Below, piece after piece: positions 1 to 64,000 of a stretch of 64,000 bases of DNA. Position numbers and translations under genes: made by a program. The stretch comes from Glycomyces algeriensis (GTDB lineage Bacteria; Actinomycetota; Actinomycetes; Mycobacteriales; Micromonosporaceae): contig NZ_JAPZVR010000006.1 of assembly GCF_027622855.1 (NCBI RefSeq), positions 124,001 through 188,000 of the forward strand. The letters run 5' to 3'. Numbering within the stretch: position 1 is the stretch's first letter; each line of letters begins with the position of its first letter. The notes below the pieces were generated by a model, which ran no database searches, had not been told where the DNA came from, and was given only the letters and a program-made list of their open reading frames with translations.

Positions 1-171
1 CTGTTCGCGGAACTCCGCCGCCCGGCGGGCCGCCGGCCCTATCGCGCTTGCCGGACGGCTAGTGCCCGGAATAGGATTCGGCCACCGCCATTCGTTCGGC
101 GGCACCGCCGGTGCGCCCGCCAACGGGCGCGCCGTCCGCCGCTACACCCAGCGCCGCAGCGAGGAGCCTCA

Positions 172-2211
172 GTGACCGAGAACCCGTTCCTGTCCCCATC
201 CGACCTCCCCTACCAGCTCCCGCCGTTCGCGGCGGTCGCGAACGAGCACTACCTGCCCGCGTTCGAGCAGGGCATGGCCGAGCAGCTCGAGGCCGTCGAC
301 GCCATCGCCAACGACGCGGAGGCGCCGACCTTCGCGAACACCGTGGTGGCCCTGGAGCGGTCCGGCCTCGGCACGCTCAAGCGGGTCGCCCTCGTGTTCT
401 TCAACAAGAACTCCTCGGACACCGACGACGACCTGAACGCGATCGAGTCCGAGATCAGCCCGAAGCTCGCCGCGCACGCGGACAAGATCCTGCTGAACCC
501 GGCGCTGTTCGCGCGCATCGAGGCGGTCTGGGAGCAGCGCGGGCAGCTCGGCCTGGACGAGCAGGACGAGCGGCTGCTGGAGCGGTACAGGACCGAGTTC
601 GTGCGCGGCGGCGCCGCGCTCGACGCCGACGGGAAGGCGCGGCTCTCGGCGATCAACACCGAACTGGCCGAACTCGCCTCCAAGTTCAACCAGCAGATCC
701 TCAGCGACATCAACGACGCGGCCGTGCACGTCACCGACCGTGCGGAGCTCGACGGGCTCGGCGAGGACCAGATCGGGGCCGCCGCGTCGGCCGCGAAGGA
801 GCGCGGCATCGAGGGCTGGCTCATCACGCAGTCGAACTTCTCGCGCCACCCGCTCCTGGAGGACCTCAAGGACCGGGGCCTGCGCGAGCGGCTGTACAAG
901 GCCACGATCGGGCGCGGCGCCGGGAACGCCGAGACGCTGCTGCGGATGGTGCGCCTGCGCGCCGAGAAGGCGCAGCTGCTCGGCTTCGAGCACTTCGCCG
1001 CGTACATCGCCGCGGACCAGACCGCCGGGAACGCCGGGATCATCGCCGAGCGCCTCGCCGGGCTCGCCGAGGCCTCGGTGCGCAACGCGCGCCGCGAGGC
1101 CGCGGAGCTGCAGGAGGTCATCGACGCCGACGGCGGCGGCTTCGAGCTGGCCGCGTGGGACTGGTCGTTCTATGCGAAGCAGGTGCGCCAGGCCAAGTTC
1201 GGCTTCGACGCCGAAGCGCTGAAGCCGTACCTCGAACTCGACCGGGTCCTCGTCGACGGCGTCTTCCACGCCGCCGAGAAGGAGTTCGGGCTGACCTTCG
1301 AGGAGCGGAAGGACCTGGAGGGCTACCACCCCGAGGCCCGTGTCTGGGAGGTCTTCGACAGCGGAGAACCGCTCGGCCTGTTCGTGGGCGACTTCTTCAC
1401 CCGCGACTCGAAGAAGGGCGGCGCGTGGATGAACCCGCTCGTCGTCCAGTCCGAGCTCACCGGCGACAAGCCCGTGGTGGTCAACAACCTCAACATCGTC
1501 AAGCCCTCCGAAGGGCAGCCCGCGCTGGTCACCGTCGACAACGTGACGACGCTGTTCCACGAGTTCGGGCACGCCCTCCACGGCCTGCTCTCGGCCTGCC
1601 GCTACCCGAAGACCTCGATGACCTCGACGCCGCGCGACTTCGTGGAGTACCCGTCGCAGGTCAACGAGATGTGGGAGGACTGGCCGGAGGTCACCGCGAA
1701 CTACATGCGCCACTACGAGACCGGTGAGGCCGCCCCGGCCGAGCTGATCGCGCAGTGGAAGGCCGCCGGGAAGTTCGGCGAGGGCTTCGCGTCGACCGAG
1801 TACCTGGGCGCGGCCCTGCTCGACCAGGCCTGGCACCGGCTCACTCCCGATGAGGTGCCGGACGGCGGCGACGACCCGTTCGCGGTCGTGGAGGCGTTCG
1901 AGCGCAAGGCGCTCGAGGACGCCGGGATCTACATGCCCGAGATCGCCCCGCGCTACCGCTCGGGCTACTTCGCGCACATCTCGATCGGCTACGCCGCCGG
2001 GTACTACTCGTACATCTGGTCCGAGATCCTCGACGCCGACACGGTGGAGTGGTTCAAGGAGCAGGGCGGCCTGACCCGCGAGAACGGCGACCACTTCCGC
2101 GCGACCCTGCTCAGCAAGGGCGGTTCGATCGACCCGATGGAGTCCTACCGCCGCTTCCGCGGCCGCGACGCCGTGATCGACCCGCTGCTGGAGCGGCGCG
2201 GGCTGCGCTGA
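172..2211 (+). CDS. dcp: M3 family zinc peptidase (peptidyl-dipeptidase Dcp-like)
   Basis: This 679-residue protein is a zinc metallopeptidase of family M3, probably a cytosolic peptidyl-dipeptidase or oligopeptidase that degrades short peptides. The zinc motif HEFGH lies at residues 463-467, and the third ligand is the Glu of VEYPSQ near residue 492. There is no signal peptide, and the length is normal for Dcp/oligopeptidase A (about 680). The GTG at 172 follows a GAGGAG ribosome site by a few bases and gives MTENPFLSPSDLP, the usual family N-terminus. It is monocistronic: a palindromic repeat and a strong hairpin follow the stop. Family assignment is secure; exact substrate preference is not visible. 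Confidence 0.95.
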   Translation: MTENPFLSPSDLPYQLPPFAAVANEHYLPAFEQGMAEQLEAVDAIANDAEAPTFANTVVALERSGLGTLKRVALVFFNKNSSDTDDDLNAIESEISPKLAAHADKILLNPALFARIEAVWEQRGQLGLDEQDERLLERYRTEFVRGGAALDADGKARLSAINTELAELASKFNQQILSDINDAAVHVTDRAELDGLGEDQIGAAASAAKERGIEGWLITQSNFSRHPLLEDLKDRGLRERLYKATIGRGAGNAETLLRMVRLRAEKAQLLGFEHFAAYIAADQTAGNAGIIAERLAGLAEASVRNARREAAELQEVIDADGGGFELAAWDWSFYAKQVRQAKFGFDAEALKPYLELDRVLVDGVFHAAEKEFGLTFEERKDLEGYHPEARVWEVFDSGEPLGLFVGDFFTRDSKKGGAWMNPLVVQSELTGDKPVVVNNLNIVKPSEGQPALVTVDNVTTLFHEFGHALHGLLSACRYPKTSMTSTPRDFVEYPSQVNEMWEDWPEVTANYMRHYETGEAAPAELIAQWKAAGKFGEGFASTEYLGAALLDQAWHRLTPDEVPDGGDDPFAVVEAFERKALEDAGIYMPEIAPRYRSGYFAHISIGYAAGYYSYIWSEILDADTVEWFKEQGGLTRENGDHFRATLLSKGGSIDPMESYRRFRGRDAVIDPLLERRGLR

Positions 2212-2216
2212 GCGGC

Positions 2217-2253
2217 GGACTCGTAAGTGCGGCGGAGCCGTGCTCACCGGTCC
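2217..2253. repeat. 37-nt intergenic palindrome, copy A
   Basis: This imperfect palindrome begins 5 nt after the M3 peptidase stop. It folds into a hairpin with a GGA loop and GGAC/GTCC ends. It matches 32 of 37 bases of the element at 14329-14365, and most differences keep base pairing or G-U pairs. It has no T tract and lies upstream of the real terminator, so it is more likely a dispersed REP-like element than a terminator. Confidence 0.6.
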
Positions 2254-2264
2254 AAAAGCGGCAC

Positions 2265-2301
2265 GCGAAGGGCCCGAAGCAATCCGCTTCGGGCCCTTCG
2301 C
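2265..2301 (+). terminator. Terminator of the M3 peptidase gene
   Basis: A perfect 16-bp stem (2265-2280 with 2286-2301) has the 5-nt loop AATCC and is followed by ATTTCC. It lies 53 nt after the peptidase stop. Confidence 0.75.
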
Positions 2302-2316
2302 ATTTCCGACTTATCC

Positions 2317-2338
2317 GATATATCCCCTTAGGGGACCC
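2317..2338. repeat. Short intergenic motif GATATATCCCC..TTAGGG, copy 1
   Basis: GATATATCCCCTTAGGGGAC lies just after the peptidase terminator. A close copy occurs at 12487-12510, also just after a gene end and also next to other repeat elements. It contains a small TCCCC/GGGGA hairpin. Its function is unknown. Confidence 0.4.
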
Positions 2339-2396
2339 CTGATTGACCTGTACGCGACGGGTACCACACGCACCGTTCGCGAGCGGTCTTCACTAA

Positions 2397-2426
2397 CCCG
2401 CACGACCACCCCCGTGGTCGTGCGGG
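2397..2426. terminator. Hairpin terminator between convergent genes
   Basis: A 13-bp stem (2397-2409 with 2414-2426) with a CCCC loop lies between the ends of the peptidase and the Stealth gene. On the plus side it is followed by TCTTTG. It probably serves the Stealth gene as well. Confidence 0.6.
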
Positions 2427-2437
2427 TCTTTGCCCGC

Positions 2438-4141
2438 CTAGAACGCCATGGCCTTCTCCCAAGGCGAGGGCACCGGGAAGTACGCCTCGAGGAAGCGCCG
2501 CATCATGTTCGAGCGCTCCTCCGCCAGGCCCTCGGGCAGGCCGGCGTCGTTGATGCAGAACGTGTCGCGGTCTCGCCGCTCCAGGAGCAGCTCGAGCCGC
2601 TCCGCCACGTCGGGCATCCCCAGCTCCACGTAGGCATCCTGCGCCTCGCCGTGGACCGCGCGGCCGGTGAAGCACGCGTAGTAGTGCTGGAGGGTCACCG
2701 TCGAGACGTCCGTGACGTTCCGGAAGGCGCTCTGCGCGGTCCGCGCCAGGTCCTCCTCGAACTCCTTCTCGACCTCCGCGAGCACGCTGCGCTGCAGCGG
2801 GTACGGCACGTGCTTCATCATCCGCGAGATGGTCCGCCCGAAGGCCCGCTCCAGCAGCGCCCGGTCGTTCTTGAACGCCGCGTTCGGGGGCGAGTCGGCC
2901 GTGCTCACCGGGTCCATCCCGATGAACGTCTGCGCCGGGAAGAACCGCGCGATCCCGCTCGGCTCGAAGAACAGGCGCGGGTCGACCGGCTTGCCGACGA
3001 ACATGTCGTCGTTGAAGTACAGGAAGTGCTCCGAGAGCCCCTCGATGCGGTGCAGCTGCGTCTCGATCGCGTGCGAGTTGAAGGTGGGCAGGCAGTCCGG
3101 GTCGTCGAAGAGGTCCCGGTGGTCCACCACGGTGATCCCCGGGGCGTCCGCGTCGAGCCAGTGCGGGCGCTGCCGGTCGGTCACCAGGTACACGTGCCGC
3201 ACCCACGGCGCGTTGAGGTGCAGGGAGCGCAGCGAGAACCGCAGCTCCTCGCGGTCGTGGAAGCGGGCCGCGTTCGCCGACTCGGCGTGGTACGGCGACT
3301 GGTCGGCCTCGGCGCGGCGGCGCAGCCACGCGTGGTCGGCGCCGTCCACCCAGGTGTACACGACGTCGATCGGGAACTCGACGAGGTCGAGCCCGGGCCG
3401 GGAGAACTCCGGCCGGGTCGAGACGCGCGGCAGGTCGGCGCGCGGCCCGGCCGCCAGCGCCGTGAAGAGGCGCCCGGGTGCTGAGACCCGGGCGCCGTCG
3501 TCGCGGACGACGGGACTGATGCGGTTGTGCCTGGGGGCCAGGAGGTGGCCGTCGCCGGTGCCGGTCCAGAACTCGACGTCGCAGCCGCTGTCGGCGCCGA
3601 AGAGGAGGTCGCGCCCGGCGTCGGTCCACAGCCAGGAGGCGCGGACGAGCGGCACGTCGCCCATGTCGGCGCTGCGGGCCCACTGCGGGCGGTTGAGCCC
3701 GAGCTCTGATTCGCGGAAGGCCGGTTCGGGCACCGAGAGGCGCCCGCCGGTGGCGTCGCAGAGGATCGCGAGGGCGGTGCACACGCGCTGCCGGTCGGCG
3801 GCGTTGACGGCGAGGACGGGGCGGGTGAGGCTGAAGCCGGGCACGGCGAAGTGGTCGACGCCGGCGGCGGTGAGGATCGCGGTGACGATCTCGAGGTTGC
3901 GGCGCCAGACTTCGAGCGGCGTGGGTTCGGCGAGCGTGTACGCGGGGCGGATCTCGCCCTGGTGCAGGAGGTGGGCGACGTCGAGGTCGGTGAAGTACCC
4001 GTACGGTTCGGTGGCCTCGGTGCGGGCCTTCCCGAACGGGGGTTCGACTGGTCGGGGGTGGGTGAGTTCCGCCGCTTCGTCAAACGGGGGAAGGAATTCC
4101 GTAGCTCGGGTTGCGATGCGACGGTCATTGTCTGCGAACAA
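2438..4141 (-). CDS. Stealth family polysaccharide phosphotransferase
   Basis: The protein carries the conserved Stealth regions. CR1 (PIDVVYTWVDGADHAW) is near residue 258, CR2 (RDREELRFSLRSLHL-type, ending VYLVTDRQRP) follows, and CR3 (FLYFNDDMFVGKP) is near residue 373, with CR4 toward the C-terminus. Stealth proteins are hexose-1-phosphate transferases that build phosphodiester-linked surface polysaccharides. I place the start at a TTG at 4141 because AGGAGG (4149-4154) sits 7 nt upstream. An in-frame start at 4231 would add 30 residues with no good ribosome site. The first 250 residues are an extra domain that I do not recognise. No other capsule genes are adjacent, so this is a lone surface-glycan enzyme. 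It likely acts at the cytoplasmic face of the membrane. Confidence 0.9.
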   Translation of the reverse strand: MFADNDRRIATRATEFLPPFDEAAELTHPRPVEPPFGKARTEATEPYGYFTDLDVAHLLHQGEIRPAYTLAEPTPLEVWRRNLEIVTAILTAAGVDHFAVPGFSLTRPVLAVNAADRQRVCTALAILCDATGGRLSVPEPAFRESELGLNRPQWARSADMGDVPLVRASWLWTDAGRDLLFGADSGCDVEFWTGTGDGHLLAPRHNRISPVVRDDGARVSAPGRLFTALAAGPRADLPRVSTRPEFSRPGLDLVEFPIDVVYTWVDGADHAWLRRRAEADQSPYHAESANAARFHDREELRFSLRSLHLNAPWVRHVYLVTDRQRPHWLDADAPGITVVDHRDLFDDPDCLPTFNSHAIETQLHRIEGLSEHFLYFNDDMFVGKPVDPRLFFEPSGIARFFPAQTFIGMDPVSTADSPPNAAFKNDRALLERAFGRTISRMMKHVPYPLQRSVLAEVEKEFEEDLARTAQSAFRNVTDVSTVTLQHYYACFTGRAVHGEAQDAYVELGMPDVAERLELLLERRDRDTFCINDAGLPEGLAEERSNMMRRFLEAYFPVPSPWEKAMAF

Positions 4142-4330
4142 ATCGACACCTCCTGACACGTACGGCGTGCGCCGTTGCGGGGTGGACCGGGACTGGTACC
4201 GGCAGGGTGAAGGCAGGTCGTCGCTGACCACGCCTGAACGTCACGTGGCCGGACATTGACACTGTTACCAACAGTAGGCCACATGCCAGTGACAGAATGG
4301 TGTCAGATTCGCTTCCGGTGCGTCAACCGC

Positions 4331-4359
4331 AACGGGCGCCGCCTGAGGCGACGCCCGTT
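4331..4359 (-). terminator. Terminator of the 2H phosphoesterase gene
   Basis: An outer 8-bp stem (4331-4338 with 4352-4359) plus an inner CGCC/GGCG stem with a TGA loop lies 16 nt beyond the stop of the gene at 4375-5016. There is no clear T tract. Confidence 0.5.
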
Positions 4360-4374
4360 CACAGATTGAGTTCC

Positions 4375-5016
4375 TTACTCCCCCAAGGGGATTCGGGCGA
4401 TGTGTTCCCAGGTGTAGGTGGAGGCGTCCTCGGATTGGATGACTCGGACGAGATCCACTGCACTGACGGTGATTTCGGTCCTACCTGGTCGAACGTCGCG
4501 AAGCTTGTTCTGGATGGCGCCGCGGCGCGGGTGGACCTCGACGTCGGCGGACCGGTAGGAGAGCGAGACGTGCCCGGGGCCGCCGCAGGGGCGGCCGTGG
4601 TCGCCCTCGACGATGTCGTTGACGGCGTCCACGCAGGCGTCGACCAGCCTGCGGAACGAGGTGTCGGGGAACGTGTCGAGCATGATCGCGCCGGTCGCGG
4701 CGAGCGCCGGGCCGATGGTCAGGGGGAAGGGCCCGATCTCGGCGGTCTTCTCGCGGAGCCGGTTGACGAGCTTCTCGCGGGTGGAGTCGTCGATCGTCGC
4801 GGCGTCGCACTCGACGGAGGCGATGGTGGCGTGGAGCCATTCGAGCGGGACGTGGCGGTCGCCGTCGGCCCGGTCGATGACCTCGCGGTAGGACTCGGCG
4901 ACGGCCTTGACCTGGTCGAGGTCGGTCAGGTACACGTGGAGTTTGGTCCAACCCTCGGGCCAGCGCTGCCCCGAGTGCGGGGGCTTGGGTCCGGTTGCGG
5001 GTGCAGATGTGTTCAC
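4375..5016 (-). CDS. 2H phosphoesterase / 2'-5' RNA ligase-like protein
   Basis: The 213-residue protein has the two H-x-[ST] motifs of the 2H phosphoesterase (LigT-like) superfamily: WLHATIA at about residues 61-67 and GHVSLSY at about 147-153. These motifs form the catalytic pair that acts on 2',3'-cyclic phosphate or 2'-5' phosphodiester bonds in RNA ends or small nucleotides. It has no signal peptide or membrane segment. It is transcribed alone, with terminator-like hairpins at 4331-4359 after it and 5050-5073 before it. Physiological substrates of actinobacterial members are mostly unknown, so only the chemistry is inferred. Confidence 0.8.
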   Translation of the reverse strand: MNTSAPATGPKPPHSGQRWPEGWTKLHVYLTDLDQVKAVAESYREVIDRADGDRHVPLEWLHATIASVECDAATIDDSTREKLVNRLREKTAEIGPFPLTIGPALAATGAIMLDTFPDTSFRRLVDACVDAVNDIVEGDHGRPCGGPGHVSLSYRSADVEVHPRRGAIQNKLRDVRPGRTEITVSAVDLVRVIQSEDASTYTWEHIARIPLGE

Positions 5017-5049
5017 TGCTGCATCAATGCCTTAGCGCGAATCAGGTGT

Positions 5050-5073
5050 GACGGCGCCCGGGCGGGCGCCGTC
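5050..5073. terminator. Terminator at the end of the cyd operon
   Basis: A perfect 10-bp GC stem (5050-5059 with 5064-5073) has the loop GGGC. It lies about 60 nt past the cydC stop, between cydC and the 2H phosphoesterase gene. Confidence 0.55.
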
Positions 5074-5132
5074 GGTCGTTTCCACCGGCACGTCGTTCGA
5101 AGCACGCATCCTGGTAGCACCGTTCCGGGAGT

Positions 5133-6827
5133 CTACCCAGGGGGAGCCACGCCCAATAGCCGGTTGTCCGGCGCGTCACGTCGCGGAGTCGGGACCGGGC
5201 CGCGCAGGTGCACGACGCGGTCGACGACGCCTTCGGGCAGCGGCCGGTGGGTGATGATGATCGTGGTCTTGCCTTCAAGAGCGGCGGCGGCCGTGCGGAG
5301 TACGCGTTCGGCGGTGGCGGCGTCGAGGTGCGCGTCGGGTTCGTCGAGGACGAGCACTTCGCGGTCGGCGAGGAGGCAGCGGGCCAGGGCGATGCGGCCG
5401 CGTTCGCCGCCGGAGACGGCGCGGCCGTGCTCGCCCAGGCGGGTCTGGAGGCCGTCGGGCAGGGCCTCGAGCCAGTCGCGGAGGCCGGCCCAGCGGAGGG
5501 CGCGGGCGAGGTCCCCGTCGTCGGCGCCGGGCCGGGCGAGGCGCAGGTTCTCGGCGAGCGTGGTGTCGAAGACGTGGGCGTCCTGCGAGCACAGGCCGAC
5601 GGTGCGGCGGATGTCGTCGCCGTCGTACTCGGCGAGTTCGACGCCGCCGAAGCGGAGGGTCCCCTCGTAGGGCAGGAAGCCCATGAGGGCGGCGGCGAGC
5701 GTTGACTTGCCGGAGCCGGACGGGCCCATGACGGCGACGCGCTCGCCGGGCTGGACGGTGAGGTCGAAGCCATGGAGTGCGGGCTCCTCGGCGCCGGGCC
5801 AGGTGACGGAGAGCCGCTTGATCTCGATGAACGGCGGCCCGCCGAGCGGGTTCGGTTCGTACTCCATGGGTTCGGCCGGGTCGGGGCGCGGCTCCGGAGC
5901 CTGGGTGATCTCCAGGAGGCGGCGGCCGCAGGCCTTGGCGACGGCGGTCTGCTGGGCGGCGGCGGGCAGTGCGAGCACGGGCTCGAACGCGGCGAGCGGG
6001 ACGAGCGCGACGACGGCGAGCAGGACGCCGTCGAGGGTGCCCGCGGCGACGGCCGGGATGCCGGTGGCGAGCGCGCCGGTGACGGCGGCCGCGAGGGCGA
6101 GGAGCCCGGCGGCCTCGCCGAGTCCGGCGGTCCAGGCGATGCGGGCGTGGGCGCGGCGCAGCCGGTCGTCGCCTTCCAGGACGTGCTCGAGCGCCGCGGC
6201 GTCGGTGCCGGCGGCGACGAGCTCTTCGCGGCCGTGCAGGAGGGCGCGCACGCCTTCGGTGAGGTCGCCGCGGGCGCTCGCGGTGGCGCGCACCGCGTAC
6301 CGGGAGGTCCAGGTCGCCAGCGCGGGGCCGGCGAGTGCGGCGGCGAGCAGGCAGGCGGCGAGGACGGCCCCGGCGGCGGGCAGGAGCGCGGTCTGCAGGA
6401 CGACCGCGCAGACGGCGACGATGACCGCGGAGGCCAGCGGCAGCGCGCCGCGCAGCCACCGGTCCCCCACGCCGTCCACGTCGTCGACGAGGCGGGCCTG
6501 GAGGTCGCCGGAGCGCCACACGGGGACGCCGGCGGGGGCGAGGCGCACGAGCTTGCGCCACACGGCGATCCGCAGCCGTTCGAGGCCGCGGAAGGCCGCA
6601 TCGTGCGAGACGAGGCGTTCGGTGTAGCGGAGCACGCCGCGGCTGATGCCGAAGAGCCGCACCGAGGTGATGGCGACCATCAGGTACAGGATCGGCGGCT
6701 GCTCCCAGGCGCGCGAGATCAGGTAGCCGGAGACGGCCAGGAGCGCGAGGGCGCTGAGCTGCGCCAGGGCGCCGAGTGTCGCGCCGAGGCCGAGCCTCAG
6801 GGCGATCGTGTTGCGTACGAAGCTCAC
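5133..6827 (-). CDS. cydC: Thiol reductant ABC exporter subunit CydC
   Basis: This 564-residue half-transporter has six N-terminal membrane helices (about 1-310) and an ATPase domain. Walker A is GPSGSGKST, the signature is VSGGERGRIALAR and Walker B is VLVLDEPDAHLD. With CydD it forms the heterodimer known from E. coli to export cysteine/glutathione and to be required for cytochrome bd assembly. Its GTG start overlaps the cydD stop as GTGA, so the two are translationally coupled. It is the last gene of cydABDC. All ATPase motifs are intact here, unlike the ABC pairs later in the window. Confidence 0.93.
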   Translation of the reverse strand: MSFVRNTIALRLGLGATLGALAQLSALALLAVSGYLISRAWEQPPILYLMVAITSVRLFGISRGVLRYTERLVSHDAAFRGLERLRIAVWRKLVRLAPAGVPVWRSGDLQARLVDDVDGVGDRWLRGALPLASAVIVAVCAVVLQTALLPAAGAVLAACLLAAALAGPALATWTSRYAVRATASARGDLTEGVRALLHGREELVAAGTDAAALEHVLEGDDRLRRAHARIAWTAGLGEAAGLLALAAAVTGALATGIPAVAAGTLDGVLLAVVALVPLAAFEPVLALPAAAQQTAVAKACGRRLLEITQAPEPRPDPAEPMEYEPNPLGGPPFIEIKRLSVTWPGAEEPALHGFDLTVQPGERVAVMGPSGSGKSTLAAALMGFLPYEGTLRFGGVELAEYDGDDIRRTVGLCSQDAHVFDTTLAENLRLARPGADDGDLARALRWAGLRDWLEALPDGLQTRLGEHGRAVSGGERGRIALARCLLADREVLVLDEPDAHLDAATAERVLRTAAAALEGKTTIIITHRPLPEGVVDRVVHLRGPVPTPRRDAPDNRLLGVAPPG

Positions 6828-8584
6828 CAGTCCACCTCTCTGTCGGCGATCGCGCGCACCGCGGGGCGGTGGGAGGCGATCAGGACGGTCCGCTGGTCGC
6901 GGTAGGGCGCGAAGGAGTCGAGGACGGCCTGCTCGGTGTCGGAGTCGAGGTGCGCGGTCGGCTCGTCGAGGAGGAGCACCGGCGGGTCGAGCAGGTCGAC
7001 GCGGAGCAGGAAGCGGGCCAGGCCGACCCGGGCGGCCTCGCCGGCGGAGAGCCCGGAGCCGTCGGCGGCGACGGTGCGGGTAGCGGCGGGCGCGTGGGCG
7101 GCCGCGATCGCCTTGGCCACGGCGGGATCAGAGGCCCCATCGGGAACGGCGAGGCGCACGTTCTCGGCGACCGTGCCGTCGATGAGGACCGGCCGCTGCG
7201 GGAGCCACGCGATCGAGCGGCGCACTGCGGCGAGGTCGAGGTCGGTCAGTTCGGCGTCGTCGAACGCGATCGAACCGGAGACGGGCTGCCGGAAGCCGAC
7301 GAGCGCCGCCATGAGGGTCGACTTCCCGGCGCCGGAGCGCGCGGTAAGGACCGTGGTCTGCCCGGCCGGGACCGTCAGGCTCAGCTCGGGGAGGGGCTGG
7401 CGTCCCGGGTACGCGAAGACGGTGCGGCGGAACATGATCGTGGGGGCGCGGCCCAGCGGCGTCCGCATGGTGCGGGACGCGGTGATCGCGGCGGAGCCGG
7501 GCTTGGTCTCCGGGCCGGGCGTGCTGCCCCGGCCGGACCAGCGTGCCAGTGCCGAGGCGGCCGTACCGGTCGTGTCCGGTTCGGAGGCGGTCTCGGCGTG
7601 CTCGGGGGTGTCGCCGAGGATCGCGAAGACCTGCTCCGCTGCGGCGAGCCCTTCGGCGCTGGCGTGGTAGTGCGCGCCCACATTGCGCAGCGGCAGGTAC
7701 GCCTCGGGGGCGAGGATGAGGACCAGCAGTGCGGTCTTGAGCCCGGCTTCGCCGGTGAGGCCGCCTTCGACGAGGTCGACGCCCACGGTGACGGCCACGA
7801 CCGCGACGGACAGGCTCGCGGCGAGTTCGAGGACGAGCGCCGAGCAGAACGCCACGCGCAGCAGCGACATCGAGCGGCGCCGGTACGAGCCGGTCGTGAC
7901 CTCGATGGCCCCCGCCTGCTTGGCGGCGCGGCCGAAGGCCTTGAGCGTCGGGAGTCCGGCCACGAGGTCCGCGAAGTGGTGCGCGAGGTGGGAGGTGGCC
8001 TCCCACTGGCGTTCGGCGCGCGAGCGCGTGTACAGGCCGATGAGGATGCCGAACAGGGGGATCAGCGGCAGGGTGAGCAGCACGATGAGCGCGGCGGGCG
8101 GGTAGGCGATGAGCATGACCGCGAGCACGCCGACCGGTACGACCACGGCGAGCACGAGCTGCGGCAGGTAGCGCGCGAAGTAGCCGTCGAGCGCGTCGAT
8201 CCCGCGCACCAGCAGCGCGGCGGTCCGGCCGGTGTGGTGCTTGCCCGAGGGCAGTCGCATGAGCTGCTCGAGCGCTTGGCGGCGCAGCCCGGACTTGACG
8301 CCCGCGCTCGCGCGGTGCGCGGCGGCCTCCTGCACGGAGGCCAGGAGCGCCCGCAGGGCGAGCACGATCGCGAGGGCGATGAGCTGCGGCGCCAGGGAAT
8401 CGAGGCTGCGGCCGCCGGCGAACGCGCCCGCGATGAGGCTCGCGGTGAGCCAGGCGCCGGCGACGACACACGCGGTGCGGGCGGCCCCGAGCGCGGCGCA
8501 GACGCCGATGAAGACCGCGGCCCCGCGGGCGCGGTGGAGGAGGCGCCGGTCGACGCCTGCGGGTTTCGGTGCGAGGGTCGTCAT
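6824..8584 (-). CDS. cydD: Thiol reductant ABC exporter subunit CydD
   Basis: CydD has 586 residues: a six-helix membrane domain (GAAVFIGVCAALGAART begins helix 1) and an ATPase domain with SGAGKST Walker A, LSAGEAARVGLAR signature and VLLLDEPTAHLD Walker B. The ATG at 8584 overlaps the cydB stop as ATGA, so I chose it over the longer open frame that runs back through cydB. With CydC it should export thiols to the cell exterior to support maturation of cytochrome bd. A variable linker with Gly/Thr/Ser (about residues 340-380) separates the domains. Confidence 0.93.
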   Translation of the reverse strand: MTTLAPKPAGVDRRLLHRARGAAVFIGVCAALGAARTACVVAGAWLTASLIAGAFAGGRSLDSLAPQLIALAIVLALRALLASVQEAAAHRASAGVKSGLRRQALEQLMRLPSGKHHTGRTAALLVRGIDALDGYFARYLPQLVLAVVVPVGVLAVMLIAYPPAALIVLLTLPLIPLFGILIGLYTRSRAERQWEATSHLAHHFADLVAGLPTLKAFGRAAKQAGAIEVTTGSYRRRSMSLLRVAFCSALVLELAASLSVAVVAVTVGVDLVEGGLTGEAGLKTALLVLILAPEAYLPLRNVGAHYHASAEGLAAAEQVFAILGDTPEHAETASEPDTTGTAASALARWSGRGSTPGPETKPGSAAITASRTMRTPLGRAPTIMFRRTVFAYPGRQPLPELSLTVPAGQTTVLTARSGAGKSTLMAALVGFRQPVSGSIAFDDAELTDLDLAAVRRSIAWLPQRPVLIDGTVAENVRLAVPDGASDPAVAKAIAAAHAPAATRTVAADGSGLSAGEAARVGLARFLLRVDLLDPPVLLLDEPTAHLDSDTEQAVLDSFAPYRDQRTVLIASHRPAVRAIADREVDW

Positions 8585-9579
8585 GCGACCGGGATCCTCT
8601 CGACGATGACGCGCTGGCGGAAGACCCAGTAGGTCCACCCCTGGTACAGCAGGATGAGCGGCAGGAATATGACGGCGGCCCAGGTCATGATCCCGAGCGT
8701 CTTGTGCGTCGCGGCGGCGTTCTCGTGCGTGAGGCTGTTCGCCGTATCCGAAGTGGACGGCAGCACGTTCGGCCACAGGGCGCAGAACAGCGCCGTCGAG
8801 GCGAGCGCGATCGTCAGGGCGGTGGCCGCGAACGCCCAGCCGCCGCGGCCGGTGAAGTCGAGCGCGAGGCCCGCCGCCAGCGCGATCACCGCCAGGACGA
8901 TGAGCACCAGCGTGGTCCAGTTCCCGTGCGCGACCTGCGTCCACACCAGGAACGCCAGCGCCGGGACCGCCGTCGCGGCCCCGAGCTTCAGGCCGAGCGC
9001 GCGGGCGCGTTCGGCGAGGTCCCCGGTGGTGCGCAGGTGCAGGAAGTACGCGCCGTGCGTGGCGAAGAGCAGCAGCGTGGTCAGGCCCCCGAGGAGCGCG
9101 TACCCGTTGAGCAGGCCCCAGATCGAGCCGGTGTAGTCGAAGTTCGCGTCCAGCGGCACGCCGTGCACGAGGTTGGCGACCACGACGCCCCAGCAGAACG
9201 CGGGGATCGTCGAGCCGATGATGAGGCAGAGGTCCCAGTTGCGCCGCCACCGGTCGGTGTCGCCCTTGCCGCGGTACTCGAAGGCGGTGCCGCGGATGAT
9301 GAGGCCGACGAGGATCGCGAAGAGCAGCAGGTAGAACCCGGAGAAGAGGCTCGCGTACCAGTGCGGGAACGCCGCGAACATGGCTCCGCCGGCGGTGATG
9401 ACCCAGACCTCGTTGCCGTCCCAGACCGGGCCGATCGTGTTGATGAGCGCGCGCCGCTCCCGCTCCTCGCGGCCGAGCACCGGCAGGAGCATCCCCACCC
9501 CGAAGTCGAAGCCCTCGAGGATGAAGTACCCGGTGAACAGGACCGCGATGGCGATGAACCAGATCGTCGTCAAATCCAT
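8581..9579 (-). CDS. cydB: Cytochrome bd ubiquinol/menaquinol oxidase subunit II
   Basis: CydB is a 332-residue integral membrane protein with about eight or nine helices. It opens with MDLTTIWFIAIAVLFTGYFILEGFDFGVGML, a hallmark of the family (the GFDFGVG stretch). It pairs with CydA to form the low-copper, high-affinity terminal oxidase used at low oxygen or under respiratory inhibition. It ends in an ATGA overlap with cydD and starts 35 nt after cydA ends, within one operon. Menaquinol is the likely donor, given the actinobacterial background; that is inference. Confidence 0.95.
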   Translation of the reverse strand: MDLTTIWFIAIAVLFTGYFILEGFDFGVGMLLPVLGREERERRALINTIGPVWDGNEVWVITAGGAMFAAFPHWYASLFSGFYLLLFAILVGLIIRGTAFEYRGKGDTDRWRRNWDLCLIIGSTIPAFCWGVVVANLVHGVPLDANFDYTGSIWGLLNGYALLGGLTTLLLFATHGAYFLHLRTTGDLAERARALGLKLGAATAVPALAFLVWTQVAHGNWTTLVLIVLAVIALAAGLALDFTGRGGWAFAATALTIALASTALFCALWPNVLPSTSDTANSLTHENAAATHKTLGIMTWAAVIFLPLILLYQGWTYWVFRQRVIVERIPVA

Positions 9580-9614
9580 GCTGTGTTCCCCAAAACAATG
9601 CCCTCAGTGGACGG

Positions 9615-11021
9615 TCAGTAGGCGAAGGCCATCGGCTGGTCGGGGTCGTCGGAGGGGCTGGAGGTCGCCAGCGCGCCCTCCTCGTCCGGCGGTCCCGCCT
9701 TGGCGTACTTCAGGAACAGCTTCAACGCGACCACCGCCAGCACCAGGTAGACGAGGGTGAAGCCGATGAACGAGACCGCGACCGTGGGCACGCCGACGCG
9801 CGGCGAGACCGCCTCGCTCGTCTCGTAGAGGCTGAACACCACCCATGGCTGGCGGCCCATCTCGGTGAAGATCCAACCCGCGGAGTTCGCGAGGAACGGC
9901 GTCACGGCCATCCACATCGCCACCGGCCAGAACAGGCGGTGCTGCGGCATGCGCCCGCGGCGCGTGCACCACCAGACGATGATCGCCATGGCGACCGCGA
10001 GCATCCCGAAGCCGATCATCGCCCGGAAGGACCAGTACGTGAGCGGGATGTACGGCGCGTACTCCCCCGGCCCGTACAGGGCCTGGTACTGGGCGTTCAG
10101 GTCGTTGATGCCCTGCACCTCGCCGTTGAACGAGCCGGTGGCGAGGAACGAGAGGAGGCCGGGGATCTCGATGATCGGCGTGCCGTGGCTGCCGTCGAGC
10201 GAGCCGATGGTGAGCACGGAGAACGGCGCGTTGTACGTGGTCTGGTAGAGCGCTTCGGCGGCGGCCATCTTCATCGGCTGCGTCGCGGTCATGACCTTCC
10301 CGAGCGAGTCGCCCGAGAGCACCAGGCCGAGCCCGCCCACGAGCGTGGTGAGGATGCCCAGGCGCATCGCGGGCCGGTGCACGTCCAGGTCGCGGCGGTG
10401 CATGAAGTGGTAGCCGGAGACGGCGACGACGATGGTGCCGGCGGTGAGCCAGGAGGCGAAGATCGTGTGCGGGAACGCGGCGAGCGCCACCGGGTTGGTG
10501 AGGACGGCGCCGAAGTCGGTGAGCTCGGCGCGGCCGGCGGTCTCGTTGAGCTGGTAGCCGACCGGGTTCTGCATGAACGCGTTCGCGGCGAGGATGAAGT
10601 AGGCGCTGGCGAGGGTGCCGAAGGCGACGAGCCAGATGCAGGCGAGGTGGAGGCCGGGCTTGAGGCGGTCCCAGCCGAAGATCCACACGCCGATGAACGT
10701 CGACTCGAGGAAGAACGCCACGAGGGCCTCGAACGCGAGCGGCGCGCCGAAGACGTCGCCGACGAACCGCGAGTAGGCCGACCAGTTCATGCCGAACTGG
10801 AACTCCTGGACGATGCCGGTGACCACGCCCATCGCGATGTTGATGAGGAAGAGCTTGCCCCAGAACTTGGTCGCGCGCAGGTAGGTGCTCTTGCCGGTGG
10901 CGCGCCAGAGCGTCTGGAGGATGGCGACGAGCAGCGAGAGGCCGATGGTGACGGGCACGAAGAGGAAGTGGTAGACGGTGGTGACCCCGAACTGCATCCG
11001 GGCCAGGTCCAGTACGTCCAT
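9615..11021 (-). CDS. cydA: Cytochrome bd menaquinol oxidase subunit I
   Basis: CydA has 468 residues. The heme b595 ligand His18 lies in TTVYHFLFVP. The Glu-rich quinol/proton region is FEALVAFFLEST near 95-106, the SGYHFMHRRD histidine is a heme b558 ligand, and GRQPWVVFSLYET precedes the C-terminal helices. The length implies a short Q-loop, typical of actinobacteria. I start at the ATG at 11021 (MDVLDLARMQFG), the conserved N-terminus. An ATG six codons upstream is possible. It is the first gene of cydABDC, divergent from proC with a 147-nt spacer that should hold both promoters. I saw no convincing Rex site there. Confidence 0.95.
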   Translation of the reverse strand: MDVLDLARMQFGVTTVYHFLFVPVTIGLSLLVAILQTLWRATGKSTYLRATKFWGKLFLINIAMGVVTGIVQEFQFGMNWSAYSRFVGDVFGAPLAFEALVAFFLESTFIGVWIFGWDRLKPGLHLACIWLVAFGTLASAYFILAANAFMQNPVGYQLNETAGRAELTDFGAVLTNPVALAAFPHTIFASWLTAGTIVVAVSGYHFMHRRDLDVHRPAMRLGILTTLVGGLGLVLSGDSLGKVMTATQPMKMAAAEALYQTTYNAPFSVLTIGSLDGSHGTPIIEIPGLLSFLATGSFNGEVQGINDLNAQYQALYGPGEYAPYIPLTYWSFRAMIGFGMLAVAMAIIVWWCTRRGRMPQHRLFWPVAMWMAVTPFLANSAGWIFTEMGRQPWVVFSLYETSEAVSPRVGVPTVAVSFIGFTLVYLVLAVVALKLFLKYAKAGPPDEEGALATSSPSDDPDQPMAFAY

Positions 11022-11168
11022 ATCGCCCCAATCGTGCATTGAGTGCCTGAGTGTGATTATCGTGGCAGCTCGACTGGTCCCAGGGGTTGAAACGCGCGAG
11101 TGCACGGGTTTTCGGGGCCCGGACCCGCGAGGGACAATTGCCGGGGCAGTCGAACGGGAGGAGTGCTG

Positions 11169-11975
11169 ATGCGCAACGTCGCAGTGCTGGGTGCGGGCAA
11201 GATGGGGCAGGCGATCGTGTCGGGCCTGCTGCGGGCCGGCTGGTCGGGCGAGTCGGTGGTCGCGACGGCGCGCAGCGCCGAGCGGGCCGCCGAGCTGCGC
11301 GAGTCGTACGGGATCCGGGTGGAACCGAACATCGAGGCCGTGCGCCACGCCGACGTCGTGGTGGTCGCGGTGAAACCGCAGGACGCCGGGGCGCTCCTGG
11401 AGGAGCTCGCCGGGGTGTTCGACGGCGGCGCGCCCGTCGTGAGCATCTGCGCGGGCCTGCCGGTGGCGTTCTTCGAGAAGCGGCTGCCCGACGAGACCCC
11501 GGTGATCCGGGCGATGCCGAACACGCCCGCGCTCGTCGACGAGGCGATGACCGTGCTCTCCCCTGGGACGCATGCGAGTGCCGCGCACCTGGCCGCGGTC
11601 GAAGAGCTGTTCAAGCCGCTCGGCCGCACCCTCGTGGTCGACGAGAAGCACCAGGACGCGGTCACGGCGATCTCCGGTTCGGGGCCCGCGTACTTCTACT
11701 ACCTGGCCGAGGCGATGACCGAGGCGGGCGTCCTCATGGGACTGCCGCGGGCGATCGCGAAGGAGCTGGTGACGCAGACGTCGCTCGGCGCGGCGCGGAT
11801 GCTGCGCGAGAGCGGCCAGTCGCCGGTGGACCTGCGCGAGGCGGTCGAGTCCCCGGCGGGGACGACGATCAGCGCGGTGCGGCAGCTGGAGAACCACCGG
11901 GCGCGGTCGGCGGTGACCGACGCGATCGAGGCCGCCAGAGACCGGGCGAGGGAGATCGCGGAGGAATATGCGTAG
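11169..11975 (+). CDS. proC: Pyrroline-5-carboxylate reductase
   Basis: ProC (268 residues) performs the last step of proline synthesis, reducing pyrroline-5-carboxylate with NAD(P)H. The N-terminal Rossmann motif is VLGAGKMGQA. The C-terminal dimerisation domain carries the signature around DAVTAISGSGPAYFYYLAEAM and the catalytic-region SPAGTTISAVRQLE. The ATG at 11169 has GGGAGGAG 6 nt upstream; an earlier in-frame ATG at 11100 is not supported. A small GNAT gene follows 30 nt later on the same strand and may be cotranscribed. Confidence 0.95.
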   Translation: MRNVAVLGAGKMGQAIVSGLLRAGWSGESVVATARSAERAAELRESYGIRVEPNIEAVRHADVVVVAVKPQDAGALLEELAGVFDGGAPVVSICAGLPVAFFEKRLPDETPVIRAMPNTPALVDEAMTVLSPGTHASAAHLAAVEELFKPLGRTLVVDEKHQDAVTAISGSGPAYFYYLAEAMTEAGVLMGLPRAIAKELVTQTSLGAARMLRESGQSPVDLREAVESPAGTTISAVRQLENHRARSAVTDAIEAARDRAREIAEEYA

Positions 11976-12005
11976 TCGGCGAAGCATTTCGGGAAGGACA
12001 GGCAG

Positions 12006-12485
12006 GTGAGCCGAATCAAGCGGGGGAAGTTCGCGGAACTGGACGGCACGACGGTGTTCGCGCTGGCGCGGCTGCGGCAGGAAGTGTTCATCGTCGAGCA
12101 GGAGTGCGCCTACCCGGACCTCGACGAGTACGACCTCGACGCCGAGACCGTCCACTTCTGGGTCGAGGGCGAGGACCCGACCGAGGCGGTCGCGTGTCTG
12201 CGGGTCCTGCGCAACCGTGCTCCGAACAGTGAGGGAGCCTGGAAGATCGGCCGGGTCTGCACCGCGCTACCGGCGCGCGGCACCGGCTTGAGCGCCAAGC
12301 TCTTCGGCGAAGCAATGGACTTCCTCGGCCCGGATGCGGAGGTGACTCTCGGCGCCCAGACGTACGCGACGGGCTTCTACCGCAAGTTCGGGTTCACCGA
12401 AGAGGGTGACGAGTACGACGAGGACGGCATCATGCACATCGAGATGCGCCGCCCCGCAATGCGAAACCCATCAGGTCCGGAATAA
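12006..12485 (+). CDS. GNAT acetyltransferase, ElaA-like
   Basis: The 159-residue protein has the GNAT fold pattern of the ElaA group: LARLRQEVFIVEQECAYPDLDEYD near the N-terminus and the acetyl-CoA loop region IGRVCTALPARGTGLSAKLF in the middle, then FYRKFGFTEEGDEYDEDG. It should transfer an acyl group from acyl-CoA to an unknown amine. The GTG start at 12006 follows GGAAGGACAG. It lies 30 nt after proC and may share its transcript. The substrate cannot be deduced. Confidence 0.85.
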   Translation: MSRIKRGKFAELDGTTVFALARLRQEVFIVEQECAYPDLDEYDLDAETVHFWVEGEDPTEAVACLRVLRNRAPNSEGAWKIGRVCTALPARGTGLSAKLFGEAMDFLGPDAEVTLGAQTYATGFYRKFGFTEEGDEYDEDGIMHIEMRRPAMRNPSGPE

Positions 12486-12486
12486 C

Positions 12487-12510
12487 GGATATATCCCCCC
12501 TTAGGGACCC
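12487..12510. repeat. Short intergenic motif GATATATCCCC..TTAGGG, copy 2
   Basis: GGATATATCCCCCCTTAGGG, 1 nt after the GNAT stop, resembles the motif at 2317-2338. It runs directly into the dispersed 34-nt repeat at 12517-12550. Its function is unknown. Confidence 0.4.
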
Positions 12511-12516
12511 GGTCTC

Positions 12517-12550
12517 GGCGAAGCTTGCGAGCCGTAAATTTGCAGGGCAC
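12517..12550. repeat. Dispersed 33-34 nt repeat, intergenic copy
   Basis: The sequence begins GGCGAAGCTTGCGAGCCG and continues TAAATTTGCAGGGCAC. It matches the tandem units (minus strand) at the 3' end of the ABC gene at 37672-37764 over most of its length. Its first half also matches the end of the MFS gene at 18463-18483. Confidence 0.6.
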
Positions 12551-12585
12551 AACTGTATGCGCTGAGTACGACAATTTCTCCGGCG

Positions 12586-12652
12586 TGTCACTCACTCTTT
12601 CGAGTGACAAGTCCGGGAGCGGAATCCCGGATCTAACATTCCGCTCCCGGAC
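12586..12652. terminator. Double hairpin terminator between GNAT and xylanase genes
   Basis: A small hairpin (TGTCACTC at 12586-12593 with GAGTGACA at 12602-12609) abuts a perfect 15-bp stem (12611-12625 with 12638-12652, 12-nt loop). It sits between convergent genes, 13 nt past the xylanase stop. Confidence 0.7.
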
Positions 12653-12664
12653 GCCTCGTCGCCG

Positions 12665-14266
12665 TTATGCCTCGGGCATCGGCTCGAGCTTGGTCGGGTC
12701 GACCACGCCCCAGTACGCGGCCTTCGCCTGGAGGCGGTCGTCGAAGAACAGCGGCGCCTCGTGCGGGCGCGACACCGGCCAGGACCGCAGCCACGAGACC
12801 GCGTCGTACAGGCCCCACATCGTCACCGACTCGAGGTCGTCGGCGCGCTCGCGCAGCACGTCGAAGAGCTCCTTGTAGTACCAGCCCTGCGCGATCAGCC
12901 GCTCGGGCGGCGTCGCGGGGAGGCTCTCGGTCATCTCGTTCGAGACCGAGACGTCGAGCTCGGTGATCGTCTGGAGCACCCGCAGCTCCCGGAACAGGTC
13001 GATCGACTCGCCCAGCAGGGCCGGGTCGCGCCGGTAGTCCACGTGCGCCTGGTGCCCGATGCCGTCGACCGGCACCCCCTCGCATTTGAGGTGCTGCACC
13101 AGGTTGAACATCGCCTCCCGCTTGTCCGGGAACTCGGTGTTGTAGTCGTTGATGAAGAGCTTCACCTTGCGCGGGAAGGCCTTCCGGGCGATCTTGAACG
13201 CCTTCTCGATGTACTTGGGGCCGCCGAAGACCTCGTACCAGCGCGAGTGGCGCAGCCCGTCGGGCTGCTCGGGGTCGACCACCTCGTTCACGACGTCCCA
13301 CGCCCAGATGCGGGAGCCGTAGTGCGCCGCGATCGCCTTGACGTGGGTCTCCAAGCGCTGCAGCAGCAGTGCCTGGTGCGCGCGGCTCTTCACGAGCGGC
13401 TCGCCGTTCTCGTCGAGGAACCACCAGGCCGGGGTCTGGTTGTGCCACAGCAGCGTGTGGCCCCAGATCTTCATGCCGTTGGCCTCGGCGAAGTCCACGA
13501 TCTGGTCGGCCTTGCTGAAGTCGAAGACGCCCTCGGTGGGCTGGATCGATTCAGGCTTCATCTGGTTGCCCGTGGTGACCTGCGCGAAGTGCTTCGCGAG
13601 GAGTTCGGCGGGCTTGCCGACCACCTCGGGGGGCTCGACGGCGCAGCCGAAGACGAAGTCGTCGGCGAGGAAGTCCTTGAGCGGCAGCAAGTCTTGGATC
13701 TCCGGTTCTGCGATGCGGGTGAGCGTGAAGGCGTCGAGGAGGACCGGAGCGAGGCTCGAGGCGGATTCGACGTAGAACTGCAGTCGGTCGGCGGCCTGGC
13801 TGATCGAGTACGTGCCGGAGAACTCGGTCCAGGCGGCGTCGGTGACCGCGGTGTTCCACTTGACGCCCTCGTAGTTCGAGACGCCGCCGACGTCCCGCTG
13901 CACCGTGGTGCGCAGGTCCGCGGCGGCCTCGCCTTCGGGCAGGCGCAGGTAGACCTTGAGCTGGTATCGGACGCCGACTTCGATGTGCGTGGTGATGTCG
14001 ATGGCGGCGCCGTTCCAGGTGGCGGTGCGGCCGGTGATGAGGAGCCGCTGCTCGGGGTCGACGGCGACGGTCGCGGCGCCGCGGCCGGCCCAGCCTTCGG
14101 TGGTGCCGGACGAGAAGTCGGTGGAGAGCAGCAGGTCGTCGGCGTGCGCGGGACTCGCGGCGAGGGTGATGAACCCGGCCGGGAGGAGTGCCGCGCCGCC
14201 GGCGGCGGCAGCGGCCGAGAGCACCGTACGGCGGCTCGCGGCAGGCGTGGAGGAGGTGGTCGTCAT
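12665..14266 (-). CDS. Secreted GH10 endo-1,4-beta-xylanase with N-terminal carbohydrate-binding-like domain
   Basis: The 533-residue protein starts with a Tat-type signal peptide (SRRTVLS followed by an Ala-rich hydrophobic stretch and AHA cleavage region, about residues 1-42). A beta-rich CBM4/9-like domain follows (about 45-185), then a GH10 catalytic barrel (about 195-530). The acid/base Glu is in WDVVNE near 327 and the nucleophile Glu is in ITELDV near 438. WGHTLLWHNQTP and the GNQMKPES region are further GH10 landmarks. It hydrolyses xylan outside the cell. It is monocistronic. The upstream region has inverted CGAAA/TTTCG-type motifs that may bind a LacI-family xylanase repressor. Confidence 0.93.
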   Translation of the reverse strand: MTTTSSTPAASRRTVLSAAAAAGGAALLPAGFITLAASPAHADDLLLSTDFSSGTTEGWAGRGAATVAVDPEQRLLITGRTATWNGAAIDITTHIEVGVRYQLKVYLRLPEGEAAADLRTTVQRDVGGVSNYEGVKWNTAVTDAAWTEFSGTYSISQAADRLQFYVESASSLAPVLLDAFTLTRIAEPEIQDLLPLKDFLADDFVFGCAVEPPEVVGKPAELLAKHFAQVTTGNQMKPESIQPTEGVFDFSKADQIVDFAEANGMKIWGHTLLWHNQTPAWWFLDENGEPLVKSRAHQALLLQRLETHVKAIAAHYGSRIWAWDVVNEVVDPEQPDGLRHSRWYEVFGGPKYIEKAFKIARKAFPRKVKLFINDYNTEFPDKREAMFNLVQHLKCEGVPVDGIGHQAHVDYRRDPALLGESIDLFRELRVLQTITELDVSVSNEMTESLPATPPERLIAQGWYYKELFDVLRERADDLESVTMWGLYDAVSWLRSWPVSRPHEAPLFFDDRLQAKAAYWGVVDPTKLEPMPEA

Positions 14267-14328
14267 TGAGGGCGCTCCTTCTGGAGTGAGGGGTCCGGCC
14301 GCTCCATCACGGGGTCGAACAGAGCAGC

Positions 14329-14365
14329 GGACTTGTGAGCGCGGCGAAGCCGTGCTTACCGGTCC
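14329..14365. repeat. 37-nt intergenic palindrome, copy B
   Basis: The palindrome forms a 17-pair stem, counting G-U pairs and with one mismatch, closed by a GAA loop. The flanking GCAGC/GCAGC extends it to 14324-14370. It matches copy A (2217-2253) at 32 of 37 bases. It lies in the xylanase upstream region, between the promoter-proximal motifs and the start codon. Confidence 0.6.
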
Positions 14366-14392
14366 GCAGCGGCCGGAGGCTGCTTTGAATTC

Positions 14393-14412
14393 CGAAACTC
14401 TCGGAAACTTTC
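14393..14412. promoter_or_regulatory. Candidate xylanase repressor operator
   Basis: CGAAACTCTCG followed directly by GAAACTTTC resembles the CGAAA-N-TTTCG-type boxes described upstream of Streptomyces xylanase genes. It lies about 130 nt upstream of the xylanase start. The match is partial, and no LacI-type regulator gene is in the window. Confidence 0.4.
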
Positions 14413-14512
14413 ATTCAAAGTATTGATATGTTACGATCCTCTCGTCGGGGCTGTCAAGGCGCCGACCCACCACTGTGGCGGAGATGTGAGGGGCTCTGCC
14501 GCAATGAAGAAA

Positions 14513-14538
14513 GGGGACCGGCCGCAAGGCCGGTCCCC
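14513..14538 (-). terminator. Terminator of bfr
   Basis: A perfect 11-bp stem (14513-14523 with 14528-14538) with a GCAA loop is followed on the minus strand by TTTCTTC. It lies about 20 nt after the bfr stop. Confidence 0.85.
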
Positions 14539-14556
14539 TCATCACTGTAGTGCTCC

Positions 14557-15039
14557 CTAAGCGCCTTCAGGCTGCTCGATGAGCGTCTGGATGTACAGCG
14601 ACTCGCCGATCTTCTCGATGATCTCGAGCTGCGTGTCCAGGTAGTCGATGTGGTGCTCCTCGTCCTCGAGGATGCCCTTGAAGAGGTCCCGCGAGACGTA
14701 GTCCTTGACCGACTCCATGTGCTCGATGCCGCGCTTGAGGCGGTCGATCGCCTCCACCTCGATGAGGCGGTCGCACTCGAAGATCTCCTTGACCGACTGG
14801 CCGATGCGCAGCGGGAAGAGCCGCTGGTAGTTCGGCATGCCGTCGAGGAAGAGAATCCGGTCGGTCAGGACCTCGGCGTGGCGCATCTCGTCGATCGACT
14901 CGGACTTGGTGTACTTCGCGAGCTTGGTGTAGCCCCAGTTCTCCTGCATCTTCGCGTGCAGGAAGTACTGGTTGATCGCGGTCAGCTCCGCCGTCAGCTG
15001 CTCGTTGAGGAATTCGATGACCTGCTTGTCGCCCTGCAT
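14557..15039 (-). CDS. bfr: Bacterioferritin
   Basis: Bacterioferritin has 160 residues and forms a heme-containing 24-mer iron-storage cage. It starts MQGDKQVIEFLNEQLTAELTAINQYF, with the ferroxidase Glu and the heme-ligand Met region present. SESIDEMRHAEVLTDRILFLDG and ILEDEEHHIDYLDTQ supply the E..ExxH iron ligands. The ATG at 15039 is preceded by GAAGGACGG; an in-frame start nine codons earlier is less likely. A DtxR/IdeR-like box at 15139-15157 lies about 100 nt upstream. The adjacent ferredoxin gene upstream (15231-15416) is its functional partner for iron release. Confidence 0.96.
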   Translation of the reverse strand: MQGDKQVIEFLNEQLTAELTAINQYFLHAKMQENWGYTKLAKYTKSESIDEMRHAEVLTDRILFLDGMPNYQRLFPLRIGQSVKEIFECDRLIEVEAIDRLKRGIEHMESVKDYVSRDLFKGILEDEEHHIDYLDTQLEIIEKIGESLYIQTLIEQPEGA

Positions 15040-15138
15040 TGCAATCCGTCCTTCGCGGTCCGCCAAGTGCCGGCTCCGTGTCCGACGGTCTCAGACTAGG
15101 ACCAGGTGGGGGCCCATTTCCAGCCAGGAATGCCTAAA

Positions 15139-15157
15139 ATAGGACAACCTATCCTAA
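15139..15157. promoter_or_regulatory. Iron box (DtxR/IdeR-like) upstream of bfr
   Basis: ATAGGACAACCTATCCTAA (reverse TTAGGATAGGTTGTCCTAT) matches about 14 of 19 bases of the IdeR/DtxR consensus TTAGGTTAGGCTAACCTAA. A second partial copy (AGGACAACCTAA) follows at 15161-15172. In mycobacteria IdeR activates bacterioferritin genes when iron is sufficient; the same role here is inference. Confidence 0.65.
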
Positions 15158-15230
15158 CGGAGGACAACCTAAAGCGTCCGTCATTTCCGTAGAATCCGGC
15201 GATTCAGGCCGGGCTTTTCTGGAGCCGCGC

Positions 15231-15416
15231 TCAGGCCGCGGCGGGCACCGAGGACGTGAAATAGCTCTCGATCATGTCGACCAGGCGTTCATGGCAGGTG
15301 CCGCAGCTCGTGCCGGCGTCGCAGGCCTCGCCGATGGCCTCTTCGGTGTGCGCGCCCGCGGTGATGCAGTCACGGACTTCGTTCTCGTGGACTGCATGGC
15401 AGATGCAGGCGTACAT
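15231..15416 (-). CDS. bfd: Bacterioferritin-associated ferredoxin
   Basis: This 61-residue [2Fe-2S] protein has the BFD-like arrangement of cysteines: MYACICHAV at the start and GTSCGTCHE in the C-terminal half (C-x-C and C-x2-C). In other bacteria Bfd docks on bacterioferritin and passes electrons to mobilise stored iron. I start at ATG 15416 because the family begins MYxCxCxAV; a longer frame from 15458 would include the iron box. The gene lies 190 nt upstream of bfr on the same strand and has its own iron box. Confidence 0.9.
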   Translation of the reverse strand: MYACICHAVHENEVRDCITAGAHTEEAIGEACDAGTSCGTCHERLVDMIESYFTSSVPAAA

Positions 15417-15450
15417 GCACCGACCTCCGGGCAGGTAAGGCTTGACTAAT

Positions 15451-15469
15451 GAAGGCATGCCTAACCTAC
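15451..15469. promoter_or_regulatory. Iron box (DtxR/IdeR-like) upstream of bfd
   Basis: GAAGGCATGCCTAACCTAC (reverse GTAGGTTAGGCATGCCTTC) matches about 13 of 19 consensus bases, with one half-site near perfect. It sits about 35 nt upstream of the bfd start, where a repressor would block transcription under high iron. Confidence 0.6.
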
Positions 15470-15539
15470 CCTGCGCTTCCGACGATCGGCAACCCCCGAC
15501 CGGTGGATCACCCGCACCCGAACGGGCGACCCGCCGCGG

Positions 15540-16550
15540 TCAGCGGACGAGGGTGCCGAGGACCTTCACGGCGTGCTCGATGCCGGCGTCGTCCACGTCG
15601 AGGTGGGTGACCATCCGGCCCCAGTCGGGCCCGAGCACGGAGACCAGCACGCCCTGCTCGGCCGCGGCGCGCGCGACCTGGGCGATGTCGCGGACGCGCA
15701 GCAGCACGATGTTGGTCTCGACCTGCGCGGCCTCGCAGACCCCGAAGGGCTCGAGCGAGCGCGCGAGGTGCCGCGCCCGGACGTGGTCGTCCGCGAGGCG
15801 CTCGATGTTGTTGGCGAGCGCGTACCGGCCGGCCGCGGCGAGGAACCCGGCCTGGCGCATGCCGCCGCCCAGGCGCTTGCGGATGACGCGGGCGCGTTCG
15901 ATGCGTTCGGCGTCGGCGATGAGGAGCGAGCCGACGGGGGCGCCGAGGCCCTTGGAGAGGCAGACCGAGACGGTGTCGAAGAGGGCGCCGTACTCGCTGA
16001 GCGGGACACCGCTGGCGGCGTGGGCGTTCCAGATGCGGGCGCCGTCCAAGTGCAGGCCCAGGTCGTGGGCGTCCGCGAGGGCCCGGAGGGCGCGCAGTTC
16101 CTCGATGGGCTGGACGGTGCCGCCGCCCATGTTGTGGGTGTTCTCGACGGCGATCGCGCGCGTGGTGGTCGAGTAGGGGTGCGGGCGGTTGATCATCGGC
16201 TCGACGAGCGCGGTGTCGAGGCGGCCGTTCGCGGAGGTCCAGGTGCGCGAGCTGATGCCGCCGAGCGCGGCGGCGGCGCCCATCTCGAAGTTGACGACAT
16301 GGGCCTTGACGTCGCAGAGGAGTTCGTCGCCGGGCCGGACCAGGAGCTGCAGGCCGATCTGGTTGGCCATGGAGCCGGTCGGGGTGAAGACCGCGGCCTC
16401 CTTGCCGAAGAGCGCGGCGGCCTCGGCCTCGAGGGCGTTGACGGACGGGTCCTCGCCGTACACGTCGTCGCCGACGTCGGCGCTGGTCATGGCCTCGAGC
16501 ATGGCCGCGGTCGGCCGGGTCACGGTGTCGGAGCGGAGATCGACGATCAT
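15540..16550 (-). CDS. ltaE: Low-specificity L-threonine aldolase
   Basis: This 336-residue PLP enzyme cleaves L-threonine or L-allo-threonine to glycine and acetaldehyde. It begins MIVDLRSDTVTRPT, the family's conserved start. It contains TGSMANQI (cofactor phosphate contacts), the LHLDGARIWNA stretch (Asp and Arg contacts) and the PLP lysine in SVCLSKGLGAPVGS. The length is normal and there is no targeting signal. It stands alone, 36 nt from the end of the TetR gene on the same strand, and may share that transcript. Confidence 0.93.
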   Translation of the reverse strand: MIVDLRSDTVTRPTAAMLEAMTSADVGDDVYGEDPSVNALEAEAAALFGKEAAVFTPTGSMANQIGLQLLVRPGDELLCDVKAHVVNFEMGAAAALGGISSRTWTSANGRLDTALVEPMINRPHPYSTTTRAIAVENTHNMGGGTVQPIEELRALRALADAHDLGLHLDGARIWNAHAASGVPLSEYGALFDTVSVCLSKGLGAPVGSLLIADAERIERARVIRKRLGGGMRQAGFLAAAGRYALANNIERLADDHVRARHLARSLEPFGVCEAAQVETNIVLLRVRDIAQVARAAAEQGVLVSVLGPDWGRMVTHLDVDDAGIEHAVKVLGTLVR

Positions 16551-16586
16551 GGGCCGACCCTACTGCGGCCAGTGTTCGGGACGCGG

Positions 16587-17141
16587 TCAGGCGGGTTCGG
16601 TGGACATCCCGTCGAGCACGAGGTCGAGCAGGAGGCCTTGGGCGCGTTCGGGTTCCCAGTCGTGGTGGCGTCGCAGGTGCACGTACGGCCAGCAGACGGT
16701 GTTGAAGACCAGGTCGCCCGCCTCCTCGGCGTCGGCCTGCGGCGCGAGCGAGCCGTCGGCGGCCCCGTCGAGGAGGAGCCGCACGAGCGGGGCGACGACG
16801 TCCTCGAGAGGCTCTTCGAACAGGCCGGTCTCATGAAAGGCCGTGTCGAACGCCGACAGCAGCGCGAGATGGCGATCGAAGACCCCGCACATCGCCTCGA
16901 GCGCCTGCCGGAGCCGCACGCGGCCGGTCCCCGTGGCGGTGAGCACGGGCCAGAGTGAGTCCCGGTAGTCGAGGAGGAGGCGCCGGATGAGCTCCCGCCG
17001 CAGCTCTTCCTTGCCGCCGACCTGGCGCCAGAGGGTCGCGCGGGAGACGCCGGCGCGGTCGGCCACGTCGCCCATGGTGAGCCGGTCCCAGCCGGTCGAC
17101 CCGAGCACGTCGGTGGCGGCGGCCAGCAGCTTCTCGTCCAT
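16587..17141 (-). CDS. TetR family transcriptional regulator
   Basis: The 184-residue protein has an N-terminal helix-turn-helix (LTMGDVADRAGVSRATLWRQVGGKEEL, residues about 20-45) and an all-helical ligand domain. I choose ATG 17141 since GGAAGGA lies 5 nt upstream; a start at 17186 would run into the divergent promoter region. It is divergent from an MFS exporter gene (start 17225), the classic layout for a drug-efflux repressor that controls its neighbour and itself. A palindrome at 17195-17213 is a plausible operator. The inducer is unknown. Confidence 0.9.
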   Translation of the reverse strand: MDEKLLAAATDVLGSTGWDRLTMGDVADRAGVSRATLWRQVGGKEELRRELIRRLLLDYRDSLWPVLTATGTGRVRLRQALEAMCGVFDRHLALLSAFDTAFHETGLFEEPLEDVVAPLVRLLLDGAADGSLAPQADAEEAGDLVFNTVCWPYVHLRRHHDWEPERAQGLLLDLVLDGMSTEPA

Positions 17142-17194
17142 CGTGGTCCTTCCGTGTGCGTCGCGCGCCATCATCCCATGAAACACCGTGTTGC

Positions 17195-17213
17195 ACCGAT
17201 TGGAACGGTCGGT
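17195..17213. promoter_or_regulatory. Candidate TetR operator between the regulator and MFS genes
   Basis: ACCGATTGGAACGGTCGGT is an imperfect 19-nt palindrome with ACCGA/TCGGT arms, 11 nt upstream of the MFS start and in the shared divergent spacer. Confidence 0.5.
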
Positions 17214-17224
17214 ATCATCAGCGC

Positions 17225-18487
17225 ATGTCCCTTCGGAACCACCTCGTCGACACCACCCCCCTGCGGATCAGCCGCGACTTCCGCTGGCTCTACATCGGCC
17301 GCACCGGCCTCCTGGTCGGCGCCATGCTCACCGAGACCGCCCTGATCTGGCAGATCTACCAGCTCAGCGGCTCGAACCTGGCCGTCGGCGCGGCCGCCGC
17401 ATCGGGCGGCATCGGCATCGTCGCCGGACTCCTCGTCGGCGGCGTCCTCGCCGACCGCTTCGACCGGCGCCGCATCCTCGTCACCGTGCGCGTCCCGGGA
17501 CTCCTCGTCGCGCTGGCGCTCTTGGTGAACGCCCTCCAGGACGAGCCGCTGCTGTGGTTTCTGTTCGCGGCCGTCATCGCCGACACGTTCCTCGCCGGCC
17601 TCAGCATCCCCGCCTCCTTCGCGGCCGTGCCCTCTCTCGTCGGCCAGGAGAACGTCGCCAGCGCCTCGGCCCTGAACGGCCTCACGGGCCAGCTCGCCGG
17701 CATCGCCGGGCCGGCCCTCGCGGGCGTGGTGATCGCGGCTGGCGGCACCGAGTGGTGCTACGGCCTCAACGTGGTCGGGTTCGTGGTCTTCGCGGTGGCG
17801 ATGACCTTCGTCGGGCCGATGCCGCCGGACCACGGCGGCGAAGACGAGGAGGCGTCGAGCTCGTACTCGCTCAAGGACGCGTTCGCGTTCGTGCGGCGCA
17901 ACAAGATCGTGGCCGGGGTGCTGCTCATCGACATCATGCCGATGCTGTTCGCGTATCCGAAGGGCCTGTTCCCGGCGCTGGCGACCGAGCAGTTCCACGG
18001 CGGGGCGGTGGCGTTCGGGCTGCTCTCGGCGGCCGCCGGCGTCGGCGCGTTCCTCGCCGCCGCGTTCAGCGGGAAGGTCACCAAGGCCGCCAGGCCCGGT
18101 TTCGTCGTCATCATCGCGGCGAGCATGTGGGGCGCGGCCATGGTGGGTCTGGCGCTGTCGCCCTGGCTCGCACTGGGGCTCGTGTTCCTGGCGATCTCCG
18201 GGGCGAGCGACCTCGTCTCCGAGGTGCTGCGCACGGGGTTGCTGCAGAACCACACGCCGGACCGGCTGCGCGGACGCGTCACCAGCCTGTGGCTGGCCCA
18301 GGCGACGGTGTCGCCGGCGCTCGGCAACCTGCAGGCCGGGGCGCTCGCGGGGCCGCTGGGACTCGGCGGCGCGATCCTGGCGGGCGGCGTCGCGTGCGTC
18401 GCCGGCGTGGCGGTCGTGGGCTGGAAGCTCCCGGCGTTCCGGCGGGCGAGCATGCTGCCCTTGGCGACGCTTGCGAGCCGTAACTGA
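17225..18487 (+). CDS. MFS transporter (DHA3-type drug/siderophore exporter family)
   Basis: This 420-residue protein has about twelve membrane helices. It includes the MFS motif-A-like loop GGVLADRFDRRRILV after helix 2 and begins RISRDFRWLYIGRTGLLVGAML, typical of EntS/DHA3-like exporters. It probably pumps out a hydrophobic compound using the proton gradient. The neighbouring divergent TetR gene likely represses it. Its last codons (LATLASRN) are formed by a copy of the dispersed repeat at 18463-18483, so the native C-terminus may have been replaced by repeat insertion. I start at ATG 17225; an upstream frame extends into the operator. Confidence 0.9.
   Translation: MSLRNHLVDTTPLRISRDFRWLYIGRTGLLVGAMLTETALIWQIYQLSGSNLAVGAAAASGGIGIVAGLLVGGVLADRFDRRRILVTVRVPGLLVALALLVNALQDEPLLWFLFAAVIADTFLAGLSIPASFAAVPSLVGQENVASASALNGLTGQLAGIAGPALAGVVIAAGGTEWCYGLNVVGFVVFAVAMTFVGPMPPDHGGEDEEASSSYSLKDAFAFVRRNKIVAGVLLIDIMPMLFAYPKGLFPALATEQFHGGAVAFGLLSAAAGVGAFLAAAFSGKVTKAARPGFVVIIAASMWGAAMVGLALSPWLALGLVFLAISGASDLVSEVLRTGLLQNHTPDRLRGRVTSLWLAQATVSPALGNLQAGALAGPLGLGGAILAGGVACVAGVAVVGWKLPAFRRASMLPLATLASRN
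18463..18483. repeat. Dispersed repeat, partial copy at the MFS gene end
   Basis: GGCGACGCTTGCGAGCCGTA(A) matches the first 21 nt of the element at 12517-12550 with one difference. Here it supplies the final codons and lies against the stop of the MFS gene. Confidence 0.5.
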
Positions 18488-18504
18488 GTTGAGCCCCGCA
18501 GCCG

Positions 18505-18529
18505 GAGGCCGCGGCGGTCTAGCGGCCTC
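18505..18529. terminator. Hairpin terminator between convergent genes
   Basis: GAGGCCGC (18505-18512) pairs with GCGGCCTC (18522-18529) around a 9-nt loop. It lies between the MFS stop and the stop of the minus-strand gene at 18530. Confidence 0.5.
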
Positions 18530-19540
18530 TTAGTACGGGTTGTCGCCGTTGCCGATGCCGAGCACCGGCAGGTACATCCGCTCGCCGTCGGCGGTGAAGC
18601 CGTCGTAGACGATGTCGAACAGGTCCTGGATGCCGAAGGCGCGCAGGGCGTCCACCATCATGTGCGCGGCCTGGTTGGTGGCGGTGCGGTCGGTGGAGTT
18701 GAAGCTGCGCGACCAGTTCGGCTGGGTGCCGCTGGGGGCGCGGAAGCCCATGCTCGGCAGGTTCGAGAGGCCGGAGCGCCAGGAGCCGCTCACGGCGGCG
18801 CTGGCCTCGACGCGCAGGCCTCCGTCGACGAACGCGGCGACGTACCGCGCCGACCAGTCGCCGGTGCGCAGGAGCACGGTGCCGGCGGTGTCGACCACGG
18901 GCACGTCGGCGGCCATGTCGGCCAGCAGGGACGAGAGCCGCTCGGTGAACTCGCCCATGTCCTGGCAGGCGGGCTCGGGCGGGCGCTGGCCGGTGCGGGC
19001 GTAGGCGGCCCAGCCGGAGACGTCGCCCTTGCCGACGGCGTGCGCCTCCAGCTGCTCGAAGAGCTCGGGCGAGAGGAGGCGGAGGGTGACGCCGCCGTGG
19101 AAGCGGCGCAGGTGCAGTTCGAAGATGAGGCCGTCGCGGTACCAGCGGATCCAGGGGCCGCCGTCGCCGCCGCGGATCTCGGGGGCGCCGAGTTCGCTCA
19201 TCATGGTGCGCAGCACTTCGCGGAAGATGAGGGTGCGGTGCTGCTCGCCCTGGCGGCCGCGTTCGGCGGAGCGCAGGACCATGACCTCGATGGAGTAGAA
19301 GTCGGCGCGTCCGGCGACCGGGGTCTGGGGCGGGACGGAGTCGGCGATGGCGTTGCCGGTGTCGTAGCCGGTCTCCGCGCGCCACATGCCGATGTCGACC
19401 TCGGCGGAGCGCACCTGCCAGCCGAGGTCGGTCATGGCACGCTGCAGGTCCGCCTTGTTCCAGCGCCCGAAGTCGGTCTTTCTGGCCCGGCGGAGCAGGT
19501 CTACAAGCTGCGCTTCACTGATCCGGTGTGTGCCGAGCAT
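18530..19540 (-). CDS. Hypothetical actinobacterial protein
   Basis: I do not recognise this 336-residue protein with confidence. It has no signal peptide, membrane helix or known catalytic motif. The first 55 residues (SEAQLVDLLRRARKTDFGRWNKADLQRAMTDLGWQV in pieces) look like a small helical domain found in DUF-type actinobacterial proteins that measure or escort a partner. The remainder alternates beta and helical segments. The two halves might be a duplicated fold, judging from the similar spacing of charged and aromatic residues. Codon use is typical of the genome, so it is probably a real gene. It is monocistronic and convergent with the MFS gene. Confidence 0.7.
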   Translation of the reverse strand: MLGTHRISEAQLVDLLRRARKTDFGRWNKADLQRAMTDLGWQVRSAEVDIGMWRAETGYDTGNAIADSVPPQTPVAGRADFYSIEVMVLRSAERGRQGEQHRTLIFREVLRTMMSELGAPEIRGGDGGPWIRWYRDGLIFELHLRRFHGGVTLRLLSPELFEQLEAHAVGKGDVSGWAAYARTGQRPPEPACQDMGEFTERLSSLLADMAADVPVVDTAGTVLLRTGDWSARYVAAFVDGGLRVEASAAVSGSWRSGLSNLPSMGFRAPSGTQPNWSRSFNSTDRTATNQAAHMMVDALRAFGIQDLFDIVYDGFTADGERMYLPVLGIGNGDNPY

Positions 19541-19602
19541 CCGTTACCGTGCCAATCCGTCCGTAGGTGGGGCTGCGGGCGAAGCCCGGCGTGCCACTGC
19601 GG

Positions 19603-19621
19603 TTAGGGTAGCCTTGCCTGC
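19603..19621. promoter_or_regulatory. Weak iron-box-like sequence
   Basis: TTAGGGTAGCCTTGCCTGC matches about 13 of 19 bases of the DtxR/IdeR consensus. It lies about 30 nt upstream of the DUF3159 gene. By sequence alone it is as good as the bfd box, but nothing downstream is an iron gene. Confidence 0.3.
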
Positions 19622-19651
19622 GGTAGCGGGTCGAGAGGTGAGGGTTGGCAG

Positions 19652-20335
19652 TTGTCCGATACTGTGCGGCAAGACACGCTTGTCAGCCTACTAGGCGGCA
19701 GGCGCGGAGCCTTCGACGCCACCGCTCCGGTGGTGGTGTTCATCCTCACTTGGATGGTCTCCGGTAACTCGATCGCTTGGGCCGCAGGGGCTTCGCTCCT
19801 TTCGGCAGGAGTCATCGCATTCGTCCGGTTCAAGCAGCGCCAGAAGCCGCGGGCGGTGGTCCTCGGCCTCTTGAGCGTCGCGGTCGCATGCCTGATCGTC
19901 CTCTACACCGGACGCGCGCAGGACATCCTCCTCCCCCGCATCGTCTCCAACGCCGCCAGCGCCCTCGTCTGGGCGGGCTTCATCGTCTTCCGCCGCCCGC
20001 TCCTCGGCCTCATCGTCGGCGGCCTCCTGGGCCAGAAGACCCGCTGGCGCCGCGACCCGCACCTCCTCCGCGCCTACAGCGCGGCGTCCTGGGTGTGGGT
20101 GGCGATGTACGCGCTCCGCGTGGCGATCCTGACCCCGTTCTGGAACAGCGACGAGGAGCGCCTCGCCGTCGTCGCCGGCGGCGTCGCCCAGGTCGCGCTC
20201 TCCTGGCCCCTCCTCGTCCTCTGCCTCATCGCGAGCGGCTGGGTCATCCGCGCGGTCCTCCCCGACGACCACCCGGGCATCCGCCACCCCCTGGATCCGG
20301 CCGAGTCCCCCGCCCCGGAGAAGACCGCACCGTAA
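19652..20335 (+). CDS. DUF3159 family membrane protein
   Basis: This 227-residue integral membrane protein matches the DUF3159 pattern: DTLVSLLGGRRGAFDATAPVVVFI at the start, about six helices, and a WRRDPHLLRAYSAASWVW segment with conserved charged residues. The family is common in actinobacteria, often near DNA-binding or tRNA genes, and its function is unknown. The start is a TTG at 19652 preceded by GGTGAGGG. A two-part hairpin follows at 20356-20400. An iron-box-like sequence lies upstream but its meaning is uncertain. Confidence 0.85.
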   Translation: MSDTVRQDTLVSLLGGRRGAFDATAPVVVFILTWMVSGNSIAWAAGASLLSAGVIAFVRFKQRQKPRAVVLGLLSVAVACLIVLYTGRAQDILLPRIVSNAASALVWAGFIVFRRPLLGLIVGGLLGQKTRWRRDPHLLRAYSAASWVWVAMYALRVAILTPFWNSDEERLAVVAGGVAQVALSWPLLVLCLIASGWVIRAVLPDDHPGIRHPLDPAESPAPEKTAP

Positions 20336-20355
20336 CGCGATCCCCTTCCGCCCCA

Positions 20356-20400
20356 AGCGAAACGAATTCCGGTCGGTTTTCCGACAGTGCGCGTTTCGCT
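20356..20400 (+). terminator. Nested hairpin terminator
   Basis: AGCGAAACG (20356-20364) pairs with CGTTTCGCT (20392-20400) and encloses the smaller hairpin GTCGG-TTTT-CCGAC. It lies 20 nt after the DUF3159 gene and before the Crp-type gene. Confidence 0.5.
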
Positions 20401-20438
20401 GACCCGATCTCCTTGTGTGCAGCCATACACTCAACAAC

Positions 20439-21119
20439 ATGGAACGCAGCACTCAAGCTCTGTGGGATCCGCTACTGAGCGATGAGGACCAGGACGCACT
20501 CAAGCCGGAGGCGCACACGGTCTCGTACCCGAAGGGCGCGACGCTCATGAAGATCAACGAGCACTCGGACTACGTGGTCTACCTCCGTTCGGGCCATGTG
20601 AAGTCCTGTACGAGCGACCCGCGGGCGATTTTCGGCATCCACGGCCCCGGCTCGGTCCTCGGCGACCTGGCCCCGCTCACCGGCGAGCCCCGCTCGGCGG
20701 ACCTGGTCGCGTTGACGCCGATCGACGTGCTGCACATCCCCGGCGACAGGTTCATCAAGTTCCTCCTCGTGAATCCGCAGACCCACCTCGCGGTGACGCA
20801 GCGGCTCGCGAAGCGGGTGCGCGAGATGAGCGAGGTCCAGGAGGAGTCGTTCATGACGAGCGAACGCCGTCTCGCCCGGGCGATGCTCCGGATCATCGAT
20901 TCGGGCATCGGCAAGGAAGGCGAGAACGGACTGGTGATCGCCGGATTCACCCAGGACGACCTGGCCGATCTCGCCCGCATCTCGCGGGAGTCGGTCTCCG
21001 CGGTGATCCGGCAGTTCAAGACCCGCGGCACCATCGCGACCGGACGCGTCAGATTCACCATCCGCGACACTGCAGCGATCGAGGCGCTGGCCATGCGCCG
21101 GGACCGCTCCCTCATCTAG
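20439..21119 (+). CDS. Crp/Fnr family transcriptional regulator
   Basis: This 226-residue protein has an N-terminal cyclic-nucleotide-binding-like beta roll (YPKGATLMKINEHSDYVVYLRSGHVK, then GPGSVLGDLAPLTGEPRSADLVAL). It also has a long helix and a C-terminal winged HTH (FTQDDLADLARISRESVSAVIRQFKTRG). The GEPRSA position resembles the phosphate-binding loop of cNMP sensors, but whether it binds a nucleotide cannot be decided. No iron-sulfur cysteines of Fnr type are present. I start at ATG 20439. It leads a three-gene set with a small membrane protein (spacing 21 nt) and a nucleotidyltransferase-like protein. Confidence 0.9.
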   Translation: MERSTQALWDPLLSDEDQDALKPEAHTVSYPKGATLMKINEHSDYVVYLRSGHVKSCTSDPRAIFGIHGPGSVLGDLAPLTGEPRSADLVALTPIDVLHIPGDRFIKFLLVNPQTHLAVTQRLAKRVREMSEVQEESFMTSERRLARAMLRIIDSGIGKEGENGLVIAGFTQDDLADLARISRESVSAVIRQFKTRGTIATGRVRFTIRDTAAIEALAMRRDRSLI

Positions 21120-21140
21120 CCCCGGAATGGAATGATCGCC

Positions 21141-21332
21141 ATGTCGGACTTCAACGTCATCGAGCTCATGACCGCGATCGTCGGCTCTGTCGCGGCGGGG
21201 GCCGCCGTGACCAGTGCCGTGATCCAGCTCAAGGCGGTGAAGCTCGAACTGGAGACGAAGCAGAAGGATCAGGCCGTCCAGGAACCCTCGAACCACCCGA
21301 AGCAATCGGCAGATGGGAAACCACCGCAGTGA
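21141..21332 (+). CDS. Small single-pass membrane protein
   Basis: This 63-residue protein (start ATG 21141, GGAATGGA upstream; a start at 21132 is also possible) has one hydrophobic segment, ELMTAIVGSVAAGAAVTSAVI. It is followed by a Lys/Glu-rich amphipathic stretch and a polar tail. I do not recognise the family. Its stop overlaps the start of the next gene (GTGA), so the two products are probably made together. The layout suggests a membrane partner or target of the nucleotidyltransferase-like protein, but that is inference. Confidence 0.6.
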   Translation: MSDFNVIELMTAIVGSVAAGAAVTSAVIQLKAVKLELETKQKDQAVQEPSNHPKQSADGKPPQ

Positions 21333-21829
21333 ACCGAGTCCGGGGCGAGATCTTCAACGGGTTCAAGTTGATAGAACTGCTCCGCAACCATGTTCCGCAG
21401 GATTTCAATCCGGACGACTTCGTGATCGCGGGCAGCGCGCGACTGTGGGTCGGCGGCGTGACCAGGCATCTGTCCGATCTCGACCTCCTGGCCCGGCCCG
21501 GGAGCGACACCTGGCGGCGGGCCAAGGAACTCGCGTTCATCCACGCACCGGTGTTCCTGGACGAGCCGCTGCGCGTGAGCGACTACTCGGGAGACAAGAT
21601 CGCCCGGCTCTACGCGGGGGTCGTCGAGGTGTGCGACAAGTGGGTGCTGCCCGGCAGCGACACGCACGAGCTCATCGACCACGCCGACGTCTTCGACGGC
21701 TTCCGCTACCTGACGGTCGCGGATGTCGTGGCGTACAAGCGGTACCTGAACCGCCCGAAGGACCATGCGGACCTGCGGGTGCTCGCTGGTTTCGGCTACG
21801 GCACCGGGTTCGAGCCGGTCAGGCGGTGA
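21329..21829 (+). CDS. Nucleotidyltransferase-fold protein (AbiEii/MNT-like)
   Basis: The 166-residue protein has the minimal nucleotidyltransferase pattern: VIAGSARLWVGG (GS helix), then HLSDLDLLARPGS (the D-x-D metal-binding pair) and a late RPKDHADLRVL motif. The late motif is also found in AbiEii-type and related DUF nucleotidyltransferases (R-x-KD-x-DL). It probably transfers a nucleotide to a protein, RNA end or small molecule. The GTG start at 21329 overlaps the preceding small membrane gene. With the Crp-type regulator it forms a compact unit whose role is unknown. Confidence 0.7.
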   Translation: MNRVRGEIFNGFKLIELLRNHVPQDFNPDDFVIAGSARLWVGGVTRHLSDLDLLARPGSDTWRRAKELAFIHAPVFLDEPLRVSDYSGDKIARLYAGVVEVCDKWVLPGSDTHELIDHADVFDGFRYLTVADVVAYKRYLNRPKDHADLRVLAGFGYGTGFEPVRR

Positions 21830-21840
21830 ACTCCTTACGT

Positions 21841-23826
21841 TCAGTCTTCGCGGATCACCGCGCATTCGCCGGGTTCGAGGGGGCGGGTCGGGGCCCATGG
21901 GTTGCCGGTGAGGAGGTCGCGGCCGGCGGCGGGGACGTTGGCGGGGGCGTCGCTGTGGTTGATGGCGAAGAGGTAGCTGCGGCCGTCCTCATGGGAGCGG
22001 CGTACCAGTTCCAGGTTCTCGGGGGCTTCCGGGAACTCGCCCGTGACGCCGACGGCCGCTAGGAGCGGGTCGAGGTCGGTGATGCGGGTGGCGAGGTACC
22101 AGACCTCGCCGTCGCCGAGCCGGCGGCGGAAGACGGCGCCGGTTCCGGGGTAGTCCTTGAAGTCGGCGACGACCTCGGCGTCGAGGGCGTGGGTCACCTC
22201 GGACCAGGTCTCGCCTTCCCAGCCGTTGTCGAGGGCGACCTTGTCGCCCTTGGGGACCGGGACGAACTCCTCGACGCGGATGCCCATGAGGCCGCCGAGG
22301 GCGCCCGGCAGGCCGGGGTGGACGTGGTCGTTGCTGTCGACGATGCCCGAGTAGGGGCCGACGACGAGGGTGCCTCCGCGTTCCACGTAGGCGCGCAGGT
22401 TCGCGTCGTCGTCGAGGAGGTACAGGTGCGGCGCGAAGACGTGCGTGTAGCGGCTCAGGTCCCATTCGGGGTTCACCAGGTCCGTGGTGACGCCGCGCCG
22501 CCAGAGGGCGGCGTGCCAGCGCCGCAGTTCCGGGTAGGTGGTCATGTCGGAGGAGGGCTGACCGGGCGTGTCGGCGGCCCAGCAGGAGTTGAAGTCGAGG
22601 AGGATCGCGGCGCGGGAGTCCACTGTCGAGCCTTTGACCTCGCCGAGGAGCTTGAGCCAGGCGCCGAGTTGCTTGACCTCGCGGAAGACCCGAGAGTCGG
22701 GTCCGCCGTGGGGCAGCATCGCGGAGTGGTAGCGCTCGGCGCCGTAGCGGGAGGCGCGCCATTGGAAGAACATGGCGCCTTCGGAGCCGCGGGCCACATA
22801 GGACAGGGAGTGGCGCAGGAGGTCGCCGGGGCGCTTGGCGAAGTAGCCGCGGCGCCAGGCGGAGGAGTTCGTGGACTGCTCCATGAGGAGCCAGGGGTCG
22901 CCGTCGGCGAGGCCGCGGGTGGCGTCGGCGCCGAACGCGGCCTGCGCGGGCCAGCCGATCGGGTCGTCCGGGAGGAGGTAGTGGTCGGAGGCGACGAGCC
23001 GGTTCGGGCCCGTCGTGTGCTCGCGCCAGCGGTGGTAGTCGGCGCCGGTGAAGTTGCCGGTGACCATGAAGTTGGTGGTGATCGGCTTGCCGGGGCTGTG
23101 GGCTTCGATCGCTTCGGCTTCGGAGCGGAAGAGCGCGAGGAGCGCGTCGGAGGAGAAGCGGCGGAAGTCGAGGAGCAGTCCGGGGTTGGGGGTCTCGGCG
23201 CAGATGCGCGGGGGCAGGACCTGGGACCAGTCGCTGTAGGTCTGGGACCAGAACGTGGTGCCCCACGCGCGGTTGAGGCCGTCGAGGTCGCCGTGCCGCT
23301 CGGTGAGCCAGGCGCGGAAGGCTTCTGCGGCGAAGTCGCAGGTGCAGGAGCGGTAGTACTCGTTGCCGACGTGCCACATGGCGAGCGCGGGGTGGTCCGC
23401 GTACCGCTCGGCGAGGCGGGAGGCCATGTCGACCACGGCCGCCCGGTAGACCGGCGCGTGCGGGCAGTACTCGGCGCGTGCGCCGGAGTTGAGCCTGACG
23501 CCCTCCGGGTTGACGGGGAGGGTCTCGGGGTGGGCCTGGGAGAACCAGGGCGGGGGTGAGGCGGTGGACGTGGCGAGGTCGGCCTGCACGCCGCCCGCGG
23601 CGAGGAGGTCCATGATGGCGTCGAGCTGGGTGAAGTCCCACTCCCCCGGGCCGGGATTGATGCCGGCCCAGGCGAAGATGTTGACGCTGACCAGGTTGAC
23701 CCCGGCCTCGCGCATGAGTCGGAGGTCCTCGTCCCAGGTCTCGCGGGGCCACTGCTCGGGGTTGTAGTCGCCGCCGAAGGCGAGGCCCTCGACCGTGGGG
23801 ATGATGTCGGTGTTCCTTGGTGCCAC
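21841..23826 (-). CDS. GH42 beta-galactosidase
   Basis: This 661-residue cytosolic enzyme hydrolyses beta-galactosides, often plant or arabinogalactan oligosaccharides. The N-terminal barrel carries FGGDYNPEQWP, acid/base Glu in MWHVGNEY near 155 and nucleophile Glu in LLMEQSTNSSAWR near 315. A trimerisation domain and a small C-terminal domain follow. I choose the GTG at 23826, with GAAGGA upstream; the frame extends 31 codons further but lacks a ribosome site and would cross the operator. A LacI-type operator-like sequence (AGCGCT core) lies 50 nt upstream. There is no adjacent transporter or regulator gene. Confidence 0.92.
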   Translation of the reverse strand: MAPRNTDIIPTVEGLAFGGDYNPEQWPRETWDEDLRLMREAGVNLVSVNIFAWAGINPGPGEWDFTQLDAIMDLLAAGGVQADLATSTASPPPWFSQAHPETLPVNPEGVRLNSGARAEYCPHAPVYRAAVVDMASRLAERYADHPALAMWHVGNEYYRSCTCDFAAEAFRAWLTERHGDLDGLNRAWGTTFWSQTYSDWSQVLPPRICAETPNPGLLLDFRRFSSDALLALFRSEAEAIEAHSPGKPITTNFMVTGNFTGADYHRWREHTTGPNRLVASDHYLLPDDPIGWPAQAAFGADATRGLADGDPWLLMEQSTNSSAWRRGYFAKRPGDLLRHSLSYVARGSEGAMFFQWRASRYGAERYHSAMLPHGGPDSRVFREVKQLGAWLKLLGEVKGSTVDSRAAILLDFNSCWAADTPGQPSSDMTTYPELRRWHAALWRRGVTTDLVNPEWDLSRYTHVFAPHLYLLDDDANLRAYVERGGTLVVGPYSGIVDSNDHVHPGLPGALGGLMGIRVEEFVPVPKGDKVALDNGWEGETWSEVTHALDAEVVADFKDYPGTGAVFRRRLGDGEVWYLATRITDLDPLLAAVGVTGEFPEAPENLELVRRSHEDGRSYLFAINHSDAPANVPAAGRDLLTGNPWAPTRPLEPGECAVIRED

Positions 23827-23872
23827 GAGTGGTCCTTCGGGGTTCGCCGCGTTCGGGAGGGTCGCCGCCGAT

Positions 23873-23887
23873 GTGACAGCGCTTTCC
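23873..23887. promoter_or_regulatory. Candidate LacI-family operator upstream of the GH42 gene
   Basis: TGACAGCGCTTTCCA has the AGCGCT core typical of actinobacterial LacI/CebR-type operators, located about 50 nt upstream of the GTG start. Confidence 0.45.
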
Positions 23888-23943
23888 AAGGGGCGATTCT
23901 GCCCTTCGTGGCTCCGCAAGTCAAGGGCGGCTTCAGTGACCGG

Positions 23944-24462
23944 TCAAGGGGCCTGGCGGTACGGCGGCAGGCCGCGCTTGTACGCGTCCCAGATGCTGCG
24001 CATCACGAAGATCTTCTCGTCGAGCTCGTCGTCGGTCGAGAGCACGCGGCCCGAGTAGGGGGCCTGCAGGCGCCACGGCTTCTGCTCGGGGTCGAGGAGG
24101 TACACCACGGGCACGGTGCGGCTGGCCCGCCGCTCGGCCCGGATGTCCGCGATGTCCGTCCACGCGGCGAAGCGCTCAGTGTGCTTCTGGGAGGCAACGG
24201 CTTTGAGCGGGTGGATGCCGCGCTCGTCGAGCACGACGCCGCGGCCGCGCGCCCCCGCGTACGCCGCTCCCAGCGCGACGCCGATCGCGAAGAGGAACAG
24301 CGCCAGCAGCGTGTAGTGGTACCAGTGGCCGACGGCGAGCATGTACGCCACGGCCGGGACGAGGGCGGCGAACAGCGAGAGGCCGGAGAGGAACAGCGCC
24401 CGACCGAGCACCTGGCGCGTCGTCGGTCGAAATGTGATCTTGACGGCCACGTCCACCCCCAC
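23944..24462 (-). CDS. PH-like domain membrane protein
   Basis: The 172-residue protein has a basic N-terminus (VKITFRPTTRQVLGRA), two membrane helices (about 22-70) and a C-terminal PH-like domain (GVVLDERGIHPLKAV..., then AWTDIADIRAERR). This is the bacterial PH / DUF2244-like arrangement. The fold may bind lipids or proteins at the inner membrane. It is divergent from a second protein with the same plan at 24587-25042, so the two are probably paralogues. A precise role is unknown. Confidence 0.75.
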   Translation of the reverse strand: MGVDVAVKITFRPTTRQVLGRALFLSGLSLFAALVPAVAYMLAVGHWYHYTLLALFLFAIGVALGAAYAGARGRGVVLDERGIHPLKAVASQKHTERFAAWTDIADIRAERRASRTVPVVYLLDPEQKPWRLQAPYSGRVLSTDDELDEKIFVMRSIWDAYKRGLPPYRQAP

Positions 24463-24586
24463 CAGGCTTGTGCCGCTCCTGTACAGCTGATCGTGCCACG
24501 TTCCGCGGGCACGTCAAGCGACAATCCGACAGAAACCGGACCGGCCACTTTGCGTACCCCGGGCCCGGGTGTGTCAGGCTGGTGCC

Positions 24587-25042
24587 ATGACGAGTACCGA
24601 TGCCTCCACCGGTCCGATCCTCGCCGGCCCGCGCAGCGGCCGCAGGCTGCGGGTCCGCCGCCCGGCGGCGGTCACCGGCGCGGCCTTCGTGGCCTGGCTG
24701 ACGGTGCTGCCGCTGTCCGTGTCCCTCATCGTCGAGCGGCCGTTCTGGGGCGCGTTCTCGGTGGCGGCGGGCCTCGCGCTCATGCTCGTGCCGGTCGCGG
24801 TCTCCATGTGGGCGTGGCGCTCGGGGATCGACGTCACCCGCGAAGGCATCGCGATCCGCGGCCTGTTCTCCAGCCGCACGATCGCCTGGAAGCACATCGA
24901 CGGGTTCGCGCACGGCAACGAGGGCGTGGCGGCCATATTGGACGACCAGTCCCAGGTGCGCCTCGACCCGCTCAAGCCCGAGAACCTGCCCCAGGTGCTC
25001 GCCATCGGCGGCCAGGAGCTCCGGAAGGGCGAAGCCGGCTAG
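24587..25042 (+). CDS. PH-like domain membrane protein, paralogue
   Basis: This 151-residue protein has two membrane helices (about 28-75) and a PH-like domain beginning GIDVTREGIAIRGLFSSRTIAWKHIDGFAHG. The same IDVTREGI..WKHI/WTDI pattern occurs in the divergent neighbour. The ATG at 24587 is the first in a clean coding frame. Its stop overlaps the 3' end of the convergent dehydrogenase gene by 4 nt. Function is unknown; membrane scaffolding is the usual suggestion for such proteins. Confidence 0.75.
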   Translation: MTSTDASTGPILAGPRSGRRLRVRRPAAVTGAAFVAWLTVLPLSVSLIVERPFWGAFSVAAGLALMLVPVAVSMWAWRSGIDVTREGIAIRGLFSSRTIAWKHIDGFAHGNEGVAAILDDQSQVRLDPLKPENLPQVLAIGGQELRKGEAG

Positions 25043-25962
25043 TAGCCGTCGCTGACCACGTTCTCCAGCGGCTCGCCCGCCGCGAAGCGGCGGATCTGCG
25101 CGCCGATCGGCGCATAGGCGCGGTCGAGGGTGCCGTCCACCGAAGCGCCCGCGTGCGGGGTGATGAGCGCGCCCTCGAGGTCCCAGAGCGGGTGGTCCGC
25201 CGGGAGCGGCTCGGGGTCCACGACGTCGACGGCGCAGCGCAGCCGCCCGGACGCGACCTCCGCGACGAGGGCGTCCGTGTCCACGATCGGGCCGCGGGCG
25301 GCGTTGACCAAGAGCGCGCCGTCCTTCATGCGGGACAGGAACTTCGCGTCCACGAGGCCGCGTGTGGCGTCGGTCAGCGGCAGGATCAGGACCACCACGT
25401 CGAACTCGGGCAGCAGCGTCTCGATCGCGTCGATCGGGTGCACGCCCGGCCGTCCGCGACGGGCCACCTTCTCGACCTCGACGCCGAGCACGGTGAGCAC
25501 CTCGGCGACCTTCTCGCCGATGTCCCCCGCGCCCACGACGAGCGCGCGCTTCCCGACGACGGTGGTCGTCCACTCGACCTTCCACTCGTGGCGGGACTGC
25601 TTGCGCGCGAACACGTCGAAGCCGCGCATGGAGGCGATGACCGCGCCGATCGTCCACTCGGCGGTCACGCCGGTGTGCACACCGCGCGCGTCGCAGAGCT
25701 GCACGCCGGGCGGGACGGCCGGGACCCAGACCTCGGCCCCGGCGCTCAGGAGCTGGATCGCCTTGAGCGAGGCCATGTCCCGCAGCGGGGTCGTGACCTT
25801 CGACTGGGCCAGGAACGGCGGCACCCAGAAGTCGAGCGACGCCGGATCGGAGGGGTAGTCGCCGCGCCCGTCGTAGACCTCGACCTCGACGCCTTCGGGA
25901 AGCGGGCCGAGCAGCGCGCGGCCCTCCTCGTGTGCGATCCAAACCTTCACGGCCACAGTCAC
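25039..25962 (-). CDS. D-2-hydroxyacid dehydrogenase
   Basis: The 307-residue protein has the standard D-isomer dehydrogenase architecture. The NAD-binding motif is VVGAGDIGEKVA near 150. The catalytic Arg lies in NAARGPIVD near 225, the Glu in DVVDPEPLPADHP near 254, and the His in ITPHAGAS near 272. It interconverts a 2-keto acid and a D-2-hydroxyacid with NAD(P)H. The actual substrate (for example glyoxylate, hydroxypyruvate or a branched acid) is not visible. It is convergent with the PH-like gene at 24587-25042 and has no operon partner. Confidence 0.9.
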   Translation of the reverse strand: MTVAVKVWIAHEEGRALLGPLPEGVEVEVYDGRGDYPSDPASLDFWVPPFLAQSKVTTPLRDMASLKAIQLLSAGAEVWVPAVPPGVQLCDARGVHTGVTAEWTIGAVIASMRGFDVFARKQSRHEWKVEWTTTVVGKRALVVGAGDIGEKVAEVLTVLGVEVEKVARRGRPGVHPIDAIETLLPEFDVVVLILPLTDATRGLVDAKFLSRMKDGALLVNAARGPIVDTDALVAEVASGRLRCAVDVVDPEPLPADHPLWDLEGALITPHAGASVDGTLDRAYAPIGAQIRRFAAGEPLENVVSDGY

Positions 25963-26103
25963 GTCCTCCCGATCGACCGTCCGTATCCTATAGGATATAG
26001 GTCTCAGGCCTGAAAGCGGTTAGCCGCGCCCCCGATCGGGGAACCGTGGGGCGTGGAAAACTGCGCCGCCGCCCCGCCGGCACCGACCTATACTCTTGGG
26101 GCC

Positions 26104-27255
26104 ATGCGCAGGTTGCTCTCGGCCGCGGCGGCTGCGGCCGCCGCCCTCACGCTCGCCTCATGCTCCTTCGGCGAGCCCCCCGAGCCCGAGACCGGCGAGC
26201 CCCCGAACCTCCCCACCCCCACCGGCGAACCGCAGGAGCAGACCTCGTTCATGGACGTCGTCGCCGAAGACCTCGAAGCCCCCTGGGGCCTCGACTTCCT
26301 CCCCGACGGCACCGCCATCGTCGGCGAGCGCACCACCGGACGCCTCCTCACCATCCCCCTCGCCGAGGACGGCACCGCCGGCGAACCCGAGGAACTGCGC
26401 ACCGTCGACATCGACGACCTCGGCGAAGGCGGCCTCCTCGGCCTCGCCGTCTCCCCCGAGTACGACACCGACACCACCGTCTACGCCTACTACACCACCC
26501 CCACCGACAACCGCATCGCCAAGATCGACACCAGCACCGACGCCGCCCCCGAACCGATCCTCACCGGCATCCCCGCCGGACCCGACCAGAACGGCGGCGC
26601 CCTCGAGTTCGGCCCCGACGGCTTCCTCTACGCCGCCACCGGCGACGCCGGCGACGGCATGGCCGCCCAGGACCCGGAGTCCTTGAGCGGCAAGATCCTC
26701 CGCATCACCCCCGAAGGCGAACCCGCCCCCGGCAACCCCTTCCCCGACTCCCCCGTCTACACCCTCGGCCACCGCACCGTCGAAGGCCTCGCCTGGAACG
26801 CCGCCGGCCGGCTCTACGCCACCGAGATCGGCCTGGACGTCGCCGACGAGGTCAACCTCATCGAACCCGGCGGCAACTACGGCTGGCCCCACTTCGAAGG
26901 CGCCGACACCGAAGACGCCTACACCGACCCCGTCCTCACCTGGGAGCCCTTCGAGGCCTCCTGCGCCGGCGCGGTCTTCCTCGACGACACCCTCGTCACC
27001 GCCTGCCTGCGCGGCCAGCGCCTCTGGACCGTCCAGTTCGACGCCTCCGGCACGCCCGCAGGCGAGCCGCAAGCCGTCGCCGTCAACGAATTCGGTCGAC
27101 TACGATCGGTCACCATGGGTCCGGACGGGATGCTCTGGGTGACCACCTCGAACCGCGACGGCCAATGCACCGAAGAACGCGGCTGCACCCCCCACGACAC
27201 CGACGACCGGATCATCCGGTTCGCCACCGGCTACGCGGCCCAGGGAAGGGTCTGA
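26104..27255 (+). CDS. PQQ-dependent aldose sugar dehydrogenase-like lipoprotein
   Basis: The 383-residue protein starts with a lipoprotein signal (MRRLLSAAAAAAAALTLASC, lipobox LASC with Cys20), so it is anchored outside the membrane. The remainder is a six-bladed beta-propeller of the soluble glucose/sorbosone dehydrogenase type. Landmarks are APWGLDFLPDG, NGGALEFGPDGFLYAATGD, TLGHRTVEGLAW and GGNYGWPHFEG. These enzymes oxidise aldose sugars using PQQ and Ca2+, although many members have no proven activity. A metallophosphoesterase gene follows 42 nt later and may be cotranscribed. Confidence 0.88.
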   Translation: MRRLLSAAAAAAAALTLASCSFGEPPEPETGEPPNLPTPTGEPQEQTSFMDVVAEDLEAPWGLDFLPDGTAIVGERTTGRLLTIPLAEDGTAGEPEELRTVDIDDLGEGGLLGLAVSPEYDTDTTVYAYYTTPTDNRIAKIDTSTDAAPEPILTGIPAGPDQNGGALEFGPDGFLYAATGDAGDGMAAQDPESLSGKILRITPEGEPAPGNPFPDSPVYTLGHRTVEGLAWNAAGRLYATEIGLDVADEVNLIEPGGNYGWPHFEGADTEDAYTDPVLTWEPFEASCAGAVFLDDTLVTACLRGQRLWTVQFDASGTPAGEPQAVAVNEFGRLRSVTMGPDGMLWVTTSNRDGQCTEERGCTPHDTDDRIIRFATGYAAQGRV

Positions 27256-27297
27256 GCCGCAACCCACCCGACCAGCCCACCGCCAGGAAGGCACTAG

Positions 27298-28875
27298 ATG
27301 AACGACCGGCTCGCCGCCGCACTGCACCGCACCGAGGACGCCGCCCGATCCGCCGGGAGGCGCGTCAAGTCCTTGTGGGGCAGATCGAGAGCGGGCTGGT
27401 CGCGACTGCGGCGCTCCGACCGTGCCAGGCAGTTCGCCGTCGTCGCCGCGATCCTCCTCGTCGGCACCGGCGCCGCCGCCGGCGGCCTCGCCCTCGTGGG
27501 CGGCACCAAGGCCGACATCGGGCCGTTCGACACCACCGTCTCGCTCCACCCCGACCTCTCCGGCGAGACCGTCGTGACCATCCCGCCCCTCGGCGACGTC
27601 ATCTTCGACAGCCACGACGGGCCCGTCGGCCTCAACCTCAGCCTCGACTCCGTCGACCCCAACGAGGCGCAGGACATCATCAACACCCCCGGCGGCGTCA
27701 CCAGCGCCTCCAAGAGCCTCGCCTCCGACGTCACCGACGCCGTGGTGCGGGTCGTCGTCGAAGCCCTGGCCATCGTCACCCTCTGCGGCCTCCTCGTCGG
27801 CGCACTCGCGTTCCGCACCATGCGGCGCACGCTCCTCACCGGCGTCACCTCGCTCGCGGTCACGGCCTCGCTCATGGGGTACGCGGCCACGACCCTGCGC
27901 ACCGAGTCGATCTCGCAGCCCCGCTACGAAGGCCTGCTCGCCTACGCGCCCAGCGTGGTCGGCAACGCCGAGGACATCGCCGTGAACTACGAGGAGTACG
28001 TGGCGAACCTGCAGAAGTTCGTCACGAACATCTCCGAGTTCTACGCGCTGGCGATGGACATGCCGCAGCTGGGCATCCAGGACGACTCGATCCGGGTGCT
28101 GCACGTCTCCGACATCCACCTGAACCCCTCGGCCTGGCACCTCATGGAGTCGGTCGTCGACCAGTTCGACATCAACGCGGTGGCCGACACCGGCGACATG
28201 AACGACTGGGGCTCGGAGCAGGAGGCCGAGATCTTCTCGCAGGGCGTGGAGCAGATCAACGTGCCGTACGTGTTCGTGAAGGGCAACCACGACTCGGTGA
28301 CGACCGTGGCGGCGCTCTCGGCCTACGACAACGTGGTCGTGCTCGACGGCGAGGTGCGGGAGATCGCGGGCTTGAACTTCGGCGGGGTCGCCGACCCGCG
28401 GTTCACGCCGGACAAGGGCGCGCAGCCCTCGAGCGAGTACGCGCAGCAGATGCTCACCGAGTCCGGAGAGCGCCTGGCGCAGACGATCACCGACGCGGGC
28501 GGGGCCGACGTGGCGATGGTGCACGAACCGGCGATGGCCGACCCGCTCGCCGGAGTGGTGCCGCTGGTCCTGGCCGGGCACACGCACGAGCGGGCGGTGC
28601 ACGACCTCGGCGACGGCACCACGCTCATGGTCGAGGGCTCCACGGGCGCGGCCGGGCTGCGGAACTTCCAGTCCGACGACCCGATGCGCATGGAGATGGA
28701 CGTCCTCTACTTCGACCCGGTCACCAAGGCGCTCACCGCGTACGACTCGATCTCGGTCGGGTCGGGCACGGAGACGGACGTGACCCTCGACCGCACGGTG
28801 ATCCCGACCGAGGACCAGGTCAACGAGGCCGAGATACAGGGCAGCACGGAACCCGCTGCGCCGCAGCGGGACTGA
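27298..28875 (+). CDS. Membrane-anchored metallophosphoesterase
   Basis: This 525-residue protein has a basic N-terminus, a membrane helix near 45-68, a further pair of helices near 155-205 and a C-terminal calcineurin-like phosphoesterase domain. That domain carries the full metal set: VSDIHLN (D-x-H), DTGDMND, KGNHD and LAGHTHE. The phosphoesterase domain probably faces the outside, and it should hydrolyse a phosphomonoester or diester of unknown identity. GGAAGG lies upstream of ATG 27298. It precedes the VTC-DUF4956-CotH operon by 108 nt on the same strand. Confidence 0.88.
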   Translation: MNDRLAAALHRTEDAARSAGRRVKSLWGRSRAGWSRLRRSDRARQFAVVAAILLVGTGAAAGGLALVGGTKADIGPFDTTVSLHPDLSGETVVTIPPLGDVIFDSHDGPVGLNLSLDSVDPNEAQDIINTPGGVTSASKSLASDVTDAVVRVVVEALAIVTLCGLLVGALAFRTMRRTLLTGVTSLAVTASLMGYAATTLRTESISQPRYEGLLAYAPSVVGNAEDIAVNYEEYVANLQKFVTNISEFYALAMDMPQLGIQDDSIRVLHVSDIHLNPSAWHLMESVVDQFDINAVADTGDMNDWGSEQEAEIFSQGVEQINVPYVFVKGNHDSVTTVAALSAYDNVVVLDGEVREIAGLNFGGVADPRFTPDKGAQPSSEYAQQMLTESGERLAQTITDAGGADVAMVHEPAMADPLAGVVPLVLAGHTHERAVHDLGDGTTLMVEGSTGAAGLRNFQSDDPMRMEMDVLYFDPVTKALTAYDSISVGSGTETDVTLDRTVIPTEDQVNEAEIQGSTEPAAPQRD

Positions 28876-28900
28876 GCACTGCTCCGGCCCCGGCGACACT

Positions 28901-28916
28901 TTGAGGTCTTCTTGAG
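28901..28916 (+). promoter_or_regulatory. TTGAG direct repeat with 11-bp period
   Basis: TTGAG occurs at 28901-28905 and 28912-28916, one helical turn apart. Related GGGGTTCAG/TTCGAG motifs follow. The spacing suits an OmpR/PhoB-type response regulator controlling the VTC-DUF4956-CotH operon, 68 nt upstream of its first start. Confidence 0.35.
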
Positions 28917-28983
28917 TTAACTCGGGGTTCAGTTCGAGCCGCCCCGGTTTCACTCATCGCGTTCCCTACGAATAGGAGCGCCG

Positions 28984-29835
28984 ATGAGCGAAACGGGCAT
29001 GCCGCCTGGCACCGCATCGGGTCAGCTGCGCCGCACCGCGAGCGCACTGCACTCGTTCAACAGGTTCGAGATCAAGTACCTCCTCTCGTACGAGGAGGTG
29101 CCGCGGCTGCGCGAGGAGCTGGCCGCGCGCATGGTGGCCGACCCGTTCACGACGCGCGGCGGGTACCCGGTCACGAGCCTCTACTACGACTCGGCGTCGT
29201 TGCGGTACTACTGGGAGAAGATCGAGGGCCTGCGGTTCCGCCGCAAGCTGCGGGTGCGCGCCTACGGTGAGCGGCACGAGCTGCGCGACGACTCCCCGGT
29301 GTTCGTCGAGATCAAGCAGCGGGTCAACCGGGTGACCCAGAAGCGGCGCATGAAGATCCCGTACGGCGCGGCGCGCCGGCTGTGCGACGGCGCCGAACTG
29401 GTCGACCACTCCCCCGAGCAGCGGCCGTTCCTCGAGGAGGTCGCAGGCCTGGTCGACGGGCACGGGCTGCGGCCCACCGCGATCACCGCGTACAACCGCG
29501 AGGCCTACTTGGGAGCGGACGCCGACCTCGGACTGCGCGTCACCATCGACCACCGGGTGCGCGGACGCGACCGCGACTTCCACCTCGGCGCCGAGGTCGA
29601 GAACCGGCTCATCATCCCGCCCCACAAGGCGGTCGTCGAGGTCAAGGCCAACGAGCGGGTCCCGTACTGGGTCACCGACACCGCCGCGCGCCTCGGCATG
29701 TCCGTCGTGCGCATCTCCAAGTACTGCCAGAGCATCGAGGCGCACGGCCTGGCCCCGCGCTCGGTGTTCCACCTGCCCGTCGCGGACGACTACCGCGTCC
29801 GCGCGAACCCCGCACCCCGCACCGCCTCCGTCTGA
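28984..29835 (+). CDS. VTC domain (polyphosphate polymerase-like) protein
   Basis: The 283-residue protein is a triphosphate-tunnel enzyme of the VTC type. It carries FEIKYLLS at 22-29, SLYYDSASL, RFRRKLRVRAYG, VFVEIKQRVNRVTQKRR and the conserved Glu/Lys/Arg residues that line the tunnel. In yeast Vtc4 this domain makes inorganic polyphosphate from ATP; bacterial versions are less studied. It has no membrane helix, so it must work with the next gene's membrane protein. ATG 28984 follows AATAGGAGCG. The gene is followed at 19 nt by DUF4956 and then CotH, a conserved trio. Confidence 0.88.
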   Translation: MSETGMPPGTASGQLRRTASALHSFNRFEIKYLLSYEEVPRLREELAARMVADPFTTRGGYPVTSLYYDSASLRYYWEKIEGLRFRRKLRVRAYGERHELRDDSPVFVEIKQRVNRVTQKRRMKIPYGAARRLCDGAELVDHSPEQRPFLEEVAGLVDGHGLRPTAITAYNREAYLGADADLGLRVTIDHRVRGRDRDFHLGAEVENRLIIPPHKAVVEVKANERVPYWVTDTAARLGMSVVRISKYCQSIEAHGLAPRSVFHLPVADDYRVRANPAPRTASV

Positions 29836-29854
29836 ACACTCTGAGAAAGCAGCC

Positions 29855-30538
29855 ATGGACTTCCTGACGAACTTCAACGACCTCTCGGCCGAGTTCAGCG
29901 TGGCGGACATCGCCATCTCGCTGACCCTGTCGTTCCTGCTCAGCTGCGTGATCGGCATCGTCTACCGCCGCACGCACCAGAACGTCTCGTACAGCCAGTC
30001 GTACGTGCAGACGCTCATCATCATGGGCGTGGTCATCGCGGTGATCATGCTCATCGTCGGCTCCAACGTGGCGCGCGCGTTCGCACTCGTCGGCGCCCTC
30101 TCCATCATCCGGTTCCGCAACGCCCTCAAGGAGACCCGCGACGTCGGGTACATCTTCCTGGTGATGGGCGTGGGCATGGCCTGCGGGACCCGCTTCTACC
30201 TGCTGGCGGTCATCGCCACCGTCGTGGTCTGCCTGGTGCTGCTCATCATGCACCGCTTCGACTGGTTCGCGCACAACGTGCAGCGCCAGGTCGTCAAGGT
30301 CCACGTCCCGGCGGACGAGGACTACACCGACCGCATCGACGACGTGCTCATCCGCAACACCGACGAGTTCGAGCAGGTCAGCATCGAGACCATCCGCGGC
30401 GGCGCCCTGATCGAGATGACGTACACCGTGCGGCTCAAGAAGGGCAGGAACCCGTCCGGGCTGCTCGGCGAGTTGCGCGACGTGACCTCGGGCCAGCAGG
30501 TGACGGTCCTGACCGGTTACGACCAGACGGACCTGTAG
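29855..30538 (+). CDS. DUF4956 membrane protein
   Basis: The 227-residue protein has four membrane helices in its first half (about 20-150) with the conserved YRRTHQNVSYSQSYVQTLI and ALVGALSIIRFRNALKETRD loops. A soluble alpha/beta C-terminal domain follows. The SIIRFRN/KETRD loop is the signature of DUF4956. The family nearly always sits between a VTC domain gene and a CotH kinase gene, as here, so it is likely the membrane component of that system. The start follows the VTC gene by 19 nt, and its stop is 2 nt before the CotH start. Confidence 0.88.
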   Translation: MDFLTNFNDLSAEFSVADIAISLTLSFLLSCVIGIVYRRTHQNVSYSQSYVQTLIIMGVVIAVIMLIVGSNVARAFALVGALSIIRFRNALKETRDVGYIFLVMGVGMACGTRFYLLAVIATVVVCLVLLIMHRFDWFAHNVQRQVVKVHVPADEDYTDRIDDVLIRNTDEFEQVSIETIRGGALIEMTYTVRLKKGRNPSGLLGELRDVTSGQQVTVLTGYDQTDL

Positions 30539-30540
30539 CC

Positions 30541-32139
30541 ATGGCGGCCAGAAGCATCCGTCACCGGATCCCGGTGAGCCTCCGGCACCATTGGAAGCTC
30601 ATCGCCGGCTCGGTCGGGCTCATCGCGGTGCTCACCCTCGTGGTCGGCACGGTGCGGGCCACGGCCCTGGTGTACTCGGACGCGAACGAGGGATTCGTGG
30701 TCACCAACGACATCCAGGGCACGGTCGACCTGTTCGACACCGCGGTCGCGCACGAGATCAGCCTCTCCTACAGCGACGCGGACTTCGCGGAGATGCGGGA
30801 GGCCTTCGAGGACTCGGGCGAGAAGTCGTGGATCAAAGCCGACATCACCATCGACGGCGTCACGATCTCGGACGTGGGAATCCGGTTGAAGGGCAACTCG
30901 ACGCTCTCGGCGCTCGGCGGCGGCACGTCGAACGGTGAAGGGGCCGAAGGCGGGCGGATGCCCGGCGGCGGTGAGATGCCCGAGGGTTTGGAACTTCCTG
31001 AGGGCATGGAGATGCCTGCGGACGCGGGCGGGATGGAGATGCCCGGCGGCATGGGCGGCGGCTCCGGAAGCTCGATCAGCTTCGACTCCCCCGAGGGCCT
31101 GCCGTGGCTCATCGACTTCTCGCAGTACGTCGACGGCCAGGTCTACCAGGGCAACCAGCAGATCAGCCTGCGCGTCGAATCCGGGATGGGCGGCGGGTCG
31201 ACGTTGAACGAGGCCGTCGCGCTGGAGCTCATCGAGGCCAGCGGCGAGGCGGCCTACGACTGGAACTACGCCACGGTGTCGGTCAACGGCTCCGAGGGCG
31301 TCACCCGCCGGGTCGTGGACATCATGGACGTCACCTGGGCCGGGGAGGAGTACGGCGCGGACTCCGGCGTGCTCTACAAGGCCCTCTCCACCGGGACCTT
31401 CGCGTACCAGGGCGAGGACCCGGACGACTACGAGGACGACTTCAAGCAGGTCACCATGGAGGGCTCGGCCGACGTGCAGCCGCTCGTGGACTTCCTGGAG
31501 TGGCTCGGCGAGGCCGATGACGCGACCTTCGACGCCGAACTCGGCGACTGGGTCGACATCGCGTCCTTCGCGAACTACACCGCACTGCAGAACCTGCTCG
31601 CCAACGGCGACGACATGGCGGGCCCAGGGAAGAACTACTACCTCTGGTACGACTACGAAACCGGCCTCATCAGTGTCGTGACCTGGGACGTCGATCTGAC
31701 GCTCCAGACCGCGGACCTCGCCCCGGACGAGACCGCCTCGATCGGCGGCGGCATGGGCGGCGGCGGCACGGCTCCCGAGCAGGAGGCGGCCGGCGAGACC
31801 GGGGAAGCGCAGCCGCCGGGCCAGACGCCCGGCGGCGGCGAGATGCCCGAAGGCATGGAGATGCCGGAGGGCATGGGAGGCGGCATGGGCGGCAACGAGC
31901 TCAAGGAGCGCTTCCTGGCGTCCGAGGCCTTCCAGGACGAGTACATGGCGGCGTACAACGAGCTCTACGAGACGCTGTTCGCCTCCGGTGCCGCCCTCGA
32001 AGCGGTCGACACCGCGCAGACCGCGGCCGAGCTGAACGGCGCCGACGTCGCCGATGCGGCCGAGTCGCTCAAAGCGGTCATTCAGCAGCGGACCGAGTTC
32101 CTCGCCGAGGAGCTCGACGAAGCCTCCACTGCGGAGTGA
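30541..32139 (+). CDS. CotH kinase family protein with Met/Pro/Gly/Glu-rich inserts
   Basis: This 532-residue protein has an N-terminal membrane anchor (about 20-42) and an external CotH domain. It carries GIRLKGNSTL, QVYQGNQQISLR, MAGPGKNYYLWYDYETG and VVTWDVDLTL, the last being the D-x-D-like metal site. CotH kinases phosphorylate secreted proteins in Bacillus, so this one may modify an envelope protein. Two low-complexity inserts (about 138-175 and 402-452) repeat GGGEMPEGMEMPEGM-type units. The inserts fall in loops and are absent from the family core. A strong terminator follows. It is the third gene of the VTC-DUF4956-CotH operon. Confidence 0.85.
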   Translation: MAARSIRHRIPVSLRHHWKLIAGSVGLIAVLTLVVGTVRATALVYSDANEGFVVTNDIQGTVDLFDTAVAHEISLSYSDADFAEMREAFEDSGEKSWIKADITIDGVTISDVGIRLKGNSTLSALGGGTSNGEGAEGGRMPGGGEMPEGLELPEGMEMPADAGGMEMPGGMGGGSGSSISFDSPEGLPWLIDFSQYVDGQVYQGNQQISLRVESGMGGGSTLNEAVALELIEASGEAAYDWNYATVSVNGSEGVTRRVVDIMDVTWAGEEYGADSGVLYKALSTGTFAYQGEDPDDYEDDFKQVTMEGSADVQPLVDFLEWLGEADDATFDAELGDWVDIASFANYTALQNLLANGDDMAGPGKNYYLWYDYETGLISVVTWDVDLTLQTADLAPDETASIGGGMGGGGTAPEQEAAGETGEAQPPGQTPGGGEMPEGMEMPEGMGGGMGGNELKERFLASEAFQDEYMAAYNELYETLFASGAALEAVDTAQTAAELNGADVADAAESLKAVIQQRTEFLAEELDEASTAE

Positions 32140-32226
32140 TCACACGGGGAGCGGGCGGTTCCCACCGTTCTGCCCGTTCCCCGTGCGGGCCCGCGCCTTG
32201 GGGGAGGCGCGGGCTCCGGCAAGCCG

Positions 32227-32258
32227 AAGGCCCCGAAACGGCGCGGTTTCGGGGCCTT
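32227..32258 (+). terminator. Terminator of the VTC-DUF4956-CotH operon
   Basis: A perfect 13-bp stem (32227-32239 with 32246-32258) is followed by TTCC. It lies about 90 nt after the CotH stop. A second GC hairpin (GCCCGCGCC...GCGCGGGC) precedes it. Confidence 0.8.
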
Positions 32259-32269
32259 TTCCTTGGGAA

Positions 32270-33616
32270 TCAACCGGTCAACGCAGGGCCCAGGACCAGG
32301 GCCGCGACCGAGAAGTAGATGAGCAGGCCGGTCGCATCGCACAGGGTGGAGACCATCGGCGCGGAGACGAGGGCCGGGTCGATGCCGACCTTCTTCGCCA
32401 GGAGCGGCAGCAGCGAGCCGACGAACGTCGACCAGGTGCAGATGACCAGGAGCGTCACCGCGATGATGAGCCCGATGTCCCACCCGTACACGAAGCCGAC
32501 GACCGGTCCGCCGACGGCCGCGAGCATCGAGCCGAGCAGGAAGCCCACCCGCGATTCGCGCCAGGTGATCCTGAAGGCGTCCGAGAACCGGACCTCGCCG
32601 ACCGCCATGGCGCGGATGATCGTCACCGACGCCTGCGAACCGGAGTTGCCGCCGGTGCCCGTGAGCAGCGAGATGAACACCGCGAGCACGGTGACGTTCG
32701 CGAGGTAGGCCTCGTAGTAGTTGAGGACCGTAACGGTGAGCGAGGCGGAGACGGCCAGGATGAGCAGCCACACGGCGCGGCTGCGCGCCAGCATGAACAC
32801 GCCGGCCGAGAGGTACGGCCGCTCGAGCGGCTCGGCCGCACCGGCGCGGGCGGCGTCCTCAGTGTCCTCGGCCTCGAGGATCTCCATGGCGTCGTCCCAG
32901 GTGATCAGCCCGACGAGGCGGTCCTCGTGGTCGACCACCGAGAGCGCGATGAGGTTGGCCTCCTGGATGAGGCGGGCGGCCTCTTCCTGGTCGGTGTCGG
33001 TGGAGACCTGGTAGTGCTCGTCCGCGATGAGGTCGCTGACGGGGAGGTCGGGGTCGGCGCTCACGAGGTCGGCGAGCGTGACGGTGCCGAGGAGCTTGCG
33101 GTGCCCGTCGGTCACCGGCAGCACGTCGATGTTCCGGGGGCGTTCGCGCAGGTGCCGGATGCGCTCGATCGCGGCGGCCGCGGACATCGAGGCGCGCAGC
33201 GACACGTAGTCGGGCGTCATGATGCGCCCGGCCGACTCGGGCTCGTACCCGAGGAGCTGCGCGGTGATCCGCCGGTCGGCGGCGTTCAGCTGGGACTGGA
33301 ACCGGGTGGCGACCTTCGCGGGCATCTCGTCGAAGAGCTTGGCCCGGTCGTCGGCCTCCATCGAGTCGAGCAGCTCGCGGACCGTGTCGGTCTTGAGCCC
33401 GTCGATGAGCTCCTGCTGGTGGACGGTGTCGAGCTCTTCGAAGACGGCGAGCGCGCGGTCTTTGGGGAGGAGCCGGAACCGCAGGGCCTGTTCGGCCAGG
33501 TCCATGCGGGGCAGCTCTTCGGCGAGCACGACGGTCGAGGTGTCGGCGAGTTCCAGTCGGAGCGCCGCGAGCTCGTCTACCGCCGCGGGCGAAATGGGCT
33601 GAATGATCTGAGCCAT
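32270..33616 (-). CDS. mgtE: Magnesium transporter MgtE
   Basis: The 448-residue protein has the complete MgtE plan. A cytosolic N domain (about 1-130) is followed by paired CBS domains that sense Mg2+ (about 135-260). The channel domain has five helices and the signature TGTGGNSGSQASVTIIRAMAVGEV. It mediates Mg2+ uptake, closing when internal Mg2+ is high. I start at ATG 33616 since GGAGG lies 7 nt upstream; a start at 33631 would overlap the regulatory hairpin. The 5' region contains a 32-codon leader peptide gene and competing stems, suggesting control of translation or elongation. Confidence 0.93.
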   Translation of the reverse strand: MAQIIQPISPAAVDELAALRLELADTSTVVLAEELPRMDLAEQALRFRLLPKDRALAVFEELDTVHQQELIDGLKTDTVRELLDSMEADDRAKLFDEMPAKVATRFQSQLNAADRRITAQLLGYEPESAGRIMTPDYVSLRASMSAAAAIERIRHLRERPRNIDVLPVTDGHRKLLGTVTLADLVSADPDLPVSDLIADEHYQVSTDTDQEEAARLIQEANLIALSVVDHEDRLVGLITWDDAMEILEAEDTEDAARAGAAEPLERPYLSAGVFMLARSRAVWLLILAVSASLTVTVLNYYEAYLANVTVLAVFISLLTGTGGNSGSQASVTIIRAMAVGEVRFSDAFRITWRESRVGFLLGSMLAAVGGPVVGFVYGWDIGLIIAVTLLVICTWSTFVGSLLPLLAKKVGIDPALVSAPMVSTLCDATGLLIYFSVAALVLGPALTG

Positions 33617-33624
33617 AGCAGCCA

Positions 33625-33663
33625 CCTCCATTACATGAGGAAAGGGCCGTGCCCCGACCTCAT
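33625..33663 (-). promoter_or_regulatory. Attenuator hairpin between the leader peptide and mgtE
   Basis: On the minus strand ATGAGG pairs with CCTCAT (plus positions 33658-33663 and 33635-33640) and encloses a GGGC/GCCC stem. The same CCTC can instead pair with the GAGG of the mgtE ribosome site (33625-33628). The two pairings exclude each other, as expected for a leader-controlled switch. Confidence 0.45.
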
Positions 33664-33685
33664 GCAGCGGCGCGTTCGCCGCAGG

Positions 33686-33784
33686 TCAGGCTGCCCGCTT
33701 CAATGTAAGAGGACGCGGAGCACGGTAAAAGGGAAATGGGAAGAACACGTCGGTATCTCGACTAGATCCGGGGTCGTCGCCCAT
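33686..33784 (-). CDS. Leader peptide of mgtE (32 aa)
   Basis: This short gene was found by reading the mgtE 5' region. Its ATG at 33784 follows an excellent ribosome site (GGAGGAGGTGAGGGCC). It reads MGDDPGSSRDTD, then an FFPFPFY stretch and RAPRP, before ending LKRAA-stop at 33686. The acidic DDP near the N-terminus plus closely spaced Pro residues match the features of Mg2+-sensing leader peptides, where low Mg2+ destabilises ribosomes translating Asp/Glu/Pro runs. It ends 70 nt before mgtE. No similar peptide is known to me by name, so the function is inferred from position and composition. Confidence 0.65.
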   Translation of the reverse strand: MGDDPGSSRDTDVFFPFPFYRAPRPLTLKRAA

Positions 33785-33914
33785 GGCCCTCACCTCCTCC
33801 GGTCGCGGGTGAGCCTTGCGCGGTCAAGGGTAGCAATCATCTGTGAACAACATCGCTTACTGGGGTGCCCAAAGACTCGCGGCTCACACCGGTACTGAAC
33901 GGACAGTGAACGCG

Positions 33915-33944
33915 AAAGGGCCGGACGTGCTCGTCCGGCCCTTT
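33915..33944 (-). terminator. Terminator of gatCAB
   Basis: A perfect 13-bp stem (33915-33927 with 33932-33944) with a TGCT loop lies 13 nt after the gatB stop. The minus-strand side continues with CGCG rather than T residues. Confidence 0.65.
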
Positions 33945-33956
33945 GCTCGTTCGGTG

Positions 33957-35444
33957 TTAGCTCAGCTTGTCCAGGATGATCTGGCGGACCGTGCCGGCGT
34001 CGGCCTGGCCCTTGGTGGCCTTCATGACCGCGCCGATGAGGACGCCGGCGGCGGCGTGGGTGCCGCCGCGGATCTTGTCGGCGACCGCCGGGTTGGCGGC
34101 GATGGCCTCCTCGACGGCGGTCTCGAGCGCGCCGGTGTCGGAGACGACCTCGAGGCCGCGCTTGGCGGCGACGTCGGCCGGGTCGCCTTCACCGGCGATG
34201 ACGCCGTCGATGACCTGGCGGGCCAGCTTGTCGTTCAGGCGTCCGTCGTCGACCATGCCCTGGAGCTGCGCGACCTGGGCGGGCGTGATCGCCAGCGCGG
34301 CGAGTTCCTCGCCTGATTCGTTGGCGCGGCGCGAGAGTTCACCGAGCCACCACTTGACGGCGCCGGACGGCGTGGTGCCGGCGGCGACGGTGGCATCGAT
34401 GAGTTCGATGGCGTCGGCGTTGACGACCGACTGCATCTCCTTGTCGCCCAGGGACCATTCGGCCTGGAGGCGTTCGCGGCGCTTGCGCGGGGGCTCGGGG
34501 AGCTCGGAGCGGAGCTGCTCGACCCATTCGCGGGACGGCTCCATGACGGCGAGGTCGGGTTCGGGGAAGTACCGGTAGTCGGTGGCTTCCTCTTTGGAGC
34601 GTCCGGCGCGGGTCTCGCCGGTGGTCTCCTGGAAGTGGCGGGTCTCCTGGAAGATCCGCTCGCCGGCGTCGAGGAGCGCGGACTGGCGGCGGACCTCGTA
34701 GCGGACGGCGCGTTCGACCGAGCGGAGGGAGTTGACGTTCTTCGTCTCGGTGCGGGTGCCCCATTCGGCGCCCGGCAGGTTGAGCGAGAGGTTGACGTCG
34801 CAGCGGAGCGACCCCTGCTCCATGCGGACGTCGGAGACGCCGAGTGAGCGGACGATGTCGCGCAGTTCGGCGGTGTAGGCGCGGGCGACCTCGGGGGCGA
34901 GGGCGCCGGTGCCGGGCACGGGGCGGGTGACGATCTCCACGAGCGGGATGCCGGCGCGGTTGTAGTCCACGAGGGACTCGGTGGCGCCGTGGATGCGGCC
35001 GGTGGCGCCGCCGACGTGGAGGGTCTTGCCGGTGTCCTCTTCGAGGTGCACGCGCTCGATCTCGATGCGGTACTCCTTGCCCTCCACGACCACGTCGACG
35101 TAGCCGTTCTCGCAGAGCGGCTCCTCGTACTGGCTGGTCTGGAAGTTCTTCGGCATGTCCGGGTAGAAGTAGTTCTTCCGGGCGAAGCGGGTCCACTCGG
35201 CGATGTGGCAGTTGAGGGCCAGGCCGATCTTGATGGTGGCCTCGATGGCGGCCTTGTTGGCGACCGGGAGGGCGCCGGGCAGGGCCAGGCAGACCGGGCA
35301 GGTCTGCGTGTTGGGCTCGGCGCCGAAGGTGGTGGAGCAGCCGCAGAACATCTTGGTGTTCGTGTCGAGTTCGATGTGGGTCTCGAGGCCGAGGACGGGC
35401 TCGTAGGTCTCGACGGCCTTGTCGTAGTCGTTCAGCTTCGTCAT
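33957..35444 (-). CDS. gatB: Aspartyl/glutamyl-tRNA amidotransferase subunit B
   Basis: GatB (495 residues) is the tRNA-binding kinase subunit that phosphorylates Glu or Asp on mischarged tRNAs before amidation. It begins [13 protein letters not shown], carries the zinc ligands in FCGCSTTF and [11 protein letters not shown], and has the tail domain [21 protein letters not shown]. The length is typical. It is the last gene of gatCAB: gatA ends 4 nt upstream. Actinobacteria usually lack GlnRS and often AsnRS, so this complex is probably essential. Confidence 0.97.
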
Positions 35445-35448
35445 GACG

Positions 35449-36954
<1,506 letters not shown>

Positions 36955-36956
36955 GG

Positions 36957-37256
36957 CTAGGCCTCCTCGTCCAGGATGCGCGGAACGCGGAAGCGGTCCT
37001 CGTACGTGTCGGGTCCGCCCGCGAGTGCGGCGTCGCGGGGCAGGGACGGCTGGGGCTGGTCTTCCCGGAAGACGTTCACCAGCGGCACCGCGTGCGAGGT
37101 CGGCTGGACGCCGTCCGTGTTCACTTCGGCGAGCGTCTTCATCGATTCGAGGATGACGTCCAGCTGGCCCGCGAAGGCGTCGAGCTCGTCATCGGTGACT
37201 TCGAGGCGGGCCAGTCGCGCCAAGTGCGCGACTTCCTCGCGTGAAATCGTACTCAC
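36957..37256 (-). CDS. gatC: Aspartyl/glutamyl-tRNA amidotransferase subunit C
   Basis: GatC (99 residues) wraps around GatA and stabilises the complex. It carries the typical [22 protein letters not shown] start and ends with [11 protein letters not shown], where VPRIL is the conserved tail. It is the first gene of the gatCAB operon. Its promoter must lie in the spacer 37257-37450. Confidence 0.95.
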
Positions 37257-37439
37257 GACAGGTGTTTCCTAACGGTTACTAGCTGCGGGAAGACCTGTCG
37301 AGTCTAGGCTGTGCGCGGTCGGCGCCCGAGGCGGGCACCGCCCAGTGTGGGGCGATCTGCTCAGCGGTTGCCGATGGGTGTGACGGACGGATCGCGAAAA
37401 TCGATCGACACCGGGGGTGTGAGCCTGAAACAGCCCCCT

Positions 37440-37605
37440 AGCCACTGGAGATGTGACGTGATACTCTTTCGTCACTGGTTCGGAACGGGTTTCCTGGTTT
37501 CCTTTCTGTTTCCTTGCTAAGAACGAGTCGGTGGGTGTTCCGACTTGTGGTGGTGTTCTCGAGCCAGTACAGGCCCCGGGCGGAAGCCCGGGGCCTGGTT
37601 CTTTT
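37440..37605 (+). ncRNA. Possible structured RNA with intrinsic terminator
   Basis: This plus-strand stretch has no convincing reading frame but contains three stems: GTGACG/CGTCAC near 37452-37474, AGTCGG/CCGACT near 37527-37547 and the strong terminator at 37571-37596. No plus-strand gene lies upstream, so something short must be ending here. The 5' end and promoter were not identified, and it is not a tRNA. It could instead be antisense to the end of the ABC operon. Confidence 0.3.
37571..37596 (+). terminator. Rho-independent terminator on the plus strand
   Basis: A perfect 11-bp GC-rich stem (37571-37581 with 37586-37596) with a GGAA loop is followed by GGTTCTTTTT. The T run faces the plus strand, away from the ABC operon ending at 37610. 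Confidence 0.75.
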
Positions 37606-37609
37606 TGTG

Positions 37610-39517
37610 CTACAAGGTCTTCGTTGCAGCGGCGAACTCGCCCTCCGAAGCCGACTCAGCCGCATTCCCATCAGATTTACGGCTCGTGTCGTGCTCTGCA
37701 GACTTACGGCTCGTGTCCTCGCCGTGCTCTGCAAATTTACGGCTCGTGTCCTCGCCGTGCCAGGCCCGCCACAGCGCGGCGTAGTGGCCGTCGAGCGCGA
37801 TCAGCTCGTCGTGGCTGCCCAACTCGGCGACCCGGCCGTCTTCCACGACCGCGATGCGGTCCGCGTCGTGCGCGGTGTGGAGCCGGTGCGCGATCGCGAT
37901 CACGGTGCGGCCCTCCAGGACGGCGCCGAGCGCGCGCTCGGTGTCGCGGGCGGCGCGCGGGTCGAGCATCGCCGTCGCCTCGTCGAGGATCACCACATCG
38001 GGGTCGGCCAGGATGATCCGCGCGAGCGCGATCTGCTGGGCGCTCGCCGCGTCCAGCTCCCTGTTCTTGCCGCCCAACGGCGTGTCGAGGCCTTCGGGCA
38101 GATCGAAGGCCCAGTCGGCGCCGACCGCGGCCAAGGCGCTCTGCAGCTCGTCGTCCTGGGCCTCGGCTTTGGCGAGGATCAGGTTGTCGCGCAAGGTGGC
38201 CGTGAAGACGTGATGCTCCTGGGTAACCAGGGTGACGCGCTTGCGGCGCTCGTCGAGAGGCAGCGCGGCGACGTCGACGCCGCCGATCGCGGCGCGGCCC
38301 TCGCGGGGCACGTCGGAGCCGGAGATGAGTCGCGCGAGCGTCGACTTGCCTGCGCCGGAAGGACCCACGACGGCGAGGCGCTGCCCGGCGGGGACGCTCA
38401 GGGTGACGCCGTGGAGCACGTCGCGGGGGCTGGTCGGGTAGGCGTAGCGGACCTCGGTGAGGTCCACGGTGCCGTCGGCCGGGCGCTCGGTGGTGGCGTC
38501 CGCTTCCGCGTCCTCGGCTTCGGCGACGCCCTCGATGCGGGACATGGCCGCGAAGCCGCGCTGGACCTTCTCGACCCACATGAGGATGTGGTCGATCGGG
38601 AACATGATCTGGCGGGTCAGGACCGCGCAGGACGCGACGGTGCCGAGGGAGACCGTGCCGTCGAAGTAGAACGCGCCGCCCACCAGGAGCACGGCCGCGG
38701 TCGGGAGGGCGTACGCGCCGTCGAGGAACGGGAAGTAGACGCTGCGCAGGAAGAGCGTGTAGCGGGCGGCCTTCCAGTGCTTGGCCACGGTCGCGTCGCC
38801 GGCGGCGTCGCGCTGCCCGCGCAGCCGGTAGGCCTCGGTGGTGCGGGCGCCGTCGGCGGAGGCGCCGATCGTGTCGCCGATGGCCGACTCGGCGGCGCGC
38901 TCGGCGAGGTAGCCGTCGCGGCCGCGCTTGAGGTACCAGCGGGTGCCGATCCACAGCGGGGGCACGACGACGAGCATGCACAGGCCCAGCAGCGGGCTCG
39001 CGATGAGCATGGCGCCGAAGAAGACCAGGACCTTCAGGATCGAGACGGTGACCTGCGGGAGGCCGTCGCGGAAGAGGACGCCGGCCTCGGGGACGTCGGC
39101 CGAGGAGCGGGTCATGAGGTCGCCGGAGCCGGCCTGCTCGACCACCGGCATCGGGAGGCGCAGGGCGCGTTCGACGAACTGGACGCGCATGCGCGCCGAG
39201 AGGCGTTCGCCAAGGCGGTAGGACACGTACGTGCCGGCCCAGGTGAAGGCGACTACCACGACGATCGCGGCCACGATGCCGAGCGCGAGCCGGTCGATCT
39301 CGGCCGCGCCGGAGCCGGTGGTCAGCTCGTCGAGCATGTCCCCCAGCAGGATCGGCGCGACGGCCGCGGCGACGGCGGCCACCAGGTGGAGGCTGACCGC
39401 GACGATCGCGCGGCGCCGCTCGGAGGCGAGGAGCCGGAAGAAGGCGCGGCGGACCGTCCGGGTGTCGGCGATCGGCAGCTGGTTCGTCCGCTTTTCGGAC
39501 GTGGCAGTGGTGCTCAT
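37610..39517 (-). CDS. Heterodimeric ABC exporter, catalytic half (copy 1) with C-terminal repeat tail
   Basis: This 635-residue half-transporter has six helices and an NBD with intact Walker A (GPSGAGKST), Q-loop, Walker B (VVILDEATAMLD) and H-loop (AIAHRLH). Its signature is degenerate (ELDAASAQQIALAR instead of LSGGQ). Its partner at 39514-41268 shows the reverse pattern, so only one ATP site of the dimer should be competent. ATG 39517 overlaps the partner's stop (ATGA). The last about 45 residues repeat HGEDTSRKxAE and come from a tandem DNA repeat absent from the paralogue at 44361-46151. The substrate (drug, peptide or lipid) is unknown. Confidence 0.9.
   Translation of the reverse strand: MSTTATSEKRTNQLPIADTRTVRRAFFRLLASERRRAIVAVSLHLVAAVAAAVAPILLGDMLDELTTGSGAAEIDRLALGIVAAIVVVVAFTWAGTYVSYRLGERLSARMRVQFVERALRLPMPVVEQAGSGDLMTRSSADVPEAGVLFRDGLPQVTVSILKVLVFFGAMLIASPLLGLCMLVVVPPLWIGTRWYLKRGRDGYLAERAAESAIGDTIGASADGARTTEAYRLRGQRDAAGDATVAKHWKAARYTLFLRSVYFPFLDGAYALPTAAVLLVGGAFYFDGTVSLGTVASCAVLTRQIMFPIDHILMWVEKVQRGFAAMSRIEGVAEAEDAEADATTERPADGTVDLTEVRYAYPTSPRDVLHGVTLSVPAGQRLAVVGPSGAGKSTLARLISGSDVPREGRAAIGGVDVAALPLDERRKRVTLVTQEHHVFTATLRDNLILAKAEAQDDELQSALAAVGADWAFDLPEGLDTPLGGKNRELDAASAQQIALARIILADPDVVILDEATAMLDPRAARDTERALGAVLEGRTVIAIAHRLHTAHDADRIAVVEDGRVAELGSHDELIALDGHYAALWRAWHGEDTSRKFAEHGEDTSRKSAEHDTSRKSDGNAAESASEGEFAAATKTL
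37672..37764 (-). repeat. Three in-frame tandem copies of the dispersed 33-nt repeat
   Basis: Units of 27, 33 and 33 nt (37672-37698, 37699-37731, 37732-37764) each contain TTACGGCTCGTGTC. They encode HGEDTSRK-type repeats at the C-terminus of the ABC protein. The minus-strand unit matches the intergenic copy at 12517-12550 through CGAGCCGTAAATTTGCAG. Confidence 0.75.
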
Positions 39518-41268
39518 TCGGTTCCCCGGGTGACGAGTGCGCGGTAGTCGGAGTGCGCGGCGACCAGTTCGCGGTGCGTGCCGCGGGCGACGACCTTGCC
39601 GCCCTGGACGAACGCGACCGTGTCGGCGCGGCCGAGCCACAGCGGCGAGGTGGTCGCGATGGCGGTGGCGCGGCCGCCGCGGGTCTCGGCGAGGCGCTCG
39701 ACGATGCGGGCCTCGGTGTGGGAGTCGACCGCGGAGGTCGGCTCGTGCAGGAGCAGGGCTTCGGGGTCGGCCGCGATGGCGCGGGCGAGCCGCAGGCGCT
39801 GGCGCTGGCCGCCGGAGAGGGTGCGGGCCTGGTTCTCGACCTCGGTGTCGAGGCCTTCGGGGAGGGCTTCGACGACGTCGTGCGCCGAGGCGGCCTCGAT
39901 GGCGGCCTCCACGCGGTCGATCCCCTCGCGGGCGGCGACCGCGGCGGCGACGGTGCCCGCGAAGAGGTAGGCGTCGTGGTCGGCGACGAGCACGCGGCGG
40001 CGCAGTTCGTCCCGGTCCAGTTGCGCCACAGGCACACTGCCGAAGCGGGCTTCGGACTCGGTGAACCCGCCGAGCCGGTCGAAGACGGCGGCGACCTGCT
40101 CGGAGTCGGAGGAGGCGACGGCGAGGAGCTCGCCGCCGGCGACGGTGAGACCGGACTCGGGGTCGTGGAGCTCGGCGCCTTCGCGGGGTCCGGGCAGGAT
40201 CTCAGCGGCGGTCTCGCGCTCGGGGGTGTTGAGCAGTTCGCAGACCTTGCCGGCGGCGACGCGGCCCTCGATGATCCGGTAGGTGCAGCCGATGAGCCAG
40301 TGCACGGGCAGCAGCAGCGCGCCGGTGTAGCCGAACGCGGCGACCATCTGGCCCGGCGTCAGGTCCCCGGAGGCGACCTGGCGTCCGGCGATCCAGATGA
40401 CGACGCCGAGGAGGATCGCGGGCGTGCCCTCGCCGAGAGAGTTGAGCCAGGCGGTGGGGCCGGCGACCTTGTATCCGGCGGAGCGCAGGGCGTCCGAGTC
40501 GCGGCGGTACGAGGCGTTGAAGCGGGCCTCGCCGCCGATGCCGCGCAGCACGCGCAGGCCCGAGACGATGTCGGAGGCGCGCTCGGTGATGTCGCCGACG
40601 CGTTCGCGGTACTGCTCCTGGCGGTCCTGGAGGCGGGTGAGGAGCGGGCCGGTGACGAGGCCGACGGCGAACACGCCGATGAAGATGGTGAGGCCCAGGG
40701 CGACCGAGGTGTTGAACAGGAGCACGCCGACCGCGATGAGGCCGACGAGGCAGCCCGCGGTGGGGGCGAGCGAGTCGACGGCCCACGAGATGCGGTTGAT
40801 GTCCGTGGCGCCGACGCTCACGACCTCGCCGGTGGTGACCTTCTTCCGCAGGTCGTCGCCGAGCCGGTTGACCTTCCTGGTGGCGAGCTGCAGGACCCGG
40901 TAGGAGGCGTCGGCGCGCCAGAACACGGTGAGCCGGTGCGACCAGACGATCATCGCGGCGGTGGCGAACCCGGCGAGGACCATGCCGAGCGACCAGAACG
41001 CGAGCGCGTTCCAGTCGCGTTCGCGCAGACCGTGGTCGACGGCGCCGGTCAGGAAGAACGGGAGCACGGGCAGGGAGCCGAGCGCGATCCCGGAGGTGAT
41101 GAGCGCCGCGAGCATGAGGCCCTTGCGGCGGGTGGCGAGCCAGATGAGGAGCCGCCAGGGCGTGCCCGGTGGCGGCTCGGCTGTTCCTGGGGACGACGGG
41201 TCGCCCCTCGTCCCTTCCGGGAGCAACGGGTCGTCCAATGGCAGTTCGGGGGCGCGGAGGAACCTCAC
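39514..41268 (-). CDS. Heterodimeric ABC exporter, degenerate-site half (copy 1)
   Basis: This 584-residue half-transporter has six helices and an NBD lacking a Walker A motif (GGELLAVASSDSEQ stands in its place). Walker B is altered (LLLHEPTSAVD, Asp to His) and the H-loop His is missing, but the signature LSGGQRQRLRLARA is perfect. It can therefore supply only the signature to its partner's ATP site. I use the GTG at 41268 because VRFLRAPELP aligns with VSLLRAPELP in the paralogue at 46148-47839; an upstream start at 41304 is possible. The two genes overlap and form an operon. Confidence 0.85.
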   Translation of the reverse strand: MRFLRAPELPLDDPLLPEGTRGDPSSPGTAEPPPGTPWRLLIWLATRRKGLMLAALITSGIALGSLPVLPFFLTGAVDHGLRERDWNALAFWSLGMVLAGFATAAMIVWSHRLTVFWRADASYRVLQLATRKVNRLGDDLRKKVTTGEVVSVGATDINRISWAVDSLAPTAGCLVGLIAVGVLLFNTSVALGLTIFIGVFAVGLVTGPLLTRLQDRQEQYRERVGDITERASDIVSGLRVLRGIGGEARFNASYRRDSDALRSAGYKVAGPTAWLNSLGEGTPAILLGVVIWIAGRQVASGDLTPGQMVAAFGYTGALLLPVHWLIGCTYRIIEGRVAAGKVCELLNTPERETAAEILPGPREGAELHDPESGLTVAGGELLAVASSDSEQVAAVFDRLGGFTESEARFGSVPVAQLDRDELRRRVLVADHDAYLFAGTVAAAVAAREGIDRVEAAIEAASAHDVVEALPEGLDTEVENQARTLSGGQRQRLRLARAIAADPEALLLHEPTSAVDSHTEARIVERLAETRGGRATAIATTSPLWLGRADTVAFVQGGKVVARGTHRELVAAHSDYRALVTRGTE

Positions 41269-41646
41269 TAGCCGAGCGTAAAGGGAGGGTCCGACATCCG
41301 GCAATCGATTAACCCCCCGAACGGGTGCCTACCAGCCGTTTTCACCGTGCGTCGCGGCTCGTGGGAGACCGAGATCTCCCAGCGCGAGGGACGAATCGGA
41401 CCCACCGGGAAATTGCCTCACATCGACTCGTAGACTCTCGGCGTCGCACCGGTACCGGCTACCGACGAGGAGGACCGCCATCCTGCATCAGCCCGGCCCC
41501 CACGGACCGCTGACGGCGGACCGCCGATCGCGACATCGCTCCCTTTCGCTTGCACCGCAACACCTGCGGTGCGATTGACCCTGCCCTGCCCGGCCGACGA
41601 CACCGCCCAGGACCTTTTCGCCGACCATCCGACAGGAGCCTCCGCC
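41269..41646. other. 378-nt spacer before the hydrolase-like gene
   Basis: No gene with a standard start codon was found. A GAGGAGGA ribosome-site-like sequence is followed by ATC and an open frame of about 30 codons. A stable hairpin (GCACCGCA at 41552-41559 with TGCGGTGC at 41565-41572) follows. Together these look like a 5' leader with an attenuator, but no ATG/GTG/TTG start fits the ribosome site. Confidence 0.3.
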
Positions 41647-42234
41647 ATGCCGGCGCTGCGTTTCGAAGACCTCCTCCAAGACCCCGACCGCGAGCACGAC
41701 GGCGACCGCTGGGGCGCCGAAGGCCGCCCGGTACTCCTCCTCAACGAGGAGGGCGCCGACCGCTCGGCCTGGTGGCCCGTCGCCGCCCGCCTCGCCGACG
41801 AGCACGCCGTCGCGGTCCTGGACCTCTCCCCGAGCCGCTCGCTCACCTCCCGCGCCGAGACCCTCGCCGCCTACGTCGCCGCCATGGGCACCCGCGCCCC
41901 GGTCATCGCCGGCCACGGCCCCGCGGCCCTCGTCGCCTCCCTGTTCGCGGCCCGCTACCTCGCGCACGCCGTGGTCAACATCGAACAGCGCCTTGACGAA
42001 CCGCACCACGACCCCGACACCGAGCGCGCCCTCCACGAGATCACCGCGGGCCCTCGCCTACTCCGATGCCGCTACCTGGCGATCTTCGCCGGCGACCCGC
42101 AGCCGCACTACCCGGACTGGCTCGGCGAGCGCATCCCCGGGGCCGCCTGCACCAGCTACCGGACCGAAGGCGCCCACCCGCACCTGAGCGACCCCGACCG
42201 CTTCACCGACGACATCAGGGCCATCGCCGCCTGA
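41647..42234 (+). CDS. Alpha/beta-hydrolase-fold protein lacking the nucleophile Ser
   Basis: This 195-residue protein has an alpha/beta-hydrolase pattern: PVLLLNEEGADRSAWWPVAARLA (oxyanion strand), APVIAGHGPAALVASLFAARY (nucleophile elbow) and late FAGDPQPHYPDW and EGAHPHLSDPDRF (acid and His). In the elbow the expected Ser of G-x-S-x-G is Gly (G-H-G-P-A), so hydrolysis by the normal mechanism is unlikely. ATG 41647 has AGGAG 8 nt upstream. It may be a pseudoenzyme or binding protein. It lies between the two ABC exporter operons, facing the XRE gene. Confidence 0.6.
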   Translation: MPALRFEDLLQDPDREHDGDRWGAEGRPVLLLNEEGADRSAWWPVAARLADEHAVAVLDLSPSRSLTSRAETLAAYVAAMGTRAPVIAGHGPAALVASLFAARYLAHAVVNIEQRLDEPHHDPDTERALHEITAGPRLLRCRYLAIFAGDPQPHYPDWLGERIPGAACTSYRTEGAHPHLSDPDRFTDDIRAIAA

Positions 42235-42246
42235 CGCGGGAACGGG

Positions 42247-43032
42247 CTAGGCGGCCAGAGCCGCGGCGGTCTCGGGGTCGGCGGGGAAGAAGGACTCGAT
42301 GGCGAGTTCGGCGACCGTGACGTCCATGGGGGTGCCGAAAACGGTTGTGGCGCTGAAGAAGGAGAGGACACCGCTGCCGGTGTCGATCCGCAGCGGGATG
42401 ACGAGGCTGTGCTTCGGGGCGGGGTCGATGCCGCCCGGGTAGCCCCGCAGCTCCTCGCGCAGACGCACCAGTTCGGGGTCGCCCGTGGCCCGGATCTGGT
42501 GGTCGAGGCGGGAGAAGAGGTGGGCGCGCCATTGCGAGAGGTTCCGGATGCGGGGGGCGACCCCTTGCGGGTGCAGGCTCAGCCGCAGCACGTTGACGGG
42601 CGGTTCGAGCAGTTCGGGCGCGCTGCCGGCGATGAGCTTGTCGATCGCGGTGTTCGCGTCGACCATGTTCCACTGCCGGTCGACCACGACGGCGGGGTAG
42701 GGCATGTGGCCGTCGAGGATCTGGATGAGGGCCTGCCCGATGCTCGCCATCGAAGGCTGGTCCAGTGTGGACTCGGTGTAGGCCGGGGCGTGGCCCGCGG
42801 CCATGAGGATGTCGTTGCGGTCGCGCAGGGGAACGTCGAGTTCCTCGCAGATCTTGAGGACCATCGCGGAGGTCGGCTTGGAGCGGCCGGTCTCGATGAA
42901 GCTCAGGTGGCGCGCGGAGATGCGGCACTGGATCGCGAGCTCCTGCTGCGTCAGGTGGCGCTGCGCGCGCCAGTGCCGGACGAGGTCGCCCGGGGTCCGG
43001 CGGGCTGCGGTGTCGGAGAGCGGTACTGCCAT
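42247..43032 (-). CDS. XRE-type regulator with MLTR ligand-binding domain
   Basis: The 261-residue protein has an N-terminal helix-turn-helix (LTQQELAIQCRISARHLSFIETGRSKPT) and a C-terminal PAS-like MmyB/MLTR domain (PAVVVDRQWNMVDANTAIDKLI...). Such regulators bind small hydrophobic ligands and often repress a divergent oxidoreductase or NTF2-like gene. That is the case here: an NTF2-like gene starts at 43159 on the other strand. The perfect palindrome ATTACCT-CCA-AGGTAAT at 43067-43083 lies between them and is the likely operator. Confidence 0.88.
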   Translation of the reverse strand: MAVPLSDTAARRTPGDLVRHWRAQRHLTQQELAIQCRISARHLSFIETGRSKPTSAMVLKICEELDVPLRDRNDILMAAGHAPAYTESTLDQPSMASIGQALIQILDGHMPYPAVVVDRQWNMVDANTAIDKLIAGSAPELLEPPVNVLRLSLHPQGVAPRIRNLSQWRAHLFSRLDHQIRATGDPELVRLREELRGYPGGIDPAPKHSLVIPLRIDTGSGVLSFFSATTVFGTPMDVTVAELAIESFFPADPETAAALAA

Positions 43033-43066
43033 GCGGCCCAGCCTAAACCCACAGGTAGCGCCGCTC

Positions 43067-43083
43067 ATTACCTCCAAGGTAAT
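43067..43083. promoter_or_regulatory. Operator of the XRE/MLTR regulator
   Basis: ATTACCTCCAAGGTAAT has perfect 7-bp arms and a 3-bp centre, 35 nt upstream of the regulator's own start and 76 nt upstream of the divergent gene. Similar palindromes occur in front of actinobacterial MLTR regulators. Confidence 0.65.
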
Positions 43084-43158
43084 CGACGGGCGGCGCGAAC
43101 CGGGCGAAGCTGGTGTCGTTCCCGGGAGACGCCGGGACACCGAGAGACAGGGAACGAC

Positions 43159-43524
43159 ATGACCGACTTCAACGCCATCGCCGCCGCTTACCTCGACGCC
43201 TTCAACGCGACCGACGAGACCGAGCGCAAGCGCCTCGTGGCCGACCTGTTCACCGCCGACGTCAGCTACATCGACCCCATGGCGGACGTCGAGGGCCACG
43301 AGGGCGTGAACGCCTTCATCGCCGGCGCCCACCAGCAGTTCCCCGGCTGGGTCTTCACCCTCATCGGCCCGGTCGACGGCCACGGCCAGCAGGCCCGCTT
43401 CAGCTGGGGCCTCGGCCCCGAGGGCGTGGAGCCGCCGGTCGTGGGCTTCGACGTGGTCGTGGTCGACGGCGAGGGCCGCATCGGCCAGGTGCTCGGCTTC
43501 CTCGACAAAGTGCCCGCCGCTTAG
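43159..43524 (+). CDS. NTF2/SnoaL-like protein
   Basis: This 121-residue protein has the cone-shaped NTF2-like pattern: DFNAIAAAYLDAFNATDETERKRLVADLFTADVSYIDPMADVEGHEGV at the start and a beta-rich second half with GFDVVVVDGEGRIGQVLGFLDKVP. Members bind or isomerise small hydrophobic molecules. The ATG at 43159 follows GGAACGAC. It is divergent from the MLTR regulator and probably controlled by it. The substrate may be the ligand the regulator senses. Confidence 0.85.
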   Translation: MTDFNAIAAAYLDAFNATDETERKRLVADLFTADVSYIDPMADVEGHEGVNAFIAGAHQQFPGWVFTLIGPVDGHGQQARFSWGLGPEGVEPPVVGFDVVVVDGEGRIGQVLGFLDKVPAA

Positions 43525-43562
43525 CCGGTGCCCGGGGGCGGGCGCCGACCCGCCCCCGCGAG

Positions 43563-44336
43563 CTAGTGCAGGTCGACGACGACGGCGGTGGCGTCGTCGT
43601 GCCGCTTGCCTTCCCACCGTTGCGGGTCGGGGTCGGTGAGTTCGGCGCCGCGCACGGCGTCGATGAGCGCTTCGGGACCGCGGTTGGTGGTCGCGAGGGT
43701 CATCAGGTCCGCGTCGCGGTAGTCGTACCGGCCGGTCAGGCGCGTGATGCCGTTGGTGCACAGCAGGATCCGCCGAAGTTCGGCGATCGGCTGCCGACCG
43801 GTGAAGGCGTGATCGGCCGCTTCGGGCACCGCGCCGGCGAACCAGGCCCCGCCGGGCTGGTTGCGGTACCGGGCGATGAACGCCTCGAGGCCTTCGGCGG
43901 TGTCCGGCGGCTCGGGGAGCTCGTTGACGCGCAGGTCGGTCTCGACCGCAACGCGGCCGGTCGTGTCCTCGAAGAGGATCGCGGCATCGCCGAGTACCAG
44001 CCATTCCAGGTCGTCGCCGACCAGGCGGGCGAGGGCGACCGTGGCGCCGGGCGAACGCGGATGCGCGGTGTCGCAACCCGGTCCGTGGTCGGCGACCGTG
44101 GCGATGACGGCCTCGCGCAGGATCGCCGCGAGCGTGCCTGCGCCGTCCAGGCCGGCGCCGAGGTGGGCGCCGAGGCGGTCGACGATCCAGGCGACGCCGT
44201 GCGAGCACCCGGTGTCGACGCCCGCAGGCGGGTTCGCGCCGTCGAGGACCAAGGCCCAGTCCGCGCCGGTCAGCGCCAGGTCCTGGTTCTCCGCTCCGGA
44301 CCCGATCGCGGTGCCGTGCTTCGCTTCGAAGGTCAT
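43563..44336 (-). CDS. PP2C-like protein phosphatase
   Basis: The 257-residue protein resembles PPM/PP2C phosphatases. It has WALVLDGANPP (metal Asp and Gly), SPGATVALARL (the GATA-like strand), LEWLVLGDAAILFE and the C-terminal RHDDATAVVVDL (DD-x-T motif). There is no membrane helix. The first Asp pair is partly altered from the usual DG-x-GGH, so activity is not certain. It lies 24 nt before the ABC operon end region and on the same strand, but the ABC genes end upstream, so it may be the last cistron of that transcript. Confidence 0.75.
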   Translation of the reverse strand: MTFEAKHGTAIGSGAENQDLALTGADWALVLDGANPPAGVDTGCSHGVAWIVDRLGAHLGAGLDGAGTLAAILREAVIATVADHGPGCDTAHPRSPGATVALARLVGDDLEWLVLGDAAILFEDTTGRVAVETDLRVNELPEPPDTAEGLEAFIARYRNQPGGAWFAGAVPEAADHAFTGRQPIAELRRILLCTNGITRLTGRYDYRDADLMTLATTNRGPEALIDAVRGAELTDPDPQRWEGKRHDDATAVVVDLH

Positions 44337-44360
44337 GCCGGACGCTGCTCCCTCATGTTG

Positions 44361-46151
44361 TCAGACACCGGTGCCGTGCCAGGTGTTCCAGAGGCGAGCA
44401 TAGGGCCCGTTCGCTTGCAGGAGTGCGTCATGGCTGCCGAGCTCGGCGAGGACGCCGTCCTCGATGACCGCGATGCGGTCGGCGTCGTGCGCGGTGTGCA
44501 GGCGGTGGGCGATGCCGATGACGGTGCGGCCCTCCAGGACCGCCGCGAGGGCGCGCTCGGTGTCGCGCGCGGCGCGGGGGTCGAGCATCGCCGTGGCCTC
44601 GTCGAGGATCACCACGTCGGGGTCGGCCAGGATGATGCGGGCCAGGGCGATCTGCTGCGCGGCGGCCGGGTCGAGTTCCTTCGCGGTGCCGCCGAGTTCG
44701 GTGTCGAGGTCGTCGGCCCAGGCGGCGCCGACCGTGGCGAGCGCCTCGCGCAGTTCCGCGTCGTCGGCGTCCGGTTTGGCGAGGGTGAGGTTGTCCCGCA
44801 GCGTCGCGGTGAAAACGTGGTGCTCCTGGGTCACGAGGGTGACGTGGCCGCGTCGCTCGCCCAGCGGGAGCGACGCCACGTCCACTCCCCCGACAGTGAC
44901 GCGACCCGAGTCCGGGGCGTCGACGCCGGAGACGAGCCGCGCGATGGTGGACTTGCCCGCGCCACTGGGTCCGACGACCGCGAGGCGTTCGCCCGCGGGG
45001 ATCACAAGGTCGACGCCGTGGAGCACTTCGGGACCGGTCGGGTACGAGAAGTGGACCGCGCGCAGTGCCACCGTGCCGTCGGCGGGGACGGCCGCGGCGG
45101 TGGCCGCCTCGTCCGTGTCGATGGCCGCGACGCCTTCGACCCGGGCGAACGACGCGAAGCCGCGCTGGAGCCATTCGACCATCATGAGCAGGAAGTTCAT
45201 CGGGGTCATGATCTGGCGCGAGAGCACCGCGCACGCGGCGACCTCGCCGAGGCTCACCGTCCCGTGGAAGTACATCGCGCCGCCGAGGACGAGCACGGCC
45301 GAAGCGGGGAGCACATAGGAGCTCTCGAGCGTCAGGAAGTAGACGCTGCGCAGGTACAGCGTGTACCTGCTGGCGGCCCAGTGCTCACCGATCGTGTTGT
45401 CGCCGTGAGCGATCCGGTCGGCTTCGAGGCGGTACAGCTCGGCGGTGCGGGCGCCGTCGGCGGTCGCCGCAAGGGCCTCGCCCGAGCGGGACTCGGTGCG
45501 GGCCTGCGTCAGGTACCCCTCGCGGGCGCGCTTGAGGTACCAGCGCGCGCCCACCGCGATGAGCGGGACGGCGAGGACCATGCACAGCGCGAGGAGCGCG
45601 TTGACCCAGACCATCGCTCCGATGTAGACGATCGCGGTCAGGATCGCGACGGCCGCGCGCGGGAGCGAGTCGCGGATGAGGTTGCCCGACTGCGGGACGT
45701 CCACGGAGGCGCGGGTCATGAGGTCGCCCGCGCCGGCCCGCTCGGCGGTGTGGAGCGGCAGGCGCAGGCACTGCTCGACGAAGCGCTCGCGCAGCCGCGC
45801 CGAGAGGCGTTCGCCCACGCGGTTCGCGGTGAAGCTCGCGAGCCAGGTGAGCGCCACCGCGGCGGCGATCGCGGCGGCCATGCCGGCGGCGAGGAGGTCG
45901 ATGTCGGCGATGCCCTCGCCCGCGGTGAGGGCGTCGATCATGCGGCCCATCAGGAGCGGTGCGGCGGTCGAGGCCCCCGCGGCGGCCACGCGCAGCGCGA
46001 CGGCGACCCCGACGCGGGAGCGCTCGGAGGCCAGGAGTGCGACGAAGGCCCGGCGGACCCGGTCGGGCTCGGCCACCGGCAGCTCGGTCGAGTCCGCCTC
46101 GGCGCCTTGGGTCTTCGAGTCCGGGGATGTCGTGCGGAGGCCGGTGGTCAT
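44361..46151 (-). CDS. Heterodimeric ABC exporter, catalytic half (copy 2)
   Basis: This 596-residue half-transporter is a close paralogue of the gene at 37610-39517. It has six helices, Walker A GPSGAGKST, Walker B VVILDEATAMLD and H-loop GIAHRLH, but a degenerate signature (ELDPAAAQQIALAR). It lacks the repeat tail and ends WHGTGV. The ATG at 46151 overlaps its partner's stop (ATGA). Together with the protein at 46148-47839 it forms a dimer with a single competent ATP site. The substrate is unknown. Confidence 0.9.
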   Translation of the reverse strand: MTTGLRTTSPDSKTQGAEADSTELPVAEPDRVRRAFVALLASERSRVGVAVALRVAAAGASTAAPLLMGRMIDALTAGEGIADIDLLAAGMAAAIAAAVALTWLASFTANRVGERLSARLRERFVEQCLRLPLHTAERAGAGDLMTRASVDVPQSGNLIRDSLPRAAVAILTAIVYIGAMVWVNALLALCMVLAVPLIAVGARWYLKRAREGYLTQARTESRSGEALAATADGARTAELYRLEADRIAHGDNTIGEHWAASRYTLYLRSVYFLTLESSYVLPASAVLVLGGAMYFHGTVSLGEVAACAVLSRQIMTPMNFLLMMVEWLQRGFASFARVEGVAAIDTDEAATAAAVPADGTVALRAVHFSYPTGPEVLHGVDLVIPAGERLAVVGPSGAGKSTIARLVSGVDAPDSGRVTVGGVDVASLPLGERRGHVTLVTQEHHVFTATLRDNLTLAKPDADDAELREALATVGAAWADDLDTELGGTAKELDPAAAQQIALARIILADPDVVILDEATAMLDPRAARDTERALAAVLEGRTVIGIAHRLHTAHDADRIAVIEDGVLAELGSHDALLQANGPYARLWNTWHGTGV

Positions 46152-47839
46152 GAGAGCTCCCGGTTCACTAGGGCCCGGTAGTCGGGGCGGGACGCGGTGA
46201 GTTCGGCGTGGGTGCCGGTGGCGGCGACCTTGCGGTCCTGGACGAAGGCCACCCGGTCGGCGCGGCCGAGCCAGAGCGGGGAGGCGCTCACGACCGCGGT
46301 CGTGCGGCCGTGCCGGAACCCGGTGAGCCGCTCCGTGATGCGGGCTTCGGTATGGGAGTCCACTGCGGACGTCGGTTCGAGGAGGAGCAGGACCTCGGGG
46401 TCGGCCGCGAGGGCCCGCGCGAGGCGCAGGCGCTGGCGCTGGCCGCCGGAGAGGGTGCGGGCCTGGTCGTCCATCTCGGCGTCGAGGCCGCCGGGGAGGG
46501 CGTCCACGACGTCGTCCGCGGCGGCCGTGGTGACGGCGGCCTTCGCGTCGCGTCCGCCGATGACGGCGGTGAGGGTGCCGGCGAAGAGGTACGCGTCGTG
46601 GTCGCCGGGGAGGATGCGGCGGCGCAGTTCCTCGGATGCCATGCGGGCCACGGGGACCTGGCCGAACACGGCTTCGGAGGGTGCGAGGCCGGCGAGGCGG
46701 TCGAAGATCGCGGCGGCGGTGTCGGTGTCGGCGGTGGCGACGGCGGTCAGGCCGGGCGTGAGGGTGAGTCCGGATTCGGGGTCGTGGAGTTCGGCGCCGC
46801 GCTCGGGCCCCTGCAGGGGGTCCCGCGGTGCCTCGCGCTCGGGCAGGGCGAGGAGTTCGCAGACCTTCGCGCAGGCGACCTCGCCCTGGATGATGGTCAT
46901 GGCGGTGCCCAGGAGCCAGCGCACCGGCATGAGCAGCGCGGCGGTGTACCCGAAGGCGGCGACCATCTGGCCGACGGTGATCTCGTCGGCGGCCACGAGG
47001 CGGGCGGCGATCCAGACGACCGCGCCGAGCAGGATCGCCGGGGCGCCTTCGGAGATCGCGTCGATCCAGGCGCCCGGGGCGGCGAGGCCGAAGCCGGAGC
47101 GCTTGAGGTGCTGGGAGTCGCGGCGGTAGGCGGCGTTGAAGCGCGCTTCGCCGCCGACGCCGCGCAGGACGCGGAGTCCGGCGACGATGTCGGCGGCGCG
47201 CTCGGTGACGGCGCCGATGTCGCGGCGGTAGGAGCCGTACCGGGCATGGAGGTGGCGGAGCATCGGGCCGGTGATCGCGGCGACGGCGGTGACGCCGATG
47301 AAGACGGTGAGGCCGAGGGACGCGGACATGCCGAAGAGCAGCACGGCGACCGCGACGATCCCGGTCACGCAGCCGACGGTGGGCGCGAGCGATTCGATGG
47401 CGCGGCCGATGGAGACCACGTCGGTGACGCCGACGCTGACGACCGAGCCGGTGGTGGTCTGGCCGCGCAGGCGCGAGCCGAGGCGGGCGGTCTTGCGGGT
47501 GGCGAGCTGGAGGACCCGGTACTGGGCGTCGTGGCGCCACCAGACGGTGAGGCGGTGGTGGAGCACGATGCTCACGGCCGCAACGGATCCGGCGAGGGTG
47601 AGGGCGCCGGCCCAGGCGAGGAGCGCGCCCCAGTCGCGGCCGCGGATGCCGTCGTCGACGGCGCCGGTGAGGAAGATCGGCATGACGGGGACGAGGCCGA
47701 GGGAGAAGACCGCGGAGACGAGGACGGCCGCGGCGAGGCCCTTGCGGCGGGTGGCGAGCCAGGTGAAGAGGCGCCAGGAGGTGGTCGGGGGTTCGCCGGG
47801 GTCGTCTACGGGCAGTTCGGGTGCGCGGAGGAGTGACAC
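46148..47839 (-). CDS. Heterodimeric ABC exporter, degenerate-site half (copy 2)
   Basis: This 563-residue half-transporter parallels the gene at 39514-41268. It has no Walker A (LTPGLTAVATADTDTAAAIF in its place), Walker B VLLLLEPTSAVD (Asp to Leu), a lost H-loop His and a perfect LSGGQRQRLRLARA signature. I place the start at GTG 47839 (VSLLRAPELP) by alignment with the paralogue. The identical pattern of losses in both pairs shows the asymmetry predates the duplication. It is the first gene of a two-gene operon. Confidence 0.85.
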   Translation of the reverse strand: MSLLRAPELPVDDPGEPPTTSWRLFTWLATRRKGLAAAVLVSAVFSLGLVPVMPIFLTGAVDDGIRGRDWGALLAWAGALTLAGSVAAVSIVLHHRLTVWWRHDAQYRVLQLATRKTARLGSRLRGQTTTGSVVSVGVTDVVSIGRAIESLAPTVGCVTGIVAVAVLLFGMSASLGLTVFIGVTAVAAITGPMLRHLHARYGSYRRDIGAVTERAADIVAGLRVLRGVGGEARFNAAYRRDSQHLKRSGFGLAAPGAWIDAISEGAPAILLGAVVWIAARLVAADEITVGQMVAAFGYTAALLMPVRWLLGTAMTIIQGEVACAKVCELLALPEREAPRDPLQGPERGAELHDPESGLTLTPGLTAVATADTDTAAAIFDRLAGLAPSEAVFGQVPVARMASEELRRRILPGDHDAYLFAGTLTAVIGGRDAKAAVTTAAADDVVDALPGGLDAEMDDQARTLSGGQRQRLRLARALAADPEVLLLLEPTSAVDSHTEARITERLTGFRHGRTTAVVSASPLWLGRADRVAFVQDRKVAATGTHAELTASRPDYRALVNRELS

Positions 47840-47944
47840 AGGGCCAAGGTAGCCACGCCCGCTGCAGATCGGCAAGCGTTTAACAGCGTGCAGTCGACAT
47901 GAGACGACAGCAGCGGTGCGGCGGTGGCGCTCGGCGAGCGGGGT

Positions 47945-49033
47945 TCAGTTGCCGGTCAGGCGTTCGAGCCAGCCCGGGGACTGCCGCTCGCGGCGGTCGC
48001 CGACGTACTCGACCACCACGTCCACCAGTTGCTCCGGGCTGTCCGTGGCGGCGACCGCGCGCGGGTGGAGCGCGGCGTGCGCGCTCGGGTGCTCGGAGAA
48101 GAGCACGGCGGGCGTGGGAATGCCCGAGGCGACCATGCGGTCGAGGAGGCGGCTCCCGGCGGCGTCGCCGTCGGGTTCGGACTCGCGGCGCATGTCGGTG
48201 ATGACGAGGTCGTAGGGGTGCTTCGCCAAGGCGCGCATGGCTTCATCGGTGGAGAGCACCGGCTCCACGGTGATGCCGACAGCGCGGAAGAGCCCGCTCA
48301 GTATGTCGTTCCCGTCCGGATTGTCGTCGACCCACAGGATCGAGCCGCCCCGCAGTTCGAAGGCGGCGAGCACGAGTTTCGTGGCGGCGCGCAGGCTCTG
48401 GGTCCGGGACTGGTGCCCGAGCGGATGCCGGTACGCCGGCTGGACGGGCTGGGCCCAGTAGGGGGCGGGCCGGTTCGGGTAGTAGGCGCCACCCTCGCCG
48501 GGCCGGCCCGCGGGAACGGGATAGGTGGGCGGGATGTTGGGGATCTGCTGGTTGGGGGCGGTCACCGTGGCGTAGGGGTCGGGCTCGGGCTGCGCGGTGT
48601 CGGCGGGCCCGTCGACGGGTGGGGTGGCGAGGAGGTCCGGCTTCGCCTCGGCGGGCGGTTCGGTGTGGACGGTCTCGTCGTCGTCCGCCGGTTCGTCGTC
48701 CGTGGCGTCCTTCGCGGGTGGCGACTGCGGGTCGGTGCCGATCTTGTAGACCACGCCGTTGCCGGGCCGGACCTGCTGGGTCGGCAGCGGGTAGAGCGCG
48801 GTCCAGTCCGTCTCGGCGGGCGGCGGCTGGAGCTGCACGGCGTCGCGCACGGCCGCCTGTTCGATGGCCTGCTGGGCGAGTTCCACTGTGACCCAAGGGG
48901 TCTCGACCTTGGTCATGCGCGGCGCCTGGGCGGTGAAGAGCCGCTTGGCGATGGCCAGCGCGATGAAGCCGAAGCCGACCCAGAGGAAGGCCGGGAGCAC
49001 CTTGATCAGTTCGATCCAGATGGCTTCGCTCAT
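47945..49033 (-). CDS. Membrane-anchored receiver (response-regulator) domain protein
   Basis: The 362-residue protein has an N-terminal membrane helix (VLPAFLWVGFGFIALAIAKRLF, about 8-30) and a short soluble part (TKVETPWVTVELAQQAIEQAAV). A long Pro/Gln/Asp-rich linker (about 70-235) follows, then a C-terminal REC domain with ILWVDDN acid pair, phospho-acceptor Asp in YDLVITDM near 290 and the expected Thr/Lys region. No output domain is present. I choose ATG 49033 with GGAG 6 nt upstream. A receiver on a flexible tether at the membrane is unusual and may act as a phosphate sink or allosteric clamp. Confidence 0.75.
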   Translation of the reverse strand: MSEAIWIELIKVLPAFLWVGFGFIALAIAKRLFTAQAPRMTKVETPWVTVELAQQAIEQAAVRDAVQLQPPPAETDWTALYPLPTQQVRPGNGVVYKIGTDPQSPPAKDATDDEPADDDETVHTEPPAEAKPDLLATPPVDGPADTAQPEPDPYATVTAPNQQIPNIPPTYPVPAGRPGEGGAYYPNRPAPYWAQPVQPAYRHPLGHQSRTQSLRAATKLVLAAFELRGGSILWVDDNPDGNDILSGLFRAVGITVEPVLSTDEAMRALAKHPYDLVITDMRRESEPDGDAAGSRLLDRMVASGIPTPAVLFSEHPSAHAALHPRAVAATDSPEQLVDVVVEYVGDRRERQSPGWLERLTGN

Positions 49034-49117
49034 CGTGGGCTCCAAAGAAGGGGGTACCGGGGCCGGGCATCTCTACCTTAAACGGCCGACGCCATGGCCC
49101 CGGTACCGCAAGGCGTC

Positions 49118-49936
49118 TCACCGGGTGAGGGCGTGGAACAGGGAGATCCAGCGGTCAGGCGGGACGAGTCCGACGACTTGGTCGCGGGCGATGCCGGCTT
49201 CGGCGCAGGCCTGGTGCGCGACGCGCCTGGGGACGACGCGGCACAGGGACGCGGCGAGCGCGCCGCCGATGCCGGAGAAGCCGAGGTCCACGAGGTCGCG
49301 GTAGTCGACCATGGCGTCGGGCGGCAGCAGGGGCCTGGTGCGGCGGTGCAGGTGCAGCACGGCGGCGTCGACCTGCGGGACGGGCCGGAACTCGCGGCGG
49401 TCGAGGCGCATGCCGAGTTCGAAGTCGAACTCGGGCCAGTGCGCGACGGTGAGGCGGCTCCAGCGGCCGTAGTCGCCGGTGTGCTTGCGGGCGAACTCGA
49501 GCTGGGTGATCAGTGCGGCCGAGGTGAGGGTGCGGGCGCGCAGGCACCACCGGACGATGTCGGTGGTGATTCCGAAGGGCGCGTTGGCGACGACGCTGAA
49601 GGGTGCTTGCGGTGGTGTGACGTCGCGGAAGTCGGCCTGGTGGCAGCGGAAGTGCTCGTGGTGGCCGAGGCGCGAGTGGAGTCGTTCGACGAAGTGGCGG
49701 TCCTTCTCGTAGGCGGTGACGCGGCGGGCGCGGTCGAGCAGCGCTCTTGTGACCATGCCGTCGCCGGGGCCGACTTCGATCACGTGGTCGTTCGGGCGGA
49801 CGTCGGCGGCGTCGACGAAGGCGCGGGCGGTGTGCGCGTCGCGCAGGAAGTTCTGGGACAGGGCTTTGCGGTTCGAGAGGTCGCGTGCGCTTTTGGTGTG
49901 CGGAGCTCGGGCACGCGGGAATTGGCTGCGGGACAT
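49118..49936 (-). CDS. erm: 23S rRNA (adenine-N6)-dimethyltransferase, Erm family
   Basis: The 272-residue protein has the Erm arrangement: KALSQNFLRD at 24-33, SAM motif I VIEVGPGDG at 52-60, YEKDRHFVERL, and catalytic motif IV NAPFGI at 118-123. Erm enzymes methylate A2058 of 23S rRNA and give macrolide-lincosamide-streptogramin B resistance. The N-terminal TKSARDLSNRKALSQ resembles actinomycete Erm proteins rather than KsgA. The start lies in a palindrome CATGGAG..TACTCCCATG that can hide the ribosome site. A leaderless peptide gene (50048-50122) with an MRLR stalling motif lies upstream. Confidence 0.88.
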   Translation of the reverse strand: MSRSQFPRARAPHTKSARDLSNRKALSQNFLRDAHTARAFVDAADVRPNDHVIEVGPGDGMVTRALLDRARRVTAYEKDRHFVERLHSRLGHHEHFRCHQADFRDVTPPQAPFSVVANAPFGITTDIVRWCLRARTLTSAALITQLEFARKHTGDYGRWSRLTVAHWPEFDFELGMRLDRREFRPVPQVDAAVLHLHRRTRPLLPPDAMVDYRDLVDLGFSGIGGALAASLCRVVPRRVAHQACAEAGIARDQVVGLVPPDRWISLFHALTR

Positions 49937-50047
49937 GGGAGTACTCCATGAGGACGAGTCGAATCAGGACGATCGATTCGCCTAGGCCCGCGCAGGGGCG
50001 CAGCCGCTGCGAGACGCAGCGGTCGGATAGGAGCGCTTGCGGGAGGC

Positions 50048-50122
50048 CTAGGCCGCCGCGCGCAGCCGCATGAAGCACGGGCAGGACGCGGTGGACGCGA
50101 ACTGCCCCGGTGACCCGTACAT
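50048..50122 (-). CDS. Leader peptide of erm, ends MRLRAAA (24 aa)
   Basis: This small gene was found by reading the erm 5' region. It opens MYGSPGQFAST, continues into SCPCF and ends MRLRAAA-stop. MRLR is the minimal sequence at which macrolide-bound ribosomes stall on the ermD leader (MTHSMRLRFPTLNQ), so this is a strong candidate for an inducible resistance leader. The internal ATG at 50071 gives MRLRAAA alone as an alternative. A promoter (-35 TGGACG, 17-nt spacer, -10 TAGCCT) places the transcript start near the ATG at 50122, so it may be leaderless. Confidence 0.6.
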   Translation of the reverse strand: MYGSPGQFASTASCPCFMRLRAAA

Positions 50123-50129
50123 GCCCGCG

Positions 50130-50158
50130 AGGCTATCCGGTTTCGCCCGGGGCGTCCA
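50130..50158 (-). promoter_or_regulatory. Candidate promoter of the erm leader transcript
   Basis: On the minus strand TGGACG (plus 50153-50158), a 17-nt spacer and TAGCCT (plus 50130-50135) are followed by the leader ATG 7 nt later. The -10 overlaps the stop codon of the symporter gene. Confidence 0.5.
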
Positions 50159-51677
50159 CCCGGTTCTCGCGCCGCGCGCGCGGGATCGCACCGGTGTCGT
50201 TGTGGGCGCCGCCGCCCGAGGAGTAGCGGCCGGGCACGTGGAGTCGCAGGACCGCTTCGCTGGCCCAGTCGGGGACGGATCCGGGGCGGGACGCGGCGAT
50301 CATGACGGCGAACGCGAGCGGCACCGTCCACAGTGCTGGCTGGGCGAGGAGGACTGAGACGATGCCGGGTTCGAGGTCGAGGACCACGGAGGCCAGCGCC
50401 GCGCCGGTGGAGGTGGCGGCGCCGACGAGCAGGCCCGCCGTCGCCCCGGTCGCGGTGAGGCCGCGCCACCAGATGCCGAGGGTCAGCAGCGGGCAGAACG
50501 TGGAGGCCGCCACCGCGAAGGCCCAGCCGACGAGCACGTTGATGTCCACATCGGCCGCCGGGAGCGAGAGCGCGACCGCGAGGGCCGTGCCGACGACGAC
50601 GCCGAGGCGCAGCCGTGAGAGCGAGCCGCCGAACAGGTCGTGCGAGAGGCCCCCGGCCAGCGCGAGGAGCAGCCCGGACGAGGTGGAGAGGAATGCGGCG
50701 AACGCGCCGGCGGCGACCAGTGCGGTGAGGACCGCGCCGGCCGTGCCGGGGACGATCGCGCCCGGGACGAGGAGCGGGACGACGTCGGTCTCCTCGGGTT
50801 CGGGCGTGGTGACGCGGCCGAGGAGGCCGTAGACGACCGGCCACAGGTAGAACAGGCTGAGCAGAACGATGACCGAGACGGCGACCCGGCGGGCCGCGCG
50901 GGCCCCGGCGACGGTGTGGAAGCGCATCACGACGTGCGGGAGCCCCATGGCGCCCAAGGTGGTCGCGACCAGGACCGAGATGGTGGCCAGCAGCGGGTGC
51001 CCGGAGCCGTCGAGGTCCAGGAGCGGGCGGGACCAGTCCGCGTCGGCGCTCGGGTCGAGGGCCGCCTCGCGCCGTTCGGGCCCGGCGAGGGCGATGAGGA
51101 AGACCGCGGGGCCGGCGATGAACACGAGCTTCACCAGGTAATGGAAGGCCTGCACGTAGGTCGCCGAGCGCATCCCGCCGACGGCGATGGTGGAGGAGAC
51201 CACGAGCCCGGCGCCGACGACGCCGACCCAGTAGGGGATGCCGGAGACGAGTTCGAGCACGACGCCGGCCGCTTTGAACTGCGGCAGCAGGTAGAGCAGC
51301 ATGATGACGAGCACGACGAGGCCGCACATGCGGCGGATGCGCGGCGAGCCCAGGCGGTACTCGGCGAAGTCGGGCACCGTGTAGGCGCCGCTGCGGCGCA
51401 TCGGCCCGGCCGCGAGCGCGGCGACGAGCACGTACCCGGCGGTGAAGCCCACGGCGTACCACATCGCGCCCACGCCGTTCTTGACGATCAGCCCGGCGAG
51501 GCCCAGTACCGAAGCGGCGGAGACGTACTCGCCCGCGATGGCGAGGGCGTTCCAGCCGGGCACGATGCTGCGGGAGGCCACCAGGAAGTCCGGTGTGGAC
51601 CGTGCGGCGCGCACGCCCCAGACGCCGATGACGACGCTGGAGGCGAGCACCAGGCTGATGGCGGCCAGGCCGAGCAT
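50133..51677 (-). CDS. Sodium:solute symporter (SSS family)
   Basis: This 514-residue protein has about thirteen membrane helices. It carries the SSS signature region GEYVSAASVLGLAGLI, SATYVQAFHYLVKL and AFAAFLSTSSGLLLALAGGLSHDLF, closest in style to acetate/monocarboxylate symporters (ActP/MctC). It takes up a small carboxylate with Na+. It is the last gene of an operon with HK, an Asn-Ala repeat frame, RR and a small membrane protein (51677-52027), so the two-component system probably senses or responds to the same solute. Confidence 0.9.
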   Translation of the reverse strand: MLGLAAISLVLASSVVIGVWGVRAARSTPDFLVASRSIVPGWNALAIAGEYVSAASVLGLAGLIVKNGVGAMWYAVGFTAGYVLVAALAAGPMRRSGAYTVPDFAEYRLGSPRIRRMCGLVVLVIMLLYLLPQFKAAGVVLELVSGIPYWVGVVGAGLVVSSTIAVGGMRSATYVQAFHYLVKLVFIAGPAVFLIALAGPERREAALDPSADADWSRPLLDLDGSGHPLLATISVLVATTLGAMGLPHVVMRFHTVAGARAARRVAVSVIVLLSLFYLWPVVYGLLGRVTTPEPEETDVVPLLVPGAIVPGTAGAVLTALVAAGAFAAFLSTSSGLLLALAGGLSHDLFGGSLSRLRLGVVVGTALAVALSLPAADVDINVLVGWAFAVAASTFCPLLTLGIWWRGLTATGATAGLLVGAATSTGAALASVVLDLEPGIVSVLLAQPALWTVPLAFAVMIAASRPGSVPDWASEAVLRLHVPGRYSSGGGAHNDTGAIPRARRENRVDAPGETG

Positions 51678-52027
51678 CAGCTGCCTTCCCGGTAGTCGGC
51701 TTCGATGGCCTCGGCCCGGCGCACGTGGACGGCGGCCAGGAGCAGCAGGACCGGGTAGGGCGCGAAGAAGAGCACGGCCCAGCCGAGGCGGCCCGGAGTG
51801 ATCGCGGCGGCGGTGAGCAGGGCGGCGAGGGCGAGCAGGAGCAGGGTCGCGGTGCGGGCGGCGAGGCGGCGCTGGCGGCGGAGGGCGCGTTCGGCGTCGT
51901 CGAGGTCGATCGCGCTGCGGCCCACCGGCGGGCGGCCCGCGAGGCGGCTGAGGCGGCGTGTGGCGTCGGACCGGCGGCGCAGGGCGAGCCGGGTCTGGGG
52001 GCTGGTGACGCGCACGCGCTGGTTCAC
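51677..52027 (-). CDS. Small membrane partner of the symporter
   Basis: This 116-residue protein starts with a basic, Arg-rich segment (VNQRVRVTSPQTRLALRRR..., about 1-60). Two membrane helices follow: TATLLLLALAALLTAAAI and LGWAVLFFAPYPVLLLLAAVHV. It has the size and place of DUF485/DUF4212-type proteins that accompany SSS symporters. The GTG at 52027 overlaps the response-regulator stop (GTGA), and its own stop shares a base with the next gene's start. I therefore prefer this start to a longer one inside the regulator gene. Confidence 0.75.
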   Translation of the reverse strand: MNQRVRVTSPQTRLALRRRSDATRRLSRLAGRPPVGRSAIDLDDAERALRRQRRLAARTATLLLLALAALLTAAAITPGRLGWAVLFFAPYPVLLLLAAVHVRRAEAIEADYREGS

Positions 52028-52773
52028 CGGTGCGCGCCGCCTTCCCTGGCGGCCTGGAGGAGCCGTTCGCGCAGGAGCCGGGAGTGGCGGCGGCTGACTG
52101 GCACCTCGCCGGGTTCGGTGACGGCGACGAGGCCGGCCGTGGAGGTCACGCGCAGTTCCGTGACATGGGCGAGGTTGATGAGGAAGGAGCGGTGCGCGCG
52201 CACGAAACCCGCTGCGTCCCATACCTGTTCGAGGTAGGTGAGGGACTGGCGGAGGAGGTGCGAGCCCTGGCTGGAGTGGAGGCGCACGTAGTCGCCGTGG
52301 GCTTCGGCGTAGGCGATGTCGTCACGGCGCACGAACACGGTGCGCCCGGCGAGCTCGACCTGGACGACGGCGAGGTCGTCGGACTTGTCCCCCACCACGG
52401 GTCCGGAGCGGCGGCCGCCGATGCGGGCCACGGCCTCGGCGAGGCGCTCCGGCCGGAAGGGCTTGAGAAGGTAGTCGGCGGCGCCGAGGCCGAAGGCCTC
52501 CACCGCGTGGTTGTCGTAGGCGGTGACGAACACGATCTCGGGCGGGTCCGAGAGGCGCCGGAGGATCCGGGCCACGTCCATGCCGGTGAGGCCGGGCATC
52601 GCGATGTCGAGGAACGCGGCGTCGAACGAGCCGGAGCCGAGGAGGCGCACGGCCTCGTCGCCGCCGGCGGCGGCCACGACCTCGCCGACGGCGGGCAGCT
52701 CGGCGAGCTGCCCGGCCAGTTCGACGCGGGTGGAGGGCTCGTCTTCGACGACGAGCACGCGCAGCAGGCTCAT
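52024..52773 (-). CDS. LytTR response regulator
   Basis: The 249-residue protein has a REC domain (VLVVEDEPSTR at 6-16, phospho-acceptor Asp56 in FLDIAMPG, Thr in VTAYDNHA, Lys in LLKPF) and a C-terminal LytTR DNA-binding domain (VRRDDIAYAEAHGDYVRLH..., HRSFLINLAHV). It works with the histidine kinase at 53129-54214. Its ATG overlaps the stop of the intervening Asn-Ala repeat frame (TGATG), which suggests coupled translation through that frame. The likely target is the symporter operon itself. Confidence 0.93.
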   Translation of the reverse strand: MSLLRVLVVEDEPSTRVELAGQLAELPAVGEVVAAAGGDEAVRLLGSGSFDAAFLDIAMPGLTGMDVARILRRLSDPPEIVFVTAYDNHAVEAFGLGAADYLLKPFRPERLAEAVARIGGRRSGPVVGDKSDDLAVVQVELAGRTVFVRRDDIAYAEAHGDYVRLHSSQGSHLLRQSLTYLEQVWDAAGFVRAHRSFLINLAHVTELRVTSTAGLVAVTEPGEVPVSRRHSRLLRERLLQAAREGGAHR

Positions 52774-53132
52774 CAGCGCCTCCGGTTCAGGAGCAGGGTC
52801 GCAGTGCGGACCGGGCGGGAGGGAAGGGCCGCAATGCGAACGAGGCGGGAGTGATTAGTGCGGTCCCCCGCCCACTGAGCACGAATCGCGTTCGCGTTCG
52901 CGTTCGCGTTCGCGTTCGCGTTCGCGTTCGCGTTCGCGTTCGCGTTCGCGTTCGCGTTCGCGTTCGCGTTCGACGAAATGATGCGGTCGCCCGCCCACTG
53001 AGCGCGAATGCCATTCGCATTCAGGGGGATGTCGGACCCGTGTGGGAGAGTCGTCCTATTTCCCTGGTTGGTCGGAGGTGGATGCGGGTGGGAAGGGGCA
53101 CGCCCTATGGCCGCGTCAAGGAGCCGGGTCAT
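52773..53132 (-). CDS. Asn-Ala repeat open frame linking kinase and regulator genes
   Basis: This 119-codon frame exactly fills the gap between the kinase and the regulator. Its ATG overlaps the kinase stop (ATGA) and its TGA overlaps the regulator ATG (TGATG). The product is MTRLLDAAIGRAPSH..., then about 14 Asn-Ala pairs encoded by a perfect hexanucleotide tract (52886-52972), flanked by two IRAQWAGDR copies and a Pro/Arg-rich tail. It has no recognisable domain, and the composition could be incidental. The exact overlaps on both sides argue that it is translated. Confidence 0.45.
   Translation of the reverse strand: MTRLLDAAIGRAPSHPHPPPTNQGNRTTLPHGSDIPLNANGIRAQWAGDRIISSNANANANANANANANANANANANANANAIRAQWAGDRTNHSRLVRIAALPSRPVRTATLLLNRRR
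52859..53009. repeat. Hexanucleotide tract with duplicated flanks
   Basis: A perfect TTCGCG tract of about 14.5 units (52886-52972) is flanked by two 28-nt copies (52859-52886 and 52982-53009, 26 of 28 identical). A pair of 30-nt degenerate repeats lies at 52798-52856. The 6-nt unit means copy-number changes keep the reading frame. Confidence 0.9.
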
Positions 53133-54214
53133 ACGTGCACCCCTCTCGCATATCGCGGGATCCGCACCGTGGCCTTGGTCCCCTCCCCCGGGGCGGTGTC
53201 GAGCCACAGGCCGTACTCGGGTCCGTAGACCGCGCGCAGCCGTCGGTCCACATTGGCCAGTCCGATGCGGCCCGCGCCCTGGCGGCTGCCGGTGAGGATC
53301 GCCTTCGCCGTCTCCGGTTCCATGCCCGCGCCGTCGTCCTCGACCTCGATGACGCACAGCGCGCCCTCGGAGAACCCGCGCACGGCGATGTGCCCGGTGC
53401 CGGGCTTGGACTCGAAGCCGTGGCGCACGGCGTTCTCCACGATCGGCTGCACCACCAGGAACGGGATGGGCACGGGCAGGACCTCCGGGGCGATGCGGAC
53501 GGTGATGTCGAGGCGGTCGTCGAACCGGGCCCGCTGCAGCTCGAGGTAGGTCTGCACCGCCTGCAGCTCGTCCGCCACGGTGGCGTAGTCGCCGGTGTTC
53601 GCGAACGAGTAGCGCAGGTAGTCCGAGAAGTCGGTGAGCAGTTCGCGGGCCCGCTCGGGGTCGGTGCGGGTGTGGGCGCTGATCGCGGCGAGCGCGTTGT
53701 GCATGAAGTGCGGCGAGATCTGGGCCCGCAGCGTGCGAAGGTCCGCCGCCGCGATCCGCTCGCGGGCCCGGTCCAGGTCCGCGTGGTCGAGCGCGGTCGC
53801 CACGAGGTGCGCGGCCTCGGCGACCTCCGCGTCGCTCACGTCCCCCGCCACGAGCAGGCACCCCGCCAGGTCTCCCGAGACGATCAGCGGCGAGGACCGC
53901 AGCGGCGGCGCCGTGACCGGCTCGAGCACGTCCAGGGTCTCGACGAGCAGGCCCTGGGCCGCGGCCGGGTCGAGGCTCCCGGCGACCGCGATGACCCGCT
54001 CGCAGTCGGCCAGCGCGACCGCGTCGGCCGCGAGGAGCTTGGCGAGGCGGCGGGCCGCGAGCGGCGCGCCCTTGCCGTTCAGGCCGTCCGCGAGGGACTC
54101 GCCGACCTGGCGGGAGAGGCGCAGCGCCGCGAGCGCCCCGGAGCCCAGCGCGCGCCGGCGCGTCGAGGCGAGCCTCGAAGCGCGGAGCGAGGCGGAAAGG
54201 CGACCGGGGATCAC
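53129..54214 (-). CDS. LytS-type sensor histidine kinase (soluble)
   Basis: The 361-residue protein has a GAF-like or helical sensor region (about 1-150) without membrane helices, unlike typical LytS. A His_kinase domain follows (QISPHFMHNAL with His169), then an HATPase domain (QPIVENAVRHG, DDGAGM, GRIGLANVDRRL). It should autophosphorylate and pass phosphate to the LytTR regulator. The start is GTG 54214. It heads the operon that continues through the repeat frame, the regulator, a small membrane protein and the symporter. Cytosolic sensing of a metabolite is therefore likely. Confidence 0.9.
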   Translation of the reverse strand: MIPGRLSASLRASRLASTRRRALGSGALAALRLSRQVGESLADGLNGKGAPLAARRLAKLLAADAVALADCERVIAVAGSLDPAAAQGLLVETLDVLEPVTAPPLRSSPLIVSGDLAGCLLVAGDVSDAEVAEAAHLVATALDHADLDRARERIAAADLRTLRAQISPHFMHNALAAISAHTRTDPERARELLTDFSDYLRYSFANTGDYATVADELQAVQTYLELQRARFDDRLDITVRIAPEVLPVPIPFLVVQPIVENAVRHGFESKPGTGHIAVRGFSEGALCVIEVEDDGAGMEPETAKAILTGSRQGAGRIGLANVDRRLRAVYGPEYGLWLDTAPGEGTKATVRIPRYARGVHV

Positions 54215-54248
54215 CTGTTCACTGTAACGGGGCCCACAGAAAAGTGCG

Positions 54249-54272
54249 GGGAGGGCCGCCCGGCCCTCCCCG
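54249..54272 (-). terminator. Terminator of the actP operon
   Basis: A 10-bp GC-rich stem (54249-54258 with 54263-54272) lies 14 nt after the ActP-like gene ends and upstream of the kinase gene. Confidence 0.65.
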
Positions 54273-54285
54273 CCTCTGGGGCGGC

Positions 54286-55965
54286 TCAGTGCTCCGCGGC
54301 CCGCTCAGAGCCCGCGCCGGTCAGCGCCCTCACCTGGAGGGTCGCGAATCGATCGGGGCGGGACTCGTCGCTCATCAGCGTGCCGACCACGGCGCAGATG
54401 AGACCGAGCGGGATGGAGACCAAGCCAGGGTTCGACATCGGGAACCATGCGATGTCGACCCCTTCGCCGAGCAGCGAGGTTTCGGTTCCGGAGAAGACCG
54501 GAGAGAAGACCACCAGGGCGAGCGAGGCGACCAGGCCGCCGTAGATGCCCCAGAGGGCGCCGCTGGTGTTGAACCGCTTCCAGAACAGGCTCAGGAGCAG
54601 CGTCGGCAGGTTCGCCGAGGCCGCGACCGCGAAGGCCAGGCCCACCAGGAAGGCGACGTTGAGGTTCTGGGCGAAGATCGCCAGGACGATCGCGACGATG
54701 CCGATGCCGATCGAAGCGAGCTTCGCGACGCCGACCTCCTCGCGCTCGGTCGCCTTGCCGTGGCGGATGACGCTGTTGTACAGGTCGTGCGCCAGCGAGG
54801 ACGACGAGGCGATCACCAGGCCCGAGACCGTGGAGAGGATCGCCGCGAAGGCCGCGGAGGCGATGACCGCGAGCATGACCGCGCCGAGCGTGGACCCGCC
54901 GACTTCGCCGCCGACCACTTCGGCCAGCTGCGGTGCGGCGGTGTTCCCGGCCGGGTTCTGAGCGGTGATCGCCTCGACCCCGACGATCGCGGCCGCGCCG
55001 AAGCCCAGCACGAGCGTCATCAGGTAGAAGGCGCCGATCAGGCCGATGCCCCAGTTGATGGAGCGGCGGGCGACCCGGGCGTCCGGGACCGTGTAGAAGC
55101 GGATGAGGACGTGCGGGAGGCCCGCGGTGCCGAGGACCAGCGCGAGCCCGAGGCTCACCAGGTCGAGCTTGTTCCACATGGTCTGGACCGCGTCGCCCGG
55201 CACCTCGACCCCGTAGCGCAGCCCCGGTTCGAGGAAGGCCGCGCCCTGGCCCGAGGCGGTGGCGGCGTCGCCGAGCAGGTCGGAGACGTTGAAGCCGTAC
55301 TGGCCGAGGACCATGAGCGTCAGGACGGCCGCGCCGCCGACCAGGACCATCGCCTGGAAGATCTGGACCCAGGTGTTGCCCTTCATGCCGCCGAGGGCGA
55401 CGTAGAGGGTCATGATCAGCCCGACCAGGACGATGCCGGCGATCTTGGCGGTCTCGGCGTCCATGCCGAGGTAGGTCTCGCCTTCCTTGATGCCGAGGAG
55501 CAGCGCGATGAGCGCGCCCGCGCCGACCATCTGGGCGAGCAGGTAGAAGATCGAGACGCTGAGGGTCGAGACGGCGGCGGCGGTGCGGACCGGGCGCTGG
55601 CGCATCCGGAACGACAGCACGTCGGCCATGGTGAACCGGCCGGTGTTGCGGAGCATCTCGGCGACCAGCAGGAGCGCCACCAGCCAGGCGACGAGGAAGC
55701 CGATCGAGTAGAGGAACCCGTCGTAGCCGAACAGGGCGATCGTCCCGGCGATGCCGAGGAAGGAGGCGGCCGACATGTAGTCGGAGGCGATCGCGAAGCC
55801 GTTCTGCCACGCCGAGAAGCTGCGTCCGCCGGAGTGGAAGTCGGTGGCGGTGCGGGTGTAGCGGTGGCCCCAGATGGAGATCACGATGGTGACGGCCACC
55901 GTGAGCAGGAACAGGACCATGGTCAGGGTGCGGCCGGTGCCTTCGGCCTGGGCGAGGAGGTCCAT
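54286..55965 (-). CDS. actP: Cation/acetate symporter ActP-like
   Basis: The 559-residue protein has about thirteen membrane helices. It carries the SSS motifs of ActP: DFHSGGRSFSAWQNGFAIASDYMSAASFLGIAGTIAL in pieces, the GLPHVLIRFYTVPDARVARRS loop and AAFAAILSTVSGLVIASSSSLAHDLY. It takes up acetate or similar short acids with Na+. Its ATG overlaps the stop of the DUF485 gene (TGATG). The pair resembles the yjcH-actP unit of E. coli. Confidence 0.92.
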   Translation of the reverse strand: MDLLAQAEGTGRTLTMVLFLLTVAVTIVISIWGHRYTRTATDFHSGGRSFSAWQNGFAIASDYMSAASFLGIAGTIALFGYDGFLYSIGFLVAWLVALLLVAEMLRNTGRFTMADVLSFRMRQRPVRTAAAVSTLSVSIFYLLAQMVGAGALIALLLGIKEGETYLGMDAETAKIAGIVLVGLIMTLYVALGGMKGNTWVQIFQAMVLVGGAAVLTLMVLGQYGFNVSDLLGDAATASGQGAAFLEPGLRYGVEVPGDAVQTMWNKLDLVSLGLALVLGTAGLPHVLIRFYTVPDARVARRSINWGIGLIGAFYLMTLVLGFGAAAIVGVEAITAQNPAGNTAAPQLAEVVGGEVGGSTLGAVMLAVIASAAFAAILSTVSGLVIASSSSLAHDLYNSVIRHGKATEREEVGVAKLASIGIGIVAIVLAIFAQNLNVAFLVGLAFAVAASANLPTLLLSLFWKRFNTSGALWGIYGGLVASLALVVFSPVFSGTETSLLGEGVDIAWFPMSNPGLVSIPLGLICAVVGTLMSDESRPDRFATLQVRALTGAGSERAAEH

Positions 55966-56321
55966 CAGCGGTCCTCTCCGTAATGGATGGCGTCGTGGAG
56001 TTCGATCGCCTTCGGGTCGTAATTGCGGGCGGCGTAACGCGAATAGCCCCAGGCGATCCCGAACGTGGAGAGGAACTGGCCGAGGCCCAGGACCAGCGCG
56101 ACGTTCACGTTGCCGAAGAGGACGGTGCCCATGAAGTCGCGGGCGTACGCGGAGAGGAGCACATAGAGCAGGTACCAGGCGAGGAACGCGACCGTCGCGG
56201 GCACGATGAAGCGGAAGAGGCGGCGCTTGAGGTCGAGGAACCGGGGGTCGTCGTGCATCGCGGCGAGCTGCTCCTCGGTGACCTCGGGCGGGGGGCCGTC
56301 GCGGGTGGGGGTCGTAGCCAT
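55965..56321 (-). CDS. DUF485 membrane protein (YjcH-like)
   Basis: The 118-residue protein has two membrane helices (about 38-60 and 70-95) with the conserved HDDPRFLDLKRRLFRFIVPATVAFLAWYLLYVLLSAYA and SRYAARNYDP segments of DUF485. It is nearly always encoded next to ActP-like symporters, as here, and is thought to be a subunit or stabiliser. It starts the two-gene operon. The spacer upstream (56322-56624) holds an 11-bp-phased triple repeat. Confidence 0.9.
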   Translation of the reverse strand: MATTPTRDGPPPEVTEEQLAAMHDDPRFLDLKRRLFRFIVPATVAFLAWYLLYVLLSAYARDFMGTVLFGNVNVALVLGLGQFLSTFGIAWGYSRYAARNYDPKAIELHDAIHYGEDR

Positions 56322-56624
56322 CGGGCCGTTCCTCCTTGAAGGGCTTGATGCTGGGCTTGTCCCAGTCCTCCCGGGCCGGCGTTGCTGGCGCGAGTCGGTC
56401 CGGTGACGGGTTTACATGCAACCTAAGAGGCCGGAGCGGCCGAGTGAAGCATTGGTGTGACGCGTGTCGCTAGGGGGTCGGCTTCCTGCGTTGAGGGCGC
56501 CGACGAACGGTCGGCGAACGGTCCGCGAACGGTCGCGCCGGGTTTCTCGCACGCGAACGATGAATTGCGCGTTGGGATCTCGTCTGCACTGGTGAAGGCA
56601 ATGGGACACCGAAAGGACCGCACG
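56322..56624. promoter_or_regulatory. Divergent spacer with three CGAACGGTC repeats
   Basis: CGAACGGTC occurs at 56504-56512, 56515-56523 and 56526-56534, each 11 nt apart, one helical turn. They lie 90 nt before the VOC gene and 180 nt before the DUF485/actP start. This looks like a binding site for a helical-phase regulator; the LytTR protein of the next operon is a candidate but not proven. No gene was seen in this spacer. Confidence 0.45.
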
Positions 56625-57041
56625 ATGGCGAGCAAGATGATCTTCCTGAACCTGCCCGTGAGCGACCTGGACGCCGCGAAGGCGTTCTACGAGGCGCTGG
56701 GCTGGAGCATCAACCCCGACTTCACCGATGAGAACGCGGCCTGCGTCGTCGTCGACGACAACATCTGCCTGATGCTGCTGACCAAGGCGTTCTACGCGAC
56801 GTTCGCCGAGCGCCCGATCGCCGACACCGCCGCGTACTCGGCGGCGGCGTACGCGGTGGCGCTGCCGAGCCGCGAGGCCGTCGACGAGCTCACCGACGCC
56901 GCGCTCAAGGCCGGCGGCACCGAGGAGAACTCCAAGCAGGACCGCCGCGCCCAGGAGGCCGAGGTCGGCATGTACGGCCGCACCTTCCTCGACCTCGACG
57001 GCCACCAGTGGGAGCCGTTCTACATGCCCTACCCGCAGTAG
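56625..57041 (+). CDS. VOC family protein (glyoxalase/bleomycin resistance fold)
   Basis: The 138-residue protein has the paired beta-alpha-beta-beta-beta modules of the VOC superfamily: MIFLNLPVSDLDAAKAFYEALGWSINPDF, CVVVDDNICLMLLT and EVGMYGRTFLDLDGHQWEPFYM with a conserved late Glu. It may bind a metal and a small toxic metabolite. ATG 56625 has GAAAGGA upstream. It stands alone, divergent from the actP operon. Confidence 0.85.
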   Translation: MASKMIFLNLPVSDLDAAKAFYEALGWSINPDFTDENAACVVVDDNICLMLLTKAFYATFAERPIADTAAYSAAAYAVALPSREAVDELTDAALKAGGTEENSKQDRRAQEAEVGMYGRTFLDLDGHQWEPFYMPYPQ

Positions 57042-57171
57042 CCGGGTCTCCGGGAGGGCCGCTTCCCGGCGGACCGGGCGGGACTGGAACCGCTCGGTCC
57101 ACCGGAGTTCGGGGGTCATGTCCGGCCTTCCTTGCCGTGGTTGCTGAGTTCGGTTGCGCGGGTCGCGGGGG

Positions 57172-58713
57172 TCAGTCCTTCGAGAGGTCGTGGTCCCGCA
57201 TGAAGGCGAAGGTCGAGATGGCGCCGACGATCGCGAGCACCGCCAGCAGGATCAGCGTCACGTGCATGGCTGAGGTGAGGGCGGCCGAGGTCGCCTGCAT
57301 CGCGACCTCCCGCTGGTCCTCGGGGACGGCGTCCAGGGACTGCGCCAGCCGGCCCTGCACGGCGTCGCCCGCGAGCAGGGTGGGGTCGTCGAGGACGGGC
57401 GCGCGGTCCCGGAGGTCGTTCAGGGTCAGGCTCGACAGCAGTGCGGCGGCGCCGGCGATCGCGATCGTCTCGCCGGTGATCCGCATCGTGTTGAACATCC
57501 CCGAGGCCATGCCCGCCCGTTCCACGGGGACGGAGCCGACCGCGGCGTTGTCCATGACGCCGAAGGCGCTGCCGACCCCGATGCCGAACAGGGCCAGCGG
57601 CCCGATCAGCTCGGCCAGCGAGCCGCCCGGCTGCAGGGTGGTCAGCCACAGGGAGCCCGCCGCGATGAGGCTGGAGCTCGCGGCCAGCATGACCCGCAGC
57701 GGGATCCGGGCCGCCAGGCGGCCGGCGACGAGCGGGAGCGAGAGCACCGGCAGCGTGAGCGGCAGGAGCAGGGCGCCCGAGGCGAGGGCGCTGTGCCCGC
57801 TCACTCCTTGGAAGTACGGGGGCAGGTAGACCAGCAGCACCACGAACCCGAAGGTGACCGTGAACGGCTGGCACATGACCACGATGAACGAGGGCTTGGC
57901 GAGCAGCGACAGGTCGAACACCGGTCGGGCCTGCCGCAGTTCGACCACCACGAACGCCAGCAGCAGCAGCACTGAGCCGGCCGCCGCCGAGAGGGTGCCG
58001 GTGCTCGTCCAGCCGTTCACCGGCCCTTCCACGAAGACCAGCGTCAGCAGCGCGAGGCTGCCGCTGAAGGTGGCCAGTCCGGCCCAGTCGACGCTCGTCG
58101 CGTCCGGGTCGCGGGACTCCGGAAGGTGCCGGGCGAGGAAGAGCAGCACGAACAGCGCGATGGCGACGTTCAACAGGAACACCAGCCGCCAGCTGCCGAG
58201 GTTGACGAGCATGCCCGCGGTGAGCGGGCCCAACGCGAGGCCGCAGCCGAAGGACGCGCCCAGCACGCCGAAGGCCTTGGCGCGGGCGGCCCCGGTGAAG
58301 GATGCCGCCAGCACCGCCGCGCCGCTGGTGAGCACCCCGGCGGCACCGATCCCCTGCAGCGCCCTGGCGATGTCGACCAGGATCATGTTCTGCGCGACGG
58401 CGCAGAGGGCGGACATGGCTGCGAACAGCCAGAGGCCCGAGATCATCACCCGGCGGCGCCCGTGCCTGTCGGCCAGGGCGCCGGCCGCGAGCAGGCAGGC
58501 GGCGAACGTGACGCCGTAGGCGTTCTGCACCCACTGCGTCTCGGCGATCCCGGCCCTGAGGTCGACGGCCATATCGGTCAGCGCGACCGCGGGTCCGGTC
58601 ACGGCGAGCGGCAGGGTCAGGCTGGACAGCGCCACGGCCAGAATGGCGAGTGGGCTTGCGGTGCGGTTCACCGCCTTGGGCGCAGTGCCTTGCTGGTCAA
58701 TCACAGAAGTCAT
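57172..58713 (-). CDS. MFS exporter, DHA2 (EmrB/QacA) type
   Basis: The 513-residue protein has about fourteen membrane helices. The DHA2 motif-A loop is LADRHGRRRVMISG, the motif-C region is GASFGCGLALGPLTAGMLV, and TQWVQNAYGVTFAACLL lies in helix 2. It probably exports a hydrophobic drug or metabolite with protons. Upstream are the palindrome ATAAGAGATCTTAT (58761-58774) and an AT-rich spacer; the MarR gene (59106-59570) and monooxygenase gene (59631-61196) follow the same strand direction upstream. Together they look like a detoxification set. Confidence 0.9.
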   Translation of the reverse strand: MTSVIDQQGTAPKAVNRTASPLAILAVALSSLTLPLAVTGPAVALTDMAVDLRAGIAETQWVQNAYGVTFAACLLAAGALADRHGRRRVMISGLWLFAAMSALCAVAQNMILVDIARALQGIGAAGVLTSGAAVLAASFTGAARAKAFGVLGASFGCGLALGPLTAGMLVNLGSWRLVFLLNVAIALFVLLFLARHLPESRDPDATSVDWAGLATFSGSLALLTLVFVEGPVNGWTSTGTLSAAAGSVLLLLAFVVVELRQARPVFDLSLLAKPSFIVVMCQPFTVTFGFVVLLVYLPPYFQGVSGHSALASGALLLPLTLPVLSLPLVAGRLAARIPLRVMLAASSSLIAAGSLWLTTLQPGGSLAELIGPLALFGIGVGSAFGVMDNAAVGSVPVERAGMASGMFNTMRITGETIAIAGAAALLSSLTLNDLRDRAPVLDDPTLLAGDAVQGRLAQSLDAVPEDQREVAMQATSAALTSAMHVTLILLAVLAIVGAISTFAFMRDHDLSKD

Positions 58714-59105
58714 GGGAATGGCGCCTCTCGAATTCGCTGTGTATCAGAGATCGATTTACCATAAGAGATCTTATGCTTGAGATATTATGAGGCGCAGAAT
58801 TTCCGGTCAAGAATACGTGATCCGAATCACATGTTATTTTGCAACGGTATTAATAGCGGTTAACAAAGGCGCAACTGAAAGCCGTCGCCCGAAACAAATC
58901 GATTCCAAGCCGAGAAGAGAAAAAGGGGTCGCTTGCAATGCGGCCGGCCTTATTCTCGGCCTTGCCGCGTCAGCATTTTCCACAGGCGCACGACATCCAC
59001 GGCGAGCGCGATCATCGCCGGGCCGTCAGGACGGCACCGGCGTGCAACCTCGAGTGATGGACGGCCGCCCTTCTCCTGACTCTCCAGTCCGCGAAGGGCG
59101 ACCGG
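58714..59105. other. AT-rich 392-nt spacer upstream of the MFS gene
   Basis: About half of this region (58740-58930) is far less GC-rich than the rest of the window. It contains no convincing gene, but it does hold the MarR-like palindrome near 58761. It may be a leftover of a horizontally acquired segment. I see no insertion-sequence ends. Confidence 0.4.
58761..58774. promoter_or_regulatory. Candidate MarR operator before the MFS gene
   Basis: ATAAGAGATCTTAT has 6-bp arms (ATAAGA/TCTTAT) and a 2-bp centre. It shares TAAGA-N-ATC with the element upstream of the monooxygenase gene. Confidence 0.5.
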
Positions 59106-59570
59106 TCAGCCGCGCATCCGCGTCCGCTGCTCGGCGGTGATCTCGGTCAGCGTCGCCGTGCACCGGCCGAGCAGGTCGAGCAGCAGTCGCGACTCCTCTT
59201 CCGAGAACGCGGCACCGAGCCGGAGTTCGACCTCGCAGGCCGCTCGGTCGGCGTCGTTGAGCAGTTCCCGGGCCTTGCGCGTCAGACGGACTTCATGGAC
59301 GTGGCTGTGGACGGGGTGCGGTTCCCGTTTGACGAGTTCGCGCGATTCCAAGGTGCGGAGGACCGACGACATGGTCTGCGGCGTCACCAGGCACCGCCTG
59401 GCCAGTTCCGCCCCGGAAAGACCCGGTTCCTGCGCGACCACGAGTAGCAATGTGTACTGCGGGACATTGAGGTCGAAAGGCCTGAGCGCCGCCGTCTTCG
59501 CGGCCATGAGTTCCTGTTCGGCCCTTTTCAGATGGTTGCCGATTCGCTGGTCGATCGCAAGGAGAGTCAT
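59106..59570 (-). CDS. MarR family regulator
   Basis: The 154-residue protein has a winged helix: PQYTLLLVVAQEPGLSGAELARRCLVTPQTMSSVLRTLESRELVKREPHPVHSHVHEVRLTRKAREL, in pieces. It is flanked by dimerisation helices. I start at ATG 59570 (MTLLAIDQ), with an AAGGAGAG-like sequence just upstream; a longer frame from 59630 lacks a ribosome site. Neighbours are an FAD monooxygenase gene upstream and an MFS gene downstream, a standard resistance layout. It likely represses both through the palindromes near 58761 and 61214. Confidence 0.85.
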   Translation of the reverse strand: MTLLAIDQRIGNHLKRAEQELMAAKTAALRPFDLNVPQYTLLLVVAQEPGLSGAELARRCLVTPQTMSSVLRTLESRELVKREPHPVHSHVHEVRLTRKARELLNDADRAACEVELRLGAAFSEEESRLLLDLLGRCTATLTEITAEQRTRMRG

Positions 59571-59630
59571 GTGCCCGATGTTATCCGAACGCTCGGCGAC
59601 CGGATGGGCGCCGCCATATGGGTCGTTCAC

Positions 59631-61196
59631 CTAAGCACTCCGGTCCATCTCCAAGGCGACCGCTTTCGTGAAATTCGCGGTCAGCTCGGCCTCGAGCCGG
59701 TCGAGGTCGCCGATGTGTCCGTGTGCCGCGACGTGCCCGTCCGGCCGGAACAGGTAGTACGCCCTCCGGCCGCAGGCCCAGGGGGCCCCGGCCAGGGAGT
59801 CGAAGGTGATCTGCGGCCAGGCCGCCGCCGCCGCCTGGACCGACTCCGCCCATGCCTCGTCGCCGTTGGCGAAGCAGGCCAGGTACCACCCGCTGAGCGG
59901 GCTCGGCACTCCGGCCGCGATCATCTGGTCGCGCCCGGGGGTTTCGCCGGGCCGGATGCTCCCCCGCCGGCAGCGGTGCTCGCTCGCGGGGCTCTGGGTG
60001 CTGCGCACCGGCGGGTACCGCAGCCGCCGGCCCGCCATCACCGGCAGGTAGTGGCGGGCGATGACACCGGTGCGGTCCAGGAGGCGGAACGCGCCGTCCC
60101 TCGCCGCGACCTGCAGCCGGCCCTTCAGCATCCAGCCGCGCGTCTGCACGTCCGTGTCGCGGACGACCTGGCGGGCCACCGCCTTCCGTTCGCTCTCATA
60201 GGTGTTCAGGAGCTCGGGCGGCGCTTCGCCCTTCAGTACGGCGGCGATCTTCCAGGCGAGGTTGTGGGCGTCCTGGATGCCCGTGTTCAGCCCCTGCCCG
60301 CCCGCCGGACTGTGGACGTGCGCGGCGTCGCCGGCGATGAAGGCCCGGCCCTGCCGGAAGGCCTCCGCGTGCCGCCGGTGCACGCGGAACGTGGTCTCCC
60401 AGACCGTGGTGCCGATCTTCACGCCCTGCGGGCCCTGCTCGTCCACGATGCGCTGCATGGCGGGCACGTTCACCCTCTCGCCCGGGCGCAGGCTCGAGAA
60501 GAACCGGAACACGCCGCCGGGCAGGGCCACGATCACGAGCGCGCCGGCCCGCGACTGGTAGTAGAGCGCCTTGTCGGTCGGCAGATCGCCTTCGATGTAG
60601 GCGTCGACGAGCGCGAAGGCGCTCTCGTACGTCGCCCCGGTGAACGCCGACCCCATCTGGGCCCTGACGGCGCTGCCCGCCCCATCGGTGCCGAGGACGA
60701 ACGGCGCCCTGAACCGCTCGAAGGAGCCGTCACTGTGCTCGAGGATCGACGTCAGGCCCGTGGTGCGGGACAGGTCGTCGGAGTGGGTCAGGTCGTCGAA
60801 GGCGAGCAGCCGCACCCCTCGTTCGATCCGGCCGCCCAACGCGTGCAGGCGCTCGGTCAGCACCCGCTCCGTGTCGCACTGGGGCAGGCACAGCGGGGCG
60901 AGGTCCTCTGGGAATTCGAAGGTCGCCAGCGGCTTCCCGTCCGAGAAGTAGCTGAACGCGTTGATCGCCAGGCCCGCCTCGCGCGCCTGCCCAAGCACGC
61001 CGTTGTCCGCCAGCAGATCGAGGCTGCGGGGCCAGAGCAGGAGCGCCTTCGGGAACGGGGACGGCTCGGGGTTGCGGTCGATCAGGCGGACGTCGATGCC
61101 GTGCCGGAGCAGCTCGCACGCCGCCGTCAACCCGGTCGGCCCGGCTCCGACGACCAGTACGCGATCGCTGTCCGACGTCGGTCCCTGCGCTGTCAT
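59631..61196 (-). CDS. FAD-dependent aromatic monooxygenase (PheA/TfdB-like)
   Basis: This 521-residue protein has the FAD Rossmann motif VVGAGPTGLTAACELLRHG near 14-32. A DG motif region is present at FVLGTDGAGSAVRAQMG, and the C-terminal FAD motif is AFIAGDAAHVHSPAGGQGLNTGIQDAHNLAWKIA near 285-318. A thioredoxin-like tail (about 430-521) is typical of phenol hydroxylase and rifampicin monooxygenase relatives. It probably hydroxylates and so inactivates an aromatic compound. The MarR and MFS genes next to it fit an antibiotic- or toxin-response role. Confidence 0.9.
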   Translation of the reverse strand: MTAQGPTSDSDRVLVVGAGPTGLTAACELLRHGIDVRLIDRNPEPSPFPKALLLWPRSLDLLADNGVLGQAREAGLAINAFSYFSDGKPLATFEFPEDLAPLCLPQCDTERVLTERLHALGGRIERGVRLLAFDDLTHSDDLSRTTGLTSILEHSDGSFERFRAPFVLGTDGAGSAVRAQMGSAFTGATYESAFALVDAYIEGDLPTDKALYYQSRAGALVIVALPGGVFRFFSSLRPGERVNVPAMQRIVDEQGPQGVKIGTTVWETTFRVHRRHAEAFRQGRAFIAGDAAHVHSPAGGQGLNTGIQDAHNLAWKIAAVLKGEAPPELLNTYESERKAVARQVVRDTDVQTRGWMLKGRLQVAARDGAFRLLDRTGVIARHYLPVMAGRRLRYPPVRSTQSPASEHRCRRGSIRPGETPGRDQMIAAGVPSPLSGWYLACFANGDEAWAESVQAAAAAWPQITFDSLAGAPWACGRRAYYLFRPDGHVAAHGHIGDLDRLEAELTANFTKAVALEMDRSA

Positions 61197-61213
61197 CCAT
61201 CAGCTCCCTAACA

Positions 61214-61226
61214 GATATAAGATATC
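61214..61226. promoter_or_regulatory. Candidate MarR operator before the monooxygenase gene
   Basis: GATATAAGATATC is a palindrome with 5-bp arms and a 3-bp centre, 18 nt upstream of the monooxygenase start. It lies in an AT-rich stretch. Confidence 0.45.
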
Positions 61227-61249
61227 AGTTGGTCATCAGATCTCGAATA

Positions 61250-62565
<1,316 letters not shown>

Positions 62566-62569
<4 letters not shown>

Positions 62570-63405
62570 GGCGCGACCGCTGCCGTTGCCGCCCCGGCCC
62601 CAGCCGAAGCCCCGTCCTTTGCGCCGCCGTCGAGCACGGTCCGGGTGACCCGTTCGCTGATGGCGGCAACGAGCGCCCGGGGCCGACGCGGCATGAGGTG
62701 CGCATTCAAGGCGTTGCCGAGGCCCGGCGTCACATAGGCCCGGTCGCGGTCGAGGGCACGCAACGCGGTGCGCACCACCCGGTCCGCCGGGATCAGGGCG
62801 CCGAACGAGGCGGCCTTCTCGTTGCCGATGGCCTCGACGAACCCGGTCGGCACCGGCCCGGGGCAGACGGCGAGGACCTTCACGCCGCGTCCGCGGTACT
62901 CGTTCCGCAGCGCGAGGCTGAAGTTGAGCACGAAGGTCTTGGCCGCGCTGTAGACCGCGAAGTACGGGGAGGGCTGGAACGCGGCGGTCGAAGCGATGTT
63001 CACGACCGCGCCGCCGCCGTTCGCGAGCATCCCGGGCAGCAGCTCATGGCTGAGATCGACCAGGGCGACGACGTTGACCATCAGCTGATCGTGGTCGCGC
63101 GCCCCGGAGATCTCCTCGAACCGGCCGCACGTGCCGAACCCGGCGTTGTTCACGAGCAGGCCGACCTGCAGGCCGCGGGCGTCCAGCTTGATCTTGATGC
63201 GCTGCGCCGCATCGGGTTCGACGAGGTCCTGCACGATGACCTCGGCCTTCACGCCGTGCTCGGCGCGGATGCGGCGGGCCTCGGCCTCGAGCCGGTCGCC
63301 GCTGCGGGCCACCAGGACCACATCGTGGCCGCGTGCGGCGAGCTGCGATGCGAACTCCGCGCCGAGCCCGGAGGAGGCGCCGGTGATGAGGGCTGTGCTT
63401 GACAT
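62566..63405 (-). CDS. Short-chain dehydrogenase/reductase (SDR)
   Basis: The 279-residue classical SDR has TGASSGLG at 8-15, LLVNNAGFG, the Ser in NIASTA and the YSAAK catalytic pair. It reduces a ketone or oxidises an alcohol with NAD(P). Its C-terminal tail (about 250-279) is Ala/Gly-rich. I use ATG 63405; a longer frame from 63813 would overlap the divergent TetR gene. Its stop overlaps the EamA start. The divergent TetR gene at 63541 probably regulates this pair. Confidence 0.9.
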
Positions 63406-63540
63406 GGTCGTGCTCCGTTCCATCGGTATCTGAGACAGAACAGTACGCGAAAATCCAAAAAACGCAACAGTGAAGTTCCATTTAATTCGATTACGCCGAC
63501 GTTCGTGTATCGTTTGTGCAGCACGAGGGACGGGAGCGAC

Positions 63541-64000
63541 ATGGAACCGACGACGAAGCGGCCGCTGCGGGCCGACGCCGAGCGCAGCGTGCGCGCGATC
63601 CTGGAGGCCGCCGAGCGGGTGCTCGCCGCCGATCCAGGCGCGTCGATGGAGCAGATCGCGACCGCCGCGGGCCTCGCCCGCACCACGGTCCACCGCCGCT
63701 TCGCCAACCGCCAGGCCGTCCTCGACGCCCTCGCGGTCTCGGCCGCCCGCCAGCTCCTCGACGCCGTCGACGACGGCCGCCCCGACACCGCGCCGCCGCT
63801 CGTCGCGATTCACCGGATCACCGCGAACGTGCTACAGGTCAAGTACTCCTGGACCTACGCCCTCGGCCTCCCCCCGGAACCCGGCAGCGAGGCGGCCCGC
63901 CTCCACGCCGAAGTCCAGGCCCGCTGCATGGCCGTCTTCCAACGCGCCCAACGCGACGGCCTTCTCAGCCCGGACGCCGACCTCGACTGGGCCCGGCGCG
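63541..64000 (+). CDS. TetR family regulator, cut by the window edge
   Basis: At least 153 codons are open to the end of the window with no stop. The N-terminus (MEPTTKRPLRADAERSVRAI) leads into the helix-turn-helix SMEQIATAAGLARTTVHRRFANRQAVLDAL. The ATG at 63541 follows GGGAGCGAC and GAGGGACGG. It is divergent from the SDR-EamA pair, and the 135-nt spacer is AT-rich. The C-terminal ligand domain is incomplete here, so the family is certain but the ligand is not. Confidence 0.85.
   Translation, partial: MEPTTKRPLRADAERSVRAILEAAERVLAADPGASMEQIATAAGLARTTVHRRFANRQAVLDALAVSAARQLLDAVDDGRPDTAPPLVAIHRITANVLQVKYSWTYALGLPPEPGSEAARLHAEVQARCMAVFQRAQRDGLLSPDADLDWARR

Follow-up and report, generated by a model that had tools for sequence, protein, structure and literature searches.

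A leaderless-looking uORF with a conserved R-x-R motif, and a helix in register with it, point to drug-inducible control of erm in Glycomyces

Introduction

How is the erm gene of Glycomyces algeriensis controlled, and does the short reading frame in front of it take part? We analyzed a 64,000-nucleotide stretch of this genome (contig NZ_JAPZVR010000006.1, positions 124,001 to 188,000), hereafter the window, whose own numbering we use throughout. An initial annotation of the window had proposed that erm is preceded by a leaderless peptide, that the peptide's MRLR motif stalls ribosomes in the presence of macrolides, and that stalling exposes the erm start. Arg-Leu-Arg is the arrest motif of ErmDL; arrest there places the Leu codon in the P site and the second Arg codon in the A site, and an intact +x+ motif is strictly required for the response to telithromycin but dispensable for erythromycin (PMC8298421).

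By comparing the locus with its relatives, we arrived at a modified reading to which we give a probability of roughly 0.7. In this reading, erm would be under two layers of drug-inducible control, a promoter of the WblC/WhiB7 type and a macrolide- or ketolide-responsive leader attenuator in which arrest at an R-x-R motif opens an RNA helix, H12. Open-licence searches of the literature on actinomycete erm leaders returned no description of this leader, which may nonetheless exist in print.

Results

The window gene is an Erm methyltransferase by family model

The gene and its upstream neighbor are arranged as follows.

49118..49936, minus strand: erm, predicted from family models to encode an ErmE/ErmH/ErmO/ErmR-type 23S rRNA (adenine-2058-N6) methyltransferase of 272 aa
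50133..51677, minus strand: sodium:solute symporter gene, the upstream neighbor, whose stop codon overlaps the leader -10 box

The erm product scored 322.1 bits against NCBIfam NF000337 (ErmE/H/O/R; cut-off 320) and 246.7 bits against Erm23S_rRNA_broad (cut-off 212), and stayed under the cut-off of the ksgA model (141.6 bits; cut-off 171). It also matches Pfam RrnaAD and, with 259 bits, PDB entry 6nvm, an rRNA adenine N-6-methyltransferase. By curated family model, the window gene is an Erm 23S rRNA methyltransferase, predicted to methylate A2058 and to protect the cell against macrolides.

At a threshold of E <=1e-25, erm was found in 20 of 22 genomes of the window's genus; genome G016 had no erm at this threshold. 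One genome-contig scan named 17 erm loci, 12 of them in Glycomyces (66-82% identity) and 5 distant (27-30%). The window's own genome holds a second, identical copy of the locus, which we did not count as independent. This copy, with its erm and leader, lies on another contig (G000 contig C13:1-48882) that matches window positions 12417-61306, the first 40 kb being 100% identical and the next 8.9 kb 99.6%, with no further match in the window. The contig may be an assembly duplicate, or a large region may have been duplicated very recently. Elsewhere in the window, at ~52850-53000, six-base repeats encode alternating Asn-Ala (minus strand) or Val-Arg (plus strand) within mechanically listed frames.

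One same-genus genome, G001, has no intact erm. After the symporter end (L187, G001:C37:51500-53800) it retains a promoter-like stretch and an ATG TAC GG start; 65 nt beyond this leader-like start, and in another frame, only the last part of erm is left as a remnant. CCTAGG, CGAATC, and GATTCG were not found between the two. A single deletion removing the leader and the front of erm together would account for the remnant, although the arrangement does no more than suggest such a coupled loss.

A conserved leader uORF carries an R-x-R motif

Between the symporter and erm, we recognized the following promoter and leader features.

50162..50167, minus strand: candidate WblC/WhiB7 AT-box AGAACC, a weak match (relatives have, for example, GAAAAC or GAAATT)
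50153..50158, minus strand: -35 box TGGACG, with a 17-nt spacer to the -10 box
50130..50135, minus strand: -10 box TAGCCT, 7 nt before the uORF ATG, with transcription predicted to start at the ATG
50048..50122, minus strand: leader uORF of 24 codons plus TAG (ATG at 50122, TAG at 50050-50048), peptide MYGSPGQFASTASCPCFMRLRAAA
50060..50068, minus strand: R-L-R codons CGG CTG CGC, the +x+ macrolide/ketolide arrest motif; both Arg residues are invariant in the genus and the arrest role follows PMC8298421

The initial annotation had described a -35/-10 pair with a 17-nt spacer, 7 nt before the ATG of a 24-codon frame ending MRLRAAA-stop, and we found each of these elements on the minus strand. 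We then compared the leader with those of its genus, using the window and loci from 19 other genomes (L002-L020). A counterpart of the uORF sits at the same place in all 20 leaders, with a consensus peptide that is mostly GSPG..NACAAF..CFIRLRAAA. Single-base codon differences among these leaders were synonymous in 631 cases and nonsynonymous in 521 when read in frame, as opposed to 282 and 916, and 386 and 855, in the other two frames. Both Arg residues of the R-x-R motif are invariant (20/20) across codon swaps of CGG/AGG and CGC/CGG, and the residue between them is Leu in 17 leaders, Met in 2, and Ile in 1. The residue before the motif is Ile in 14, Thr in 4, Ser in 1, and Met in 1.

The pattern of codon differences, together with the invariant Arg residues, indicates that the leader frame is most likely translated and that selection keeps R-x-R rather than MRLR. 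The stalling element that had been named, MRLR, therefore needs revision: its Met is private to the window genome among the 20, and what is conserved is R-x-R within a longer peptide. We also considered MRLR as an independent short start, which we rejected because Met is missing in 19/20 leaders. We conclude that the erm leader uORF is most likely real, conserved, and functional. Its peptide contains a macrolide arrest motif at which, by analogy with ErmDL, ribosomes would be expected to arrest when the drug is present.

For a wider comparison, we used 34 loci of a second genus, g35 (29 from a search in which 81 of 118 genomes matched, plus 5 others). Thirty-three of these leaders were parsed, with L141 excluded, and g35 loci of a second type with a short uORF were kept apart.

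As a group, the leaders fit the WblC/WhiB7 promoter consensus

In Streptomyces coelicolor, promoters activated by WblC/WhiB7 have the consensus GAAAWY-N3-TKGMNN-N16..19-TANNNT, most transcription starts at these promoters lie 7-8 bp past the -10 box, and an Erm(O)-type gene (SCO6089) is among the activated genes (PMC7157823). Of the 53 leaders from the window's genus and g35, 22 fit this consensus at <=1 mismatch and 51 at <=3 mismatches, levels reached by 0.11% and 8.2% of shuffles, respectively; neither the AT-box nor the -35 had been used in picking the frames. The window's own promoter has 3 mismatches over the box and the -35, the level at which 8.2% of shuffles also fit, so its assignment to the WblC/WhiB7 type rests on its relatives. 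A scan for the general sigma-70 consensus gave no match at 49800-50300.

The gap between the -10 box and the uORF is 7 nt in 45 leaders, 6 nt in 5, and 8 nt in 3, and since a gap of ~5-9 nt was the selection rule for the g35 frames, it is the exact gap, not its existence, that is the observation. A gap of 6-8 nt in 53/53 leaders predicts an mRNA that begins at the AUG, that is, a leaderless uORF. Within the whole 64 kb, counting both strands, three frames combine TAnnnT, a 5-9 nt gap, ATG or GTG, a length of 5-60 aa, and [RK]x[RK]; the erm leader uORF is the sole one that also fits the WblC consensus at <=3 mismatches.

The window genome has a WhiB-family gene (L129, G000:C14 near 47166) to which NCBIfam assigned no name and whose product has a tail that we take to be AT-hook-like. 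Its upstream region has a candidate WblC box 722 nt from the match and no leaderless R-x-R frame, and with one such distant box and no such frame we dropped L129 as a promoter yardstick. By eye, the same region shows a GC hairpin with TTTTT directly after it, which might be an attenuator.

A conserved helix is in register with the R-x-R codons

A first sign of constraint on the RNA itself was that the bases GCCTAGGC around the uORF stop are fixed among same-genus leaders, third codon positions included. Between the R-L-R codons and erm, the leader contains the following elements.

50030..50053, minus strand: H12 5' arm, beginning 6 nt after the R-L-R codons and containing the uORF stop
49980..50005, minus strand: H12 3' arm (window duplex -34.5 kcal/mol)
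49960..49980, minus strand: hairpin CGAATC-N9-GATTCG, which adjoins the H12 3' arm and whose outward extension competes with H12

The hairpins that had been claimed downstream of the leader frame are present. H12 starts 6 nt after R-x-R in 51 of the 53 leaders and 7 nt after it in the other 2 (L133, L134). Over its ten inner pairs, 508 of 530 cells are paired in register, compared with 358 for the best slid register. The position of the uORF stop varies, from 3 residues after R-x-R in 20/20 same-genus leaders to 5-18 residues after it in the 33 g35 leaders. Because R-x-R and the helix keep their spacing while the stop moves, the helix appears to be tied to a ribosome halted at R-x-R and not to termination.

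Three pairs of H12 differ between the two genera on both sides. Pair 3 is UA in 17/20 same-genus leaders and CG in 20/33 g35 leaders, pair 4 is AU in 20/20 and GC in 32/33, and pair 6 is GC in 14/20 and AU in 11/33. When we exchanged arms between the genera, 88.9% and 84.9% of cells were paired, versus 95.8% with a leader's own arms. Same-genus 5' arms never formed pair 4 with g35 3' arms; the reciprocal exchange still formed it in 97%, by G-U. RNAalifold detected no both-sided change of a pair when given only the 20 leaders of the window's genus, and the both-sided changes between genera may therefore represent few events. Extension of the neighboring hairpin by one G-C pair is possible in 53/53 leaders, and the next pair is AU in 13/20 same-genus leaders and GC in 31/33 from g35.

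Complementarity to the downstream leader is marked in the 30 nt that follow R-x-R, with a mean z of -1.98 in the window's genus (n=20; 9 below -2) and -2.60 in g35 (n=32; 19 below -2), and stretches 30 nt earlier or later show no special complementarity to it. Among other leader families, the mean z was -0.59 in the RPRVRR group (n=38), 0.25 in the short ALAR group (n=4), and -1.32 in the class set (n=20); given these weak or intermediate values, we claim the helix for two genera only. A search of 49000-51000 against Rfam gave no match with E <=1. From sequence comparison, we conclude that H12 is a conserved RNA structure coupled to the predicted arrest site. The proposal of a leaderless-looking frame with +x+ (R-L-R) before erm is strongly backed by its conservation and by a helix tied to the R-x-R codons.

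Modeled stalling loosens H12 without exposing the erm ribosome site

49934..49954, minus strand: anti-SD UCC (49954-49952), SD GGAG (49947-49944), and erm start codon, lying in local hairpins and a near-palindrome

As had been pointed out, the erm ribosome site lies in a palindrome: GGAG is inside the near-palindrome CATGGAGTACTCCCATG (49950-49934), which is kept only in some relatives. Because the palindrome persists only near the window's clade and the stability of the local SD window does not exceed that of its own shuffles (4-48% of shuffles were as good), we rejected it as the key element.

We modeled a stalled ribosome by placing the R-x-R arrest as in ErmDL, with a masked footprint that covers the first four H12 pairs. 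In partition functions, the stall lowered the probability of H12 from 0.84 to 0.31 in same-genus leaders and from 0.71 to 0.29 in g35, and raised that of the extended hairpin from 0.04 to 0.31 and from 0.10 to 0.41, respectively. With the ribosome at codon 5, H12 stayed in place (0.91 and 0.79).

Exposure of the erm start, which the initial annotation expected to increase, did not rise in the folding models. In the 20 same-genus leaders, the ribosome site had a mean unpaired probability of 0.24 without the stall and 0.22 with it, and in the 33 from g35 the values were 0.26 and 0.16; such equilibrium predictions carry uncertainty when a leader is long and GC-rich and folds during synthesis. On stalling, accessibility fell by >0.05 in 20/33 g35 leaders and rose in 3, and among same-genus leaders it fell in 4 and rose in 3. 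In a local model with the inner 3' arm freed, accessibility was flat (0.27 to 0.26 in the window's genus, 0.12 to 0.14 in g35). Freeing the whole 3' arm brought it down to 0.24 in same-genus leaders and slightly up to 0.18 in g35, where it rose in 24/33. Both folding models were negative or flat, except for this slight rise in g35, and do not support SD exposure on stalling.

How else might a stalled ribosome raise erm expression? Absence of predicted SD exposure agrees with an effect on messenger stability, in which a ribosome parked ~60 nt from the 5' end would shield the leaderless mRNA from decay and erm would increase without refolding. There is precedent in the erythromycin-induced stabilization of the ermA messenger, by the title of a cited reference, and in a reported link between erm expression and mRNA stability (PMC5118997). 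Shielding would leave unexplained why a helix stands in register after R-x-R, with both-sided changes between genera, and we consider it improbable as the mechanism. A second alternative is transcription attenuation, in which H12, once formed, would halt RNA polymerase before erm unless a stalled ribosome prevented it, as in ARE-ABCF genes. The end of H12, a very stable and GC-rich helix that the modeled stall loosens, lies 44 nt before erm, and ribosome-mediated attenuation has been reported both for several ABCF genes and for wblC (PMC12421871). A search for a U-tailed intrinsic terminator found no hairpin with a U-run at 49800-50300, however, and the H12 3' arm is followed by a further conserved hairpin and no U-tract. 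We judge this alternative unlikely, though not remote.

R-x-R leaders recur across actinomycete erm loci

To see how far such leaders extend, we scanned 135 actinomycete erm loci with a rule that includes no motif filter (TAnnnT, 5-9 nt, ATG or GTG, 5-60 aa, <=600 nt upstream of erm). These loci are the best-scoring matches, not a random sample. At the order level, 40 of 49 matches without a locus were retrieved, with G204, G412, and the seven weakest left out, and the class set consists of the 24 new loci returned, 45 of 394 genomes having matched. The scan excludes L001 (the duplicate), L141, L148 and L080 (truncated flank), and L019, the last too strictly, for it has the uORF.

A leaderless-looking frame was found without the motif filter at 124/135 loci, and a frame with [RK]x[RK] at 121/135, versus 2.8% of 2700 shuffles of the upstream stretches. 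By group, [RK]x[RK] frames occur at 19/19 same-genus loci, 32/32 g35 loci, 50/60 other loci of the order, and 20/24 further class loci. At <=2 mismatches, a WblC-like box is present at 98/135 loci and in 0/2700 shuffles, the counts by group being 10/19, 25/32, 44/60, and 19/24. Often these uORFs lie >250 nt ahead of the point where the erm match begins. A survey from 2024 of the regions upstream of erm reported no universal uORF pattern within ~250 bp.

Apart from the motif, the leader peptides are dissimilar: MFTHALIDV..RPRVRRPALAG in one genus, MGTLCTSGVCAGAYYLRLRTAARTL and ..GSPG.NGACAVGAYYIRLRTEA in g35, and MSCFSASFFVRLRTA and MNTHALRLRTA elsewhere. Fourteen of the 135 loci fail the [RK]x[RK] scan; in three of these (L029, L078, L095) the leader belongs to the commonest group and has R-P-W at the motif position.

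We also noted several leader families in passing. In another genus of the family (L057-L100), a conserved leaderless-looking leader family, MFTHALIDV..RPRVRRPALAGRDAHRA, precedes erm, and GGACAGG/CCTGTCC stretches occur near the erm start of the MFTHALIDV loci; in L064, for example, the uORF is at -333 relative to where the erm match begins. L063, L070, L097, and L101 represent a second erm type, whose leaderless-looking uORF, F[IV]R[IV]R..RALAR, is short and which has no H12-like helix, and G095 carries both erm types. In another family of the class (L176, L180, L181, L182), leaders started by GTG, such as MAANNAIISTGLGRG..RRGPGALTG, lie behind WblC-like boxes with 0-2 mismatches.

Could the leader frame have arisen by chance, with erm expressed constitutively? 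GC-rich DNA contains many short frames, and [RK]x[RK] was held by 69 of 185 shuffled leaderless frames (37%), compared with 123 of 127 native ones. This explanation is contradicted by the conservation of the frame, the helix, the 2.8% shuffle rate, and the arm-exchange test, and we find it hardly credible. Another possibility is that erm is a general WhiB7 stress gene whose uORF senses any slowdown of translation, from starvation or many antibiotics, with R-x-R incidental. The WblC/WhiB7-like promoter and the three leaders without R-x-R would suit it, and wblC itself answers to many ribosome drugs and to amino acid starvation (PMC12421871). What it does not predict is an R-x-R that is common to otherwise different peptides, as in the unfiltered native frames, and whose amino acids persist through codon changes; we hold it to be quite improbable.

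Discussion

We favor control of erm by drug-dependent arrest at R-x-R behind a WblC/WhiB7-type promoter. A housekeeping-sigma promoter of this type would start the transcript at the uORF AUG, or within 1-2 bases of it, and ribosomes would initiate on the uORF with no leader ahead of it. A ribosome whose exit tunnel holds a macrolide or ketolide would arrest at the R-x-R codons and cover the first base pairs of H12, which starts ~6 nt further on, loosening the helix and freeing part of its 3' arm. As this arm sits against the hairpin just upstream of the erm ribosome site, its release would allow erm to be expressed. In the absence of drug, the ribosome would run off, H12 would re-form, and erm would stay low.

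We lean, by a modest degree, toward a broader proposal: that the chromosomal ErmE/ErmO-type erm genes across Actinomycetes share one unrecognized ancestral circuit, in which a WhiB7-type promoter drives a leaderless uORF with a near-universal R-x-R and, in at least two genera, a helix 6-7 nt behind the motif. In soil actinomycetes, ketolide-type sensing might then be the old and native way to induce erm, because R-x-R makes ErmDL stalling answer to ketolides. Since only telithromycin requires the intact motif in ErmDL, leaders that share little but R-x-R would fit ketolides especially well. The circuit would connect WhiB7 activation with nascent-peptide sensing, two drug responses that are generally studied separately, in a way that can be tested; it also suggests that ketolide-inducible resistance may be old in the environment. 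For these reasons, the class-wide pattern deserves more attention than the single leader.

Other drug-responsive systems of actinomycetes share parts of this arrangement. As proposed for the Glycomyces leader, the attenuators of wblC, lmrC, are5sc, and tiaA join a drug-responsive uORF to an RNA switch; are5sc and tiaA have very short uORFs and terminator/anti-terminator folds (PMC12421871), whereas the peptide of the Glycomyces leader carries R-x-R and our search for a U-tailed terminator there found none. PikR1/PikR2 of Streptomyces venezuelae are also inducible actinomycete erm genes, activated exclusively by ketolides in one account, and PikR2, whose host produces a ketolide, may come nearest in function, a likeness that leaves leader sequences aside. 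With the WblC/WhiB7 regulon promoters of S. coelicolor, our leaders share, as a group, an AT-box, -35, spacer, -10, and start distance that fit the consensus; the available text on SCO6089 makes no mention of an R-x-R leaderless uORF before that erm (PMC7157823).

In design, the Glycomyces leader resembles the ErmDL/ermD attenuator, which has a uORF before erm, Arg-Leu-Arg as its arrest motif, and a messenger that refolds in response to the drug (PMC8298421). In ErmDL, R-L-R occupies residues 6-8, whereas the window leader has it at residues 19-21, near the C terminus, R-x-R lying at the end of a conserved peptide of 22-25 residues. The Glycomyces leader differs further in its apparent leaderless start, its putative WhiB7-type promoter, and its conserved helix, and SD exposure is not supported by folding. 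Our best reading is that the Glycomyces leader is an attenuator of the ErmDL kind, in which the apparent leaderless start, the putative WhiB7-type promoter, and the conserved helix are new.
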